A DNA stretch of 64,000 bases from Bradyrhizobium betae (lineage in GTDB: Bacteria; Pseudomonadota; Alphaproteobacteria; Rhizobiales; Xanthobacteraceae), in contig NZ_CP044543.1 in NCBI RefSeq assembly GCF_008932115.1, positions 6,888,501-6,952,500 of the forward strand. Direction: 5' to 3'. The notes under the pieces were generated by a model that saw nothing but the letters and a program-made list of their open reading frames with translations, made no database searches and was not told the origin of the DNA. Within the stretch, counting starts at the first letter, position 1, and every line of letters begins with the position of its first letter. The position numbers were made by a program, and so were the translations under genes. Shown in pieces: positions 1-64,000 of the stretch.

Positions 1-1050
1 GACGTGGTCGCCAACAACGTGGTATCCTCAGGTCAGATGGCGGCCGATCTCAAGCTGCGCGACGAGACGTTGGTGCAGGCGCAGACCCAGATCGACCAGC
101 TCGCCGCGACGATGTCGAGCGCGCTGTCCGACAAGACGACGGCCGGCAGCACCGTCCCCGGCCCGCCCACCGGGTTCGACCTCGACCTCTCCGGCGCGCA
201 ACCGGGCAACACGGTCAACATCACCTACACGGACACGGTCACCAACACCCAGCGCCAGGTCACCCTCGTCAACGTGACCGATCCTGCGGCGCTGCCGCTG
301 CCGAACGCCACCAATGCCAACCCGTTCCAGATCGGCGTGAACTTCTCCAGCGGCATAAGTGTGATCGCGGCGGCGCTCAACACCGCACTGCCAAACACGC
401 GTCTGACATTCGCCGCGGCCCCCTCGCCGGCGCCGGCGATGACGCTCCGGGTCACCGACGAAAACACCGGCCTTGCCAAAGTCAACTCGGCCTCGATCAC
501 CAAAACGATCACATCGCTGAGCTCGGGCAATCCGCAACTGCCGCTGTTCACCGACGGCGGGCAGGCTCTCTATACAGGTGCGATGATGGCCTCGGGCTCG
601 CAGATGACCGGCCTTGCCGGCCGCATCGCCGTCAACACGCAACTGGTCACCGATCCGAGCAAGTTGTCGGTCTACAACACCTCGCCGGTGACGCCCGCAG
701 GCGACACCACTCGCTCGGACTATCTCTACTCGCAGCTCACGACGGCGGTGTACTCCTACTCGTCGCAGACCGGTCTGGGCTCGTCGAGCCAGCCATTTAC
801 CGGCAGCATCTCGAGCTACCTCCAGCAGTTCCTGAGCGTCCAGGGCAACGCCGCGACGCAGGCGACCCAGCTTCAGCAGGGCCAGAACGTCGTCGTCTCG
901 ACGCTCCAGGCCAAGTTCAATTCGACCTCCAGCGTCAACCTGGACTCGGAGATGTCGAACCTGATCCAGCTTCAGAATGCCTATGCGGCAAATGCCCGAA
1001 TCATGTCGGTCATTCAGGAAATGATGGACGTGCTCATTAGAGCTCAATGA
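1..1050 (+). CDS. flgK: Flagellar hook-associated protein 1 FlgK, C-terminal part (5' end outside the window)
   Basis: The reading frame is open from the first base, so the gene is cut by the window edge and its N-terminus is missing. About 349 residues remain. The C-terminus (LDSEMSNLIQLQNAYAANAR, then a hydrophobic ending) is the conserved FlgK/FlgE-type D0 coiled coil that packs inside the hook-filament junction. The middle is rich in Thr, Ser and Asn, as in the exposed domains of alphaproteobacterial FlgK. FlgK joins hook to filament and is exported by the flagellar type III system. No flgL follows, although flgL normally comes next, so the flagellar locus is interrupted here. Confidence 0.88.
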   Translation, partial: DVVANNVVSSGQMAADLKLRDETLVQAQTQIDQLAATMSSALSDKTTAGSTVPGPPTGFDLDLSGAQPGNTVNITYTDTVTNTQRQVTLVNVTDPAALPLPNATNANPFQIGVNFSSGISVIAAALNTALPNTRLTFAAAPSPAPAMTLRVTDENTGLAKVNSASITKTITSLSSGNPQLPLFTDGGQALYTGAMMASGSQMTGLAGRIAVNTQLVTDPSKLSVYNTSPVTPAGDTTRSDYLYSQLTTAVYSYSSQTGLGSSSQPFTGSISSYLQQFLSVQGNAATQATQLQQGQNVVVSTLQAKFNSTSSVNLDSEMSNLIQLQNAYAANARIMSVIQEMMDVLIRAQ

Positions 1051-1309
1051 GCGACTTGAGAAAGCCGTCACTGCCTTGCATAGCGCTGTCGATATTCGAC
1101 ATGGTCGCTCGTCCGCGGGCGATGGGAGGCATCTTCAACCTGTCGTTCGGCTCTCCATACCGGCGGAGCCCCGGCGGCGTGAATTCGTCGTCGCAACAAT
1201 CAGCCGTCACGCCGGTAATCATATTTCCTATGGGCCATCCTTCAGCCGCGCGAGAGCAACCTTCCCGGTACGGGGGCGTTGCATCCTTCCACTCACTGGA
1301 GGATACCCC

Positions 1310-1552
1310 ATGCGGGACACATCGCAGATCAAAGAGCACATGGACGTGATTTCGTCGGACAAGAAGACCGTAGGCAAGGTCGACCATCTGGAGGGTAGCG
1401 ATAAGATAAAGCTCACCAAACAGAGCTCGCCCGACGGCGATCATCATCACTTCATCCCAGTCGCCTGGGTCGATCATGTCGACCAGCACGTGCACCTCTC
1501 CAAGACCGGCGAAGAAGTCACCGGCCACTGGCAGCACGAAGGTCGCAAGTAA
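1310..1552 (+). CDS. DUF2171-type small protein
   Basis: Protein of 80 aa. The start at 1310 is chosen because GGAGG lies about 8 nt upstream and the known family begins here; a longer upstream frame has no coding character. The sequence begins MRDTSQIKEHMDVISSDKK and has a His-rich centre (DGDHHHFIP) followed by the pattern WVDHVDQHVHLSK, typical of DUF2171 (PRC-barrel-like) proteins. These are common in Rhizobiales near stress genes and have no established biochemical role. The gene stands alone, with a strong hairpin downstream. Confidence 0.8.
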   Translation: MRDTSQIKEHMDVISSDKKTVGKVDHLEGSDKIKLTKQSSPDGDHHHFIPVAWVDHVDQHVHLSKTGEEVTGHWQHEGRK

Positions 1553-1590
1553 TCACGGCTTCTCGACTGGGAACCTCGCGCCTATTCGGC

Positions 1591-1618
1591 AGCCGACGCG
1601 ACAACAGCCGCGTCGGCT
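1591..1618. terminator. Strong hairpin between convergent genes
   Basis: A perfect 10-bp inverted repeat, AGCCGACGCG (1591-1600) with CGCGTCGGCT (1609-1618) and an 8-nt loop, lies 38 bp after the DUF2171 stop. It also lies beyond the 3' end of the leftward gene ending at 1653. There is no clear T tract, so it may stop or stabilise transcripts from both directions without being a textbook intrinsic terminator. Confidence 0.6.
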
Positions 1619-1652
1619 CCTCTCCTCAAGGACCCGGGAGTTTGCGCCGAAC

Positions 1653-1832
1653 TCAGCCGACGAACAGTTTTCGTAGAGCGATCACGGCGACCGCTGCGCC
1701 CAGAGGACCGACTAGCGTGACCCAGTAGCTGTCGGGAAACGCGCGATGCAGCAGGATGCCGGCCGAACTGGCCGACAACGCTATGAGCACCAATAGTCCA
1801 ACAACGAAGAAGACGCGCTGAACCTTGGACAT
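1653..1832 (-). CDS. Small two-helix membrane protein, unknown function
   Basis: Protein of 59 aa starting MSKVQRVFF. Two hydrophobic segments are visible, about residues 7-27 and 38-54, separated by a short polar loop (HRAFPDSY), with a basic C-terminus (RKLFVG). The ATG at 1832 is the first plausible start. An AGGAGG lies about 17 nt upstream, farther than usual. It follows the TPR gene on the same strand after about 100 bp and could be the last gene of that operon. No family was recognised. Confidence 0.5.
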   Translation of the reverse strand: MSKVQRVFFVVGLLVLIALSASSAGILLHRAFPDSYWVTLVGPLGAAVAVIALRKLFVG

Positions 1833-1935
1833 GCTGCGGGAATTCGCGTCCTCCTTTTCACTATCGTGGCGAACCACCGACCGTCCTCTCGTGTCGAAAT
1901 TAAAGGAACCCCGCGGACGACGACATGCGCGTCCT

Positions 1936-3258
1936 CTACCTCGCCTCTTTGTCGTCGCGTAGCTCGGCTTGAGCAGCGGCGAAGATGATGTCCACGGGAC
2001 GGCACCGATCCACAACCTTCCGAAGCATCCGGCGGCCGTCCGCCTTCTGTTGGCCGTGACTCAGGAACTCACCGACGAAGAAATCCGCCTCGCAGAGCCG
2101 CCTTTCGCCTTCGGCGCCCACACCGCCGCCGGCGTCTTGGCGCACCCGGTCCATGTCCAGTTTGCCCAAGTAAAAGTCCAGGACCTGAGCCGGCCACTGG
2201 GTGCGATCCACCCTCGCCGCGTTGCGCTCAAGTTCCTCGCGGTCCGGATTGCCCTGGTGGATGCGGGCGATGTGCATCCAGATCGCGGGAAAGGCGTTCG
2301 TCGGCCTCAGTCTCGCAGCGACACGCAAGTCTTCGATCGCCCCCGCGATCTCGTCCGAATAGAGCCGCGCTCGTCCCCGTCCGAGATAGGTCGCGGCGTT
2401 GCCGGGATCGATCGTTTGGGCGCGGTCGAAATCGGCCAACGCGTCCTTGTAGCGTCCCATCGTCATGTAGGCGCTCGCCCTGTTCGACCAGAAGATCGGA
2501 TCGGTGCCCTTGAGACGGATCGCCTCGTCGAAATCTCCGATCGCCTTGTCGGTGTCGCCCAGCAGGAGATACATGCCGCCCCGGTTGCTGTAGGCGTCCG
2601 CGAAGTCACGCTGCAGGTCGACCGCCCGGTCGTAGTCCGATATCGCGGCCCGATAATCCTGCTTCGCGATGAAGGCATGGGCGCGGTTGTAGAAGGCTTG
2701 CGCCGCCGTTGGATCCAGCCGAATGGCTTCCCCATAGCTTTCGATGGCCCGGTCCACCTCTCCCTTGCGTTCGTAGACCGATCCGAGATTGTTGTGAATG
2801 AGCGCGCTGGTCGGGTTCAGCCGGAGAGCTTGTAGTAGATCGTCGCGTGCCTTGTCGAATTCCCGTCGATCGGTCCACGCCAGCGCGCGGTAGACGTAGG
2901 AGTTCGGAAAGTCGGGCAACAGCGCTATCGCGGCGTCGAAATCGCCCAAGGCGAGACCGCGCAGTCCGAGCGCGTCATACGATACCCCTCGCCCGTACAG
3001 GATGAAGCCGCGTTGCTCGGGAGTGAATTGCCCTTGCTTGATGGCTTCGCTGAACAATTGGATGGCCAGCGGAAACTGCTTCCTGTCCTTTGCCGCGAAC
3101 CCTTCCCGCGCGAACTCACGGGCGCTCTGGGCGAACGACGGTGAACCCAGCAAGCACAGCAGGCTGCAGGCCACGAAAAGTAACCTCAGCCCCTTCCCGA
3201 ATATTTGGCTGTCGAACCCTTCCGCCCATCCCCTGCCCTTCGGAGCCTCCTTTGTCAC
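1936..3258 (-). CDS. Exported TPR-repeat protein
   Basis: About 440 aa. A hydrophobic signal segment (LRLLFVACSLLCLLGS, ending SFAQS) is followed by a long run of 34-residue tetratricopeptide repeats carrying the usual pattern (for example NLGSVYERKGEVDRAIESYG, then YNRAHAF and YSNRGGMY). TPRs build protein-binding scaffolds, here probably in the periplasm. The frame is open further upstream, but that part overlaps the zinc-ribbon gene. GTG at 3258 is preferred because GAGGG sits about 7 nt upstream and it lies 8 nt after the preceding stop. It is the promoter-distal part of the long metal operon; its partner is unknown. Confidence 0.75.
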   Translation of the reverse strand: MTKEAPKGRGWAEGFDSQIFGKGLRLLFVACSLLCLLGSPSFAQSAREFAREGFAAKDRKQFPLAIQLFSEAIKQGQFTPEQRGFILYGRGVSYDALGLRGLALGDFDAAIALLPDFPNSYVYRALAWTDRREFDKARDDLLQALRLNPTSALIHNNLGSVYERKGEVDRAIESYGEAIRLDPTAAQAFYNRAHAFIAKQDYRAAISDYDRAVDLQRDFADAYSNRGGMYLLLGDTDKAIGDFDEAIRLKGTDPIFWSNRASAYMTMGRYKDALADFDRAQTIDPGNAATYLGRGRARLYSDEIAGAIEDLRVAARLRPTNAFPAIWMHIARIHQGNPDREELERNAARVDRTQWPAQVLDFYLGKLDMDRVRQDAGGGVGAEGERRLCEADFFVGEFLSHGQQKADGRRMLRKVVDRCRPVDIIFAAAQAELRDDKEAR

Positions 3259-3266
3259 GACCGCCC

Positions 3267-3485
3267 TCAATTCGCGACGCGTCTGGCAGGAAATCTGCCG
3301 TCTACGCGCACACCGCATTCCTCGCAGGAAAACACCCAGCCGCCGACCTCCGTTCGCCAGTCGCCATCGTGCGGACAGTTCGGGCATGCTACCCTCCCTC
3401 TTTCGTTTCCCACGTCGATCTCGATATCGAGCGCCGACTTCAGACGGTGAAGGCGCTCGAGCTTGTCGTCCTCTCCCTCATCCAC
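3267..3485 (-). CDS. Small zinc-ribbon protein
   Basis: Protein of 72 aa with an acidic start (MDEGEDDK), an amphipathic stretch and two Cys pairs, CPNC and CEEC, spaced about 17 residues apart around an aromatic stretch (WVFSC). This is a classic rubredoxin-like zinc ribbon. The GTG start at 3485 lies 1 nt beyond the stop of the upstream CDF gene, which suggests translational coupling. A role in metal handling or regulation is inferred only from its place in the operon. Confidence 0.6.
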   Translation of the reverse strand: MDEGEDDKLERLHRLKSALDIEIDVGNERGRVACPNCPHDGDWRTEVGGWVFSCEECGVRVDGRFPARRVAN

Positions 3486-3486
3486 G

Positions 3487-4500
3487 CTAGACCACGTCGT
3501 CGGGCGCCAGCGCGCACGCGTTGTTCTCGTCGGTCTCGATCTGCAGGGTCGCGTGTCCGATCTTGTGCTCTGTCCTGAGCAGCCGGGCCGATTCCATCAG
3601 GAAATCGTCGCCGGGATGTCCGGTAGGCATGACCAAATGACACGTGATCGCCGTTTCCGTCGTGGAGATCGGCCAGATATGCAGGTCGTGGATCTTGGCT
3701 ACGCCCGGCCGCTGCAGCAGAAATGACCGGACGGCTTCCATGTCGGTTCCGGACGGTGCCGCGCTCAATGACATCGCGACCGAGCCGCGCAGAAGGCTCC
3801 ATGTGCTCCACAGGATGACGGCGCAGATGACCAGGCTCATTCCAGGATCCAGCCAAAGCCAACCGGTCCAGAGGATGAGCGCTGCTGACGCCACGACGCC
3901 GGCCGAAACGGCGGCGTCGCCTGCCATGTGCAGAAACGCCCCCTGAATGTTGATGTCGCCCTTGCGGCCGCTCGCGAACAGCATGGCCGTGGCGCCGTTG
4001 ACGACGATGCCGATGGCGGCGACCACCATCACGGTCAGGCCGGCGACAGGCTCCGGTTCGTACAGCCGCAATATGGATTCCCATCCGATGGCGCCGGTCG
4101 CGACGAGAAGAAACACGGCGTTCGCCAGCGCAGCCAGGATCGACGCCCCCTTCAGACCGTAGGTGAAACGACCACTGGGCGCCCGCTTCGAGGCGACTGA
4201 CGCGGCCCAGGCCACGACCAGGCCGAGTACGTCACTCAGATTGTGCCCGGCGTCCGCCATCAGTGCCGTCGAGTTTCCGAGGTAGCCATAGACGGCTTCG
4301 GCCGCGACCAGGGCGGTGTTCAGCCCGATGCCGATGGCGAAGGCCTTGCCGAAGCTCGCCGGAGCGTGGACGTGACCGAGCCCGCCATGATCATGGTCAT
4401 GTCCGTGCCGGTCGGCGCCATGATCGTGACGGTCATGATGCCGATGATCATGGTCGGTGCTGCCGACGGGACCAGCGTTACGGTGACCCGTTTCAGACAT
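3487..4500 (-). CDS. Cation diffusion facilitator (CDF) exporter with His-rich N-terminus
   Basis: Protein of 337 aa. Residues about 16-45 are very rich in His and Asp (DHDHRHHDRHDHG), a probable metal-binding tail. The CDF membrane domain follows with the conserved HxxxD pairs in helices 2 and 5 (ADAGHNLSD and HMAGDAAVS) that form the transport site. The cytoplasmic C-terminal domain (HDLHIWPIS) is present. CDF proteins of the CzcD/ZitB type export Zn2+, Co2+ or Cd2+ in exchange for protons. The start overlaps the end of the preceding CDF gene by 8 nt. Confidence 0.9.
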   Translation of the reverse strand: MSETGHRNAGPVGSTDHDHRHHDRHDHGADRHGHDHDHGGLGHVHAPASFGKAFAIGIGLNTALVAAEAVYGYLGNSTALMADAGHNLSDVLGLVVAWAASVASKRAPSGRFTYGLKGASILAALANAVFLLVATGAIGWESILRLYEPEPVAGLTVMVVAAIGIVVNGATAMLFASGRKGDINIQGAFLHMAGDAAVSAGVVASAALILWTGWLWLDPGMSLVICAVILWSTWSLLRGSVAMSLSAAPSGTDMEAVRSFLLQRPGVAKIHDLHIWPISTTETAITCHLVMPTGHPGDDFLMESARLLRTEHKIGHATLQIETDENNACALAPDDVV

Positions 4501-5392
4501 GGAGTACGGTTTCCTCGCCTCTCATGGCCTCGTCCTCGATCTGGATCGTCGTGTGCTCGATTCCGTATTCCGCCTTCATCAGGTTCCGGGCCTCCCGCAG
4601 CGCCTCCCGCCCGGCCGACATGTCGGCCACGACGAGGTGGCAGCTCATGGCGTCGAAGCCGGACGTGACGGTCCAGACGTGCAGATCGTGGACGGCCACG
4701 GTTCCCGGGATGGCAAGAAGCTTCTTCTCGATCGCAGCGGTATCGACGTTGGGCGGGGTCCCCTCCATCAGGATGTGCGTGACCTGACTAAGGAGCGACC
4801 ACGTCCGGGGCACGATGAACAGTCCGATGCCGGCGCCGATGATCGGGTCCGCGAGAACCCAGCCCTTCCACATCATGAGCAGCGCGGCGACGATCACGCC
4901 GATAGATCCGAGCATGTCGCTCAGCACCTCGAAGTACGCGCCCTTGACGTTCAGGCTTTCGGACGACCCGCTCGAAAGCAGCCACATGCTGACCAGATTT
5001 ACGGCCAGGCCGATGGCGGCGACGATGAGCATCGGTCCGCTGAGGACCTCCGGCGGCGACTGGAAGCGCTGGTAGGCTTCGTACAGGATGTAGACCGTCA
5101 GCAGCAGCAGCACGACCGCATTAGCCAGCGCCGACAGGACCTCCATGCGCAGATAGCCGAAGGTCCGCTGCGGGGTCGCTTCGCGGGCGGCGAAGCGGAT
5201 CGCGAGCAGCGCCAGCGCGAGTCCGCCGACGTCGGTCAGCATATGGGCGGCGTCCGCGAGCAGCGCCAAGCTGCCGGTCACAAGTCCTCCGATGACCTCC
5301 GCGATCATGTAGGTCGCGGTCATCGCGAGGGCCCAGGCGAGCCTCTTCGCGTGTTTAGCGCCGGCCGTTCCGACGGATCCTCCTCCGTGCAT
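4493..5392 (-). CDS. Cation diffusion facilitator (CDF) exporter, CzcD-like
   Basis: Protein of 299 aa, full length for a CzcD/ZitB-type CDF. The helix-2 motif is LADAAHMLTD and the helix-5 motif is FEVLSDMLG, so the second site has E or S in place of the usual His. The C-terminal domain carries the typical HDLHVWTVTSG. It lacks the long His tail of its neighbour. Having two different CDF exporters suggests different metals or affinities. It starts 3 nt after the preceding gene stops and overlaps the next by 8 nt. Confidence 0.9.
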   Translation of the reverse strand: MHGGGSVGTAGAKHAKRLAWALAMTATYMIAEVIGGLVTGSLALLADAAHMLTDVGGLALALLAIRFAAREATPQRTFGYLRMEVLSALANAVVLLLLTVYILYEAYQRFQSPPEVLSGPMLIVAAIGLAVNLVSMWLLSSGSSESLNVKGAYFEVLSDMLGSIGVIVAALLMMWKGWVLADPIIGAGIGLFIVPRTWSLLSQVTHILMEGTPPNVDTAAIEKKLLAIPGTVAVHDLHVWTVTSGFDAMSCHLVVADMSAGREALREARNLMKAEYGIEHTTIQIEDEAMRGEETVLHV

Positions 5393-5395
5393 GTG

Positions 5396-6256
5396 TCAAT
5401 CTCCCGTCGTGGTCGTATTTTGGGCGCCGCCGTCCGGATATTCGAGCGCTCGGCGGAGGTTTCGCTCGAGCTCGTCGAGCAGGAAAAAGCTTACGTCGTC
5501 CACCGAGCCGTGCCCCTTGGCGAACGGCTGCTCGAGGAGCCGGACGAGGTAGAGGACGTAGACGAACATAAAGGTGATGAAGCCGAACAGCAGCGCTGAC
5601 GCCGGGTCGCCTTCCGTCTTCAGCAGCAGGAGCAGCAGTACGATCGAGAACACCAGCGTCTGCACCAGCACGTGCACGGACGGCACGAACTCGACGCGCT
5701 GAATGGTGTAGATCCGGAGCAATGCCCTCCGGATCACGTCCTGGTTCGTCCGGAGGCGGACGACGAAGTTCGCGGCCATACCCATGCCCTCGAGCCGGCC
5801 CAGGATCGGCGTCAGTTTGGCCAGCTCATCGAGGGCGGGAGGAACGTTCTTGTGGCCGTTTTTGTGCCCGAGGCCCTCGCGGAGCCTGTCGATCAAGGCA
5901 AGCAACAACAGCCGCGCCTTCCGCAGGTCGAAGGCATCGTTGGTCTGCGCGAAGCAAGCCAGGTCACCCTCAATCGCCTCGATGGAATTCCTGAGATCGG
6001 CCGGGATCTTCTCCGCCTCCTTGTAGTCCTGGAGGATGCTCGACAACAGAAAGCCGACGATGAACACGGCGCCGCCTATGCCGCTGGTCAACAGGCCGTT
6101 GAGATCCAGGAACTCGAATCCGAAGTAGTGGACCGCGACTTTCGCCGCGCTCAGAAGCAGCACGACGACGCCCACAGTGAAGAACAGCCGGAACTTCTTC
6201 CAGAGGGAGATATCGGCGCCACCGAAATGAAGATGCGAGATTATCGATGACGTCAC
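5396..6256 (-). CDS. Multi-pass membrane protein, possibly bestrophin-like
   Basis: About 286 aa from the GTG at 6256, chosen because it overlaps the preceding TGA (GTGA); a start at 6310 is also open. There are two N-terminal membrane helices (FFTVGVVVLLLSAAKVAV and the GIGGAVFIVGFLLSSIL region), a long charged helical region (about 75-185), then two C-terminal helices. The layout recalls bestrophin-like or DUF4239 proteins, but no decisive motif is present. Its position inside the metal operon suggests an envelope role, which is not demonstrated. Confidence 0.6.
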   Translation of the reverse strand: MTSSIISHLHFGGADISLWKKFRLFFTVGVVVLLLSAAKVAVHYFGFEFLDLNGLLTSGIGGAVFIVGFLLSSILQDYKEAEKIPADLRNSIEAIEGDLACFAQTNDAFDLRKARLLLLALIDRLREGLGHKNGHKNVPPALDELAKLTPILGRLEGMGMAANFVVRLRTNQDVIRRALLRIYTIQRVEFVPSVHVLVQTLVFSIVLLLLLLKTEGDPASALLFGFITFMFVYVLYLVRLLEQPFAKGHGSVDDVSFFLLDELERNLRRALEYPDGGAQNTTTTGD

Positions 6257-6747
6257 CGCTCTTGGCCCTTTCCGAATGAATGGACAGGCGCGAATGTGCG
6301 CCCGTTCCAACGCAATATCGCCCGCCGGCCTCCCTCGAGCTCCAATCCGACGGTCCCGCCGGCGTTGATCAGCTTCATGTCGTCGACATAGGCGTTGAAG
6401 ACACGGCGCGAACGGCCACCCCGCTCTAGGTAGACTTCATGAAGGCATCGCTCCGCCCGGCAGATCGCTTCTCGCCGTTCGCAGGCGAAGTTTTCGAAAT
6501 GCAACGACCTGAAGTGCAGGCCGCCGACGTCGATGGTCGTAGAGAAGTAGTGCGTCGCTGCAGCTTTCCCGCCGCATGGACGCTCCAGACGGGCCAGACC
6601 GTGACGGATGTCGACCGGAAGCAGATCGATGTGCTCCGCGGCATACGGTCGTTCGCTCGCGATACTGCCGCGACCCTCGGCGGCGCCTATGGCCGCGATC
6701 AGACTCAAGATGCTTCCCAGCGCCAAAAAGAGTCCATACTTCCTCAT
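6253..6747 (-). CDS. Exported protein of unknown function
   Basis: Protein of 164 aa. The ATG at 6747 has a good GGAGG 7 nt upstream and is followed by a clear signal peptide (MRKYGLFLALGSILSLIAAI, then AAEG). The mature part has four Cys residues that may pair (RPCGGK, NFACERREAICRAERC) and a C-terminal beta-rich section ending GRRAILRWNGRTFAP. No family was recognised. Its stop overlaps the start of the following membrane protein, so the two are probably co-translated. Confidence 0.65.
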   Translation of the reverse strand: MRKYGLFLALGSILSLIAAIGAAEGRGSIASERPYAAEHIDLLPVDIRHGLARLERPCGGKAAATHYFSTTIDVGGLHFRSLHFENFACERREAICRAERCLHEVYLERGGRSRRVFNAYVDDMKLINAGGTVGLELEGGRRAILRWNGRTFAPVHSFGKGQER

Positions 6748-6772
6748 TTGCGCCTCCGCTGCTGAGCCGAAC

Positions 6773-7033
6773 TCACTCTTCGAACTCCACGCCCAACCGC
6801 TTCTCCTTGACCCACGCGACACGACAGGTGCGCCGCGTTCCGTCCGCCGGCACCACAAGCGTGAATTCGCGAGGGATGCCGAGCGGACTTTCAACCTCCA
6901 ACATCGCGCCGCGATCGCTGAGATTCCGGATGGAGCAATCGATCGCGGAGCTTCCGAACTCGATCGATCCCTTCTTGAGAACCCTCCGGCGCTGGTCTCC
7001 ACGTCGTTCCATTCCGGCTGCTCCGGCAGTCAT
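6773..7033 (-). CDS. Single-domain PilZ protein
   Basis: Protein of 86 aa. It has both parts of the PilZ c-di-GMP-binding signature: an Arg-rich start (ERRGDQRRRV) and the DCSIRNLSDRGAML motif matching [DN]xSxxG. A beta strand follows (RRTCRVAWVKEKRLGVEFE). Single PilZ domains act as c-di-GMP-responsive adaptors, although many rhizobial stand-alone copies are uncharacterised. It lies 4 nt after the ferritin-like gene. Confidence 0.85.
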   Translation of the reverse strand: MTAGAAGMERRGDQRRRVLKKGSIEFGSSAIDCSIRNLSDRGAMLEVESPLGIPREFTLVVPADGTRRTCRVAWVKEKRLGVEFEE

Positions 7034-7037
7034 GCGA

Positions 7038-7352
7038 TCAGTCGACCGCTTTCTCGGCCTTCTCGCCGAGCTTGACGATGTCGCCTTGCGTGAAGAGGAT
7101 TCCCTTGAGCTCCTCGCGCCACTCCTTCTTCCGTCGCAGCAGGAATTCGAGGTTCATCCCGAAATGCTTGAATTCCTCCTTCTGGGCGTTCGCCATGATG
7201 GCTTTAGCCTTCTTATCCTTCTCGACCGACATCCGTTGTTCGTACCAATTGATCGCTTCGGCTTCCTCGATCAGCGAAGCCATCATCCGCGCGAAGGTGC
7301 GGACCTCCTGCGAAAGCTCCTGCGGCGGTTCGTGGTATTGGTCGAAACCCAT
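7038..7352 (-). CDS. Encapsulated-ferritin-like (EncFtn family) protein
   Basis: Protein of 104 aa. Its pattern matches EncFtn of Rhodospirillum rubrum: an HEP start, LSQEVRT, then SLIEEAEAINWYEQR and EEFKHFGMNLEFL, ending in ILFTQGDI. The putative ferroxidase ligands are kept (E32, E60 and H63 in this numbering, with W36 and Y37). EncFtn proteins form ring-shaped decamers that oxidise Fe2+ inside encapsulin shells. No encapsulin gene is in the window, and the C-terminus (VKLGEKAEKAVD) lacks an obvious encapsulin-targeting peptide. It starts 1 nt after opgC. Confidence 0.85.
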   Translation of the reverse strand: MGFDQYHEPPQELSQEVRTFARMMASLIEEAEAINWYEQRMSVEKDKKAKAIMANAQKEEFKHFGMNLEFLLRRKKEWREELKGILFTQGDIVKLGEKAEKAVD

Positions 7353-7353
7353 C

Positions 7354-8525
7354 TCATCGCTCCCTTTGCGCTAGTCGTGGCTGTCGAATCCCTTCGGGCT
7401 CGACGGCCCTTCGGCCGGTTGTGGCGCGAAACTCCCTGGTCCATGTCTTGAAATAGGCGAAGGCGATCATGATGCCGATGCCGGCGACACTGACGACGAT
7501 CTGGAAGGCGAGCGAATCGGAGACGAGGTCGATGGCGAAGTAGGCGACGAAGGCGAGGAATACGCCCACGCAGAAGACTTCGAGCGATCGCTCTCCGCAC
7601 AGCCGCAGCGGCCGAAGCCAAGGAGCCGACAAGAACGGCGCCTCTTTCGGAATCAGTCGCGAGACGACGATCGCGAGCGCCAGGAAATGGACGACGCGGT
7701 ACGGCGCCAGATGCGTCTTGTTGTTCGGAATGAACAGCGACCGGACGGGCTCGACGATCATTTCCGCGTGGCCGGTCCGCGCTGCGAGTGTGACGATCGC
7801 GGCGAACAGGAGAAAGAGACAGGCGGCGGCAAGTGTCGTCCTCGCATAGATGAGCCCCCTCGCCGTAGTCGCGCCCCCGACCGCAACCCACGCGCCGATG
7901 ACGAACAGGAACTGCCATGCGAACGGATTGAAGTACCAGTGGCCGGCAGGATACGCCCGTAGATTCCATCCCCATGCCTGTGCTGCGACGTAGATACCCG
8001 CCGAGATCGCCAACGCGACGTTGGGCCACCTCATGAGGACCCACAGCAGCGGCGGAAACGCGAACATCAACGCGATGTAGAGCGGCAGGACGTCGAGGTT
8101 TAGCGGCTTATATTCGAGCAAGAGCCCGTGCTTGAGGAACTCGACCGGGTCTCGAATGAGAAGTCGGATGTTGAATTCGTCGAGCAGGTGGGCGTGGCCG
8201 TACCGTTGTGCGACGTATCCGATGGTGACGACGTAGAAGACGAACAGCAGGATGTAGGCGACGTAGAGCTGCCATGCTCTGCCGAGAATGCCCAAGGCGG
8301 CGGCAAGGAGGCCCTTCGCCCTTGCTGTTCGCGCATAAACGAACGCCACGGTATATCCGGACACGAACACGAACAGTTCGGCAGCATCGCTGAAACCGTA
8401 GTTTCGGGCCGTGATCCAAGCGACCGCATTGTTCGGAACGTGGTCGACGAAGATCGCCCAGTTGGCCAGTCCCCGAAACAGGTCGAGGCGCAGGTCGCGG
8501 TCGCTGGTTTGGACCCCGTTGGCGG

Positions 8526-8529
<4 letters not shown>
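7354..8529 (-). CDS. opgC: OpgC-type acyltransferase membrane protein
   Basis: Protein of 391 aa from ATG 8529, which overlaps the P1B-ATPase stop as ATGA. The N-terminus DLRLDLFRGLANWAIFVDHV and the motif AELFVFVSGYTVAFVY are hallmarks of OpgC, an inner-membrane protein with about ten helices that succinylates osmoregulated periplasmic glucans. The modification adds negative charge to the periplasm, which could affect metal binding. Its presence in a metal-efflux operon is unusual. Confidence 0.88.
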
Positions 8530-14931
<6,402 letters not shown>

Positions 14932-14935
<4 letters not shown>

Positions 14936-16203
14936 CGTGCGCTCTCCCGCGCCAGAGCGAAGGGATTGCCGACGAGTCCTTCGATCGTGGCAACGGCGAC
15001 GTGGTAGTTCTGCAGCGCCTCCTGCTCCCGCAGACGAGCCTGGGTGACGTTGGCCAGCGCGTCCAACACTTCGAGCAGCGAGAAGCGCCCGGCGCCGTAG
15101 CCCTGTTCGATCTCGTTGGAGGCGGCCTGGGCCTTCGGGATGCCGGAGTCGCGAAGTATCGCGAGTTCCCGCAGCGAGCCCTGTACGTTGTCGTAGGCCC
15201 GTCCAGCGACGACGATCAGCGTGTTGCGGTTCGCCTCGCGTTCCGCCCGCGTCTTGGCGAGGTTCTGCTGTGCCGAGAGGATGTTGCCCTGGTTCTGATC
15301 GAAGATTGGGATCGGAACCGTGAGGCTGAGCCGCACCGCGTCGTCGTTGGTCTCGTTGTAATGTCGCCATCCGGCTGAAAGGCGAACGTCAGGATAAGGC
15401 CTGAGCCGCGCCAGCAGCAGTTCGGCGTTGCGTTGCGCATAAACCGCATTCCAGCGCACCAGTTGCGGGTTGGCGTCGATGGCGGCGATCACCGTCTGAA
15501 ACGGCGGCGCGCGGGTGGTGGCGTCGAGGCGTCCGGAGACGTTGCCGAACTTCGGGGAAGTGTCGCCCATGAGCACCGCCAGTTCGCGGCGCGCGCTGGC
15601 CAGGTTCGCCTTGGTGCGCTCGCGATCGGCCTTCACCAGCGCCGCTGCGACTTCGGCGCGACCGGTCTCGGCAGGCGACGAAGCACCGGCATCGACCCGG
15701 CGCTGAAGCAACGGCGTCAGCCGCTCAAGGGCGGCGACCTGCTCGTCGAGGATCTGGATCCGCCGCTGCAGCCCGAGCACGTTCAGAAACGCGATGGCCG
15801 TTTCCGACAGAATCTGCAGACGTACCGCCTGGCGCTCGATCGTCGCCCCGTTGACGCCGGCCTGGCCGGCCGCGATGCGGGCCTCGCGCTTGCCGAACAG
15901 CTCGAAAAGCTGGCTGATCTGCAGCGTCGTCTCGGCCGACTTCGTCCCGCGATAGATGCCCGAACCGAATGAGTTATCCTGTTCGTAGCTCAGTTCCGGA
16001 TTGAGGAGCGCCCCCGCCTGAATGCGCTGGCCCGTCGCGATCCCGATATCGCGTTCGGCGGCGGTCAAGCGGGGGCTGGTCGCGAGCGCGCGCTGCAGCG
16101 CCGCCCCGAGATTGAGGGTCTGCGAATGCGACGCCGCCGTCAGCCAAGGACTGACCAGCAACGCCGTCGCGCACGCGAAACGCGTGACGCACTTTGAAAA
16201 CAT
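14932..16203 (-). CDS. czcC: CzcC-type outer-membrane efflux channel (TolC family)
   Basis: Protein of 423 aa with a signal peptide (FACATALLVSPWLTAASHS) and two long alpha-helical repeats typical of outer-membrane factors: LGAALQRALATSPRLTAAER near the start and a second copy around LVRWNAVYAQRNAELLLARL. The motif AGRAYDNVQGSLRE and the ending GLVGNPFAL fit the CzcC/CusC class. It forms the trimeric exit duct for the CzcAB pump. It lies 54 bp after the small HCHGCF gene, suggesting co-transcription. Confidence 0.92.
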
Positions 16204-16257
16204 GATGAAAACCTGACGAAAGACGGAATCAGAGCGCGATGCGCCCAGCGGTCATTT

Positions 16258-16623
16258 TCAGGTCAGGAACTTCGGTGGGGGCGGATCGAGACCGCGCACG
16301 GTGTCGGTCAGAGGGGCCGTCGCCCGGATGAGGACCGCCAGCTTGGGTTCCATCACAGTCATGACTTGCTGCGGAGGCGCTGCAACGGAAACCGCGAAGC
16401 AGCCATGGCAGTGATGGTCGACGATGGCACCGGTCTCAGGGCCGCTATCGGACTTGGTATCGACCATCCAAGCCACCGGGGAACCGGTTGGATTTGTCAC
16501 GTCAAGGTCGAGACACCGATGCAGCGCACCCGACATCAGATAGGTCACGATCAGAAATACGGACACGATCCCGCGCAAAGCAGGAACATGCCTCAATCCA
16601 GATCTGATCCGACCAATCGTCAA
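16258..16623 (-). CDS. Small HCHGCF-motif protein, copy 1 (unknown, metal-associated)
   Basis: About 121 aa from a TTG at 16623, chosen because it aligns with the first possible start of the copy at 18.3 kb. An N-terminal hydrophobic helix (LRGIVSVFLIVTYLMSGALH) looks like a signal anchor. It is followed by a central VDHHCHGCFAVSV motif and a proline-rich end (VRGLDPPPPKFLT). Two related proteins lie at 18.3 and 24.5 kb. Cys and His in this arrangement suggest metal or redox binding in the periplasm (inference). It opens the czcCBA operon. No named family was recognised. Confidence 0.7.
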   Translation of the reverse strand: MTIGRIRSGLRHVPALRGIVSVFLIVTYLMSGALHRCLDLDVTNPTGSPVAWMVDTKSDSGPETGAIVDHHCHGCFAVSVAAPPQQVMTVMEPKLAVLIRATAPLTDTVRGLDPPPPKFLT

Positions 16624-16688
16624 TGACCACACTCTACGTTCGCGAGTTGGTAGGTAGCATGGGCGCAAGGCTCACGTCGACCCGCAAT

Positions 16689-16729
16689 ATTATAACAATC
16701 CCAAACATTTGTTGCGTGTCAATCGCAAC
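16689..16729 (-). promoter_or_regulatory. Candidate promoter and dyad upstream of the czc operon
   Basis: In the 204-bp gap before the HCHGCF gene, the minus strand has TTGACA (16722-16717) and TATAAT (16694-16689). The spacer is 22 bp, longer than usual for sigma-70. The TTGACA is enclosed by an inverted repeat GTTGCG (16711-16716) and CGCAAC (16724-16729). Overlong spacers plus dyads occur at metal-activated promoters, but no regulator gene sits beside it. Low certainty. Confidence 0.4.
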
Positions 16730-16827
16730 TTCTAGGAATCGAGCATGCGGGTAACCCTGTCCCAGTTCTGGGACGTAGCTGCAGGCTTTTCTTCGGAGGC
16801 AGCGTACCCGTCTTATGCGACGTTCTT

Positions 16828-17475
16828 TCACGGCTTCCTAAACGATAGCATTGCAACCCGTCCGATCCGCACCGAATGCGAGGACTGCAGTTTGGCCCCG
16901 GCAAAGCCCGCCTTTTTGAAGAGTTTGCCCCAAGTTCCATCGACGTGGGATTGAACCGCAATCCTGCTTGAAATCTGCGCTGCAAGGTTGAGGACGATGC
17001 GCTCTTCGCGGCCGGTCGGTCGGTCATAGTCCGCAACATAAAATACACCTCCACGGCGCAGGATTCGGAAAGTTTCCTTCGCCAAGGCGATCTTTTCATC
17101 GGGAGTTCTCAAATGAAAGGCGAGTACGCACATCGCGCGGTCGAAGCTGCCAGTGTGAACCGGAAGGGCCACAACGGAAGGTGCGTCGATGAACGTAATA
17201 TTCTCGATGTGCTGTTCGTCGATCGCTCGCTTTGACTTTCGGACGATCGATGGATCGGGATCCGCTACAACGATACTGAGCTCGGTGAACCGCTCCGCAA
17301 GCGAGATCGCCGTCGCTGCGCTTCCCCGTCCGAACGCCAAGAGGCGCTCTCCGCGCTTTGGAGACATCAACTCGAACAAGGGCTCCTGCCACGACGTGTC
17401 GCGCAGCATTGCAGCGGCGAAGCGATAGTAAAGCGGTTTGAGCGCCGCCACGACCAAAATCGATAGAAACTTCAT
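16828..17475 (-). CDS. Class I SAM-dependent methyltransferase
   Basis: Protein of 215 aa from ATG 17475 (ATGA overlap with the MarR gene). It has an N-terminal hydrophobic helix (FLSILVVAALKPLYYRF), then a Rossmann methyltransferase fold. The motif I region LLAFGRGSAATAISLAERF is a variant of the usual GxGxG. The acidic end of strand 2 is VVADPDP, the motif IV region is FDRAMCVLAFHL, and a later strand is GGVFYVADYDRP. The substrate is unknown. Coupling to a MarR regulator suggests a stress- or ligand-induced pair. Confidence 0.8.
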   Translation of the reverse strand: MKFLSILVVAALKPLYYRFAAAMLRDTSWQEPLFELMSPKRGERLLAFGRGSAATAISLAERFTELSIVVADPDPSIVRKSKRAIDEQHIENITFIDAPSVVALPVHTGSFDRAMCVLAFHLRTPDEKIALAKETFRILRRGGVFYVADYDRPTGREERIVLNLAAQISSRIAVQSHVDGTWGKLFKKAGFAGAKLQSSHSVRIGRVAMLSFRKP

Positions 17476-18002
17476 GCGGTGTCGCGACCGCGAGGCCAAT
17501 GGCGGAGAGCGTCCGAAGCCGTCAGAAGCTTCGCGCGCTTGAGGACGCTCTTCAGCTCCTCGAGTTCTGCGAGAAGTCGGTGCGCCTTGCCGCTCGCGTT
17601 ATTGGCAACATACGCGTTCGCTGCGTTCATGGAACTAGATAGGTTTTCTATCTGCCACCGAGCGTTGCTCGAAAGTGCGAGGAGGACGACACGGCGATCG
17701 GTCGCGCACGGCTTGCGGCGGATCAGTCCTTTGGACTCGAGCAATTGCGACTGCGCCGTGACGAACGATGCGTCCACGGCCAGTTTCTCCGACACCACGC
17801 TGACCCGCACCCCCTCTTCGTCCGCAAGATGCGATATCGCCATCAGAATGTTCCATTGAGCCACCGTGACACCCAGACCGGCCGCCCAACACTTCTGCAC
17901 TTCGCTCAAACAGCCGTGAATTTGCTTCACCTCCCAGGATAATCGCTGCAAGAGGTCGTCCGGCGTCGAAGCCTGCGAGTCTTCAACTTGCTTGGTTTCC
18001 AT
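17472..18002 (-). CDS. MarR-family transcriptional regulator
   Basis: Protein of 176 aa from ATG 18002. The winged-helix core is clear: GVTVAQWNILMAISHLADEE, VRVSVVSEKLAVDASFVTAQ as the recognition part, then LLESKGLIRRKPCATDRRVV with the DRR wing. A C-terminal dimerisation helix follows. MarR proteins usually repress their own operon and respond to small phenolic or oxidising ligands. The 269 bp upstream (18003-18271) hold no gene that I can see and probably contain the promoter. Confidence 0.88.
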   Translation of the reverse strand: METKQVEDSQASTPDDLLQRLSWEVKQIHGCLSEVQKCWAAGLGVTVAQWNILMAISHLADEEGVRVSVVSEKLAVDASFVTAQSQLLESKGLIRRKPCATDRRVVLLALSSNARWQIENLSSSMNAANAYVANNASGKAHRLLAELEELKSVLKRAKLLTASDALRHWPRGRDTA

Positions 18003-18271
18003 AACGTAATCCTTCAATTCCAATGTGACCGCCGACGGCGCCTGCAAAACGGAATGGCCCCGAAAGAGCGGTCTCTGAAAAATGCGTTGTCGATCCAGAT
18101 CGCCTGCACGCTTGCTGCCCCAGCAACTTGACTGAGCTCGCAAAGGCTTTGAGAGCGACGCCGTCGCCTTCCCAAAGACAGGGACGACAGCATCGCGCTG
18201 CGTAATGGCGGCGCGAGGGAGTTTGACGGGAAACGGAGACAGGACGCGCGATGCGTCCCGCGTCGTTCGCT

Positions 18272-18640
18272 TTAGGTCAGAGATTTCGGCGGGGGCGGAT
18301 CAAGACCGCGAACATTGCCGTACAAGGGAGCCGCCGATTTCGGCAACTCGGCGGGCTTCAAGCCCAGGGCGAGTTCAGCCTGTTGCGCAGGCGCCGGGAC
18401 CGATACTGAGAAGCAACCGTGACAGTGGTGATCGGCTACCAAACCCCGTTCGGGCGATTGGGAGGTTTTGCCGTCCGCGGCCGCGATCGCCAAGGATGAT
18501 CCGGAGCGAATGGCGGCGTCGACATCAACGAGTCCATGAAGAACGCCAGACAGGACGTACACCAGGGTCAGGAGAACGGACACGATCCTGCGCAACGCAG
18601 TAACGCGCTGAGTTCCCGATATGACCTGACTACCGGACAA
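18272..18640 (-). CDS. Small HCHGCF-motif protein, copy 2
   Basis: Protein of 122 aa; TTG at 18640 is the first available start after an in-frame stop. It is homologous to the 16.3-kb protein along its whole length: TALRRIVSVLLTLVYVLSGV in the membrane helix, ADHHCHGCFSVSVPAPAQQ in the centre and VRGLDPPPPKSLT at the end. The bases before the two TTG starts are also alike (AGAGCGTGATCATTG and AGAGTGTGGTCATTG), which supports both starts. It stands between flgF and the MarR gene. Confidence 0.7.
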   Translation of the reverse strand: MSGSQVISGTQRVTALRRIVSVLLTLVYVLSGVLHGLVDVDAAIRSGSSLAIAAADGKTSQSPERGLVADHHCHGCFSVSVPAPAQQAELALGLKPAELPKSAAPLYGNVRGLDPPPPKSLT

Positions 18641-18773
18641 TGATCACGCTCTCAGTGAAGACGACGAGGCTACCTATCATGATGGCTACCTTCCGTCGAT
18701 CCGCAAATATTGCGAGCGCGTGCGTCGCTTGTCGCAGGGTTCCACTTGGGGCCGCCGCCGAGCGCTTCGTGGC

Positions 18774-19508
18774 CTACAAATCCTCACCAGCCAGTTTTCT
18801 GAGTTCGTTCTTGTCGTCTTCGCGCAGGATCGTGTTGGCAACCTGATCGTAGGCTCGGGTCGCAGCGACGAGACTGCTCATCTCATGTACCGCGTTTACG
18901 TTCGCCCCCTCCAAGGCTCCCGTAGCGAGCCGAATCTGCGCCGGAGGCACCTCGTTCGCAGGAGACTCCGATGAAAACAGCGTGCTTCCCTCGGCGCGCA
19001 ACTTGGCATTATCTACAAACTTCACCAGGCGAAGACGTCCTATCGGTCCCCTCGCCGTCGAGATGGTCCCATCGGCTCCGATGCTCAGCGGGCCATCGCG
19101 TGGCGGAACCTGCAGGGGGCCGGTCGCAGTCAACACGATATCGCCGGACAACGTGACTACGCGGCCTTCCTTGTCGAGCGTGAACGCTCCGTTCCGCGTG
19201 TAGCGATCTCCTGCAGCCGTCTGGATCACAAAGAAGCCGTCCCCGACGATAGCGACGTCGGTCCCATTCCCGGTGGGCTTGAGGGGACCGCCGGAAAAGT
19301 CGGTGTAGCCGGTGACGGCCACAAGCGATCGCATCGGAGCCGAGGGCATGTCGTCGGCTTCCTTCGCCTTCGTGAGATATTCGCGGAACTGAAGCCCCTC
19401 GCGTTTGAATCCGGTCGTCGTCTGGTTGGCAACGTTTCGAGCAACCTTGTCCAATTGCTGTTGCAGCGTGATCAATCGCGATAGCCCGATGACGGTCTTG
19501 TCGGACAT
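18774..19508 (-). CDS. flgF: Flagellar basal-body rod protein FlgF
   Basis: Protein of 244 aa from ATG 19508. The N-terminus has the flagellar rod signature (QQQLDKVARNVANQTTTGFK), then TGNGTDVAIVGDGFFVIQT and YTRNGAFTLDKEGRVVTLSG. The C-terminal coiled coil (LEGANVNAVHEMSSLVAATR, YDQVANTIL) is intact. FlgF is a proximal rod subunit. It is isolated here: none of flgB, flgC, flgG or fliE is nearby, and it sits between metal-resistance genes. Confidence 0.93.
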   Translation of the reverse strand: MSDKTVIGLSRLITLQQQLDKVARNVANQTTTGFKREGLQFREYLTKAKEADDMPSAPMRSLVAVTGYTDFSGGPLKPTGNGTDVAIVGDGFFVIQTAAGDRYTRNGAFTLDKEGRVVTLSGDIVLTATGPLQVPPRDGPLSIGADGTISTARGPIGRLRLVKFVDNAKLRAEGSTLFSSESPANEVPPAQIRLATGALEGANVNAVHEMSSLVAATRAYDQVANTILREDDKNELRKLAGEDL

Positions 19509-19699
19509 TGGAAGACTGCCTTTCAAACTGCCGAATGAGGCCGGTGGTCGCCCTTGCGCTGCGCTTGCTTGGTTTGAGGATGGCAGGGGGACGGGATCCA
19601 CAAGGCATGTGAACCGCCGCGCGCTCGGTTCTCGGCTTGGAGCCGACAAAATTGCGCGCGGCTTTGTCTCGCCGTCGACAATGTCGTCGGATGGAGCCT

Positions 19700-24262
<4,563 letters not shown>

Positions 24263-24497
24263 GGCGCGATTCTCGCTGCGCGGGAGGCGCGATCGCGCAG
24301 CGCCAGGCAAACGAGGGTTTCCAAGCCGCATCGACCGGCCGACGACGAACGCCGCTCCCACGTCTCGAAACCCATGGGCAAAGCGACGAATACATGCGCT
24401 CGCGCTTCTCGCGCGGCAGCGATCTCAGAAGACATGGAAATAGACCTGCAAACGAAGGCAAGAAGGCGCACGGATGCGCCGAGCGGGTTCGTTCAGA

Positions 24498-24848
24498 TCA
24501 GGCCTTTGGAGGGGGAGTATCCAATGCGGAGGAGGTGCCGGTCAGCCGCTTCGTCGGCATAGCGACCGGCTTCGTCACGGCCGCAGCGAGCGACCAGGCT
24601 GCCGTGGCCCGAACGGGCGAGACGGAGAAGCACCCGTGACAATGCCGTTCGGTCAGAACGCTGTCGCCACCGGTCGTGCTTCCCAGGCCTGCAGTCGAAA
24701 AGACGGTCTCGGTCGAGCCGGAGGTTGCCACATGGTCGATGTGGGCACTATGGAGGACGGCGGCGCTCAAATGGCCGAACGCAAGCAACAGAACCAGCAG
24801 ATCGCGCAGCCGGCGAAGGAGAGCATTGCTGGTGGCGGCGATCGGCAT
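24498..24848 (-). CDS. Small HCHGCF-motif protein, copy 3
   Basis: Protein of 116 aa from ATG 24848; a TTG at 24860 would give 120 aa. It is a distant member of the same family as the 16.3- and 18.3-kb proteins: an N-terminal hydrophobic helix with SAAVLH, a central TERHCHGCFSVSPV and a C-terminal ALDTPPPKA. It lies upstream of the second czcB-czcA pair, as copy 1 lies upstream of czcCBA. The repeated linkage supports a role in metal efflux (inference). Confidence 0.65.
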   Translation of the reverse strand: MPIAATSNALLRRLRDLLVLLLAFGHLSAAVLHSAHIDHVATSGSTETVFSTAGLGSTTGGDSVLTERHCHGCFSVSPVRATAAWSLAAAVTKPVAMPTKRLTGTSSALDTPPPKA

Positions 24849-25042
24849 AACGCGAGGCAAATCCGCAGAGGCAGAAGTGGCGCTGTCGCTATGGGCGACT
24901 CGGCATACTCGGCACTCCTACACGTCGCTCGGTCGGTTGTCCTCAGCAAAAGCGCGGGGTGCGACAATGTTGCCGCGCTGTCATAAGAGGTTGTTTCCGT
25001 CGCTTTGCCTTCCCAGTTCCGTTGCAGGGCCAAGCTCCTGCA

Positions 25043-25447
25043 CTACCCGACGCCCCGGGTCTTCTCGGAAGGTTGCGAGAGGGCGGTGTCGGCTGCCTCG
25101 GACTTCGCGTCGGCTATCCGCTCCACCGATCCGGCGATGCCCCGCAGCGGCGTGCCGAAATCGGGAATATCGATCAAGGCTAAAAGCAGGCCGGCGATCC
25201 AGAACGCGTGTATCCCCGTGAACAGCGAGATCAGGCCGAGCACCGCGACGAACTCGAACTGCAGCTTCTGCGACTTGTGCGCCATCCGCTCGGGCAGGCT
25301 GTGTAACTTCCAGTACAGCACGCCGACCGAAAAGATGACCGCCACCAGGAAGAACCCCATTACCACCAGCAGGACGTCGGAGCCGTCGGCCCCCGGCAGG
25401 AAGAACGGAAGCTTATGGGGAGCCATAGGATGAATTTCGTCCGCCAA
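25043..25447 (-). CDS. Small membrane protein under a FixK-type promoter
   Basis: Protein of 134 aa from TTG 25447, which has GGGAGAG about 5-8 nt upstream; ATG 25426 is an alternative. There are two clear membrane helices (SDVLLVVMGFFLVAVIFSVG and FVAVLGLISLFTGIHAFWIA) and a charged C-terminal tail (SVERIADAKSEAADTALSQP). No family was recognised. A perfect FNR/FixK box lies 64-77 bp upstream at suitable spacing, so expression is probably raised at low oxygen. Confidence 0.6.
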   Translation of the reverse strand: MADEIHPMAPHKLPFFLPGADGSDVLLVVMGFFLVAVIFSVGVLYWKLHSLPERMAHKSQKLQFEFVAVLGLISLFTGIHAFWIAGLLLALIDIPDFGTPLRGIAGSVERIADAKSEAADTALSQPSEKTRGVG

Positions 25448-25510
25448 ACCTACTCTCCCAATAACGGATTGGACTTCGTCTTCCGAATATGGGGGCTTAC
25501 ATCGCGGGCC

Positions 25511-25524
25511 TTGATCTAGATCAA
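25511..25524. promoter_or_regulatory. Perfect FixK/FNR box
   Basis: TTGATCTAGATCAA is a perfect palindrome matching the FNR consensus TTGAT-N4-ATCAA and the rhizobial FixK2 pattern TTG-N8-CAA. Its centre is about 70 bp upstream of the TTG start of the membrane protein at 25447. If it is used at -41.5, transcription would begin near 25476, which leaves a short leader. Confidence 0.75.
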
Positions 25525-25639
25525 AGGATGACGGCGAGTTCTCTTCTCGAAGCGCAATGCCCCCGATGAACGCGCAAAGGTCCGGATGAACCGCGGGACG
25601 CCGCTAGGAGGTCCCTTTCCTCCGACGAGAGAGGCGCCT

Positions 25640-25843
25640 TCACCTCGCCGCGCGGGCCTTTACTTTGCGACCTTTGAGGTAAGCCCGGAGCGCCTTCTCG
25701 GCGAGAATGTAGGCGGGCTGACCGTCCTCGATCGCCGCCATTTTGAGAGATTTGATGAGATCCTCGGGGAGATAAAGCAAGATCTGCCGCCTGCCCCCTT
25801 CCCCTTCTCGGGCCACCGATACGTCAACCTTGGGCCGCTTCAT
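25640..25843 (-). CDS. Small ribbon-helix-helix (CopG/ParD-like) regulator
   Basis: Protein of 67 aa from ATG 25843, with GGAG 8-11 nt upstream. A basic start (MKRPKVDVSVAREGEGGRR) is followed by one beta strand (QILLYLP) and two helices (EDLIKSLKMAAIEDGQPAYI, LAEKALRAYL), the layout of ribbon-helix-helix DNA-binding proteins, with a basic tail. It is divergent from the island operon. Two near-identical palindromes lie between them, the closer one starting 30 bp from its start codon, so it probably represses both directions. Confidence 0.65.
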   Translation of the reverse strand: MKRPKVDVSVAREGEGGRRQILLYLPEDLIKSLKMAAIEDGQPAYILAEKALRAYLKGRKVKARAAR

Positions 25844-25872
25844 CCATCGATCTCCGCAAACAGCCAGGCGTG

Positions 25873-25886
25873 GATAGCTGACTATC
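25873..25886. promoter_or_regulatory. Candidate operator 1 (GATAGCTGACTATC)
   Basis: Palindromic site with arms GATAG and CTATC. It lies 30-43 bp upstream of the ribbon-helix-helix start, where it could cover its promoter. It matches the site at 26027 at 12 of 14 positions. Confidence 0.55.
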
Positions 25887-26026
25887 AAAATACGCATACC
25901 ATCGAGACGCGCTCCCGAGTAGCCGAAACAGACGATTTTAGCGCCCTTGTTCACAGCTTCGTAACACATTACCAGCTCGCGCGCTGGACAATTCCAGCCT
26001 CGGCGTTGCACTTTTCTGTACCGCTA

Positions 26027-26040
26027 GATAGCTCGCTATC
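26027..26040. promoter_or_regulatory. Candidate operator 2 (GATAGCTCGCTATC)
   Basis: Palindromic site extending to TAGATAGC-TC-GCTATCTA (26025-26042), about 64 bp before the first small reading frame of the island operon. Together with operator 1 it suggests a shared repressor acting on the divergent promoters. The rest of the gap 25844-26103 shows no gene. Confidence 0.55.
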
Positions 26041-26103
26041 TATTGACTCGACGATGGCGCACGGCTATTTGGCGATTATCGATGTGAAAATGCGGCGATC
26101 AAC

Positions 26104-26226
26104 ATGAGCAACGACGAAGAGAACGACAGGACGGCGACGCAGATCGCGCAATTCATCGTCCAAGGAGTTCCTCAGCCATGTGCGTCGACATTCCCGGCTA
26201 TCCGTCCGACCTCCGCCCCTTCCTGA
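26104..26226 (+). CDS. Possible 40-aa leader protein overlapping the next gene
   Basis: A 40-aa frame (MSNDEENDRTATQIAQFIVQ, then GVPQPCAST and a Pro-rich end) begins just after the operators and overlaps the following gene by 49 nt. An acidic short frame with the same arrangement precedes the paralogue at 28.2 kb. The shared PCAST part comes from overlapping conserved DNA, so it is weak evidence. It may be a coupling leader. The Shine-Dalgarno site is poor. Confidence 0.3.
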   Translation: MSNDEENDRTATQIAQFIVQGVPQPCASTFPAIRPTSAPS

Positions 26227-26783
26227 CTGCCAAGAGCCCGACCCCGATTCCAGTCGGCGACGCGGTCCGGCAAGATCTCTTGATTCAGTTGGCCCTAGAT
26301 CCCGAGATCGCGGCCATCGAGCACATCGCTTCGGTCGCTCTTTGCGGCGTCGTCTACCCTGTCGACCTTCTGCTCGCGACGCGCGGTGAAGCACGATTGA
26401 TCCTCGACGTCGGACCTCCGCTTCGCGATCTCGACGATGAAGGAACGCTCCTGCTCGCGGCCGACGAGCTTCGGGCGATGATCGTGCCTCTCTCGCTGGA
26501 CGACGTGTACGCGCGACCGCGGTCGTCGAACGCCAGGCTGGTCTGGGCGTCTCGCAATCGACCAGTTCCGGCGGATGGCCGAGAGCGGATCTTCGCGGCC
26601 ATCGAGGACGACGGCGACTGCACTGTTGCCAGTCTGGGCTTTGGTCTCCGCGACTGGGTCTTCGCGCTCGCCTGCGAGGGCGCCGTCGCGATCGATATCG
26701 ACCGCGACCCGATCGTCGACGCCCGCGTGCGTCTTGGCCGGTTTGCTCGGGTCCCGCCACTCCGCTCCCTCGCACCGCGCTGA
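26178..26783 (+). CDS. Island protein of unknown function, paralogue A
   Basis: Protein of 201 aa with AGGAG about 10 nt before ATG 26178. It aligns with the protein at 28219-28806: both have a short N-terminal arm, then LALDPEI or ATLDPEI, VYPVDLLLAT or ARPVDLQVVT, GPPLRDLDDEG or CRPLRSLGEAD, and FALACEGAVAIDID or LSLACRNEVEIDI. No catalytic motif or membrane segment is visible. The C-terminal part could be a winged-helix domain. The two copies flank three other genes and probably arose by duplication. Confidence 0.6.
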   Translation: MCVDIPGYPSDLRPFLTAKSPTPIPVGDAVRQDLLIQLALDPEIAAIEHIASVALCGVVYPVDLLLATRGEARLILDVGPPLRDLDDEGTLLLAADELRAMIVPLSLDDVYARPRSSNARLVWASRNRPVPADGRERIFAAIEDDGDCTVASLGFGLRDWVFALACEGAVAIDIDRDPIVDARVRLGRFARVPPLRSLAPR

Positions 26784-26790
26784 GGTTCCG

Positions 26791-27327
26791 ATGTGCGAAT
26801 GGCGTCAACGGCTCACCGATAGGTTTCCCGAATTGTTCGACAGCGCCAGGGTCGGCGGGCATGTCCCCGGCCTGTCGCTGGTGGATGATGGTTGGCGGCA
26901 CATCGTGTGCCGAGCCATCGCCCGGATCGCGACGGCGGTCGGCACCTCGCCACTGAAGATCACAGCGATCTCCAGGCGATCTGGAGTGCTGAGGCTGGAT
27001 TACGACCGTTCCTCGTCGATCGCGCGTCTGCCGGATATCGAGGCCGCGATCCAGTACGCCATCGCGCTGGCGGAGGCCGGTTCGGCGTGCACGTGCGAGC
27101 GGTGCGGCCGCGAGGGATGTCTTCACCAAGTCGGCTCGGAACTTGTCACCGCGTGTGTGGCGCATGCGAACGGGGTGAAGGTGCGCGAGGTGCGTGGCTT
27201 CGAAAACCTGCATGTCGTGCGGTCGTTCGACGGCAAACGTCCGGGGCCGATCATTCTTGGTCGTTATGACCGGATTACCGACGTCTTCGTCGCGGTCGAT
27301 CCGCGCTCGCTCCCGGCAAAGGAGTGA
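26791..27327 (+). CDS. Cys-cluster protein, phage/plasmid-type hypothetical
   Basis: Protein of 178 aa from ATG 26791, 7 nt after the previous stop. It has an N-terminal segment with LVDDGWRHIVCRAIARI, a middle IARLPDIEAAIQYAIALAEA, and a metal-binding cluster CTCERCGREGCLH followed by VTACVAHA. This order (DGW, a helix of I/L/E residues, then CxxCG and a Cys or His pair) recalls a family of phage and plasmid proteins of unknown role. It probably binds one zinc. No function can be assigned. Confidence 0.6.
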   Translation: MCEWRQRLTDRFPELFDSARVGGHVPGLSLVDDGWRHIVCRAIARIATAVGTSPLKITAISRRSGVLRLDYDRSSSIARLPDIEAAIQYAIALAEAGSACTCERCGREGCLHQVGSELVTACVAHANGVKVREVRGFENLHVVRSFDGKRPGPIILGRYDRITDVFVAVDPRSLPAKE

Positions 27328-27331
27328 GCGC

Positions 27332-28135
27332 GTGCGCATCTGGACCATGAGCGATCTCCATATCGAAACCGCGAGGGGCTGGGACCTGCCCTCTCCTTCG
27401 AAGCGGCCCACCTATGACGTGTTCGTTTGCGCCGGCGATCTCATGCCGGGCTTCGCGCGGGGCGTGAAGTGGTTGGCCGAGCGCATCGACGACCATCCGG
27501 TCGTGGTGGTAGCCGGCAATCACGAATTCTTTGGGCGAGACATCGACCGCGAGATCGAGAAGGCCCGCGAGGCCGCCTTCGGCACCAACGTCGTCGTACT
27601 TGATGACGAAGCCAAGTTGATCGGCGGCAAAGGCGGCGTCCTCATCGCCGGCGCCGTCGGGTGGACCGACTTCGACCTGTACGGCACGCCGGAGAAGTCC
27701 ATGCTCGCGGCCGCCGCCAGCATGAACGACTACCGTCGGATCCGGACGGATCGCTATGCCCGGCGTCTCCGTCCTCGAGACACGCTCGCCCGCCATCGCA
27801 AGACCCGCGAGTTCATCTCGTCCACGTTCGGCGGGCCGAAGACATCGAAGCGGCTCCTCGTTACCCATCATCCCTTCCACGCTTTCGGCGGTCGGAGCCG
27901 TCCGGCGTCGACCACGGACGAGCAGGATCTCTTGGGCCCGGCCTACGCTTCGCGCTGCCCCGAGATGTTCGCTGTCGGTCTGGACGCGGCCATCAGCGGG
28001 CACACGCACGTCAGTTTCGAGCTGGCGGTCGAGGGCGTGAAGCTCATCGCGAACTGCAAGGGATACGGTCCCTGGGACGCTGTCTCGCGCTGGGAAAACG
28101 ATGACTTCGATCCCTGCTTCACGTTCGACATCTAG
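27332..28135 (+). CDS. Calcineurin-like metallophosphoesterase of the island
   Basis: Protein of 267 aa from GTG 27332. All family blocks are visible: MSDLHIE (DxH), FVCAGDLMPG (GD), VVVAGNHEFFG (GNHE), LLVTHHPFH and ISGHTHVSFE (GHxH). These residues bind a dinuclear metal centre that hydrolyses phosphoesters. Substrates may be nucleic acids, nucleotides or phosphoproteins. It lies in an unbroken operon with unknown genes, so a role in element maintenance or defence is only an inference. It is only distantly related to the 54.8-kb enzyme. Confidence 0.82.
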   Translation: MRIWTMSDLHIETARGWDLPSPSKRPTYDVFVCAGDLMPGFARGVKWLAERIDDHPVVVVAGNHEFFGRDIDREIEKAREAAFGTNVVVLDDEAKLIGGKGGVLIAGAVGWTDFDLYGTPEKSMLAAAASMNDYRRIRTDRYARRLRPRDTLARHRKTREFISSTFGGPKTSKRLLVTHHPFHAFGGRSRPASTTDEQDLLGPAYASRCPEMFAVGLDAAISGHTHVSFELAVEGVKLIANCKGYGPWDAVSRWENDDFDPCFTFDI

Positions 28136-28144
28136 GAGGACGCG

Positions 28145-28396
28145 ATGGACGACGAGATCACCCCCGCGCCGCACGACAACGGCTTCTACTCAATCCAACC
28201 TTCGACCGGACATGAGCCATGCGCTTCGACCACAGGATCCGCCCCCGATCTGCCGATTTCGTTTCGCCAAAGGCTTCACGACCGATTCCGCACGCTGGCG
28301 GGATCGTCAGGGACGCCTTGCTACAGGCAACGTTGGACCCCGAGATTCTTGAAATCGGCTTCCTCGGGACGGCGGGGACCGAAGCGCGGCCGGTAG
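28145..28396 (+). CDS. Possible small protein with strong Shine-Dalgarno, overlapping paralogue B
   Basis: A frame of up to 83 aa starts MDDEITPAPHDNGFYSIQPS. It is preceded by AGGAGG 6 nt upstream, one of the best ribosome sites in the island, whereas paralogue B at 28219 has a weak one. The first 25 codons are not shared with another gene; the rest overlaps paralogue B in another frame and has shadow-like Arg- and Ser-rich composition. It may serve to deliver ribosomes to paralogue B. The same arrangement occurs at 26104. Confidence 0.35.
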   Translation: MDDEITPAPHDNGFYSIQPSTGHEPCASTTGSAPDLPISFRQRLHDRFRTLAGSSGTPCYRQRWTPRFLKSASSGRRGPKRGR

Positions 28397-28806
28397 ATCT
28401 TCAAGTCGTCACCTTCCGGACAAATGCCGGCTGGCGGTATCTGGACATCGAGGTCTGCCGGCCGCTGCGGTCGCTCGGGGAAGCCGATGCCTTCGATCGG
28501 GAACTTCGGGCACGCGGCCTGGCGCCCTACACATTGACCGGAGCGGATATTCTCAAGGAGCCCCGCTTCTCCACGGCTCGCGCGATCTGGACGTACCGAC
28601 GCTTTTCGGTCCCGCCGGACATGCGTCACCGGCTGCTCGCGGCCTTGGCGGAGGACGGGCCGATGTCGCTCCATCATCTCTGCACTTTGGTACCCGGACC
28701 TCTCGATCCGTTTGCGTCGGTGCTATCGCTCGCATGCCGCAACGAGGTCGAGATCGACATTTCGACGCCGCTGAGCCGGTCGACGACCGTGAGGTCTCGC
28801 TCATGA
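28219..28806 (+). CDS. Island protein of unknown function, paralogue B
   Basis: Protein of 195 aa, homologous to paralogue A (26178-26783) from the first residues (MRFD against MCVD) to near the end. The best-conserved block is ATLDPEI, and the C-terminal LACRNEVEIDI is also kept. Its stop overlaps the start of the AAA/M41 gene (ATGA). Direct linkage to that gene suggests it may be a partner or adaptor. No family was recognised. Confidence 0.6.
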   Translation: MRFDHRIRPRSADFVSPKASRPIPHAGGIVRDALLQATLDPEILEIGFLGTAGTEARPVDLQVVTFRTNAGWRYLDIEVCRPLRSLGEADAFDRELRARGLAPYTLTGADILKEPRFSTARAIWTYRRFSVPPDMRHRLLAALAEDGPMSLHHLCTLVPGPLDPFASVLSLACRNEVEIDISTPLSRSTTVRSRS

Positions 28807-30878
28807 CCGGAGGGTTCTCCAAACTGCGGCACGGTATGTTGCCCGCTCCGGAAGACGATCCGGAGATCACCGACCTAGAGGCAGCGATCGAAGGTCCACC
28901 GGATGAAGTTCCCGTTCGCCGCTCCGATCGACCTGACGCGCGGCTGAATGCGAAAAAGGTTCGCGGCGCGATCGTAGCCGAGGCTTTTCGGCGGGCCGCC
29001 CCTCCGTCGTTGAGGCGAGCCATTGCGGCGGGACGCCCGGTTGTGAGCGTGGTTCAGGCCCCCTCCTCGGCATGGATGGAGGCGGTCGACGAATATCTGA
29101 GCGAGGCTCGCGTCATGACTATCGCACGCGCCGGCTCGAACAAGTCGATCGACGTCAATCAGGTCGGAAACGAAGAGGTAGCGAAGTGCCTGGTTGCCGG
29201 ACGCAGCTTCGTCGGGATATCGACGGATCCGCAGCGTTTCTTGCCCACCACTCTCCTGCTGTCGGCCGACGTTACCGTGAAACTGGTTCCGCCCGACGCC
29301 AAGTCGGTGCGCGTCCTTCTCAGAACGTTGCTGCCACCGATGGGACGCATACCGAGCAGCCGCATCGCCGACACATCGGGTCTCGACCTGAACGATCTGG
29401 TTTCCATCTTCAGGAGCGGCTCGACGGCTTCCGACGCGTTGGAACGGCTTGCGACCCTCGCGATGCGCCGGCGGCAGAGCTCGCCCCATGTCGAAGGTGC
29501 GCCGATCCTCTCTAACGCGATCGAGTTCGGCGGTGCCGCCCAAATTTTCGGCCTGAACTTCGTGAAGGATGTCCAAGATTGGAGGCAAGGATCCATTCAG
29601 TGGGCGGAAGCGGACCACGGCGCGATTCTGCATTCAGAGCCGGGCCACGGTAAAAATTTTTTCGTAAATTCTCTCGCCTTGGCGGCAGGCACCGGCCTCG
29701 TCGTCGCGAAGATCTCGGATTTTTTCGCCGAACGCGAAGGACACTTGGGGGATGTCGTCAAGTCGCTCAGGGCCGTGTTCAGCAGGGCTCGAGCGGAAGC
29801 GGCCCGCTTTGGGCCGTCGGGGCAGCGCGGGTGTCTTTTGGCATTCGACGAACTGGATGAACTGCCTTCTAGAAACCGGATGTCGCGGCACAACGCCGAC
29901 TTTTTTTCGGTCGTCGTAGGCGAGATGTTGACGAGTTTGGATTCCGTCATGTCCGACAATGAGAGCAACGTCGGACTGTGCGTGTTGGGAATGACCAACC
30001 GGCTCGACGCCATCGATCCCGCGCTCCTGCGCCCCGGGCGCTTCGAACGCACGATCGAGATTCCTCGCCCCGACGCGGCAGGCCTGGCCAACGTCCTGCG
30101 ATATCATCTTCGCGGTACGCCTCTCGAAGGAGCGGATCTGTCATCCGCGGCGCTTCTGCTCGAAGGTATTTCCCCGGCCGAAGCGATGGAGGTCGCAAGA
30201 TTGGCGCGGCGCGCCGCAAGGCGTGCCGGCCGGCCTTTGAACGTCGACGACCTCGTCAGGGAAGGTAGCGGGCCGGCACTGCCCCAGACGGTCTTGCGTC
30301 GCATCGCCGTACATGAGGCGGGCCACATGGTCGCCTGCTTCGCGACCGGGGGCAAACCTCTCAGCGCCAGGATTCTCAACCGGGGACATATCGGTGGCGA
30401 CGCCCGCCTGAATTTCGAGGAGAACCAAGTGTGGACGCTCGATCGTCTGGAGAACCATATCGTCTTTCTGCTCGGGGGTCTCTGTGCAGAGAAGGTGATC
30501 CTTGGTTCGGTTTCCACGGGGGCCGGTGGCACTCAGAGGAGCGACCTGGCGATCTGCACGTCGCTGCTCGCGGCCGCCTTTACGTCCACGCCCCTGCTCG
30601 GCAGGCTCGTCTACCGCTGCGCCGATGGCGAAGCGCTGGCCATGGTCAGTAGAGATGCGGCGCTCGCCAAGCAGGTCGACGACCGACTGAAAATGCTCGA
30701 GCGGCGAGCGACCGGGATAGTCATGCGGCACGCGGCCGCCGTCGTCCGGATCGCGGACGCTTTGGTAGCCAGACGTTACGTAAGCGGCGACGAAGCGAAG
30801 GATCTCTTCCTGGGCCGAGCGTCGGTCCGCCAACCAGTCGCAGCCGTCGCGAACAATACGCCGAGGAATACCCCATGA
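28803..30878 (+). CDS. Soluble FtsH-like AAA+ ATPase fused to M41 peptidase, degenerate P-loop
   Basis: Protein of 691 aa. Residues about 1-245 are unique and have no membrane helices, unlike FtsH. The AAA domain has Walker B LLAFDE (345-350), sensor GMTNR and arginine fingers RPGRFER (410-416). Its Walker A is SEPGHGKN (278-285), lacking the first Gly and the final Thr/Ser of GxxGxGK[ST]. The M41 domain has HEAGH (504-508) and a probable third zinc ligand D581 in GAGGTQRSDL. The zinc site therefore looks intact while nucleotide binding is doubtful. The start at 28803 overlaps the upstream stop. Confidence 0.85.
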   Translation: MTGGFSKLRHGMLPAPEDDPEITDLEAAIEGPPDEVPVRRSDRPDARLNAKKVRGAIVAEAFRRAAPPSLRRAIAAGRPVVSVVQAPSSAWMEAVDEYLSEARVMTIARAGSNKSIDVNQVGNEEVAKCLVAGRSFVGISTDPQRFLPTTLLLSADVTVKLVPPDAKSVRVLLRTLLPPMGRIPSSRIADTSGLDLNDLVSIFRSGSTASDALERLATLAMRRRQSSPHVEGAPILSNAIEFGGAAQIFGLNFVKDVQDWRQGSIQWAEADHGAILHSEPGHGKNFFVNSLALAAGTGLVVAKISDFFAEREGHLGDVVKSLRAVFSRARAEAARFGPSGQRGCLLAFDELDELPSRNRMSRHNADFFSVVVGEMLTSLDSVMSDNESNVGLCVLGMTNRLDAIDPALLRPGRFERTIEIPRPDAAGLANVLRYHLRGTPLEGADLSSAALLLEGISPAEAMEVARLARRAARRAGRPLNVDDLVREGSGPALPQTVLRRIAVHEAGHMVACFATGGKPLSARILNRGHIGGDARLNFEENQVWTLDRLENHIVFLLGGLCAEKVILGSVSTGAGGTQRSDLAICTSLLAAAFTSTPLLGRLVYRCADGEALAMVSRDAALAKQVDDRLKMLERRATGIVMRHAAAVVRIADALVARRYVSGDEAKDLFLGRASVRQPVAAVANNTPRNTP

Positions 30879-31141
30879 TCCGCATCCATATCGAACTTCT
30901 GCCGGGAGGCTCGACGCATCTTCGGCGCTCCATCGCGAGCGTCCGGATATCCAATCTGAGCGATCTGGCGGACCGATCCGACTACGGCATCGACGTGCTG
31001 GAGGCCGCCGACCCGCTCACGGGCACCCCGCCGCGGCTCGCCAGCACCAAGGTGTTCGACCACTACCGACGGCAGTCGATCTGGGCGTTGCTGGCCAAGG
31101 TAGTGGACGCCATCGAAAGCGCCGATTTCGTGGAGCTCTGA
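30875..31141 (+). CDS. Small island protein, unknown
   Basis: Protein of 88 aa, overlapping the AAA/M41 gene by 4 nt and abutting the next start. It begins with a beta-strand-like IRIHIELLPGG, has SIASVRISN and then a helical C-terminus (SIWALLAKVVDAIESADFVE). It resembles short phage and plasmid proteins that start with paired beta strands and an I-x-N motif, none with a known role. The tight coupling argues that it is translated. Confidence 0.6.
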   Translation: MIRIHIELLPGGSTHLRRSIASVRISNLSDLADRSDYGIDVLEAADPLTGTPPRLASTKVFDHYRRQSIWALLAKVVDAIESADFVEL

Positions 31142-32017
31142 ATGAAAATCCGGTCGCCCACGACGTCGCCATTTGCTCCGGAGAGCTCGGCCTGGTTGAA
31201 CGGCTTGAGAGATGCGGATGCATCGGCGTCGACGATCGACTGCTATTCGCGGGACATTCGGGATCTTGCAGCTGCGCTCGGCTCCGACGGGGTAGCCGCG
31301 ATCGCGCGGATCGACCAGTCGGTCGTCGATGGCATCGCGGCCACCTGGGCTGCGACCGGGACGGCGCAGTCCACCATCTTTAGACGCTTCTCCGCATTGC
31401 GAAGTTTTGCCCGCTTTCTCAGCCTGGAGCGTTCCTATGACTGCTCGAAGCTGCTGAGCTGCCGCTTTCCGCCCTGCGGCAGGGTCCGCCGCGTGGCCGT
31501 AAGCGACGACGTCATCGAGATCATGCTCGCAGCGCCAACGGGGGATTGCGACGAGTCATGGACATACGCGCGCGATCACGCTGCGCTTCGCTTGGCTGCA
31601 TCATCCGGACTCACGACCGCCGAGATGGTCGGCTTGAATCGAGGCGACTACAATCCGCGGCTGTCCACGGTCAGGGTAACGGGCTCCCATCTTAACGGGC
31701 GGCCTGGCATCGTTTCGCCGGAGGCCAAGGAGTGGCTGGAGCGGTACCTGCGAGCACAGCCCTTCGAGCTTACGCCGAGCGCACCTTTGTTCGTTACGTC
31801 GCGGGGGACCCGCTTCAGCGCGAGATCGCTTCAACTGGCTTGCCGCCGGCTGCGACAGGCGACTGGAGTCGGTCCGGACGCCGTGCCTACGTCACTGCGC
31901 AACGCTCTCGCCGCGAACCTGGTCCGCTCCGGTGCGGCGCCCGAAGTGGTGGCAAAGACCTTGGGCATCGGCGTCGCCGCGGCGTGGCGCTACTTCGACG
32001 CGCCGGAGATGCTGTGA
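31142..32017 (+). CDS. Tyrosine-recombinase-like protein with lost catalytic residues
   Basis: Protein of 291 aa. The N-terminal SAM-like core-binding domain (STIDCYSRDIRDLAAALG, TIFRRFSALRSFARFLSLE) and the C-terminal fold of XerC/D-type recombinases are clear. The catalytic set is eroded: the box I Arg is Thr (SGLTTAEMVGL, about residue 158), HxLRH has become TSLRN (R253 kept, both His lost), and LGH has become LGI. The Tyr remains (WRYF, Y284). It probably binds DNA without cutting it efficiently. It is the last gene of the 26-32 kb operon. Confidence 0.78.
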   Translation: MKIRSPTTSPFAPESSAWLNGLRDADASASTIDCYSRDIRDLAAALGSDGVAAIARIDQSVVDGIAATWAATGTAQSTIFRRFSALRSFARFLSLERSYDCSKLLSCRFPPCGRVRRVAVSDDVIEIMLAAPTGDCDESWTYARDHAALRLAASSGLTTAEMVGLNRGDYNPRLSTVRVTGSHLNGRPGIVSPEAKEWLERYLRAQPFELTPSAPLFVTSRGTRFSARSLQLACRRLRQATGVGPDAVPTSLRNALAANLVRSGAAPEVVAKTLGIGVAAAWRYFDAPEML

Positions 32018-32233
32018 TGTGCGCAGCGGCACGAATGCAGGAAAAACGCAAGAGCGCAAAATCTGGCGACAAACGTAGAGCGGTCCTGAGAATTTCTAGG
32101 AAATGCTCCGAAACGGCTCGAAGAAATCCACGGGATTCATTTCGCTAGGATTCCGGAAGGCCGATGGTATTCAATGAGATACGCCGCAGCGGCGACATCA
32201 CGGGGATAGCGGAATGATCTAGTCAACGGACTA

Positions 32234-32377
32234 TGCGCGACCGGAGCGGACTCCAGTCGCGCAGGTATCGAAGGATCTTCGGACCACGCCCGCAAAGCCG
32301 TTCCGAGAGATCCAAGTCCGCAAATCCGGACGAAAGTCCGGCATCGCTCGGCAGTAACGACCAAGAAGAACTCTTGG
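32234..32377 (+). ncRNA. Hairpin-rich non-coding stretch upstream of tnsA (candidate structured RNA)
   Basis: The 487-bp gap 32018-32504 has no convincing gene. Within 144 bp there are four hairpins: an interrupted 12-bp stem at 32234-32263 (TGCGCGAC with GTCGCGCA, inner GGAG with CTCC), CGAAG-GAT-CTTCG at 32269-32281, CCGGAC-GAAA-GTCCGG at 32326-32341 with a GNRA-type tetraloop, and CCAAGA-AGAAC-TCTTGG at 32361-32377. The GAAA loop favours the plus strand. It could be a leader, an RNA partner of the transposon or a set of protein sites. The GC-rich sequence makes chance hairpins possible. Confidence 0.4.
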
Positions 32378-32504
32378 ACGACAGGAGAATCGCACGTCCG
32401 ATTCCAAGTCGCAAGCCCTTCTTGAATCCTTTCCGCCGAACAAAAGTCTCGCTGGGTATCGCTGCGCGAGTCCTTCGGACACGGCAAGAAAGGTCTGCGA
32501 CAAG

Positions 32505-32711
32505 GTGCGTTCCGTCCATAACCATCTCTCCCCGATCGTCGAGCGCATCTTCGGTGCCATCGATCACGCGTTCGGAATCCCGACGCGGGTCTATCGCGAC
32601 AACTCGCGCGAATTCTACAGCCTCAGCACTCTGGACTCTTTTGTCCAAGAGCAGGTCGATCTCGTTTGCGCAGACCTGCGCAAACGCCCCGACGAGGACA
32701 CCGATGCCTAA
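32505..32711 (+). CDS. Small protein just upstream of tnsA
   Basis: Protein of 68 aa from GTG 32505, overlapping tnsA by 8 nt. The sequence reads like a real helical protein (HLSPIVERIFGAIDHAFGIP, then DSFVQEQVDLVCADLRKRP) and not like a shadow frame. It could be the first gene of the transposition operon. No family was recognised. Confidence 0.45.
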   Translation: MRSVHNHLSPIVERIFGAIDHAFGIPTRVYRDNSREFYSLSTLDSFVQEQVDLVCADLRKRPDEDTDA

Positions 32712-33468
32712 GAAGATCGAGCGCGTCTGGACCGCCCTCTGCGACGGCGTCGAGGTCTTCCGCCTCGAAGCCAATGAGGCGACGCGCCGCGTGATCACTG
32801 GCCGCCGCAATCACGTCGTCGGCGGTCACTATTCGATGAAGATGAACGCCCACATCGTCCACGAAGGCGGCATCGAAGAGCGCTTCGTCCGGGTCTGCGA
32901 CTACGTGCTCGGCGTCAAGCGGATCTGGGCCCAGCCGGAGACGATCCGGATGAACGTCTTTCCTGAGTTCGCGAACGAGATCTACACGCCCGACTTTCTC
33001 GTCGAGCACGACGCCGGCTTCGTCCGCTACGAAATCAAAGAGTGGCGCGAACTTCGTCCGCCGCGGCCGGCCGTCGGCGACGAAAAGGCGCAGAGGCGCT
33101 GGGATGACGCGGTCCTGCTCCGCGCGCGCCTCCGTCGCATCCGCGAGGCCTACCGGCGGGCTGGCCTTCCTTTCCGCGTCATCACGGAGCGCGGCATCGG
33201 CTTGCGTTGGGGGGATCGCGACGTCGTCGACGAGATCGCGGCCAACGACCGCTGGGACATCGAACCGGAGGAGCTCGACCGGCTCGTCACGGCGCTGAAC
33301 GATGCCGGCGGCTCCCTGCCCCTGTCGCGCTGCCAAGCCCTCTTCGAGGAGGCGCCGCATCCGCGCGGCGTCGTGCTGTCGCGCATCCCGGAGCGCATCG
33401 TCTACATCGACCTATTCGCCCCGATCCGCCCCGAGACGATCGTCTACAAGGGAGCGATCTCATGCTGA
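32704..33468 (+). CDS. tnsA: TnsA-like endonuclease
   Basis: Protein of 254 aa from ATG 32704. The nuclease core is visible: an acidic helix (VHEGGIEERFV, E59 region), then IYTPDFLV (D97) and VRYEIKEW (E110-x-K112), the restriction-enzyme-like fold of TnsA. TnsA cuts the 5' ends of the element so that transposition is cut-and-paste. The C-terminal part is TnsA-like in length and helical content. It overlaps tnsB by 7 nt, as expected for a TnsA-TnsB pair. Confidence 0.85.
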   Translation: MPKKIERVWTALCDGVEVFRLEANEATRRVITGRRNHVVGGHYSMKMNAHIVHEGGIEERFVRVCDYVLGVKRIWAQPETIRMNVFPEFANEIYTPDFLVEHDAGFVRYEIKEWRELRPPRPAVGDEKAQRRWDDAVLLRARLRRIREAYRRAGLPFRVITERGIGLRWGDRDVVDEIAANDRWDIEPEELDRLVTALNDAGGSLPLSRCQALFEEAPHPRGVVLSRIPERIVYIDLFAPIRPETIVYKGAISC

Positions 33469-35819
33469 AAATTCTCGATGCGAGGGAGGCCGCCGCCTTG
33501 TCCACGCCCGTGGACGAGGAACCGCGTCCCACCATCGACTACCTTCTCTTCGATAACTTGACGCCCAACCAGACTGTTCTCATCGACAGCAAACCTCACC
33601 AGTTCTTCAAGAAGATGGAGGGCGAAGGCCCCCACCTCCTCATCAACCACCATACCGGCGAGACCGCGCGCTTAACAACGACCCGGCTGATCGAGCTATT
33701 CCAGGAGGGGCGCTACTACAACCCTCTGAGGAAGCCGCCTCTGGTCGACGAGAAGAAGAGTATCGACGAAACACGCGCGTTGATCGGCAAGGTTTACCAC
33801 ACCCTCAACGCCAAGCCGCGCGGACGCGCGGCCGGCATCTGGCGTTACGTCGGCGCGTTCATCAACGAGATGCTCATCGCGCCGCCCGGGAAGCCGTTCT
33901 ACCAGAACCATGCAAACGCTGAAGCGATCATAGAACGGGTCGACGGTACGATCGACCTCGAGAACCGGAAGCGGCCGCAAGGGAAGCAGATCAAGAAGCC
34001 CAAGAAGACGACGCGAACGGTTCTTCGCTGGGTGGCCGCCGAACTGGTGCACGGCATGCAGGAAGCCACCTTCGTGCACAAGAATGCGATCAAGTCCCGC
34101 GAGCAGAAGCTGCCCAAGGAGGTGTTTTCCATCATCTCCGCGACCATCCGTTACCTGGTCGAAATCTCGGCCGAGTTCGGCCCGACGAAGATTCAAATGT
34201 TCGCGAACCAGAGGATCGATGGCCGCAACGCGGAGATCCGGATCCGCAACGAAGAGATCAAAACGCTCATCGAGAACGGCGAACTTTCGGAAAGGCAGTT
34301 GCTCGATGAACTTCCGACCGTCGGTTTGACGACGGTACAGGTTCAGTACCGTCGTTTCGACGCGTGGATCAGGCTCGCAAAGGAGCAAGGTGTACAGGCT
34401 GCAGATCTTCAGTTCGGCGGCCAGGGAAGTTTCGAGCGTCCCAAACGCATCCTGGACGTTGTCGAGTACGATCACCACCAATTCGATTTCGCGGGCATCT
34501 TGGGCGAGACCCCGTTCGGTCGTGTCTGGTCGAAGGCCGGAATCGACAGGTTCTGGATTTGCCTCGGTTTGGATACCTACAGCGGGTACCCTGTCGGATT
34601 TTTTCCGTCGTTCGAACCAGGCGGGCTTTACCCAGCACTGGCCGCGATCGATCACGGGATCAAGGTCAAGACTTACGTCGATAAGCGATTTCCGCAGATT
34701 CGCGGATCTCTCCTGAGCTACGGCAAGCCAAGAAAGATCCGGTACGACAACGGGAAGGAGTTCGTTTCGGAACAGATGGCGCTGGCCTTGGCCCGCGTCA
34801 GGATCGGGTTCGAGATGGCGGTGCCCCATCAGCCGGACACCAAACCCTATGTGGAGCGGTTTTTCGGAACGCTCGAGTCGGATTTCGTGTCGTGGCTTAA
34901 GGGATCGACCGGATCCAGTCCGCAAAAGCGAGGCGCGCGCAAACCACTGCTCGACGCGTGCATCACGATCGACGACTTCATCATGCTGTTCCACCTCTGG
35001 CTGATCGAGGTCTACGCCCGGCGCAAGCAGGAAGGAATGGACTGGGACACTCCGGAAGAGCGGTGGCTCCGAGGTGCGTCGAGCGATTCTAGCCGCCCGC
35101 AGCCGCTCACCGCGGACGAAGCCAAGAAGTGGGACTTGATCCCGAGTTTGGAGTTGAAGCTTACCGCGGGCAAGGACGGCATCCTCTGGAACAACCTCGT
35201 CTATCAGTCACCGCAAATCCAGGCGATGCGAGCCCGATCGGGCAGCATGGGAAAGAGAAAGCGCACGAACACGCCAGTCACCGTGCGCATTCCGCTGGCG
35301 AACGTAGGCCGCTGCGTGGTGATCGATCACACTAGCCGCTTCCCCGGTAACGAACACCTCCCGGAGGAGTTCGTGGTGATGTCGACCGACGAGGAGGCGC
35401 ACGGCCTCACAAAATTCCAGTGGGAGGCGCTGAGCAAACTGCGCCTCGCAAAGAAGCATGCCCCCACAGAGCATCCCTCCCACAGGGTCGGATTCAACCA
35501 CCTCCTCGAGGAAGCACTGAAAGCTATGGGCGCGGTCCCGACCGGCGAGCGGCCTCCGGCGAAAGCCGTGCTCTCGAACGGGTACTATCCCCGTATAGCC
35601 GGTGTCCTCGGTCGAGGCGCCGAGGAGCATGCGCTCGCCGTCACCGATGAGTTGATCGAGAGGACCGGAATCTTCAGGCCGGCCTCCGCGACCGAAGAGG
35701 TTGTCCCGCCGCCTCCCGTTCATGCTGCTCGCGCAGAAGAGACATCCGCAAAGGATACGTCCGCACCGCGCAAGAAGCTCCGGTTCGGGGTGGACGCGCC
35801 GATCATCAGGTCGCAGTAA
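33462..35819 (+). CDS. tnsB: TnsB/TniA-like DDE transposase
   Basis: Protein of 785 aa. N-terminal DNA-binding helices lead into an integrase-type core with catalytic D337 (VEYDHH), D429 (IRYDNGKEF) and E465 (KPYVERFFGT). A Mu-transposase-type C-terminal beta-barrel follows (DGILWNNLVYQSP). The tail is Pro-rich and basic and may carry the TnsC-interaction segment. It binds the element ends and joins 3' ends to target DNA. It is longer than Tn7 TnsB (702 aa). All three catalytic residues are present, so it looks active. Confidence 0.92.
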   Translation: MLKILDAREAAALSTPVDEEPRPTIDYLLFDNLTPNQTVLIDSKPHQFFKKMEGEGPHLLINHHTGETARLTTTRLIELFQEGRYYNPLRKPPLVDEKKSIDETRALIGKVYHTLNAKPRGRAAGIWRYVGAFINEMLIAPPGKPFYQNHANAEAIIERVDGTIDLENRKRPQGKQIKKPKKTTRTVLRWVAAELVHGMQEATFVHKNAIKSREQKLPKEVFSIISATIRYLVEISAEFGPTKIQMFANQRIDGRNAEIRIRNEEIKTLIENGELSERQLLDELPTVGLTTVQVQYRRFDAWIRLAKEQGVQAADLQFGGQGSFERPKRILDVVEYDHHQFDFAGILGETPFGRVWSKAGIDRFWICLGLDTYSGYPVGFFPSFEPGGLYPALAAIDHGIKVKTYVDKRFPQIRGSLLSYGKPRKIRYDNGKEFVSEQMALALARVRIGFEMAVPHQPDTKPYVERFFGTLESDFVSWLKGSTGSSPQKRGARKPLLDACITIDDFIMLFHLWLIEVYARRKQEGMDWDTPEERWLRGASSDSSRPQPLTADEAKKWDLIPSLELKLTAGKDGILWNNLVYQSPQIQAMRARSGSMGKRKRTNTPVTVRIPLANVGRCVVIDHTSRFPGNEHLPEEFVVMSTDEEAHGLTKFQWEALSKLRLAKKHAPTEHPSHRVGFNHLLEEALKAMGAVPTGERPPAKAVLSNGYYPRIAGVLGRGAEEHALAVTDELIERTGIFRPASATEEVVPPPPVHAARAEETSAKDTSAPRKKLRFGVDAPIIRSQ

Positions 35820-35825
35820 GCGCAA

Positions 35826-36821
35826 ATGTCCGATCTGGAAAATATCCTCAATTCTCCGCTTGTTTTGAGCAAGCTCGACGACATTAGAGGCATCTTCGTG
35901 AGGCATACGAAGGCCGAAGAAGCGCGGGAGATGGTCTTGTTGTCGCTCGCGTTCGCCAAGCGCTTGCGCGAAAACTCGAGCACGTATCTCATCGGCTGGT
36001 CGCGTTGCGGAAAGAGTGAGATCGTCAAGCGAATGCTCACAGAACGCACCGGCAAGCCCGTATCGAAGGAAAAAATTCAGCTGCTTCAGGGCAACGGAAA
36101 GCGCTACCTGTACGTCGACCTCATGGGCGGATCGACGCCGCGGATATTGGCCCGGAAGATCAACTTTAAGATCTTCAACGATCGGCTCAGCCTGCGACTC
36201 GGCGAGGAGGAAGGCACCGACGCGCTCATCGCTAATCTCAATGACAACGAAGTGGACGCGGTCTTCCTAGATGAGGCGCAGAATCTCGCGGAGGACGGTG
36301 TGAAGAAGCTGGCGAGGTTCATTCTGGCGTTCGAGAACTCCTGCAACGCGCCCTTGTTCGTCGTGGGGCCCCCGGTCCTGACGAAGATGATGGTCAAGGC
36401 GGACGCGATGGGGCAGCGGTCCGGCGGCATGAAGATCCTTTCGCCCTTCGGCTTCGCGAACGACGCCCAACGGGAGGAACATGCGGCGTTTGTGGCCGCC
36501 TTCTCGGATGAGCTTCCCTTCGAATCGAACTGGTTTAAGGAGAACGAAGACGACCACCACATGCTGCGTGCGACGTTCTTCGCACAGCGCGGACGTCCCG
36601 GCCGACATTCGCTGCTGGTGGAGGCGGCGGTACCTCACGCCTTCATGCGGACCGGCGGGGTCGAGCCGAAGGAACTGACGAAAGAAGACATCGCCGCGGG
36701 TTTCGATCGCGTCTTTCTCAGCCAGGAGATCATGCAGGGCCGTAACCCATTTCGAGGCGAAGACTACAGCAGGCTTCCTTCGTTCCCGCTCAGCGTGGAA
36801 CTGGAAGCGACCACCGAGTAG
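35826..36821 (+). CDS. tnsC: TnsC/TniB-like AAA+ regulator of transposition
   Basis: Protein of 331 aa. Walker A is GWSRCGKS (57-64) and Walker B is AVFLDEAQN (145-153), followed by a sensor-like FVVGPP and a C-terminal helical region. TnsC/TniB polymers bind target DNA with ATP and recruit the transposase, linking it to the TniQ target selector. Both nucleotide motifs are intact. It begins 6 nt after tnsB. Confidence 0.88.
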   Translation: MSDLENILNSPLVLSKLDDIRGIFVRHTKAEEAREMVLLSLAFAKRLRENSSTYLIGWSRCGKSEIVKRMLTERTGKPVSKEKIQLLQGNGKRYLYVDLMGGSTPRILARKINFKIFNDRLSLRLGEEEGTDALIANLNDNEVDAVFLDEAQNLAEDGVKKLARFILAFENSCNAPLFVVGPPVLTKMMVKADAMGQRSGGMKILSPFGFANDAQREEHAAFVAAFSDELPFESNWFKENEDDHHMLRATFFAQRGRPGRHSLLVEAAVPHAFMRTGGVEPKELTKEDIAAGFDRVFLSQEIMQGRNPFRGEDYSRLPSFPLSVELEATTE

Positions 36822-36831
36822 GTCCGACACG

Positions 36832-37887
36832 ATGATTCCGAACACGCCGTGGCTCAAGACCGTATCGCAGTTCGACGACGAAGCCATCGCTTCCGTCGCG
36901 GTCCGGTTGGCTCCGATGGGGCGCATCGACGCCGACAAGCTGCTCCGGCTTCATCTCGACATGCCCTGGGAGTCAGTCTCGGCGATCGCCGGCAAACCCG
37001 AGGCAGTCGCCGAACTGGCAGCCTTGGGTTCGTTCGATCTCCAAAGGCTCTCGATCGGCGCTTATAAAATATTCAAAGATCGCATCGAATTCCTTGGTCG
37101 CGAACTGCCCGTGGGTTGGTTCTTGCCAGAGCGTCGTAGGGTCGCGCCCGCTCGTTTGGCCGCGGACGGCAACGATGCTCGCATCAGGAACCGCTGGCTT
37201 GTCTCGGCCTTTCCTTGCGACGTCGAGAGCGGCGAGGTGCTGCTCGACAGATGCCCGTCGTGCATCAACCTGTTGGGCTGGAGAAATATGACCAACGTTT
37301 GGTCCTGCCAGATCTGTGACTTCGACATGCGGACTGCGAGGCCAAAGGCCTGTCCGCATGAAATCGTCGCCGCTGCCAAGGAGCTGGCCGACTACATCTT
37401 TGACTATGATCTTAGATTGCCGGGTCCTCTCGGCGACCTGTCGTCGGTGGACATTCTCAAGCTCAGCGGATGGATGGCCTACTTTAGAGCTATTCCTCAG
37501 GAGCTCTTCCTCGGCATCACCGTGAAAAACGCCGCCGCAGGATTTTCGCAACTCAAGCGATGGCCTTGCTCGTTCGATGAGATTGTCCTCGACCTCCTCG
37601 GGGCCTCGACCGCAGCCGACCTGGCTGTCGGGGATACGATCTCGCGCTATAAGGCCGCCGCGGGGATCATGGCCTCCATCGACCGCCTGCCCTCGCTCAA
37701 TGCCCGCGATATCCTGAAGTCACGCCTGATGGAACTTCTGCACCTCGGTCACGGCTTCGCCGAAGCCTTCCTCAACGTAACGGAACCGGTGCTGCCGCTC
37801 GGGCTCGCTATTTCAGGGCTCGACCGTCGACGATCGAGTAAAGCCGCTCGAGCCAAGACCGACCGAGGTCTAATCCCGTCGGATTGA
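36832..37887 (+). CDS. tniQ: TniQ/TnsD-family target-selection protein
   Basis: Protein of 351 aa. The TniQ zinc finger is CPSC (141-144) and CQIC (159-162), preceded by the typical RCPSC approach and a Trp-rich turn. The C-terminal part is helical. Tn7 TnsD is about 500 aa and CAST TniQ proteins are often 150-400 aa, so this is intermediate. Alone it may recognise a chromosomal attachment site; no CRISPR array or cas gene is present. Its last 80 bp overlap the convergent ArsR-type gene. Confidence 0.82.
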   Translation: MIPNTPWLKTVSQFDDEAIASVAVRLAPMGRIDADKLLRLHLDMPWESVSAIAGKPEAVAELAALGSFDLQRLSIGAYKIFKDRIEFLGRELPVGWFLPERRRVAPARLAADGNDARIRNRWLVSAFPCDVESGEVLLDRCPSCINLLGWRNMTNVWSCQICDFDMRTARPKACPHEIVAAAKELADYIFDYDLRLPGPLGDLSSVDILKLSGWMAYFRAIPQELFLGITVKNAAAGFSQLKRWPCSFDEIVLDLLGASTAADLAVGDTISRYKAAAGIMASIDRLPSLNARDILKSRLMELLHLGHGFAEAFLNVTEPVLPLGLAISGLDRRRSSKAARAKTDRGLIPSD

Positions 37888-38122
37888 ACACGTAAACTTT
37901 GCCCTCGCGCGTCTCTTTCTCCGCAACCAGCCCGATGGTGTGCAGGATTTCCATCACCTCGACGATGCGAGCGGTGGAGGTGTCCAAGACCAGCAGCAGA
38001 TCCCCACGCGAGCAAGGACCATGGGCCAAGGTTTCAAGGATCTTGCGGGTATTGACATTGGCGAGGGCCTGGAACACCCGCGTCAGAAAAAGCTGGTTGT
38101 TAGGATCGTCAAAGTCGACCAT
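37808..38122 (-). CDS. ArsR-like winged-helix regulator
   Basis: Protein of 104 aa from ATG 38122, with GAGG 7 nt upstream. The ArsR-type core is visible: LFLTRVFQALANVNTRKILE, CSRGDLLLVLDTSTARIVEV, LHTIGLVAEKETREGKVYVF. There is one Cys only, so it is not an obvious metal sensor. It is convergent with tniQ and overlaps it by 80 bp. Its upstream region carries the AGTGCCAAAAT repeats, which could be its operators as well as transposon sites. It may control transposition. Confidence 0.75.
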   Translation of the reverse strand: MVDFDDPNNQLFLTRVFQALANVNTRKILETLAHGPCSRGDLLLVLDTSTARIVEVMEILHTIGLVAEKETREGKVYVFNPTGLDLGRSWLERLYSIVDGRALK

Positions 38123-38255
38123 GCCAAACCTCTGTCGGTTAGCACGCCACGACTTCCGAGCGCGCTGCGGCCTAGCGAGACCGCGCTCTTAACCCGACCC
38201 TAAAGCGCCCGAAAGTCAACGGAACGGCCATCCGGGAGCCGGGAAAACCCACCTC

Positions 38256-38410
38256 TTTTGGACGTGTCAACAGTGCCAAAATGGAGTTTCAGAAATGACG
38301 GCAGTGCCAAATTTGAGTCTTGAGTGCCAAAATCTGCTAACTGCATGAAAAAAAAGACTGAACAAACCTAGGCACATAGCGTGTGGATAAATCGGCTCTA
38401 GTGCCAAAAT
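38256..38410. repeat. Array of AGTGCCAAAAT repeats; candidate transposon end
   Basis: Direct copies lie at 38272-38282, 38303-38313 (AGTGCCAAATT), 38323-38333 and 38400-38410. A degenerate inverted copy (TTTTGGACGTGT, 38256-38267) makes a 26-bp dyad with the first copy. The run starting TGTCAACAGTGCC (38265) resembles Tn7-family termini (TGT, then (A)GTGACAAA-like TnsB sites). Read that way, the interior would be to the right, away from the tns genes, so the assignment is unsettled. The whole 38123-38608 gap holds these repeats and no gene that I can see. Confidence 0.5.
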
Positions 38411-38608
38411 CTAGCGCGGATTACATCCTTGCTCATCCGGATCGGATCGAACAGCTCTGCGTTCGTTGGGCGACCACTGCCCCGGTCGTTTGAGATCGTG
38501 CCGGGCGACGGCTTGGGTTCTGAGTCTCCCAGTGCTCCGCGGCATCGTAGCTCATCGTTCGACGGCTGTGCGAAAGCGTCGCGGGGCCCGGGTCGACTGA
38601 CCTGATCG

Positions 38609-39499
38609 CTAACCCACAGAAAGCGATCGGAGCCAGGCAAGTCTCGAGATTGCTCTTCCCGCCAGCCGTTGCAGGACTTCGACCTGCGCCGCGTCGTCCG
38701 AGCGGTCCGCGCCGTCGAGGTAGCTGTCGACCAGGACTTCGGCGATCTCCAGCGCATCCTTGCCTTCGACCGAGACCGGGAAGCTCCCAATATGGGCGGC
38801 TTCGTCGGCCATCCCGACCGTCTCAAGGCGCATGTCCCGTGTCCGGACGGCGGCCGGCCCATCCAGGCGCCGCTCGAGATCAGCGAGCTGGTCGGCAAGA
38901 CGAAGCTCGAGCCTTTGCGCATCGATCTGCAATGTGGCTTCCGGCGATCCCTTCGTGCCCTCGCGCTCTTGCTCGTGATGATAGGCGCGCCGCCTCTCCC
39001 TTCGCAGCGTGGCGACGTGGCCGAGCTCCTCCTGGGCCATTGCCTCGGATGCCTTCTTGACTTCGAGGTCATCGGAATAGGCTGCAAGATAGGACCAGAA
39101 GGCGAAGGCGCGCTCCTCGTTGCGGACCGCCATTGCGAGCGCGCGGTAGGGCGTGATCAACCGCGAGGTCTTCACCTCGGTCGCGGCTTCCTCATCGAGG
39201 GTCCCCGGTGCCTCCCAGCGCACCAGTGCTGGATCGGGGTTCCTGCCACGGCGCGATTGCGACCACCGTGTGACGCTGTCGACGTGTTCGCGCTCGGCGG
39301 AAGCGAGTCGCGCGAATACGCCCGCGAGCTCGTCCTTGCCCTGGCGGCGCATGTCCTCCGAGAGACTATCATACCGATTTGCAGCCTCCTGCTCCATTGT
39401 GTGCGCAAGCGCAAAGAGCTCGTCGAGAGACTTCAATACACCCGCAGGCTCCGAGCACAGCAACGACGTGCGCAGCAATGGCATGACGATGATTCCCAT
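38609..39499 (-). CDS. Ferritin-like di-iron protein (rubrerythrin-type)
   Basis: Protein of 296 aa from ATG 39499 (39484 is an alternative). Two helical pairs carry ExxH motifs: TMEQEAANRYDSLSEDM with SAEREHVDSV, and RNEERAFAFWSYLAAY with AQEELGHVATL. Together they give the four-helix di-iron site of ferritin-like and rubrerythrin proteins. The C-terminal third (about 190-296) has no Cys pair of a rubredoxin domain and no recognised match. It is divergent from nosR and probably deals with peroxide or iron at low oxygen (inference). Confidence 0.78.
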   Translation of the reverse strand: MGIIVMPLLRTSLLCSEPAGVLKSLDELFALAHTMEQEAANRYDSLSEDMRRQGKDELAGVFARLASAEREHVDSVTRWSQSRRGRNPDPALVRWEAPGTLDEEAATEVKTSRLITPYRALAMAVRNEERAFAFWSYLAAYSDDLEVKKASEAMAQEELGHVATLRRERRRAYHHEQEREGTKGSPEATLQIDAQRLELRLADQLADLERRLDGPAAVRTRDMRLETVGMADEAAHIGSFPVSVEGKDALEIAEVLVDSYLDGADRSDDAAQVEVLQRLAGRAISRLAWLRSLSVG

Positions 39500-39665
39500 A
39501 TTCGGACTTCTGATCGAGCGTCGGACCGACACGAAATATATTTCCGAGGCTTGACAGATGCGACTTACCCGCGCTGATTGTTGCACGTCAGCGATGACAA
39601 ATCATCGACGAAAATGGATTGGCACGCGCGGTACAATTGGCCGCGTAGACCGCGTTTGAGGCGAC

Positions 39666-41960
39666 ATGTTGAAGCGGGCGAACGACGTCAGGAACTTGGC
39701 AACGCTTGCGGCAGTCGCGCTGGCCAGCCTGATATTGTTGTGTCTGGCGTACATCTCGCCCGCACACGCTGCCGGTGACTTGCAGACATATCTGCCGAAG
39801 ATCTCGCCCGCGGAATTTTTCCCGGGGGCGGATCGTTTCGGCCCGCCGCAGGGCGATCCGCCCATCGTGCCAGTCTACCGCGGCGACCAGCTGCAGGGAT
39901 TTGTCTTCCTCAACTCCGATCTGGCGAACGCGGTCGGCTACTCCGGCAAGCCGATCCACATGTTGGCGGGCATCGACCCGAACGGCGTCATCACCGGTGT
40001 GAAGCTCGTCGACCACAAGGAGCCGATCGTGCTGGTCGGCATTCCGGAAGCCCGCATCGTTGCCGCCATGAACGCGCTGATCGGCAAGGACATGAAGCCG
40101 GTGGCGCGTGGCGCAGAGAGTCCACCGCAGATCGACATCGTGAGCGGCGCCACCGTCACAGTGCTGGTGATGAGCGACAGCGTCGTCCGCGCGGCATCCA
40201 AGCTCATCCGGAGCGGTCGCATCGGTGGCGGAGGCGGCACGCCCGCTGCCGCGGCCCTGCCCCCGGTCATCAAGACTCTCGATCTCGAACAGAACGAAAT
40301 TCGCGACTGGGAGAGCCTCGTCGGCGACGGCTCACTGCGCCGGTTTCATCTCGGCATCGGCGACGTCAATGAAGCCTTTGCAAAGTCTGGCAACGCTGCG
40401 GCGAGTCAGTATCCCGAACCGGGCGACGCGAGCGACGACTTCATCGACCTCTATGCGGCGCTGGTGACGGCGCCGACGATCGGGCGCAGCCTGCTGGGCG
40501 AGGACGGCTATCGACGGCTGAAGGACGCCCTGAAGCCCGGGCAGCAAGCGATCGTCGTCGCCGGCAATGGCCCCTACTCTTTCAAGGGGTCGGCCTACGT
40601 CCGCGGCGGCATCTTCGATCGCATCGAGATCTTGCAGGAAGGCAACAGCACCCGCTTTCGCGACCGCAACCATACGCGTCTCGGTGCGCTGGCAGCGGCC
40701 GGCGCGCCGGAGTTCAGGGAGATCGGCCTTTTCGTCACGCCTCCCGAATTCACGCTGGATCCGACGCAGCCATGGCAGCTTCAGTTGCTGGTGCAGCGTA
40801 GCCTCGGCGGACGCGACAAGGCATTCCTGACCTTTGACCTCAACTACACCCTGCCCGACCGCTACATACGCCGCGAGCAGCGTGCGGTGACGGTGCCGGA
40901 GAATGCCGCGGTCCCGGCATCGTCGGCGCCCGTTGCCAACGTCCCGCCGCAGGAGGTGGATGAGCCGCTCTGGATGCGGATCTGGCGTTCGAGCACGGTC
41001 TCGATCGGCATTACCGGCTTCATGCTGGCCGCCCTCACCGGCATCTTCTTCTTCCAGAATCTGCTCGTGCGCCGCCCGGTGCTCTACACATGGGTTCGGC
41101 GTGGCTACCTCGCCTTCGTCCTGGTCTGGCTCGGCTGGTACGCGAACGCGCAACTCTCCGTGGTCAACGTCGTCACTTTCACCAATGCGCTGGTGACCGG
41201 ATTCCACTGGGAGTACTTTCTTGCCGCGCCGCTGATCTTCATTCTATGGGCTGCGACGGCGGGGGGCCTTCTGTTCTGGGGACGCGGACCGTTCTGCGGC
41301 TGGCTATGTCCTTTCGGCGCGCTGCAGGAGCTCACCAACACGGTAGCAAAGTGGCTGAAGGTGCCGCAAATCACCGTGCCCTGGGGGCTGCATGAGCGGC
41401 TCTGGCCAATCAAGTACGTCATCTTCCTCGGGCTGTTCGGCCTGTCGCTCTACTCCGTCGACATGGCCGAGCGGTTCGCGGAGATCGAGCCGTTCAAGAC
41501 CGCGATCATCCTGAAGTTCGCGCGGCAATGGCCGTTCGTCCTCTATGCGGTGGCGTTGCTCGTCATCGGTCTCTTCATCGAGCGCTTCTTCTGCCGCTAC
41601 CTCTGTCCGCTCGGCGCGGCGCTTGCGATTCCGGGCCGCATCAGGACGTTCGAATGGCTCCGCCGCTGGGAAGAATGCGGATCGCCCTGCCAACGCTGCG
41701 CCAAGGAATGCCCGGTGCAGTCGATCCATCCCGAGGGTCATATCAACGTCAATGAGTGCATCTACTGCATGCACTGCCAGGAGCTCTATTACGACGATCA
41801 CCGCTGCCCACACATGATCCAGGTGCGGCTGAAGCGGGAGAAGCGCGAGGCCTTGTCGTCGCCCTCGATGCGCACTGGCGGCAAAGGGCCCACGACGGTC
41901 ATCACCGCGGGCGGCAAGCCTGTCGCCGCATCGCCCGTCGTCTCTCCACCCACAACCTGA
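39666..41960 (+). CDS. nosR: NosR, membrane flavo-iron-sulfur protein for N2O reduction
   Basis: Protein of 764 aa. It has a signal or anchor segment, then a periplasmic FMN-binding domain with the covalent-flavin SGATVT motif. Several helices carry two polyferredoxin-like loops ([12 protein letters not shown] and [12 protein letters not shown]), and the C-terminus has [13 protein letters not shown] and CIYCMHCQ, ligands for two 4Fe-4S clusters. NosR passes electrons from the quinone pool to NosZ and is needed for nos expression. The gap before it (39500-39665) has no clear FixK box. Confidence 0.95.
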
Positions 41961-41983
41961 AACCGAAAGCCGAGGAGGCAATC

Positions 41984-43933
41984 ATGAGTGACAACGAAGC
42001 AGCAAAGGGCGTCAGTCGACGAACCGTGCTGGGAACCACGGCGGCCGCGGCGGGCATGGGCCTGGCCGGCGGAGCGGCACTGACGGACGGCGGCGGTTTC
42101 GTGTCGACGGCCGATGCCCAGACGAAGACGGCGGCACCGAAGGCGCCGCCGGCGCGACCGGCGGTACAGAAGGTCGAGGTGGCGCCCGGCGAACTCGACG
42201 AATACTACGTGTTCTTCTCGAGCGGCCAGTCCGGCGAGATGCGGATCGTCGGCCTCCCCTCGATGCGCGAGCTGATGCGCGTTCCGGTGTTCAACCGCTG
42301 CAGCGCGACCGGTTGGGGGCAGACCAATGAAAGCCTCAAGGTCCTGACCGAGGGACTGCAGCCCGCCACCCGCGAATTCCTCAAGAGCCGCGGCGGCACT
42401 TTCGTGAACGGCGATCTCCACCATCCGCATATCTCCTTTACCGACGGCACCTATGACGGCCGCTACGCCTTCATGAACGACAAGGCCAACACGCGCGTCG
42501 CGCGGGTGCGACTTGACGTCATGAAGTGCGACAAGATCATCGAACTGCCGAACCAGCATACGGTCCACGGTCTGAGGGTTCAGAAATATCCGCGCACCGG
42601 CTATGTGTTCGCCAATGGCGAGGATGGAGTGCCGCTGCCCAACGACGGCAAGATCCTGGACGATCCCAAACAATATCGTTCGATGATCAGTGCGATCGAC
42701 GGCGACACCATGAAGGTCGCCTGGCAGGTGATCGTCAGCGGCAACCTCGACAACGTCGATGCCGACTACCAGGGCAAATACGCCTTCGCGACCTGCTACA
42801 ACGGCGAGGAAGGCGTCACGCTGGCGGAGATGACCGCCAACGAGCAGGACTGGGTCGTCATCTTCAACCTCAAGCGGATCGAGGAGGCCGTCAAGAAGGG
42901 CGACTTCAAGGAGATGAACGGCGTGCCCGTGATCGATGGCCGCAAGGGCTCGGCCTACACGCGCTACGTTCCGGTCTCGAACAATCCGCACGGCATGAAT
43001 ACGGCTCCGGACGGCATCCACATTGTGGCGGCCGGCAAGCTCTCGCCCACCGTGACCGTGATGGACGTGCGCCTGTTCGACCAGCTGTTCGACGACAAGA
43101 TCAAGCCGCGCGACGTCGTCGTCGCGGAGCCCGAGTTGGGCCTCGGCCCGCTGCATACCGCTTACGACGGCAAGGGTAACGCCTACACGACCCTGTTCCT
43201 CGACAGTCAGGTCTGCAAGTGGAACATCGAACTCGCCAAGCGGGCCTTCAAGGGTGAGAAGGTCAACCCCATCATCCAGAAGCTCGACGTGCATTATCAG
43301 CCTGGTCACAACCACACCTCGATGGGGCAGACCAAGGAGGCCGACGGGAAATGGCTGATCTCGCTGAACAAGTTCTCGAAGGACCGCTTCCTGAACGTCG
43401 GTCCGCTGAAGCCCGAGAATGACCAGCTCATCGACATTTCAGGCGACCAGATGAAGCTGGTGCATGACGGCCCGAGCTTCGCCGAGCCGCATGACGCCAC
43501 CATCGTCCACCGGTCCAAGATCAACCCGATCTCGATCTGGGACCGCGCGGATCCGATGTTTGCGGATGCGGTCAAGCAGGCCAAGGCGGACGGCATCAAT
43601 CTCGAGGCGGATTCGAAGGTCATTCGCGACGGCAACAAGGTGCGGGTCTACATGACCTCAACCGCGCCGGCGTTCGGTCTCGAGCAGTTCCAGGTCAAGC
43701 AGGGCGACGAGGTCACCGTCTTCATCACCAATATCGATGCGGTCGAGGATCTGACGCACGGCTTCTGCATCGTGAACTACGGCATCCAGATGGAAGTCGC
43801 GCCGATGGCAACCGCGTCCGTTTCGTTCACGGCCAGCAAGGCGGGAGTTTACTGGTATTATTGTTCCTGGTTCTGCCACGCCATGCACATGGAGATGAAG
43901 GGCCGCATGCTCGTCGAGCCGAAGTCGGTCTGA
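41984..43933 (+). CDS. nosZ: Nitrous-oxide reductase NosZ (clade I, Tat-exported)
   Basis: Protein of 649 aa with AGGAGG upstream of ATG 41984. The signal peptide has the twin-arginine motif SRRTVLGTT, which marks clade I. The seven-bladed propeller has CuZ His motifs such as [12 protein letters not shown] and [10 protein letters not shown]. The C-terminal cupredoxin domain holds the CuA site ([12 protein letters not shown]). NosZ reduces N2O to N2 in the periplasm. All visible copper ligands are intact. Confidence 0.97.
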
Positions 43934-43946
43934 CAGGAGCGACCTT

Positions 43947-45305
43947 GTGGGCTTCTTGTCACGCATGTTTCCGGCGGCGCTCGTCGCCGCCGGATTGTCA
44001 GGATTCGCCGGCGCGGAGACCTTGACGGCTGCGCCAGGCCGATCGCTGCAGGCGCTGCTGGACGGCGCGCGCGCGGGCGACGTCGTCGAGCTCACCCCGG
44101 GGGAATATCACGGCTCGATCCTGATCGATCGTTCCCTGGAGCTGGTCGGCAGACAGGGAGCAGTGCTCGACGGCGACGGTGCCGGCAACGTCATCACGGT
44201 CAGTGCTCCCGACGTCACCGTGCGCGGGGTCACCATCCGGGGATCGGGTCGCGATCTGCAGGCGATGAATTCCGGTGTCTTCCTGCAAAAGACGGCCGAA
44301 CGCGCCAAGATCGAGGACAACCGGCTGGCCGGAAACCTGTTCGGCATCTACGTGCATGGCGCCCGGGGCTCCCGGGTCGTCCGCAACGAGATCGAGGGAC
44401 TGCGCGGCGGGCGTCTCAGCGAAGCGGGCAACGGCGTCTCGCTTTGGAATGCGCCAGACGTCACCATCGGGGACAACACATTCCGCTACGGCCGCGACGG
44501 CATCTTCTCGATCTCCAGCAGCAAGGACCGCTTCGTCAACAACCGTTTCGAGCGCGTCCGCTTCGCAATCCACTACATGTACACCAACGACAGCGAAGTC
44601 AGCGGCAACTTTTCGATTGGCAACCACGTCGGATACGCCATCATGTATTCGAACCGGCTGGTGATCCGCGGCAACGTATCCGACCATGACCGCGACCACG
44701 GATTTCTGTTCAACTACGCAAACTACGCCGAGATCGACGGCAACCGGGTCACGGGCGGACCGCTGAGCGCGATAACGGACGGGAACGAAGACGGTCCGGA
44801 CGACGAGCCGGGCATGCTTCCGGAGCCGAAGCGGGGCCACGCTCTTCGGAGCGGCCCGGAAAAATGCGTGTTCATCTACAACACCAATCACAACAAGTTC
44901 CGCGGAAATTGGTTCGAAGGCTGCGCCATCGGGGTGCACTTCACCGCCGGCTCCGAAGGCAACGAAATCACCGGCAATGCCTTCATCAACAACGCCAACC
45001 AGGTGAAATATGTCGGCACCCGGCACCTGGACTGGTCGACCGGCGGACGCGGAAACTACTGGAGCGACAATCCGGCATTCGACCTCAACGGGGATGGAAT
45101 CGCGGACACGGCCTACCGGCCGAACGATCTCATCGACCGAGTGCTGTGGACCGCGCCGGCTGCGAAGGTCCTCATCAACAGCCCCGCCGTCCAGGTGATC
45201 CGCTGGGCGCAGGCGCAATTCCCGGCCCTGCTGCCGGGCGGCGTCGTCGACAGCCACCCTCTGATATCCCCGCCCCCGCGCCGCAAGGCCGAGGAGGCGA
45301 GATGA
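43947..45305 (+). CDS. nosD: NosD, periplasmic copper-chaperoning beta-helix protein
   Basis: Protein of 452 aa from GTG 43947 with a signal peptide (AALVAAGLSGFAGAE). The body is a right-handed beta-helix of repeated N-x-I/V-x-G-N units, as in all NosD proteins: NRLAGNLFGIYVHGARG, NRFERVRFAIHYMY, NEITGNAFINN. It is needed to build the CuZ site of NosZ, working with the NosFY ABC transporter. It overlaps nosF as ATGA. Confidence 0.94.
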   Translation: MGFLSRMFPAALVAAGLSGFAGAETLTAAPGRSLQALLDGARAGDVVELTPGEYHGSILIDRSLELVGRQGAVLDGDGAGNVITVSAPDVTVRGVTIRGSGRDLQAMNSGVFLQKTAERAKIEDNRLAGNLFGIYVHGARGSRVVRNEIEGLRGGRLSEAGNGVSLWNAPDVTIGDNTFRYGRDGIFSISSSKDRFVNNRFERVRFAIHYMYTNDSEVSGNFSIGNHVGYAIMYSNRLVIRGNVSDHDRDHGFLFNYANYAEIDGNRVTGGPLSAITDGNEDGPDDEPGMLPEPKRGHALRSGPEKCVFIYNTNHNKFRGNWFEGCAIGVHFTAGSEGNEITGNAFINNANQVKYVGTRHLDWSTGGRGNYWSDNPAFDLNGDGIADTAYRPNDLIDRVLWTAPAAKVLINSPAVQVIRWAQAQFPALLPGGVVDSHPLISPPPRRKAEEAR

Positions 45306-46222
45306 CGAAGACGGTACGCATCTGCGACGTCACCAAGGACTACGGCAGCGTCAAAGCCGTCCGCGGCGCTTCGTTCGAGCTCGACCAGGGCGAGCTGGTG
45401 GCCCTGATCGGCCACAATGGTGCCGGCAAGACCACGCTCATGAAGCTGATGCTCGGGCTGATCCGGCCGACCAGCGGCTCGATCGAGGTCCTCGGCGACA
45501 ATCCCGCCGCCGGCGAATTCGCGGGCCGTCAGCAACTCGGCTACCTGCCCGAGAATGTCTCCTTCGACGCCGCGCTGACCGCCCGCGAGACGCAGGCCTT
45601 CTACGCCAGGCTGAAGCGCGAGCCGGTGGCCAAGGCGCTCGATCTGCTCGACACCGTCGGACTGGGACCGGCCAGCCGCCGCCGCGTCGGCACCTATTCA
45701 AAGGGCATGCGCCAGCGCCTGGGGCTTGCGCAGGCTTTGATCGGGCATCCGCGCGTGCTGCTGCTGGACGAGCCGACCACCGGGCTTGATCCGGAGCTGC
45801 GCCAGACCTTCTACGACGTCATCCAGCGGCTGGCCGCCGGCGGCACGACCGTGTTGCTGTCGTCACACGCGCTCACCGAGCTCGAAGAGCGCGCCGGCAG
45901 GGTCATCATCATGAACCGCGGCATCAAGGTCGCGGACGGATCGATCGAAGAGCTGCGTCGTCTGGCCCGGCTGCCCACCAGGATCCGTCTCAAGGTTTCC
46001 GGCCTGACTCCGGGCGAGATGCCGGGGTGGGCTCCGAAGGATGCGACCTGCCGCCGCTTGAATGGCCATATCGTCGAGATCGACGCCGCGCCGGAGCGGA
46101 AGATCGAGCTTCTGCACCGCGCCACGGCCTCGGGCAATTCCGTCGAGGACGTCGACGTGGTCCCGCCGACCCTCGACGAGCTTTACGCTCACTTCCTTCG
46201 GCAATCGGAGCAGGCATCATGA
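45302..46222 (+). CDS. nosF: NosF, ABC transporter ATP-binding subunit
   Basis: Protein of 306 aa. Walker A is GHNGAGKTT, the signature is YSKGMRQRLGLAQAL (a variant of LSGGQ), Walker B is LLLDEPTTGLD, and the H-loop is SSHALTE. With NosY it energises sulfur or copper-site assembly of NosZ in the periplasm, with NosD as partner. It overlaps both neighbours by 4 nt. Confidence 0.94.
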   Translation: MTKTVRICDVTKDYGSVKAVRGASFELDQGELVALIGHNGAGKTTLMKLMLGLIRPTSGSIEVLGDNPAAGEFAGRQQLGYLPENVSFDAALTARETQAFYARLKREPVAKALDLLDTVGLGPASRRRVGTYSKGMRQRLGLAQALIGHPRVLLLDEPTTGLDPELRQTFYDVIQRLAAGGTTVLLSSHALTELEERAGRVIIMNRGIKVADGSIEELRRLARLPTRIRLKVSGLTPGEMPGWAPKDATCRRLNGHIVEIDAAPERKIELLHRATASGNSVEDVDVVPPTLDELYAHFLRQSEQAS

Positions 46223-47046
46223 ATGTCCTGATCATTGCGGCCAAGGAAATCCACCAGGCCATCCGCAATCGCTGGGTGCTTGCGGCAACGCTCCTGCTCG
46301 CCGGACTTGCTTTGTCACTGAGCTTTCTCGGCAGCGCGCCAACGGGGAACGTCGGCGTTCGCACGCTCGACGTGGTCATCGTGAGCCTGTCGAGCCTAAC
46401 GATTTTTCTCGTTCCGCTGATCGCGCTCCTGATGTCCCATGATGCCATCGTCGGCGAGATGGAGCGCGGGACGATGCTGTTGCTGCTCAGCTATCCGGTC
46501 GCGCGCTGGCAGGTGTTGCTCGGCAAGTTCCTGGGCCATCTGGCCGTTCTCGCCTTCGCAACCTGCCTCGGCTATGGACTTGCCGTGGGAGCGTTGGCGG
46601 CGACAGGCAGCCGCATCGATACCGATAGTCTTCTGGCCTTCGTGGCCATGATCGGCTCCTCCGTGCTGCTGGGGGCGGCCTTCGTGGCGATCGGATATCT
46701 GGTCAGCGCGCTCGTGCGCGACCGCGGAACGGCAGCCGGCATCTGCATCGGACTGTGGCTGCTGCTGGTGCTGATCTACGACATGGCACTCCTGGGCGTG
46801 CTTGCGCTCGACCAGGGGCGCAACATCTCGGCGACCGCGCTCAACGCCCTGCTCCTGTCGAATCCGACCGACAGCTACCGTCTGATCAATCTGACCGGGT
46901 TCGCCAATGTCAGCACGTTCGCCGGCATGGCCGGCCTCGCGCAAAGCACCTCCCTTACGGTGCCCGTCCTTCTGACCGCCCTGCTCTGCTGGACCCTGGT
47001 TCCGCTCGGACTCGCCGCACTCGCTTTCTCCCGGAGAGAGCTATGA
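46219..47046 (+). CDS. nosY: NosY, ABC transporter membrane subunit
   Basis: Protein of 275 aa with six predicted membrane helices. The early EIHQAIRNRW segment and the conserved DAIVGEMERGTMLLLLSYPV block are typical of NosY and related ABC-2 permeases. It pairs with NosF. The gene starts within the nosF stop and ends within the nosL start. Confidence 0.93.
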   Translation: MNVLIIAAKEIHQAIRNRWVLAATLLLAGLALSLSFLGSAPTGNVGVRTLDVVIVSLSSLTIFLVPLIALLMSHDAIVGEMERGTMLLLLSYPVARWQVLLGKFLGHLAVLAFATCLGYGLAVGALAATGSRIDTDSLLAFVAMIGSSVLLGAAFVAIGYLVSALVRDRGTAAGICIGLWLLLVLIYDMALLGVLALDQGRNISATALNALLLSNPTDSYRLINLTGFANVSTFAGMAGLAQSTSLTVPVLLTALLCWTLVPLGLAALAFSRREL

Positions 47047-47606
47047 GACGGTGGACCATAGCCTGTGTCCTGTTGCTGCCGCTCGCACTTGCGGGCTGCA
47101 ACGAGAAGCAGGCCGCGAAGATCCCGTCGCCGCATCGGATGACCGCGGAGGACATCGGCCACTACTGCGGCATGAACGTGCTCGAGCACCCCGGACCGAA
47201 GGGCCAGATCTTCGCCGCAAGCCTGATGGAGCCGGTCTGGTTCTCGTCCGTGCGGGACACGCTCGCTTTTACAATATTGCCGGACGAACCCAAGGACATC
47301 CTGGCGATCTACGTCTCCGACATGGCCAAGGCACCGAGTTGGGACAAGCCGGGCTCCGACAACTGGGTCGAGGCGCGCAAGGCGCTGTTCGTGATTGAAA
47401 GCCGGGTCAAGAGCGGCATGGGCGGGGACGAGGCCGTTCCGTTCTCGGACCGGGGGGCAGCCGAGAAGTTTGCAGGCGAAAACGGCGGCAGGATCGTCGG
47501 CTTCGGCGATGTGCCCCGGGACTATGTCCTGACGTCGGCCAACAGCGGCGCCGCGTCTGAAGCGACCGGCGGGACATCGAACGAGCGATCAGGGAGGTCA
47601 CCATGA
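47043..47606 (+). CDS. nosL: NosL, copper-binding outer lipoprotein
   Basis: Protein of 187 aa with a lipoprotein signal (LLPLALAGC, Cys 18). The mature part holds CGMNVLEHPGPKGQI, the conserved NosL segment with Cys and Met copper ligands, then FSSVRDTLAF. NosL delivers Cu+ for NosZ maturation. It overlaps nosX by 4 nt. Confidence 0.92.
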   Translation: MRRWTIACVLLLPLALAGCNEKQAAKIPSPHRMTAEDIGHYCGMNVLEHPGPKGQIFAASLMEPVWFSSVRDTLAFTILPDEPKDILAIYVSDMAKAPSWDKPGSDNWVEARKALFVIESRVKSGMGGDEAVPFSDRGAAEKFAGENGGRIVGFGDVPRDYVLTSANSGAASEATGGTSNERSGRSP

Positions 47607-48597
47607 CGCCAATGCCGACGCGCCGACGATTCATCCGGATCAGCGCCGCAGCCGCAGGCATCGGCCTGCTGGCCACCGGCCGCCCCGCTCGCGCCGACGT
47701 CGCGCCGGCCGTCTGGCGGGGCACGATGCTGGGGGCGGTCGCGACGATGGAAATTCACGGGGCAGACCACAGCCAAGCGGAGCGGCTGGTCGCGCTGGCT
47801 TGTGCCGAGGCGCGCCGGCTCGAGCGGCTGTTCAGTCTTTACCTGAATGACTCCGCCGTGGTCGAACTGAACCGCACCGGCATCCTGGTTGATCCCGCAC
47901 CCGACATGGTCGACCTGCTATCGATCTCGCAACACTACGCGAGGCTGACCGGCGGCCGGTTCGATGTCACGGTGCAGCCGTTGTGGGATCTCTATGCCGG
48001 CCACTTCGCGCAAGATGATGCGGATCCGGCCGGCCCGGCGGCGGAGCAGGTTCATGCTGCGCTCGCGCGCGTCGGCAGCAGCCGCCTGACGGTCAGCCGC
48101 GATCGTATCGTGATGCCCCGTGGCATGGCCGTCACTCTGAACGGGATCGCGCAAGGCTATGTCACGGACAAGGTGGTGGACTTGCTGCGGGCGCACGGCA
48201 TCTCCCACAGCCTGGTCGACATGGGTGAAACACGGGCCATCGGGGCGCGTCCTGACGGGCGACCATGGCAAGTTGGCATCGCCGATCCAGATGTCGCGGG
48301 CCAGACGAAGGCCGCGCTGCCGATCGTCGATCGCGCGGTGTCCACCTCGGGCAGCTACGGCTTCCAGTTCGACGCCAGGGCGCGCTTCAACCATCTGTTC
48401 GATCCCCAAACGGGGGATGTGCTCTCCGCTATCGCAGCGTGACGACCGTGTCCCGCAGCGCCACTGCGGCTGATGCCTTGTCGACGGCGTTCAGCCTGAT
48501 GCCGGAAGAGGAGATTCGTCCGTTGCTGCCGCGTGCCGACATCGACCGTGTCCATCTGATCGATGATGCCGGCCGGTCCACCGAATTTTCGGCGTAG
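47603..48597 (+). pseudogene. nosX: NosX, ApbE-type FMN transferase, frameshifted near the C-terminus
   Basis: The first frame (47603-48442) has a Tat-like signal (TRRRFIRISAAAAG) and ApbE motifs: GGRFDVTVQPLWDLY, LNGIAQGYVTDKVVDLL, DMGETRAIG, and ARFNHLFDPQTGDVLS. It then stops prematurely. The lost tail (RYRSVTTVSRSATAADALST to STEFSA) continues in another frame to 48597. One missing C at 48426-48427 explains this. NosX attaches FMN covalently to NosR. It may be a true pseudogene or a base-calling error. Confidence 0.88.
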
Positions 48598-48645
48598 CGC
48601 GGCGGCCGCGTTCGGCTTGCCGAGGGCCGGCTATCGCTGGACGCC

Positions 48646-48659
48646 TTGACCTGCCTCAA
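48646..48659 (+). promoter_or_regulatory. Possible FixK/FNR box upstream of ppsA
   Basis: TTGACCTGCCTCAA fits TTG-N8-CAA but has an imperfect core compared with TTGAT-N4-ATCAA. Its centre is 40 bp from the ppsA start codon. If it is used at -41.5, the transcript would be nearly leaderless, so the assignment is tentative. Confidence 0.4.
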
Positions 48660-48692
48660 GCGCGGAGGGCCAGCACGTGATTTGCTGCCTCC

Positions 48693-51104
48693 ATGTCTAA
48701 ATACATCAAATCTTTCCTTGAGCTCGGCTTGGCCGACGTCAATCTGGTGGGCGGCAAGACTGCTTCGCTGGGCGAATTGTATTCCGCCCTCGCGTCACAG
48801 GGGATTGCGGTCCCCAACGGCTTTGCGATCACGGCCGACGCCTATCGCGACGCGCTGTCGCGGGGCACGGTCGCGGACGAGTTGCACCAGCTGCTCGACG
48901 GGATCGACAAGAGCAACATCAGGCAACTCGCCAGCAAGGCCGCCAAGGCCCGCAAGATCATCTACGAGGCGATCGACACCCCCCTCCTCCGCGAGCAGGT
49001 CGTGGAGGCGTATCGGCTGCTCGAACGCGAGGCCGGAACCGGGGTCGCCGTCGCGGTGCGCAGCTCGGCGACCGCCGAGGATCTGCCGACGGCAAGCTTT
49101 GCAGGCCAGCACGAGAGCTTTCTCAATGTGCGCGGGCCCAAGGATCTGTTCGAAGCATGCAGGCGCTGCTTTGCGTCCATCTTCACCGATCGCGCGATCT
49201 CCTACCGGATCGACAACGGCTTCGATCATTTCAAGGTCGCGCTCTCCGTCGCCGTGATGAAGATGGTCCGTTCCGATCTGGCGGCCAGTGGCGTCGTCTT
49301 TACGCTCGATACCGAATCCGGCTTTCGCGACGTGGTGTTCATCACAGGCTGCTACGGCCTCGGCGAGACCATCGTGCAAGGCCAGGTCGATCCGGACGAA
49401 TTCTACGTCCACAAGCCGACGCTGAGCCAGGGTTATCGCCGTGTGCTGCGGCGCCGGCTCGGCGCCAAGCAGATCCGCATGATCTACGGCAAGCGTGGCG
49501 GCGAGCATGCGACGCTCACCCGCAACGTCCCCGAAGCCGAACGCCAGAAATTCTGCATCTCCGATCCGGAGGTGCTGAGCCTCGCCGAGAGCGCGGTCCT
49601 GATCGAAGCCCACTATTCCAAACACGCCGGCGCCGCGATGCCCATGGACATCGAATGGGCCAAGGACGGCGTCGACGGAAAGCTCTACATCATCCAGGCC
49701 CGGCCCGAGACGGTCGCCTCGCGGCGTTCGGCGAGTTTCTACGAGACCTACAATCTGAAGGGACGCGGCCCGGTCATCGTCAGCGGCCGTGCGGTGGGGG
49801 AGAAAATCGCGTCGGGACGTGCCCGCCGTGTCGCGACCGCGCGCGACCTCGCCGCCTTCAAGCCGGGCGAGATCCTGGTTGCACCGGCCACCAGCCCCGA
49901 TTGGGAGCCGGTCATGAAGATCGCAGCCGGCATCATCACCGACAAGGGCGGCCGCACCTGCCACGCGGCGATCGTGGCGCGGGAGCTGGGAATCCCCGCC
50001 GTGGTGGGCGCCACAGGCGCGACCGAAAAAATCAAGAACGGGACTGAAGTCACGATCTGCTGCGCCGAAGGCGATGTCGGAAGCGTCTATCAGGGATCGA
50101 TCGCCTTCGACGTGACGAGGACGCCGGCGAGCGAGCTCAGGCAGCCGCGCACGGCCATCATGGTCAATGTCGGAACGCCGGAGATGGCATTCCGGACGGC
50201 GATGCAGCCGCAGGCCGGTGTGGGTCTCGCCCGCATGGAGTTCATCATCAGCGAGCATATCGGGGTTCACCCGATGGCTTTGCTCAAGCCGGACAAAGTC
50301 AAGTCGGCCAAGGCGCGAGCCGCGATCGCGCGCCTGACGCGGAGCTTCAAGAGCCCGAGCGATTTCTTCGTTCAGACGCTCGCGGAAGGCGTCGGCACCA
50401 TCGCCGCGGCCTTCTATCCAAAGCCCGTGATCGTGCGCCTTTCCGATTTCAAGACCAACGAATATGCCAGCCTGGTCGGCGGCGAAGGCTTCGAGCCCAA
50501 GGAAGAGAATCCCATGCTGGGATTCCGCGGCGCCTCTCGCTATAGCCACCCCGCCTACGCGGAAGGGTTTGCGCTGGAGTGCGCGGCGCTCCGCCGGGTG
50601 CGCAAGGAGATGGGGCTTTCCAATCTGCGCATCATGGTGCCGTTCTGCCGAACCGTCGAGGAAGGCCGGCGCGTGATCGCGACGATGGCCGCCAATGGAC
50701 TGAAGCGCGGCGAAGACGGTCTTGAGATCTACGTCATGTGCGAGATTCCGAACAACGTCATCCAGATCGATGCGTTCTCGGAACTGTTCGACGGCTTCTC
50801 GATCGGGTCCAACGACCTCACCCAGCTCACGCTGGGCGTGGACCGGGATTCCGATATCGTGGCCTTCGACTTTGACGAGCGCGATCCGGGGATGCTGGAG
50901 ATGTTCCGGCTGGCCGTTGTCGGTGCCAAGCGCAACGGCCGCCATGTCGGCATCTGCGGCGAGGCGCCGGCGAATTATCCGGAGATCGCGCGCTATCTGA
51001 CCGGGCTCGGGATCGACTCGATCAGCGTCAACCCGTCGAGCGTGTTTCGCACCATGGCCGTGGTGCTCGACGCCGAGACCAACGCCGCCAAGTCAGGAAC
51101 CTGA
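48693..51104 (+). CDS. ppsA: Phosphoenolpyruvate synthase
   Basis: Protein of 803 aa, full length. The N-terminal ATP-grasp part has VGGKTASLGELY and VAVRSSATAEDLPTASFAGQ. The swivelling domain has the phospho-His loop GGRTCHAAIVARELGIP. The TIM-barrel domain has FMCEIPNN-type residues (YVMCEIPNNVI) and GSNDLTQLTLGVDRDS, with the catalytic Cys region HVGICGEAP. It converts pyruvate, ATP and water into PEP, AMP and phosphate. A likely role is gluconeogenic flux or anaerobic energy balance. Confidence 0.94.
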   Translation: MSKYIKSFLELGLADVNLVGGKTASLGELYSALASQGIAVPNGFAITADAYRDALSRGTVADELHQLLDGIDKSNIRQLASKAAKARKIIYEAIDTPLLREQVVEAYRLLEREAGTGVAVAVRSSATAEDLPTASFAGQHESFLNVRGPKDLFEACRRCFASIFTDRAISYRIDNGFDHFKVALSVAVMKMVRSDLAASGVVFTLDTESGFRDVVFITGCYGLGETIVQGQVDPDEFYVHKPTLSQGYRRVLRRRLGAKQIRMIYGKRGGEHATLTRNVPEAERQKFCISDPEVLSLAESAVLIEAHYSKHAGAAMPMDIEWAKDGVDGKLYIIQARPETVASRRSASFYETYNLKGRGPVIVSGRAVGEKIASGRARRVATARDLAAFKPGEILVAPATSPDWEPVMKIAAGIITDKGGRTCHAAIVARELGIPAVVGATGATEKIKNGTEVTICCAEGDVGSVYQGSIAFDVTRTPASELRQPRTAIMVNVGTPEMAFRTAMQPQAGVGLARMEFIISEHIGVHPMALLKPDKVKSAKARAAIARLTRSFKSPSDFFVQTLAEGVGTIAAAFYPKPVIVRLSDFKTNEYASLVGGEGFEPKEENPMLGFRGASRYSHPAYAEGFALECAALRRVRKEMGLSNLRIMVPFCRTVEEGRRVIATMAANGLKRGEDGLEIYVMCEIPNNVIQIDAFSELFDGFSIGSNDLTQLTLGVDRDSDIVAFDFDERDPGMLEMFRLAVVGAKRNGRHVGICGEAPANYPEIARYLTGLGIDSISVNPSSVFRTMAVVLDAETNAAKSGT

Positions 51105-51125
51105 CGTTTCGGCTCGAAGCAGCGA

Positions 51126-52505
51126 TCAGATGACGGCCGGGACGGCAGCGGCGTGAATGCGCTCGGCCGCGGCATTGACCTTGGTCATCGTCGTGGTCAA
51201 CTCGGCGTAGACCTCGTCTTTAATGGTCACCGTGCCGAAATTCGAGTCTTCGCCGTCGAAGCGTCCCTCAACCGGCTGGTCGGCATGCTCGAACCAGTGA
51301 TAGCCGACTACGTTCGGCTTGCTGAGGGCGGCCGTCACGTATCGCTCGAAGGCGCGGGCGCGCTCGATCTGGGTGGCCACCCGCGGCCCTCCCCCGCTGC
51401 TGTTGGGCAAGCCGGCGTCGTCGCCGCGGAAGGAGAATTCGGAGATCAGGCACGGCTTACCGGCTGCGGAATACGCATCGATGACCGGGCCGGGATCGAA
51501 ATCGTAGCAATTGAAGGAGATCACATCGAGGTGGCGGCCGGCCGCGGCAATCACGCCTCTCAGCGGCTGATATCCGAATCGGGAGCCGATCACGAGATGG
51601 TTGGGGGCGGCCGCCCTGATCGCCGCGGAGCACAGCTCGAAATATTTGTCGGCGACGACGGCCACGAACGCATCGCAATCAGCAGAGAACGCCTCGCGCG
51701 CGGGATCGGCGAGGTTGGCCCGGGTCTCGAGCGCGTCGTTCACGGCGCTGGGCCGCATTCTGATAAACGGCGCCACGACATGTTCGATCCTGGCAAGCTC
51801 TTCCCATGATCGCGCCGGCGTGTGCCACACCGCGTTGAACTGGGCGAACTCCCGGTAGTGCGCCTCGAGCATCGCGATGGCTGCAACCCGGCCCGGACGA
51901 CGAGGCGGCAGGTTCAGGAACAGTGTCAGCAGCTCGTCAGTCCCGCGCCAGTCGGGCGACCAGTACAGCTCGTTGTCGATGAAGGTGCCGAGCAAGCCGG
52001 GGTCGTTGCGCCGGTCGGCGCAACGTGTGTTGGCGGCGGCGCGGATATGCGACGAAAATTCGGCATCGAAGACGTCCGGAAAAGTCTGATCGCGCCGGTG
52101 CAGGCGAAAGGACGCGCCGAGCTCGGAGGTCGGCGCATTCGCCAACAAGTGCGATCCCGCACCGGCAACGAGTTCGTCCGACCAACAGGCGACCGTGTTG
52201 AAGTTCCAGCTTGCCAGCCGGTCGGCAGCCGCCGCGCGCCAGGTGTGCAGGCTGCCGTACTTGGCCAGGCAGTTCTCGGCGTAGGGCGCGCGGTCGGTCT
52301 GGCCAATGCGGTCCTGATCGAAGCGGACGGTATTGACACCCTTGGAGAGAAAGCGCCCGCCGTCGGGATCAACGAGCCAGAACACGCCATCACGCTCGGC
52401 AACGCGGAAGAAGCCGCTCCCGCTGAGGCCGTCATCGACGACCCCTCCCCATTTCGTTCTTCGCAAGTGCAGACCCCGGCAGCAGACTAAGGATGATCGA
52501 TCCAT
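51126..52505 (-). CDS. Glycoside-hydrolase-like TIM-barrel protein
   Basis: Protein of 459 aa from ATG 52505; later TTG or GTG starts are possible. The start FFRVAERDGVFWLVDPDGGR and FLSKGVNTV matches the agarase/beta-galactosidase-like clan GH-A. An acid/base Glu is in GTFIDNELYW and a nucleophile Glu is in KPCLISEFSF, with ISFNCYDFDP between them and GYHWFEHADQP after. No signal peptide is visible. The substrate cannot be told from the sequence. It is convergent with ppsA. Confidence 0.7.
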   Translation of the reverse strand: MDRSSLVCCRGLHLRRTKWGGVVDDGLSGSGFFRVAERDGVFWLVDPDGGRFLSKGVNTVRFDQDRIGQTDRAPYAENCLAKYGSLHTWRAAAADRLASWNFNTVACWSDELVAGAGSHLLANAPTSELGASFRLHRRDQTFPDVFDAEFSSHIRAAANTRCADRRNDPGLLGTFIDNELYWSPDWRGTDELLTLFLNLPPRRPGRVAAIAMLEAHYREFAQFNAVWHTPARSWEELARIEHVVAPFIRMRPSAVNDALETRANLADPAREAFSADCDAFVAVVADKYFELCSAAIRAAAPNHLVIGSRFGYQPLRGVIAAAGRHLDVISFNCYDFDPGPVIDAYSAAGKPCLISEFSFRGDDAGLPNSSGGGPRVATQIERARAFERYVTAALSKPNVVGYHWFEHADQPVEGRFDGEDSNFGTVTIKDEVYAELTTTMTKVNAAAERIHAAAVPAVI

Positions 52506-52527
52506 TGCACGGTCCTGCCGTGGCTGC

Positions 52528-52541
52528 TTGACATATCTCAA
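52528..52541. promoter_or_regulatory. FixK/FNR-type box between the glycosidase-like gene and pfkB
   Basis: TTGACATATCTCAA fits TTG-N8-CAA with a good AT core. It lies about 115 bp before the pfkB start (centre near 52534), giving a plausible transcript start near 52576. It could also act leftwards if the glycosidase-like gene uses a later start codon. Confidence 0.55.
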
Positions 52542-52655
52542 TACCACCCGGAACCTGCATGCCTACCAATGCCGGAGGGAATCCAGGGGCGGCTGCGTCA
52601 CAGCGAGTCTGGTCCGATGGCAGGTTGATCGAGGGCCTTTGCGCATTGATGGAGA

Positions 52656-53629
52656 ATGAAGGCCTTGGCTGAGACACCGCCCATCCAGATCGTGACGTTG
52701 ACCATCAATCCGGCTGTCGATATCTCGACCTCGGTCAAAAAGATGCTGCCCTTCACCAAGATGCGTTGCGTGGAAGCTCAGCGCGATCCCGGCGGCGGCG
52801 GAATCAACGTCGCCAGGGTTCTGAACCGGCTCGGCGCCGAGGCGACCGCAATCTATCCAGCCGGGGGCGCCACCGGGCAAACCCTTGCGGCACTGGTTGA
52901 GCGCGAAGCCGTGCGCAGCATCGTGATCCCGACGTCGAACGACACAAGGGAAGACATCACTGTCTTCGACGAAACGACCCGGGAGCAATTCCGGCTGGTC
53001 TTTCCAGGCGCCTTCCTCAGTGAATTCGAATGGCAGCAATGCCTCGATGCCATTGCGCGCATCAGTCCGCAGGCTGCCTTCGTCATCGCGAGCGGCAGCC
53101 TGCCCCCGGCGTCCCGGCTGATTTCTATGGCAGGGTCGCCCAGGCAGCGAAAGGGGCCGCCAAGGTCATCGTGGACACGTCCGGCGTCTCGCTGAAAGCC
53201 GCCCTGGATGTTGGCGTTTATCTCATCAAGCCCAACCTCCGGGAGTTTCAGGATCTGGCCGGGATCAGCAGCGCCGACGAGCCTTCGCTCATCCAGGCGG
53301 GCCGCCGCCTGTTCGATCGCTATCGTATCGAGATCATCGCTCTCTCCATGGGCCCCGGTGGCGCCCTGCTCCTGACGCGTGACATCGCCTTGCGAGCGGT
53401 GGGCTTGCCTATCGAGCTCGTCAGCGTTTCCGGCGCCGGTGACAGCTTCCTGGGGGCGATGGTGTCGCGCCTCGCAGAGGGCGCACCGCTCGAGACCGCC
53501 CTGCGTTATGGCGTGGCCGGTGGTTCGGCTGCGCTGCTCAGTCCGGGAACCGGGCTTTGCCTCGGAGCCGACGTTCATCGCCTCGCCTCCAGCGTGAACG
53601 TCACCGCCATCGCCGGCTATCATGCTTAG
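52656..53629 (+). pseudogene. PfkB-family sugar kinase (6-phosphofructokinase-2-like), frameshifted
   Basis: The first frame (52656 to about 53105) has LTINPAVDISTSV, then RDPGGGGINVARVLNRLG, the PfkB substrate motif. It loses the fold after ASGSLPP. The remaining half (VIVDTSGVSLKAALDVGVYL, IKPNLREFQDLAG, SVSGAGDSFLGAM with the catalytic Asp) continues in another frame to 53629. One missing G at the CCCCCGG run (53103-53109) accounts for it. The family phosphorylates fructose-6-phosphate or a related sugar. It may be a pseudogene or a sequence error. Confidence 0.85.
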
Positions 53630-54737
53630 CAACGAGGGATACCAACCGGCGAGCGAACGGCAGCTGCTGTTGCGCTTCTGGAGAAGCGCGCGCGGCTTCT
53701 GGGCAGGAAAGTCGGCTGCCTGGGCCTGGTTTCTCACCGTGCTGCTCATTGCCACGGTTCTTCTGCAATTGCTGACCCAGTATTCGCTCAACTTCTGGAA
53801 TCGCGATTTTTTCAACGCGGTCGAACGCAAGGACGGGAAGGAGCTTCTCACCCAGGCGTTGCGATTCATGCCGCTGGTCGCGGCCAGCCTTTCGCTCGCC
53901 GTCTTCTCGGTCTGGGGGCGAATGACGCTGCAGCGGAAATGGAGGGCCTGGCTCAGCACCGAGCTTTACCGCACCTGGCTGGAGCGGGATCGCTTCATGC
54001 GACTGAATGCCGTGGCGGGAGACTACCAGGCCCCCGAATATCGGATCGCCGAGGACGGCAGACTGGCAACGGACCTGCCCGTCGACCTCATTCTTGGTCT
54101 CATCTCCGCTCTGCTGACGGCGGCTACCTTTACCGGGATCCTCTGGGTGGTTGGCGGCAATCTCGCGATCGAGGCCGCAGGCGTGAGCTTGATCATTCCC
54201 GGCTATCTGGTGGTTGCCGTCGTCGCCTATTCGCTCATCGTGGCAGCCATGACGATGCTGATCGGCCGCCGGCTGACGCACGTCCTGGAGGAGAACAAGC
54301 GGGCGGAAGCCCAGCTCAGGGCCATCGGCACGCACTTGCGCGAAAGTGGAGAGATCGGGTCACCCGAGGCGAACGGCGAGGATGGAATTCGCGCGACTGG
54401 CGCCGCGCTCAAGGCCGTGATTGCCTCGTGGCTGGCCTATTGCTGGCAACTGATGCGCCTCACGGTGGTGTCTCACACCAATTCATTGCTGACGCCGGTG
54501 ATCGGCCTGCTGCTCTGCACGCCCAAATACGTTGCCGGTACGATGCTCCTTGGTGAGGTCGTCCAGGCGGCGGCAGCCTTCGTTGCCGTGCAAACTGCCT
54601 GCAGCTGGTTTACGGACAACTATCCGAAGCTTGCGGAATGGACGGCGTCGGCCAACCGCGTTGCATCGCTCCTTCTTGCTCTGGACAAGGTCGATCGATG
54701 CCCCGCGGACGACAAGGCTGCGGATCCGCGCAATTGA
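53622..54737 (+). CDS. SbmA/BacA-like ABC membrane protein without ATP-binding domain
   Basis: Protein of 371 aa. It has the six-helix ABC_membrane_2 domain (LLTQYSLNFWNRDFFNAVER, LQRKWRAWLSTELYRTWLER, NPEYRIAEDGR-like AAPEYRIAED region). It ends in the usual linker (ANRVASLLLALDKVDR), just where many relatives begin their nucleotide-binding domain, and then stops. SbmA/BacA proteins are proton-driven peptide importers with no NBD; YddA-type ones have an NBD. It overlaps pfkB by 8 nt. Confidence 0.75.
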   Translation: MLSNEGYQPASERQLLLRFWRSARGFWAGKSAAWAWFLTVLLIATVLLQLLTQYSLNFWNRDFFNAVERKDGKELLTQALRFMPLVAASLSLAVFSVWGRMTLQRKWRAWLSTELYRTWLERDRFMRLNAVAGDYQAPEYRIAEDGRLATDLPVDLILGLISALLTAATFTGILWVVGGNLAIEAAGVSLIIPGYLVVAVVAYSLIVAAMTMLIGRRLTHVLEENKRAEAQLRAIGTHLRESGEIGSPEANGEDGIRATGAALKAVIASWLAYCWQLMRLTVVSHTNSLLTPVIGLLLCTPKYVAGTMLLGEVVQAAAAFVAVQTACSWFTDNYPKLAEWTASANRVASLLLALDKVDRCPADDKAADPRN

Positions 54738-54763
54738 TTGCAGCGAACCGGAAGGCAAATCGG

Positions 54764-55729
54764 ATGGACGACGCGTTGGTTTCGAAACTGGAGGAGCGCC
54801 TGGGGCGGATACACGCCCGGCAGCGGCTTGGAATCGAGACCGATCATGAGGCGCAGATCTTCGGCCAGGGCCTCAACTTCTTTCATATCGAGAACTGGTA
54901 CTCCGTTCATGCGTGGATCCGAGGCATTCTGAAGCTGTCCGGACTCTATTGGCGCGGGCGTCGAAATGCCGGGCGCGTCGTCGTCAAGCACAACGATGTC
55001 GAATGCGCCCATTTGCCAGCCGAGTTCGACGGCTTCACGATCCTTCACATCAGCGATACGCACGTCGATATGAGCCAGCGAGCCATGCAGAGCCTGGTCG
55101 AGCTGGTGGCCGGCCTGAACTACGATTTGTGCGTCCTGACCGGCGACTATCGCGGCAAGACGTTCGGAGAGTTCGATTCCGCACTGGAAGGCATGGCCCG
55201 GGTCACGGCTCACCTCAAGCAGCCCATTCTCGGCGTGCTTGGCAATCACGACACCATCAGGATGCTGCCGGGCCTGGAGGCGATGGGCATCCGGATGCTT
55301 CAAAACGAGTGTGCGACGATCAAGCGCGGCGATCAGGAGATATTTGTCGCGGGGGTCGACGATGCGCATTTTTTCAGGGTGGACAACATCGAGAAGGTCG
55401 GATCGCAGGTCCCTGACGGCGCATTCTCGATCCTGCTGTCGCACACACCGGAAATCTATCGACAGGCGGCACATGCCGGCTTTGATCTGCTCTTGAGCGG
55501 ACATACGCACGGGGGGCAGATCTGCCTTCCGGGATCGATCCCCATCACGCTCGACTCGGCGCTGCCGCGCCGGATGGGCTCCGGTTCCTGGCGCTATCAC
55601 GACATGGTCGGCTATACGTCGGTGGGCGCGGGATCGAGCGTCGTGGCCGTACGTTTCAACTGCCCGCCGGAAATCACGCTGCACCGACTGTGCCGGACCG
55701 CAGATCGTCTCAATAGGGCTGATCTCTGA
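54764..55729 (+). CDS. Metallophosphoesterase (YaeI-like)
   Basis: Protein of 321 aa from ATG 54764. The catalytic blocks are ILHISDTHVD (DxH), CVLTGDYRGK (GD), LGVLGNHDTI (GNHD), LLSHTPEI and LLSGHTHGGQI (GHTH). This is the YaeI/UDP-diacylglucosamine-pyrophosphatase-like class. A hydrophobic or amphipathic start (LNFFHIENWYSVHAWIRG) may hold it at the membrane. The substrate is unknown. Its stop overlaps the convergent CarS-like gene by 20 bp. Confidence 0.83.
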   Translation: MDDALVSKLEERLGRIHARQRLGIETDHEAQIFGQGLNFFHIENWYSVHAWIRGILKLSGLYWRGRRNAGRVVVKHNDVECAHLPAEFDGFTILHISDTHVDMSQRAMQSLVELVAGLNYDLCVLTGDYRGKTFGEFDSALEGMARVTAHLKQPILGVLGNHDTIRMLPGLEAMGIRMLQNECATIKRGDQEIFVAGVDDAHFFRVDNIEKVGSQVPDGAFSILLSHTPEIYRQAAHAGFDLLLSGHTHGGQICLPGSIPITLDSALPRRMGSGSWRYHDMVGYTSVGAGSSVVAVRFNCPPEITLHRLCRTADRLNRADL

Positions 55730-56198
55730 TACGCAACATGTACAGTATGCGGGAGATCGCGAGTTCGCCAACGAAGAAGATCCAGACCGCGACGAAGATG
55801 TCTGCGTAGCTCAGCAAGAGCATCTCCCGACAGGCCAACAGGGGGAATAGTGATTCCGGGACCTGGTCCAATCCCATCGCCTGGCTGCTGGAGGGCAGGT
55901 TCAGGCGCCGTTTCAGGAAGCTGGAGAACAGATCTCCTGCCATCGCGACGATCGCGACCAGGGCGCCGAGCTCGTAGGGCAAGCCAAGCAGAGCTGCGCC
56001 GATTGTCGTCACGACAACCGATGCGACGATACCGCGAATGGTCTTCGAAGTGCCGAACACAGGGTGACCGTCAAAGAGCAATGCCCCAGCATCCAGCGGT
56101 AACGCGAAGCGAGACCCAAAGACCTTCTTGGCGACGACCGGCGCCCCATTTGCAAGCGTCAGGAGCAAGAGCGTCTGGAGGATTGGCACCACGGACAT
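55710..56198 (-). CDS. CarS-like CDP-lipid synthase membrane protein
   Basis: Protein of 162 aa with four to five membrane helices. The motifs LDAGALLFDGHPVFGTSKTI and AMAGDLFSSFLKRRLNLP, then DQVPESLFPLL, are those of CDP-archaeol synthase and its bacterial relatives (PF01864). It activates a lipid with CTP. In bacteria the exact substrate is not established. It is convergent with the metallophosphoesterase gene. Confidence 0.8.
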   Translation of the reverse strand: MSVVPILQTLLLLTLANGAPVVAKKVFGSRFALPLDAGALLFDGHPVFGTSKTIRGIVASVVVTTIGAALLGLPYELGALVAIVAMAGDLFSSFLKRRLNLPSSSQAMGLDQVPESLFPLLACREMLLLSYADIFVAVWIFFVGELAISRILYMLRIRDQPY

Positions 56199-56232
56199 CG
56201 GGCTGGCCGTCGTCTGCGAGACGCGTTGCTGA

Positions 56233-57069
56233 TCAGTGGGAGAACAGCACTGGAATCGGCGGCCTCGTCAGGATGCTCCGGGTCGCGCCTCCCAACACGA
56301 ATTCCCGGAAACGGGAATGGCCGTAGGCGCCCATGACCAGGAGATCCGCCCTGCGGGCCGCAATCTGCGCTGCGAGAACGTCGCCGATGGCACGTCCCGC
56401 GGCATCGACCTCCTCGACGACCACCTCGATTCCATGGCGCGACAGGTTCTTGGCGAGCTCGGACGCCGAGCGTCGGCTCGGAATGGCCTTCTCGTTGGTG
56501 ACCGTAAGTACGCAGACCTCGCGCGCCTTCTCCAGGATCGGGATGGCATCGGAGACCGCACGCGCCGCGGCACGGCTGAAGTCCCAGGCGACGATGACCC
56601 TGTTCAGTTCGACCGGCCGCGCGGCCGGAGCTTCCGGAACGACCAGGGTCGGTCGCCCTGCTCCGAAGATGATCGCTTCAGCATGCCATTGGTCGTAGGA
56701 TTCCGGCACCGGCACGATGGTGAGATCCCGCAGCCGCGCATATTCCACCAGAAGGTCCGGCACCTCGGATGTCAGACAATTTTCGAGAATGATCTCGTGC
56801 AGCACGTCCGATTTCCGGGCGGCCGCTTCAAAGGCCGCAAGCAGATCCTGCGCGTTGCTCTTGCTCTTGCGCGCCTCGCTGGCCACGATCGCTCCGAGAT
56901 TACCGGCGCCGGACAGGAAACTGCCGGGAACCTGCACATGGACCTCGCACGAGATCGCCGTGATGTGGGCGCCAAGGACTGAAGCCAGCGACACGCCAAG
57001 GTCAACCACCGAAACCGGCGTCGGATCTGGATAGCTGGTCAGGGTGAGCAGGACGTCCTTGATGGCCAT
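56233..57069 (-). CDS. Universal stress protein, tandem-domain
   Basis: Protein of 278 aa from ATG 57069. The second UspA domain is complete with RVIVAWDFSRAAARAVSDAI and the ATP-binding GAYGHSRFREFVLGGATRSI (G-2x-G-9x-G-[ST]). The first half is a degenerate UspA domain (LTLTSYPDPTPVSVVDLGVS). Such proteins help survival under oxygen or energy limitation. It lies 110 bp downstream of another USP gene on the same strand. Confidence 0.85.
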   Translation of the reverse strand: MAIKDVLLTLTSYPDPTPVSVVDLGVSLASVLGAHITAISCEVHVQVPGSFLSGAGNLGAIVASEARKSKSNAQDLLAAFEAAARKSDVLHEIILENCLTSEVPDLLVEYARLRDLTIVPVPESYDQWHAEAIIFGAGRPTLVVPEAPAARPVELNRVIVAWDFSRAAARAVSDAIPILEKAREVCVLTVTNEKAIPSRRSASELAKNLSRHGIEVVVEEVDAAGRAIGDVLAAQIAARRADLLVMGAYGHSRFREFVLGGATRSILTRPPIPVLFSH

Positions 57070-57179
57070 CGAAGTCTCCAGAAATGCAATTCCCAGCTTG
57101 GCGAGCCGCGATACGATCAGCACATCGGCCCGCAAGCCGATTCTAGACTGCCAGGCAACCGGCTGGCTTGTGTAACACG

Positions 57180-58007
57180 CTAATGCGACATCATCACGCA
57201 GACCGGCGCCTCGTTCAGCAGGCCGCGAGTCATGCCCCCGAACATCCACTCGCCGAGCCGGCTGTGGCCATAGCCTCCGGTAACGATCAGATCGGCGCCG
57301 TCTTCCTTGGCCACGCGCACGAGCTGGTGGGCATCAGCCTCGGCCATGTGCACGCGCACATCGACCTGGCACTTCACGCCATGGCGCTGCAGATATTTCG
57401 CCACGTCGCGGACCCGGTGCCGTGCTGCGTCCTGGTCATCCGATGTACAGATCTCGACCACGGTCACCTGCGAAGCTCTCGCAAGGAACGGCAGCGCGTC
57501 GCGCACGGCCAGTCTCGCCTCTCGCGTGTCTTTCCAGCCGACCAGGATGCGATCGGCACTGAGTGCCGGAACATGATCTGGCACCAGCAGTGTCGGCCGC
57601 CCCATTCGCATCATCGCTTCGGCCGGATCGACGAAGTGGAATTGATTGACGCTCTGTTGCGTCCGCTTGATCACCACCAGGTCGGCCGATCGGGCTTCGT
57701 CGGCCAAGAATACGGTCGGATAGTCCACGCTGCAGCGCCACTCGACCCGCTCCTTCGGCAGTCCGGCCACGCTGCGAAACCATTGCTCCTTGTCGGCGAG
57801 CCCGGATTTGATCCGCTTCAGATCGTCCGCGGTCGTCTCCCGGATGATGACGCCCTCCGCAACGATCGGCGGCTCGACCGCGACGGCGGAAACGCCGATC
57901 AGAGCGGCCCCGAACTTGTTTGCAACGTCCCGCGCGACACGGACCTGACCTTCTGCCTGCTGCTCGGGATCGACATAGACCATCACGCTCGCGATCGTCA
58001 TTGACAT
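57180..58007 (-). CDS. Universal stress protein with upstream FixK box
   Basis: Protein of 275 aa from ATG 58007, with GGAG 4 nt upstream. The C-terminal UspA domain ends GGYGHSRLGEWMFGGMTRGL, close to the ATP-binding motif, and DRILVGWKDTREARLAVRDA starts that domain. The N-terminal half (MTIASVMVYVDPEQQAEGQV) is a second, weaker UspA domain. A FixK-type box sits about 52-65 bp upstream, so induction at low oxygen is likely. Confidence 0.87.
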   Translation of the reverse strand: MSMTIASVMVYVDPEQQAEGQVRVARDVANKFGAALIGVSAVAVEPPIVAEGVIIRETTADDLKRIKSGLADKEQWFRSVAGLPKERVEWRCSVDYPTVFLADEARSADLVVIKRTQQSVNQFHFVDPAEAMMRMGRPTLLVPDHVPALSADRILVGWKDTREARLAVRDALPFLARASQVTVVEICTSDDQDAARHRVRDVAKYLQRHGVKCQVDVRVHMAEADAHQLVRVAKEDGADLIVTGGYGHSRLGEWMFGGMTRGLLNEAPVCVMMSH

Positions 58008-58058
58008 TGCTCCGCTTATTGACGCTGCTCCTCTCTGGCACCTCCCGCGCCCGGCCGC

Positions 58059-58072
58059 TTGACCCAAATCAA
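58059..58072. promoter_or_regulatory. FixK/FNR-type box in the divergent USP/permease promoter
   Basis: TTGACCCAAATCAA fits TTG-N8-CAA, with the right half ATCAA perfect. The centre is about 58 bp from the USP start (58007) and 73 bp from the permease start (58138). A -41.5 placement gives sensible leaders both ways, so one box may serve both genes. Confidence 0.65.
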
Positions 58073-58137
58073 GCGGCCCTGCGGCAGGCTCGCTGATATA
58101 AGCTGCAGGCATTGGCCGTCGCTCGCACTGATGAAAA

Positions 58138-59376
58138 ATGGAAGCTGTACCGCAACAACCAATCGTACCTCAGGCGGGATTGCGGCGGCGGATCGGGCTG
58201 CCATTGCTGGTCCTTTATGGCACGGGGGTCACCGTGGGGGCCGGGATCTACGTCCTGGTCGGCGCTGTCGCGGGCCATGCGGGGGGCTATTCCGCGTGGG
58301 CGTTCGCCTTGGCGGCCGCTGTCATGGCCTTCACCGCCGCCTCGTATGCGGAGCTCGCGAGCCGCTATCCCGTTAGCGCCGGAGAGGCCGCCTACGTCCG
58401 CGCCGCATTCGACTCCCGGATTCTCTCTACGGCCGTCGGATCGTTGAGGCTCGCCACCGGGATCATTGCAGCCGCCGCGGTGACCCTTGGCGGTGCGGGC
58501 TACATCAGGCAGCTGATCGAGCTGCCGACGCCGTTGATCGTCGTGGCGATCGTCATCGCCCTGGGGGCGGTCGCGGCCTGGGGCATTCTCGAATCGGTGA
58601 TGCTCGCTGGTTTTCTGACGTTGATCGAGACGGGAGGATTGGTGTGGATCATCGTTTCGGCCGTCCAGTCGGGCCTCTCGTTCACGCCGGCTCTGTTTGC
58701 GCCGCCGCCGCTGGACGTCGGCATTCTCTCCGGAATCACCTTTGCCAGCCTGCTCGCCTTCTTCGCCTTTGTCGGCTTCGAGGACCTCGCCAACGTCGTG
58801 GAGGAGGCCAAGAATCCGCAACGGAATATCCCGTGGGCCATGGCGCTGACACTGCTGATCACGTCGGTGCTCTATGTCCTGATTGCGGCGATCTCGGTCA
58901 GTGCCGTGCCGCCGGGCGTCCTGGCGGCCTCCCCTGCTCCGTTGAGCCTTGTGTTCGGCTTCGTCGCGGGGATAAGCCCGACCACGTTCAACGTGATCGC
59001 GATCGTCTCGACGCTGAACACCATTCTTGCCCAGATCACCATGACAGCGCGCGTCGCCTATGGCATGGCGAAGCAAGGTGACCTGCCTCGGCGAGTTGGA
59101 GACGTCCATTTGCGAACAGGGACGCCGCTGGTTGCGACAGGACTGGTGATGCTCGCCGTCGCGGCTCTCGCGCTGACATTCCCGCTGGAACCCCTGGCTG
59201 AAAGCACCTCGCTTGCAACGCTTTGCATCTTCGCCTTCGTCAACCTGTCTCTGCTGCGGGTTCGGTCGCGACAAGCTCAATCGGGGACCTCGATCGTGCG
59301 CGTCCCGCTGTGGGTCCCATGGTTCGGTCTCGCCACATGCGTGCTGATGATGGGCAACGCGCTCGTCACGCGTTAG
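58138..59376 (+). CDS. APC-superfamily amino-acid permease
   Basis: Protein of 412 aa with about 12 membrane helices. It starts GLPLLVLYGTGVTVGAGIYV, the glycine-rich helix-1 of APC transporters, and carries SYAELASRYPVSAGEAAYVR and FFAFVGFEDLANVVEEAKNP (helix 6 region and the consensus VEE). It probably exchanges amino acids or amines. It is slightly short for the family, but both ends look complete. It shares a promoter region with the USP gene. Confidence 0.83.
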   Translation: MEAVPQQPIVPQAGLRRRIGLPLLVLYGTGVTVGAGIYVLVGAVAGHAGGYSAWAFALAAAVMAFTAASYAELASRYPVSAGEAAYVRAAFDSRILSTAVGSLRLATGIIAAAAVTLGGAGYIRQLIELPTPLIVVAIVIALGAVAAWGILESVMLAGFLTLIETGGLVWIIVSAVQSGLSFTPALFAPPPLDVGILSGITFASLLAFFAFVGFEDLANVVEEAKNPQRNIPWAMALTLLITSVLYVLIAAISVSAVPPGVLAASPAPLSLVFGFVAGISPTTFNVIAIVSTLNTILAQITMTARVAYGMAKQGDLPRRVGDVHLRTGTPLVATGLVMLAVAALALTFPLEPLAESTSLATLCIFAFVNLSLLRVRSRQAQSGTSIVRVPLWVPWFGLATCVLMMGNALVTR

Positions 59377-59411
59377 CGTGGCTCAAGGAAAAGAACAGGC
59401 AATTTCGACCC

Positions 59412-60530
59412 ATGCTTCCAGCTCAAGACTCTACTGCTCGAAAGCCGGCTGTGACCGCTCTCGCGGCCGCCATTGTGCTGGGCGTTGCCGTCTGCGCATG
59501 GATGGCGATGCCGTTCCTGGGCGCGCTGGTCTGGTCAACGACGCTCGCAGTGCTGTTTACGCCGTTCGACATCGCCATCGGCAATCGCTTCAAATCCCGC
59601 AGCCTTTCGGCCTTGATCACGGTGCTGGTGACCGCCTGCATCGTGGTCGTTCCTGCCATCCTGGTCGCCGGGACGTTGCTCAACGAGGCCGTCCGAAGCG
59701 CGACACTCGTCGTGCCGATGTTCGACGCCGAAGACTGGACACGTCTGATGGGCGAGCATCATTGGCTGGCTCCGGCGCTGCAATGGATCCATGACAAGGT
59801 GGACTTTCCGGATCTCATTCGAACGGCGACGTCCGCACTCGCAACCTGGAGCGGCTCCGTCCTGCGCGCCTCCTTCTCCGGAATTGCCAATTTGCTGCTC
59901 ACCTTCTACTTCCTGTTCTACCTGCTGCGTGACCGGGAAGCGATTGCGGAGGCCGCGCGGCTGCACCTGCCGCTCTCGGAGTCTGAATTCGCGCAGCTTG
60001 CCGACCGTGTGACCGATACGATCTTCGCCACGGTCTTGGGGACCATCGCGGTCGCGGCACTGCAGGGCGGGCTCGGGGGCCTGATGTTCTGGTGGCTGGG
60101 CCTGCCCGCCCCCGTGTTCTGGGGCGTGTTGATGGCGCTTCTGGCAATCGTCCCGTTTCTCGGCGCCTTCGTCATTTGGGCGCCGGCGGCTGTCTTTCTT
60201 GCGCTGGGGGGCTCCTACACGTCCGCGATCATCCTGACGGTCTGGGGGACTCTCGTCGTCGGCCTCGTCGACAACGTCGTCTACCCGATGCTGGTCGGCC
60301 GCAAGCTTCGGATGCACACGATGCTGTCGTTCATCGCCGTCGTCGGCGGGCTGGTTTTCATGGGGACGCCGGGCGTGGTGCTCGGCCCGTTGCTGCTCGC
60401 GGTCACCCTCACTCTGTTGCAAGTCTGGCGCGGCCGGGCGACCATCCCGATCGACGCATCGCCGCAACCACTGGAGGGTGGCAAAGCTACCGCAGCGGCA
60501 GCAGGTCCAGCTGGCGTTGCGCTTTCTTGA
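59412..60530 (+). CDS. AI-2E family (PerM/YdiK-like) membrane protein
   Basis: Protein of 372 aa with about eight helices. The signature is in the C-terminal half: LLTFYFLFYLLRDRE, then ALQGGLGGLMFWWLGLPAPV, LLAIVPFLGAFVIWAPAAVF and VDNVVYPMLVGRKLRMHTML, FMGTPGVVLGPLLLA. These are typical of AI-2E/PerM proteins, whose substrates are mostly unknown. Its last 44 bp overlap the convergent exported gene. Confidence 0.85.
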   Translation: MLPAQDSTARKPAVTALAAAIVLGVAVCAWMAMPFLGALVWSTTLAVLFTPFDIAIGNRFKSRSLSALITVLVTACIVVVPAILVAGTLLNEAVRSATLVVPMFDAEDWTRLMGEHHWLAPALQWIHDKVDFPDLIRTATSALATWSGSVLRASFSGIANLLLTFYFLFYLLRDREAIAEAARLHLPLSESEFAQLADRVTDTIFATVLGTIAVAALQGGLGGLMFWWLGLPAPVFWGVLMALLAIVPFLGAFVIWAPAAVFLALGGSYTSAIILTVWGTLVVGLVDNVVYPMLVGRKLRMHTMLSFIAVVGGLVFMGTPGVVLGPLLLAVTLTLLQVWRGRATIPIDASPQPLEGGKATAAAAGPAGVALS

Positions 60531-61314
60531 CGGCGGCCGCGAACCAGACCTGGCTTGGCGCTTCCTTGGCGAAGCACTTCGTGTAGGCGTCCATGGCCTG
60601 GTCTTCGCGGACGATATCGCCGCGTGGGTCCTTCTTGTTGACGGGCCGCGCCATCATCTGCTTCCAGACCTTTTCGCAGGCCGGGATTTCCGCCGTCTTC
60701 ACGGCATCGCTTGTGGCGAGGAAGAAGACCTTGTCGCCCTGAATTGCGACGATGTCGATTTCCGTCGGTGGTCCCTTCAGATCGCCGTTGCCGCGCACGC
60801 CCAGCACGGCAACCGCGGCACTTGCTGAGGCAGGCTTTGTGATCGGAAGCTCGGCGTATTTGGCGAAGGCCGCGTCCTGGATCGCGTAGTAATAGAAGCG
60901 GTCCGACCTGAATGCCGCGTCGATCTCCTGCGGCATTCCGTCCTCGCGGTGCTCGGCAAGCCAGTGCTTGAGCAAACTGGTCGTGGTCACCACGGCTTGC
61001 AGCTTGTCGCCCTCGGTGGCGAAACCGAGCCCGTCGAGATGACCGAATCCCGATTCGTCCTTGTAGAGCGTGTCGACATTCGATTTGCCCTCGGCCGGCA
61101 GGCCCTTGATCGTGACCGGTCCCACCAGGCCACGCAGCAGGCCTGTCAACTCCCTCAGCGCAGCATTGTGCTGTTTGAGGGTCTCGTCGTTCCCCGCAGC
61201 TTTCGTGAACTTGGTGATGTAGCGATCGCGCAGGTCGAGATAGTGCTGTTCCGGCGTGGCCGCATAGGCGGGTGTGGTGCAGGCGAGCAGGCAGAGCAAG
61301 GCAAGCGATCTCAT
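60487..61314 (-). CDS. Exported protein of unknown function
   Basis: Protein of 275 aa from ATG 61314 with a signal peptide (SLALLCLLACTTPAYAATPE). The mature part is rich in helices with a repeated Lys/Asp pattern (YLDLRDRYITKFTKAAGNDE) and a later SDAVKTAEIPACEKVWKQMM. No domain was recognised. A periplasmic location is likely. The gap to the flavoprotein gene (61315-61461) shows no gene. Confidence 0.65.
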   Translation of the reverse strand: MRSLALLCLLACTTPAYAATPEQHYLDLRDRYITKFTKAAGNDETLKQHNAALRELTGLLRGLVGPVTIKGLPAEGKSNVDTLYKDESGFGHLDGLGFATEGDKLQAVVTTTSLLKHWLAEHREDGMPQEIDAAFRSDRFYYYAIQDAAFAKYAELPITKPASASAAVAVLGVRGNGDLKGPPTEIDIVAIQGDKVFFLATSDAVKTAEIPACEKVWKQMMARPVNKKDPRGDIVREDQAMDAYTKCFAKEAPSQVWFAAAVKKAQRQLDLLPLR

Positions 61315-61461
61315 GACATGTCCGTGGACATCGAGCAATTTCCGGTCTTTGTGCCGCGGTCGGGCAGCAAGGTTCATCCGCGAAGGCCGAGCGGACGGCT
61401 CAGGCCTACGATGCTGGACGCGACGTGGCAAGACCTGGGCATGACCCGGGTGAGCCAGCCT

Positions 61462-63183
61462 TCAGGAAAGAGAAAACCTGCGTAGCGCTCCTGCGGCGTC
61501 CATGGCGGCACACCAGGCGAATACGATGGCGGGGCCGATCATTGTGCCTGGTCCAGGATACGTGCCGCGGAAGATGGAGGATGAATCGGTCCCGACTGCA
61601 TACAGTCCGGGAAGAAACTTCCCGTCGTGAGCCACCACGCGGGCGCGGGAATCCGTGCGCAGGCCGGCGCTGCCGGCAAGGTCCGACGGCCATACAGCGA
61701 CGGCATAGAGCGGTCCCGGGCCGATCCGCCGCAGACAGGGATTGGGCTTGGTCAGGGGATCGCCGTTGACGCGGTTCAATGCGCTCGAGCCACGGCCGAA
61801 ATCGTCGTCGATGCCGGTTTCGGCGTAGCGATTATATCGCTCCACCGTCTCGGCAAACCCTTCGCCGTCAACATCGATCTTGTGCGCCAGCGCTTCGATG
61901 GTTTCACCCTCCATCAAATAGCCGGCCTGCAGGAACGCGGTGAGATTTTTGGTGCCGGGGTGAACGAGCCCGATGCCAAAATCCCTGATGAAGGTTCGAT
62001 CGCAGATCAGGAACGCCGGTGCTGCTGCGGAGGCCGACGCGTTCGAGCGCAGCATCGCTGCCACGAAGTCGTGGTAGGAGTCGGCTTCATTGACGAAACG
62101 GCGGCCCGTCTGGTTGACGGCAAGCAGTCCCGGCTTGGCGCGATCGAGCATGATGTGCGGGAAGACCGAGACGTGACCGTCCGCTTGCGCCATCACAGAA
62201 CTCGGCATCCACAACGCCGGGCTGTCGAGATCGCACACGATGTCGGCGTTGATGCGCTCGGCTGCCAGGATGCCGTCGCCCGTGTTCGACGAGGGCGCCA
62301 GCGAGTAGCGGCGTGCGGCTTCCGGAAACAGCCGTTCGCGAAGTTCACGGTTCCAGCCGATGCCGCCTGTTGCCAGCACCACGCCCTTGCGGGCGTGTAT
62401 GCGCAGCTCTCCGGCCGGAGACGAGAGCACGGCACCGACGACCGCATCGCCATCGCAGATGATGTCTCGAAGTCCCGTCTCAAATCGGAGATCGACTCCG
62501 GCTCGGCGGATGCCGGCGAACAGTCTTGCGACAAGCGCGTTGCCCATGATCAGGCGCGTTCCGCGCTTGTAACTGATGCGATCGAGCGCATGCCGGGCGA
62601 GAAGACCGGCGGCGTGCCGCAAATTCGTCAAGTTGCCGAAAGGCGCCAACAGCGCCGGAATGTCTGCCTTCCCGACCATCATGCCGCCGAGAACCATGAA
62701 CTCCCGGCGTGGCGGCCTGACGCGTGCAAAGTCGTGGCCGAGCTTGCGGCCGTCGAACGGAATGGCCCCGAGTGCGCGACCGCCGATCGCGGCACCCGCA
62801 AGGTTCTTGTAATCAGGATGGACCGGTGGCGCCGCAAACCGCACGCTCGTCTTCTGCTCGAGATAATCGAGCACGATCGGCCCCGCCTCGAGGAACATGT
62901 CGAGGCGCTGGTCTGTGGCATGCTCGCCGAGCATCGCGGCCAGATAAGTGCGCGCGGCCGCAACCGTGTCAGGCGTGCCGGCACGCTCTCCTTGCCGGTT
63001 GCCGGGAATCCAGACCGTGCCGGCGGAGGTCGCAGTCGTTCCGCCCACCATGTCCGACTTTTCGCAAAGGATGACCTGAAGCCCTTCGAGCGCGCCCACC
63101 AGTGCGGCCGTCATGCCGGCCGCACCTGCACCGACGACGAGGAGATCGGTCTCGACGTCGAAGGCGCGATCGACTTGCGGCAT
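61462..63183 (-). CDS. FAD-dependent oxidoreductase (KstD/fumarate-reductase-like)
   Basis: Protein of 573 aa from ATG 63183, with GGAGAG upstream. The N-terminal FAD fold is VETDLLVVGAGAAGMTAALV (GxGxxG), then EKSDMVGGTTATSAGTVWIP. The middle has KGVVLATGGIGWNRELRERL, and the end has FLPGLYAVGTDSSSIFRGTY with YPGPGTMIGPAIVF. This is the 3-ketosteroid dehydrogenase and fumarate reductase flavoprotein class. The substrate is unknown. It follows the 63284 gene with one tiny frame between. Confidence 0.82.
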   Translation of the reverse strand: MPQVDRAFDVETDLLVVGAGAAGMTAALVGALEGLQVILCEKSDMVGGTTATSAGTVWIPGNRQGERAGTPDTVAAARTYLAAMLGEHATDQRLDMFLEAGPIVLDYLEQKTSVRFAAPPVHPDYKNLAGAAIGGRALGAIPFDGRKLGHDFARVRPPRREFMVLGGMMVGKADIPALLAPFGNLTNLRHAAGLLARHALDRISYKRGTRLIMGNALVARLFAGIRRAGVDLRFETGLRDIICDGDAVVGAVLSSPAGELRIHARKGVVLATGGIGWNRELRERLFPEAARRYSLAPSSNTGDGILAAERINADIVCDLDSPALWMPSSVMAQADGHVSVFPHIMLDRAKPGLLAVNQTGRRFVNEADSYHDFVAAMLRSNASASAAAPAFLICDRTFIRDFGIGLVHPGTKNLTAFLQAGYLMEGETIEALAHKIDVDGEGFAETVERYNRYAETGIDDDFGRGSSALNRVNGDPLTKPNPCLRRIGPGPLYAVAVWPSDLAGSAGLRTDSRARVVAHDGKFLPGLYAVGTDSSSIFRGTYPGPGTMIGPAIVFAWCAAMDAAGALRRFSLS

Positions 63184-63200
63184 CCCGATCTCTCCTTGTC

Positions 63201-63284
63201 CTACGACGCGGCGCGTGCCCTCTCGACCAGCTCGTGCGGCGCGAGCTTGAGCGCGGTCGGGGCGGCAAGCGAGAATGCCGCCAT
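63201..63284 (-). CDS. Possible 27-aa peptide between two genes
   Basis: The frame MAAFSLAAPTALKLAPHELV and RARAAS starts at 63284, its ATG overlapping the upstream TGA by one base, and stops 17 bp before the flavoprotein start. It may be a real small peptide, a translational coupling leader or chance. No family was recognised. Confidence 0.25.
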   Translation of the reverse strand: MAAFSLAAPTALKLAPHELVERARAAS

Positions 63285-63940
63285 CAGCCGAAATCCGCGA
63301 TGCGGGCGTCGAGCGCGAACATGGCCTGATAGACTTCCGGCTCGCTCGCCCGGCCGAGCACGTCGGATGCAATCGCCCGCGCCTGCTGCAAAGCGCCCTG
63401 CAACGAGGCAACGTCGAGCGCCTCGATCAGCAAAAGCCCTGCGAAAAAACCCTCGTCCTTCCGCATGCCCTTTTCGGCTGTCGGCACCGATGTCCGCGCC
63501 TCGTCGGTCGTGCCGATCTGCACGGCGGCGATCCCGTCGCACGCAACCAGCGCCTCAGCCAGTTTTTGCGGGTGCTTCGGCAATGTCTCGATCCGCAGCG
63601 CCATGATGGTGGCGCCCTCGCCCCGGCCGGCACGCGCGACCATCACGCCGCCGCCCCGCATGAAGTTGCCGAGCTTCGGCATGATGCGCTGCGACCACGG
63701 CGTCGGTGCGTTCAGGCGCGCCAGATAGGCCGCGCCATCGAGCACCTCGGGTGTCTCGAGCTCGTACAGGATAAAGAAGCGGTTGATGTCGTCGCGCGCG
63801 GCGCGGAACACGCGCGAGGCCAGGAAGCCCCTGGTGGTCACGCGTTCGGTGGTGTGCTCGCGTGTCAGCCAGTGCCGGTAGTCGATCAGGTCATGCGCCT
63901 CGACGTCGCTCCAGATGGCCAGAAATCCTGCTCCGCGCAT
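63284..63940 (-). CDS. Hypothetical protein
   Basis: Protein of 218 aa starting MRGAGFLAIWSDVEAHDLID. It contains an alpha/beta ferredoxin-like N-terminal half (DINRFFILYELETPEVLDGA, then MPKLGNFMRGGGVMVARAGR) and a helical C-terminal half rich in Ala and Asp. It resembles DUF4286-type proteins in layout, but I cannot name a family. It is upstream of the flavoprotein and probably in the same operon. Confidence 0.6.
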   Translation of the reverse strand: MRGAGFLAIWSDVEAHDLIDYRHWLTREHTTERVTTRGFLASRVFRAARDDINRFFILYELETPEVLDGAAYLARLNAPTPWSQRIMPKLGNFMRGGGVMVARAGRGEGATIMALRIETLPKHPQKLAEALVACDGIAAVQIGTTDEARTSVPTAEKGMRKDEGFFAGLLLIEALDVASLQGALQQARAIASDVLGRASEPEVYQAMFALDARIADFG

Positions 63941-63952
63941 TCCGCGTCCCCC

Positions 63953-64000
63953 TTACGTCTTGAGCCCGTGCAACGCCGCCGGGATCGTGTCGGGCAATTG
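63953..64000 (-). CDS. 3' end of a gene cut by the window edge
   Basis: The last 48 bases on the minus strand read QLPDTIPAALHGLKT and then TAA, a plausible C-terminus that ends 12 bp before the 63284-63940 gene starts. Too little is visible to name the product. It is likely part of the same operon. Confidence 0.35.
   Translation of the reverse strand, partial: QLPDTIPAALHGLKT

Follow-up and report, generated by a model that had tools for sequence, protein, structure and literature searches.

The seven plus-strand genes at positions 26178-32017 of a 64,000-nucleotide stretch of the Bradyrhizobium betae genome (NZ_CP044543.1; this whole stretch is called the window below) raise the question of whether they constitute a self-contained system or belong to a larger element, and of what they may do there. 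The genes overlap or almost abut and encode, in this order, protein A, a Cys-cluster protein, a phosphoesterase, protein B, an AAA+/M41 protease (AAA-M41), an 88-aa protein (S), and protein X; the successive intergenic spacings are 7 bp, 4 bp, and 83 bp, two overlaps of 4 bp, and 0 bp. An operon of this kind was proposed in the initial annotation and is confirmed here, with the correction that A starts at 26178 and not at 26104, the latter being the ATG of a short plus-strand ORF seen in the sequence (26104-26226) that overlaps the start of A. A divergent minus-strand ORF (25640-26011) might encode a ribbon-helix-helix regulator, but this assignment is doubtful, as the RHH_5 match is weak (E = 0.069) and below the cut-off. 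In the operon, Pfam gives above-cut-off matches only for the phosphoesterase, for the AAA and M41 domains of the protease, and for the recombinase domains of X. The gene set recurs, diverged and in varying combinations, in many genomes, and a near-copy exists as well (L003, see below); thus, it is more than a chance assembly.

The genomic neighborhood answers the first part of the question. The tnsA-tnsB-tnsC-tniQ genes, all on the plus strand at 32704-37887, start 0.7 kb downstream of the operon. The TnsA endonuclease (32704-33468) has an E value of 5e-5 with PF08722, just below the cut-off, and retains the catalytic residues E58, D97, and K112; the TnsA profile (A3, seven proteins) gives weak matches to the TnsA chains in PDB, the best with E = 7e-4. 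The DDE transposase TnsB (33462-35819), whose ATG at 33462 overlaps tnsA, has an rve match, and its residues D336, D428, and E464 are invariant in an alignment of 16 sequences. These genes are followed by a TnsC/TniB-like AAA+ ATPase (35826-36821; AAA_22, 6e-14; TniB, 2e-4) and a TniQ of 351 aa (36832-37887; PF06527, 6e-10), which is short in comparison with other TniQ proteins. The right end, at 38272-38425 of the plus strand, consists of four AGTGCCAAA(A/T)T repeats at 38272, 38303, 38323, and 38400 and a terminal ACA at 38425. The cluster of repeats (38272-38410) is the only one of its kind within the 97 kb searched.

The position of this end is corroborated by the near-copy L003 from a Bradyrhizobium metagenome assembly (99.97% and 99.86% identity), which contains the same operon genes. 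It matches the window from 18219, where the fetched locus starts, to exactly 38425 and then continues with a different sequence. Since the divergence falls exactly at 38425, the operon is located inward of the right end, within the element. The right flanks of the two copies differ, and a nos cluster is located beyond the right end in the window. Searches for the left end, by the repeat motif over 97 kb around and including the window and by doublet and end patterns across the whole own genome, gave nothing usable, and 60 genomes of the genus, this one among them, yielded no close empty site. Left of the operon, the window encodes an RND pump with its fusion protein at 20-24 kb, in sequence that L003 shares, and another such set, together with a heavy-metal ATPase, further left at 9-15 kb. 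Both location and homology firmly establish that the operon is part of a Tn7-like transposon. The element resembles Tn7 and other Tn7-like transposons in having TnsA, TnsB with the DDE residues, a TnsC/TniB-like ATPase, TniQ, and, at the right end, repeats and a terminal ACA; it differs from them in that tnsA is preceded by a second, catalytically dead TnsA lineage and by the AAA-M41 protease.

This dead lineage comprises A (26178-26783, plus strand) and B (28219-28806, plus strand; its stop overlaps the start of the protease gene). The two proteins are paralogous, as previously noted (local identity 38%, E = 2.6e-14; 28% in a global alignment). Comparison of the A/B profile (A4, 16 proteins) with the TnsA profile by hhalign yielded a probability of 96.8% over 178 columns, and controls with the AAA-M41 alignment, the TnsB alignment, and the reversed TnsA profile yielded 0.0-0.1%; a narrower alignment (A1: A, B, and ten close relatives) gave 87.9% against TnsA. 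The alignment with TnsA spans both the nuclease and the C-terminal parts. In profile searches, A/B also matches the tnsA of the window itself (E = 6.9e-8) and the tnsA genes beside tnsBC-tniQ in four genomes from other orders or classes (L073-L076, of which L073 and L074 are near-identical). The catalytic lysine is present in 0 of 21 A/B proteins vs. 22 of 25 TnsA, the glutamate in 1 of 21 vs. 23 of 25, and the aspartate in 10 of 21 vs. 23 of 25. A Pfam search with 16 A/B members found no TnsA match, and a PDB search with the A/B profile found no match; hence the homology to TnsA rests on the profile-profile comparison, the cross-hits, and the residues. By this evidence, A and B are TnsA relatives that lost the nuclease residues and are not functional TnsA, and we call them pseudo-TnsA. 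In a tree of 46 sequences that includes long branches, the 21 A/B proteins and the 25 TnsA proteins are split by one branch (SH-aLRT 94), so a single origin of A/B is possible, with the split not being decisive. With TnsA homologues inside the operon and tnsABC-tniQ 0.7 kb downstream, the initial view that the genes resemble no transposon was wrong.

The gene overlapping the end of B encodes a protein of 691 aa (28803-30878, plus strand) with Pfam matches to AAA (2.6e-18) and Peptidase_M41 (1.3e-11), an intact HEAGH motif, and GHGKN as Walker A. All 18 aligned relatives keep the HExxH motif, an SDL downstream of it, the lysine of Walker A, and two arginines. In a 19-residue hydropathy scan of the N-terminal 230 residues, the peak is 1.11 for the window protein and at most 1.71 for the relatives, with 3 of 18 borderline at 1.62-1.71; at peaks this low, no clear membrane segment is apparent in AAA-M41, unlike FtsH. 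The protein has the AAA module and the M41 peptidase with HExxH and the downstream Asp in common with FtsH, whereas its N-terminal region is different. Ordinary FtsH was rejected as an identification, given the lack of evident membrane segments and a score of 106.7 bits against a cut-off of 600 in the NCBIfam FtsH model. When 397 genomes of the order were scanned with our model, the matches of ordinary FtsH were confined to the C-terminal part of the model (approximately E = 1e-80), and full-length relatives scored far above them. Among the matches listed, from which members, including some partial matches, were chosen by eye, the AAA-M41 family occupies at least 70 places in at least 48 of the 397 genomes. 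By sequence, the protein is thus an ATP-dependent protease without evident membrane segments. The residue following the Walker GK is Asn in the protein of the window and in P0003 and P0005, which are closely related to it, and Ser or Thr in the others; the AAA domain of the L003 copy lacks, in frame, 21 residues that are present in P0001 and P0003. Both features, the Asn in the window and the loss in L003, could mean weaker use of ATP. In a plasmid collection, a DNA search gave only short matches in the AAA region, and TnsB was absent at E = 1e-40; AAA-M41 was found there on one Methylobacterium megaplasmid, with no tns genes within 9 kb.

Three further genes accompany the protease and the pseudo-TnsA pair. 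The 178-aa protein encoded at 26791-27327 (plus strand) carries a CxCxxC...C cluster, a probable zinc site, and has a homologue at the same place in locus L020. The gene at 27332-28135 (plus strand) encodes a calcineurin-like metallophosphoesterase (PF00149, 3.9e-11; phrog_1649, 3.7e-29) with the motifs DxH, GD, GNH, HH, and GHTH; a PDB sequence search found no match for it. Thus, the phosphoesterase and the AAA/M41 protein named in the initial annotation both stand. Protein S (30875-31141, plus strand), which overlaps the protease gene and had been left unnamed, has a homologue behind AAA-M41 in L004.

The last gene of the operon (X, 31142-32017, plus strand; 291 aa) encodes a Xer-like tyrosine recombinase (Phage_integrase, 3.4e-12) in which the recombinase N-terminal domain starts at residue 17. 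Most of X can be aligned to XerD, and in this alignment T, S, T, and I occupy the positions of R, K, H, and H, which, together with the Tyr, we take to be the catalytic residues of XerD. One catalytic Arg is kept, and the Tyr region falls outside the alignment; the description of X as a dead recombinase is therefore borne out. Its homologue in L124 also lacks the residues at the R, K, H, and H positions. Among 23 TniQ-bearing loci (the near-copy L003 left out), X is found only in the window and in L124. TniQ is 351 aa long in both of them and at least 580 aa in 20 of the 21 others, the exception being L026, where it is split into two frames. As these two elements are related, the co-occurrence of X and short TniQ counts as one evolutionary event rather than two tests. 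A short TniQ has been suggested to accompany an extra target selector, and TnsF of Tn6022 is described as an inactive tyrosine recombinase (passages of PMC10293859). From the combination of X with short TniQ and from the TnsF precedent, target selection is the likeliest role of X, and we predict it to be a target selector. X and TnsF are alike in being dead tyrosine-recombinase proteins whose elements carry a short TniQ, of 351 aa in the window and 369 aa in Tn6022; the difference is that TnsF has 498 aa and a zinc-finger N-terminus according to the same passages, whereas X is shorter and has no zinc-finger N-terminus. TnsF is associated with insertion in comM; the right flank of the present element leads to a nos cluster.

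The next question is how tightly the protease and the pseudo-TnsA genes are linked to transposition genes across genomes. Most of the analyzed loci cover approximately 9 kb per side and some stop at contig ends; as the order and phylum scans scored 2-8 candidates per genome, absences are soft. Of 18 A/B-anchored loci, 14 share their contig with a TnsB gene; in the stretches seen of the other four (G112, G218, G187, and G023), none was found. For AAA-M41, TnsB is present in the fetched stretch in 24 of 54 loci, at 20-24 kb in two more, and was not found nearby in 28, one of these (L132, genome G305) being on a contig with a TnsB gene at a distance of 47 kb. Viewed from TnsB in the 397 genomes, AAA-M41 lies within 10 kb of 20 of the 27 places at E = 1e-100 or better, among the matches listed. 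The seven strong places that lack it include one with AAA-M41 at 21 kb, one with A/B, and three that start at most 2.5 kb from a contig end. At E = 1e-60 or better, again among the matches listed, the proportion is only 23 of 50, many of the weaker places being shorter matches of TniA-like appearance. The AAA-M41 family is present in 24 of 39 TnsB genomes vs. 48 of 397 overall (odds ratio 22, among the matches listed). All these TnsB-side figures are biased toward association, because the TnsB profile was built from loci found via A/B or AAA. No AAA-M41 was found in the 18-20 kb fetched at four tns loci of other orders or classes.

Gene order and sequence divergence point in the same direction. 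In stop-to-stop frames, many of which include some upstream non-coding residues, AAA-M41 is encoded on the same strand as tnsA and approximately 1.1 kb or less from it in 11 of the 20 loci where TnsA is called, and A/B lies on the same strand within 26 bp of AAA-M41 or overlaps it in 12 of the 18 loci where A/B is called. Among 40 AAA-anchored loci, A/B (E = 1e-10) occurs in 4 of 13 that are tns-linked vs. 0 of 27 that are unlinked (Fisher p = 0.008); a weak A/B match (2.9e-6) is seen in the unlinked locus L148, and no separate A/B was found in the remaining 9 tns-linked loci. The distances between AAA sequences correlate with those between TnsB sequences over 24 loci (r = 0.70, 0 of 5000 permutations). 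The window itself is a local hybrid. Its AAA is closest to that of L020 (36%; TnsB 16%), which shares the order of genes for the Cys protein, the phosphoesterase, B, and AAA; its TnsB is closest to that of L124 (45%; AAA 30%), the locus that also carries X and a short TniQ.

Other loci show that the protease has a life of its own. On the AAA tree, linkage to tns requires at least ten changes by a quick method; together with the 28 of 54 loci lacking TnsB nearby, this indicates that the protease family also lives without transposons and may be mobile cargo. Separate occurrence of the genes, raised in the initial annotation as an argument against a single system, is thus real for AAA-M41, and A/B remains tied to tns. 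The partners of AAA-M41 in loci without A/B are often a cluster of small proteins, four tested members of which are DUF6634, or a larger protein, with a weak match to DUF4357 in the one member tested; phosphoesterases with a PolB-type exonuclease cluster, taken up below, are another kind of partner. The reading of the operon as an accessory module of the transposon is opposed by L023 and L024, where A/B is co-oriented with the tns genes and the protease gene is opposite, and by L022 and L025, where A/B is present and the protease is absent; in L077 and L078, A/B occurs with neither protease nor tns genes in the fetched stretch, and the nine tns-linked AAA-anchored loci without a separate A/B also speak against this reading.

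Our preferred reading, to which we assign a probability of about 0.45, is nevertheless that the operon is an accessory module of the Tn7-like transposon in which pseudo-TnsA directs the AAA+ protease at transposition proteins and X selects targets. A and B may retain the TnsA fold and could still contact TnsB, TnsC, or the paired ends; as adaptors or decoys, they would bring the presumably co-translated AAA-M41 protease to the transposition proteins. The complex would then be dismantled after insertion, or the transposase would be held low, and the element would not be re-cut. X and the short TniQ would choose the target DNA, as TnsF does in Tn6022, and DNA or a nucleotide signal may be the substrate of the phosphoesterase. 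The adaptor and protease roles, for which we put the odds slightly under even, are inferred from the 4-bp overlap of the B and protease genes, from the same-strand proximity of A/B to AAA-M41 and of AAA-M41 to tnsA, from the fact that A/B derives from a transposition subunit, and from precedents involving ClpX; sequence alone does not choose among this mechanism and its rivals. MuA remains bound until its removal by ClpX (as stated in part of PMC5357137), and ClpX raises PseCAST integration (passages of PMC12326709). For Mu, host ClpX performs this disassembly, and it is proposed to do likewise for type I-F CAST. The proposed role is the same, an AAA+ unfoldase as a remodeller of the transposition complex; the difference is that ClpX is encoded by the host, whereas here the AAA+ protease comes from the element itself and is of the M41 (FtsH) class.

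The operon might also be defence cargo, with the phosphoesterase and AAA-M41 acting as an anti-phage or anti-plasmid module and the TnsA-like proteins as sensors, an explanation that we consider rather unlikely. It would agree with the pairing of phosphoesterase and AAA-M41 genes, with no tns genes nearby, in L116, L131, L133, and L134, where the adjacent cluster has a PolB-type exonuclease as its tested member (L134), and with the remote similarity of the AAA domain to IetA (1.9e-10 and 2e-10). The partner of IetA is a subtilase; here the protease is of the M41 type and in the same chain, and no subtilase partner is seen. PADLOC gave no specific model match, only remote domain matches to IetA, TRIP13, and PDC-S10. 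Defence genes are abundant in the cargo of Tn7-like elements (passages of PMC8649781), but variable cargo would not be expected to track TnsB in its distances, as this protease does, or to keep the protease gene close to tnsA on the same strand in diverged loci; the descent of A/B from a transposition subunit also argues against this explanation. A free-standing defence operon, conceivable for the protease family as a whole, is disfavored here because of the tns linkage and the TnsA origin of A/B. Of the two roles suggested initially, element maintenance was the right direction, and stand-alone defence is the less likely one.

Another scenario, which we regard as quite unlikely, is negative regulation or copy-number control. 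Under it, A and B would be dominant-negative forms of TnsA that occupy TnsC or TnsB and block transposition or superinfection by related elements, and the protease would remove TnsA or TnsB. The loss of nuclease residues in proteins that still align with both parts of TnsA speaks for it, as do the two A/B copies present both in the window and in L004; still, the sequence does not separate this scenario from the adaptor model, the two differing mainly in the sign of the effect. Finally, an accessory protein-quality operon could simply be situated beside transposase genes with no functional link. AAA-M41 operons do occur away from tns genes, where the surroundings look chromosomal on visual inspection, but the TnsA homology of A/B and the presence of the protease near most of the strong TnsB places listed already disfavor chance neighborhood, which is very improbable.

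If the accessory-module reading is extended beyond the window, one branch of the Tn7-like transposons would bring along both an AAA+ protease and, as the adaptor that targets it, a dead paralogue of a transposase subunit, and the element would thereby dismantle or limit its transposition complex itself instead of leaving this to the host; we advance this more tentatively, as less likely than not. Main-text term searches of two Tn7 surveys (PMC10293859 and PMC8649781) revealed neither an M41/FtsH protease nor a dead TnsA lineage, and the literature covered, with most subscription papers and supplements outside its scope, contained no report of Tn7-like elements with such a protease or with a module of dead TnsA. 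A copy of FtsH does occur on a genomic island of Pseudomonas, but it is membrane-bound, as described in part of PMC6629908. The initial claim of an undescribed system therefore survives in that no description was found in this literature; the view that the genes have nothing to do with a transposon does not survive, the operon being part of a Tn7-like transposon.

Clearance of Tn7-type complexes after insertion is a step at which such a module would matter. Disassembly of the post-transposition complex by ClpX is still presented as a hypothesis in passages of PMC12326709, which also report that, in human cells, CAST becomes more active with the help of ClpX, at the price of toxicity. If the proposed mechanism is true, an element with its own remodelling protease and a dead-subunit adaptor would make the clearance step testable, and X would join TnsF as a second dead tyrosine recombinase that a Tn7-like element has turned into its target selector.

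The AAA-M41 gene of the operon (28803-30878) encodes an FtsH-like protease whose Walker A motif is GHGKN (residues 281-285), compared with the usual GxGK(S/T). The Asn is common to the window protein and its near relatives P0003 and P0005, and the remaining aligned members have Ser or Thr. In L003, the near-identical second copy of the element, the AAA-M41 protein (P0002) lacks 21 residues of the AAA domain, in frame.

The starts of both TnsA homologues in the operon are overlapped by short ORFs in similar arrangements, 26104-26226 at A and 28145-28396 at B. Their translation may be coupled. An ORF of 68 aa (32505-32711) directly precedes tnsA and overlaps its start; a Pfam search with it yielded no match. 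To the left of the operon, genes for RND efflux pumps, membrane-fusion proteins, and a heavy-metal ATPase occupy 9020-15370 and 20071-24361; of these two efflux sets, only the one at 20-24 kb lies within the stretch common to the window and L003.

Among the transposition proteins of other loci, TnsA has lost all three catalytic residues (E, D, and K) in L071 (9694-10455) and L117 (7599-8450), which suggests replicative transposition or a dead element. The window's own genome encodes a second, shorter TnsB/TniA-like transposase on its other contig (G000:C2:119353-120726).

At other loci, AAA-M41 genes have recurrent neighbors. One kind is a cluster of small proteins from 20 loci (including L110, L112, L113, L118, L121, L122, L129, and L132), mostly adjoining AAA-M41 genes and assigned by Pfam to DUF6634 in the four members tested; such a protein may be an alternative partner for the protease. 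Another consists of a phosphoesterase together with a cluster of exonucleases, whose single tested member (from L134) Pfam assigns to the PolB type; both repeatedly adjoin AAA-M41 (L116, L126, L130, L131, L133, and L134), with no tns genes found nearby in four of these six loci. This recurring grouping may represent an accessory or defence system in its own right, as yet undescribed.
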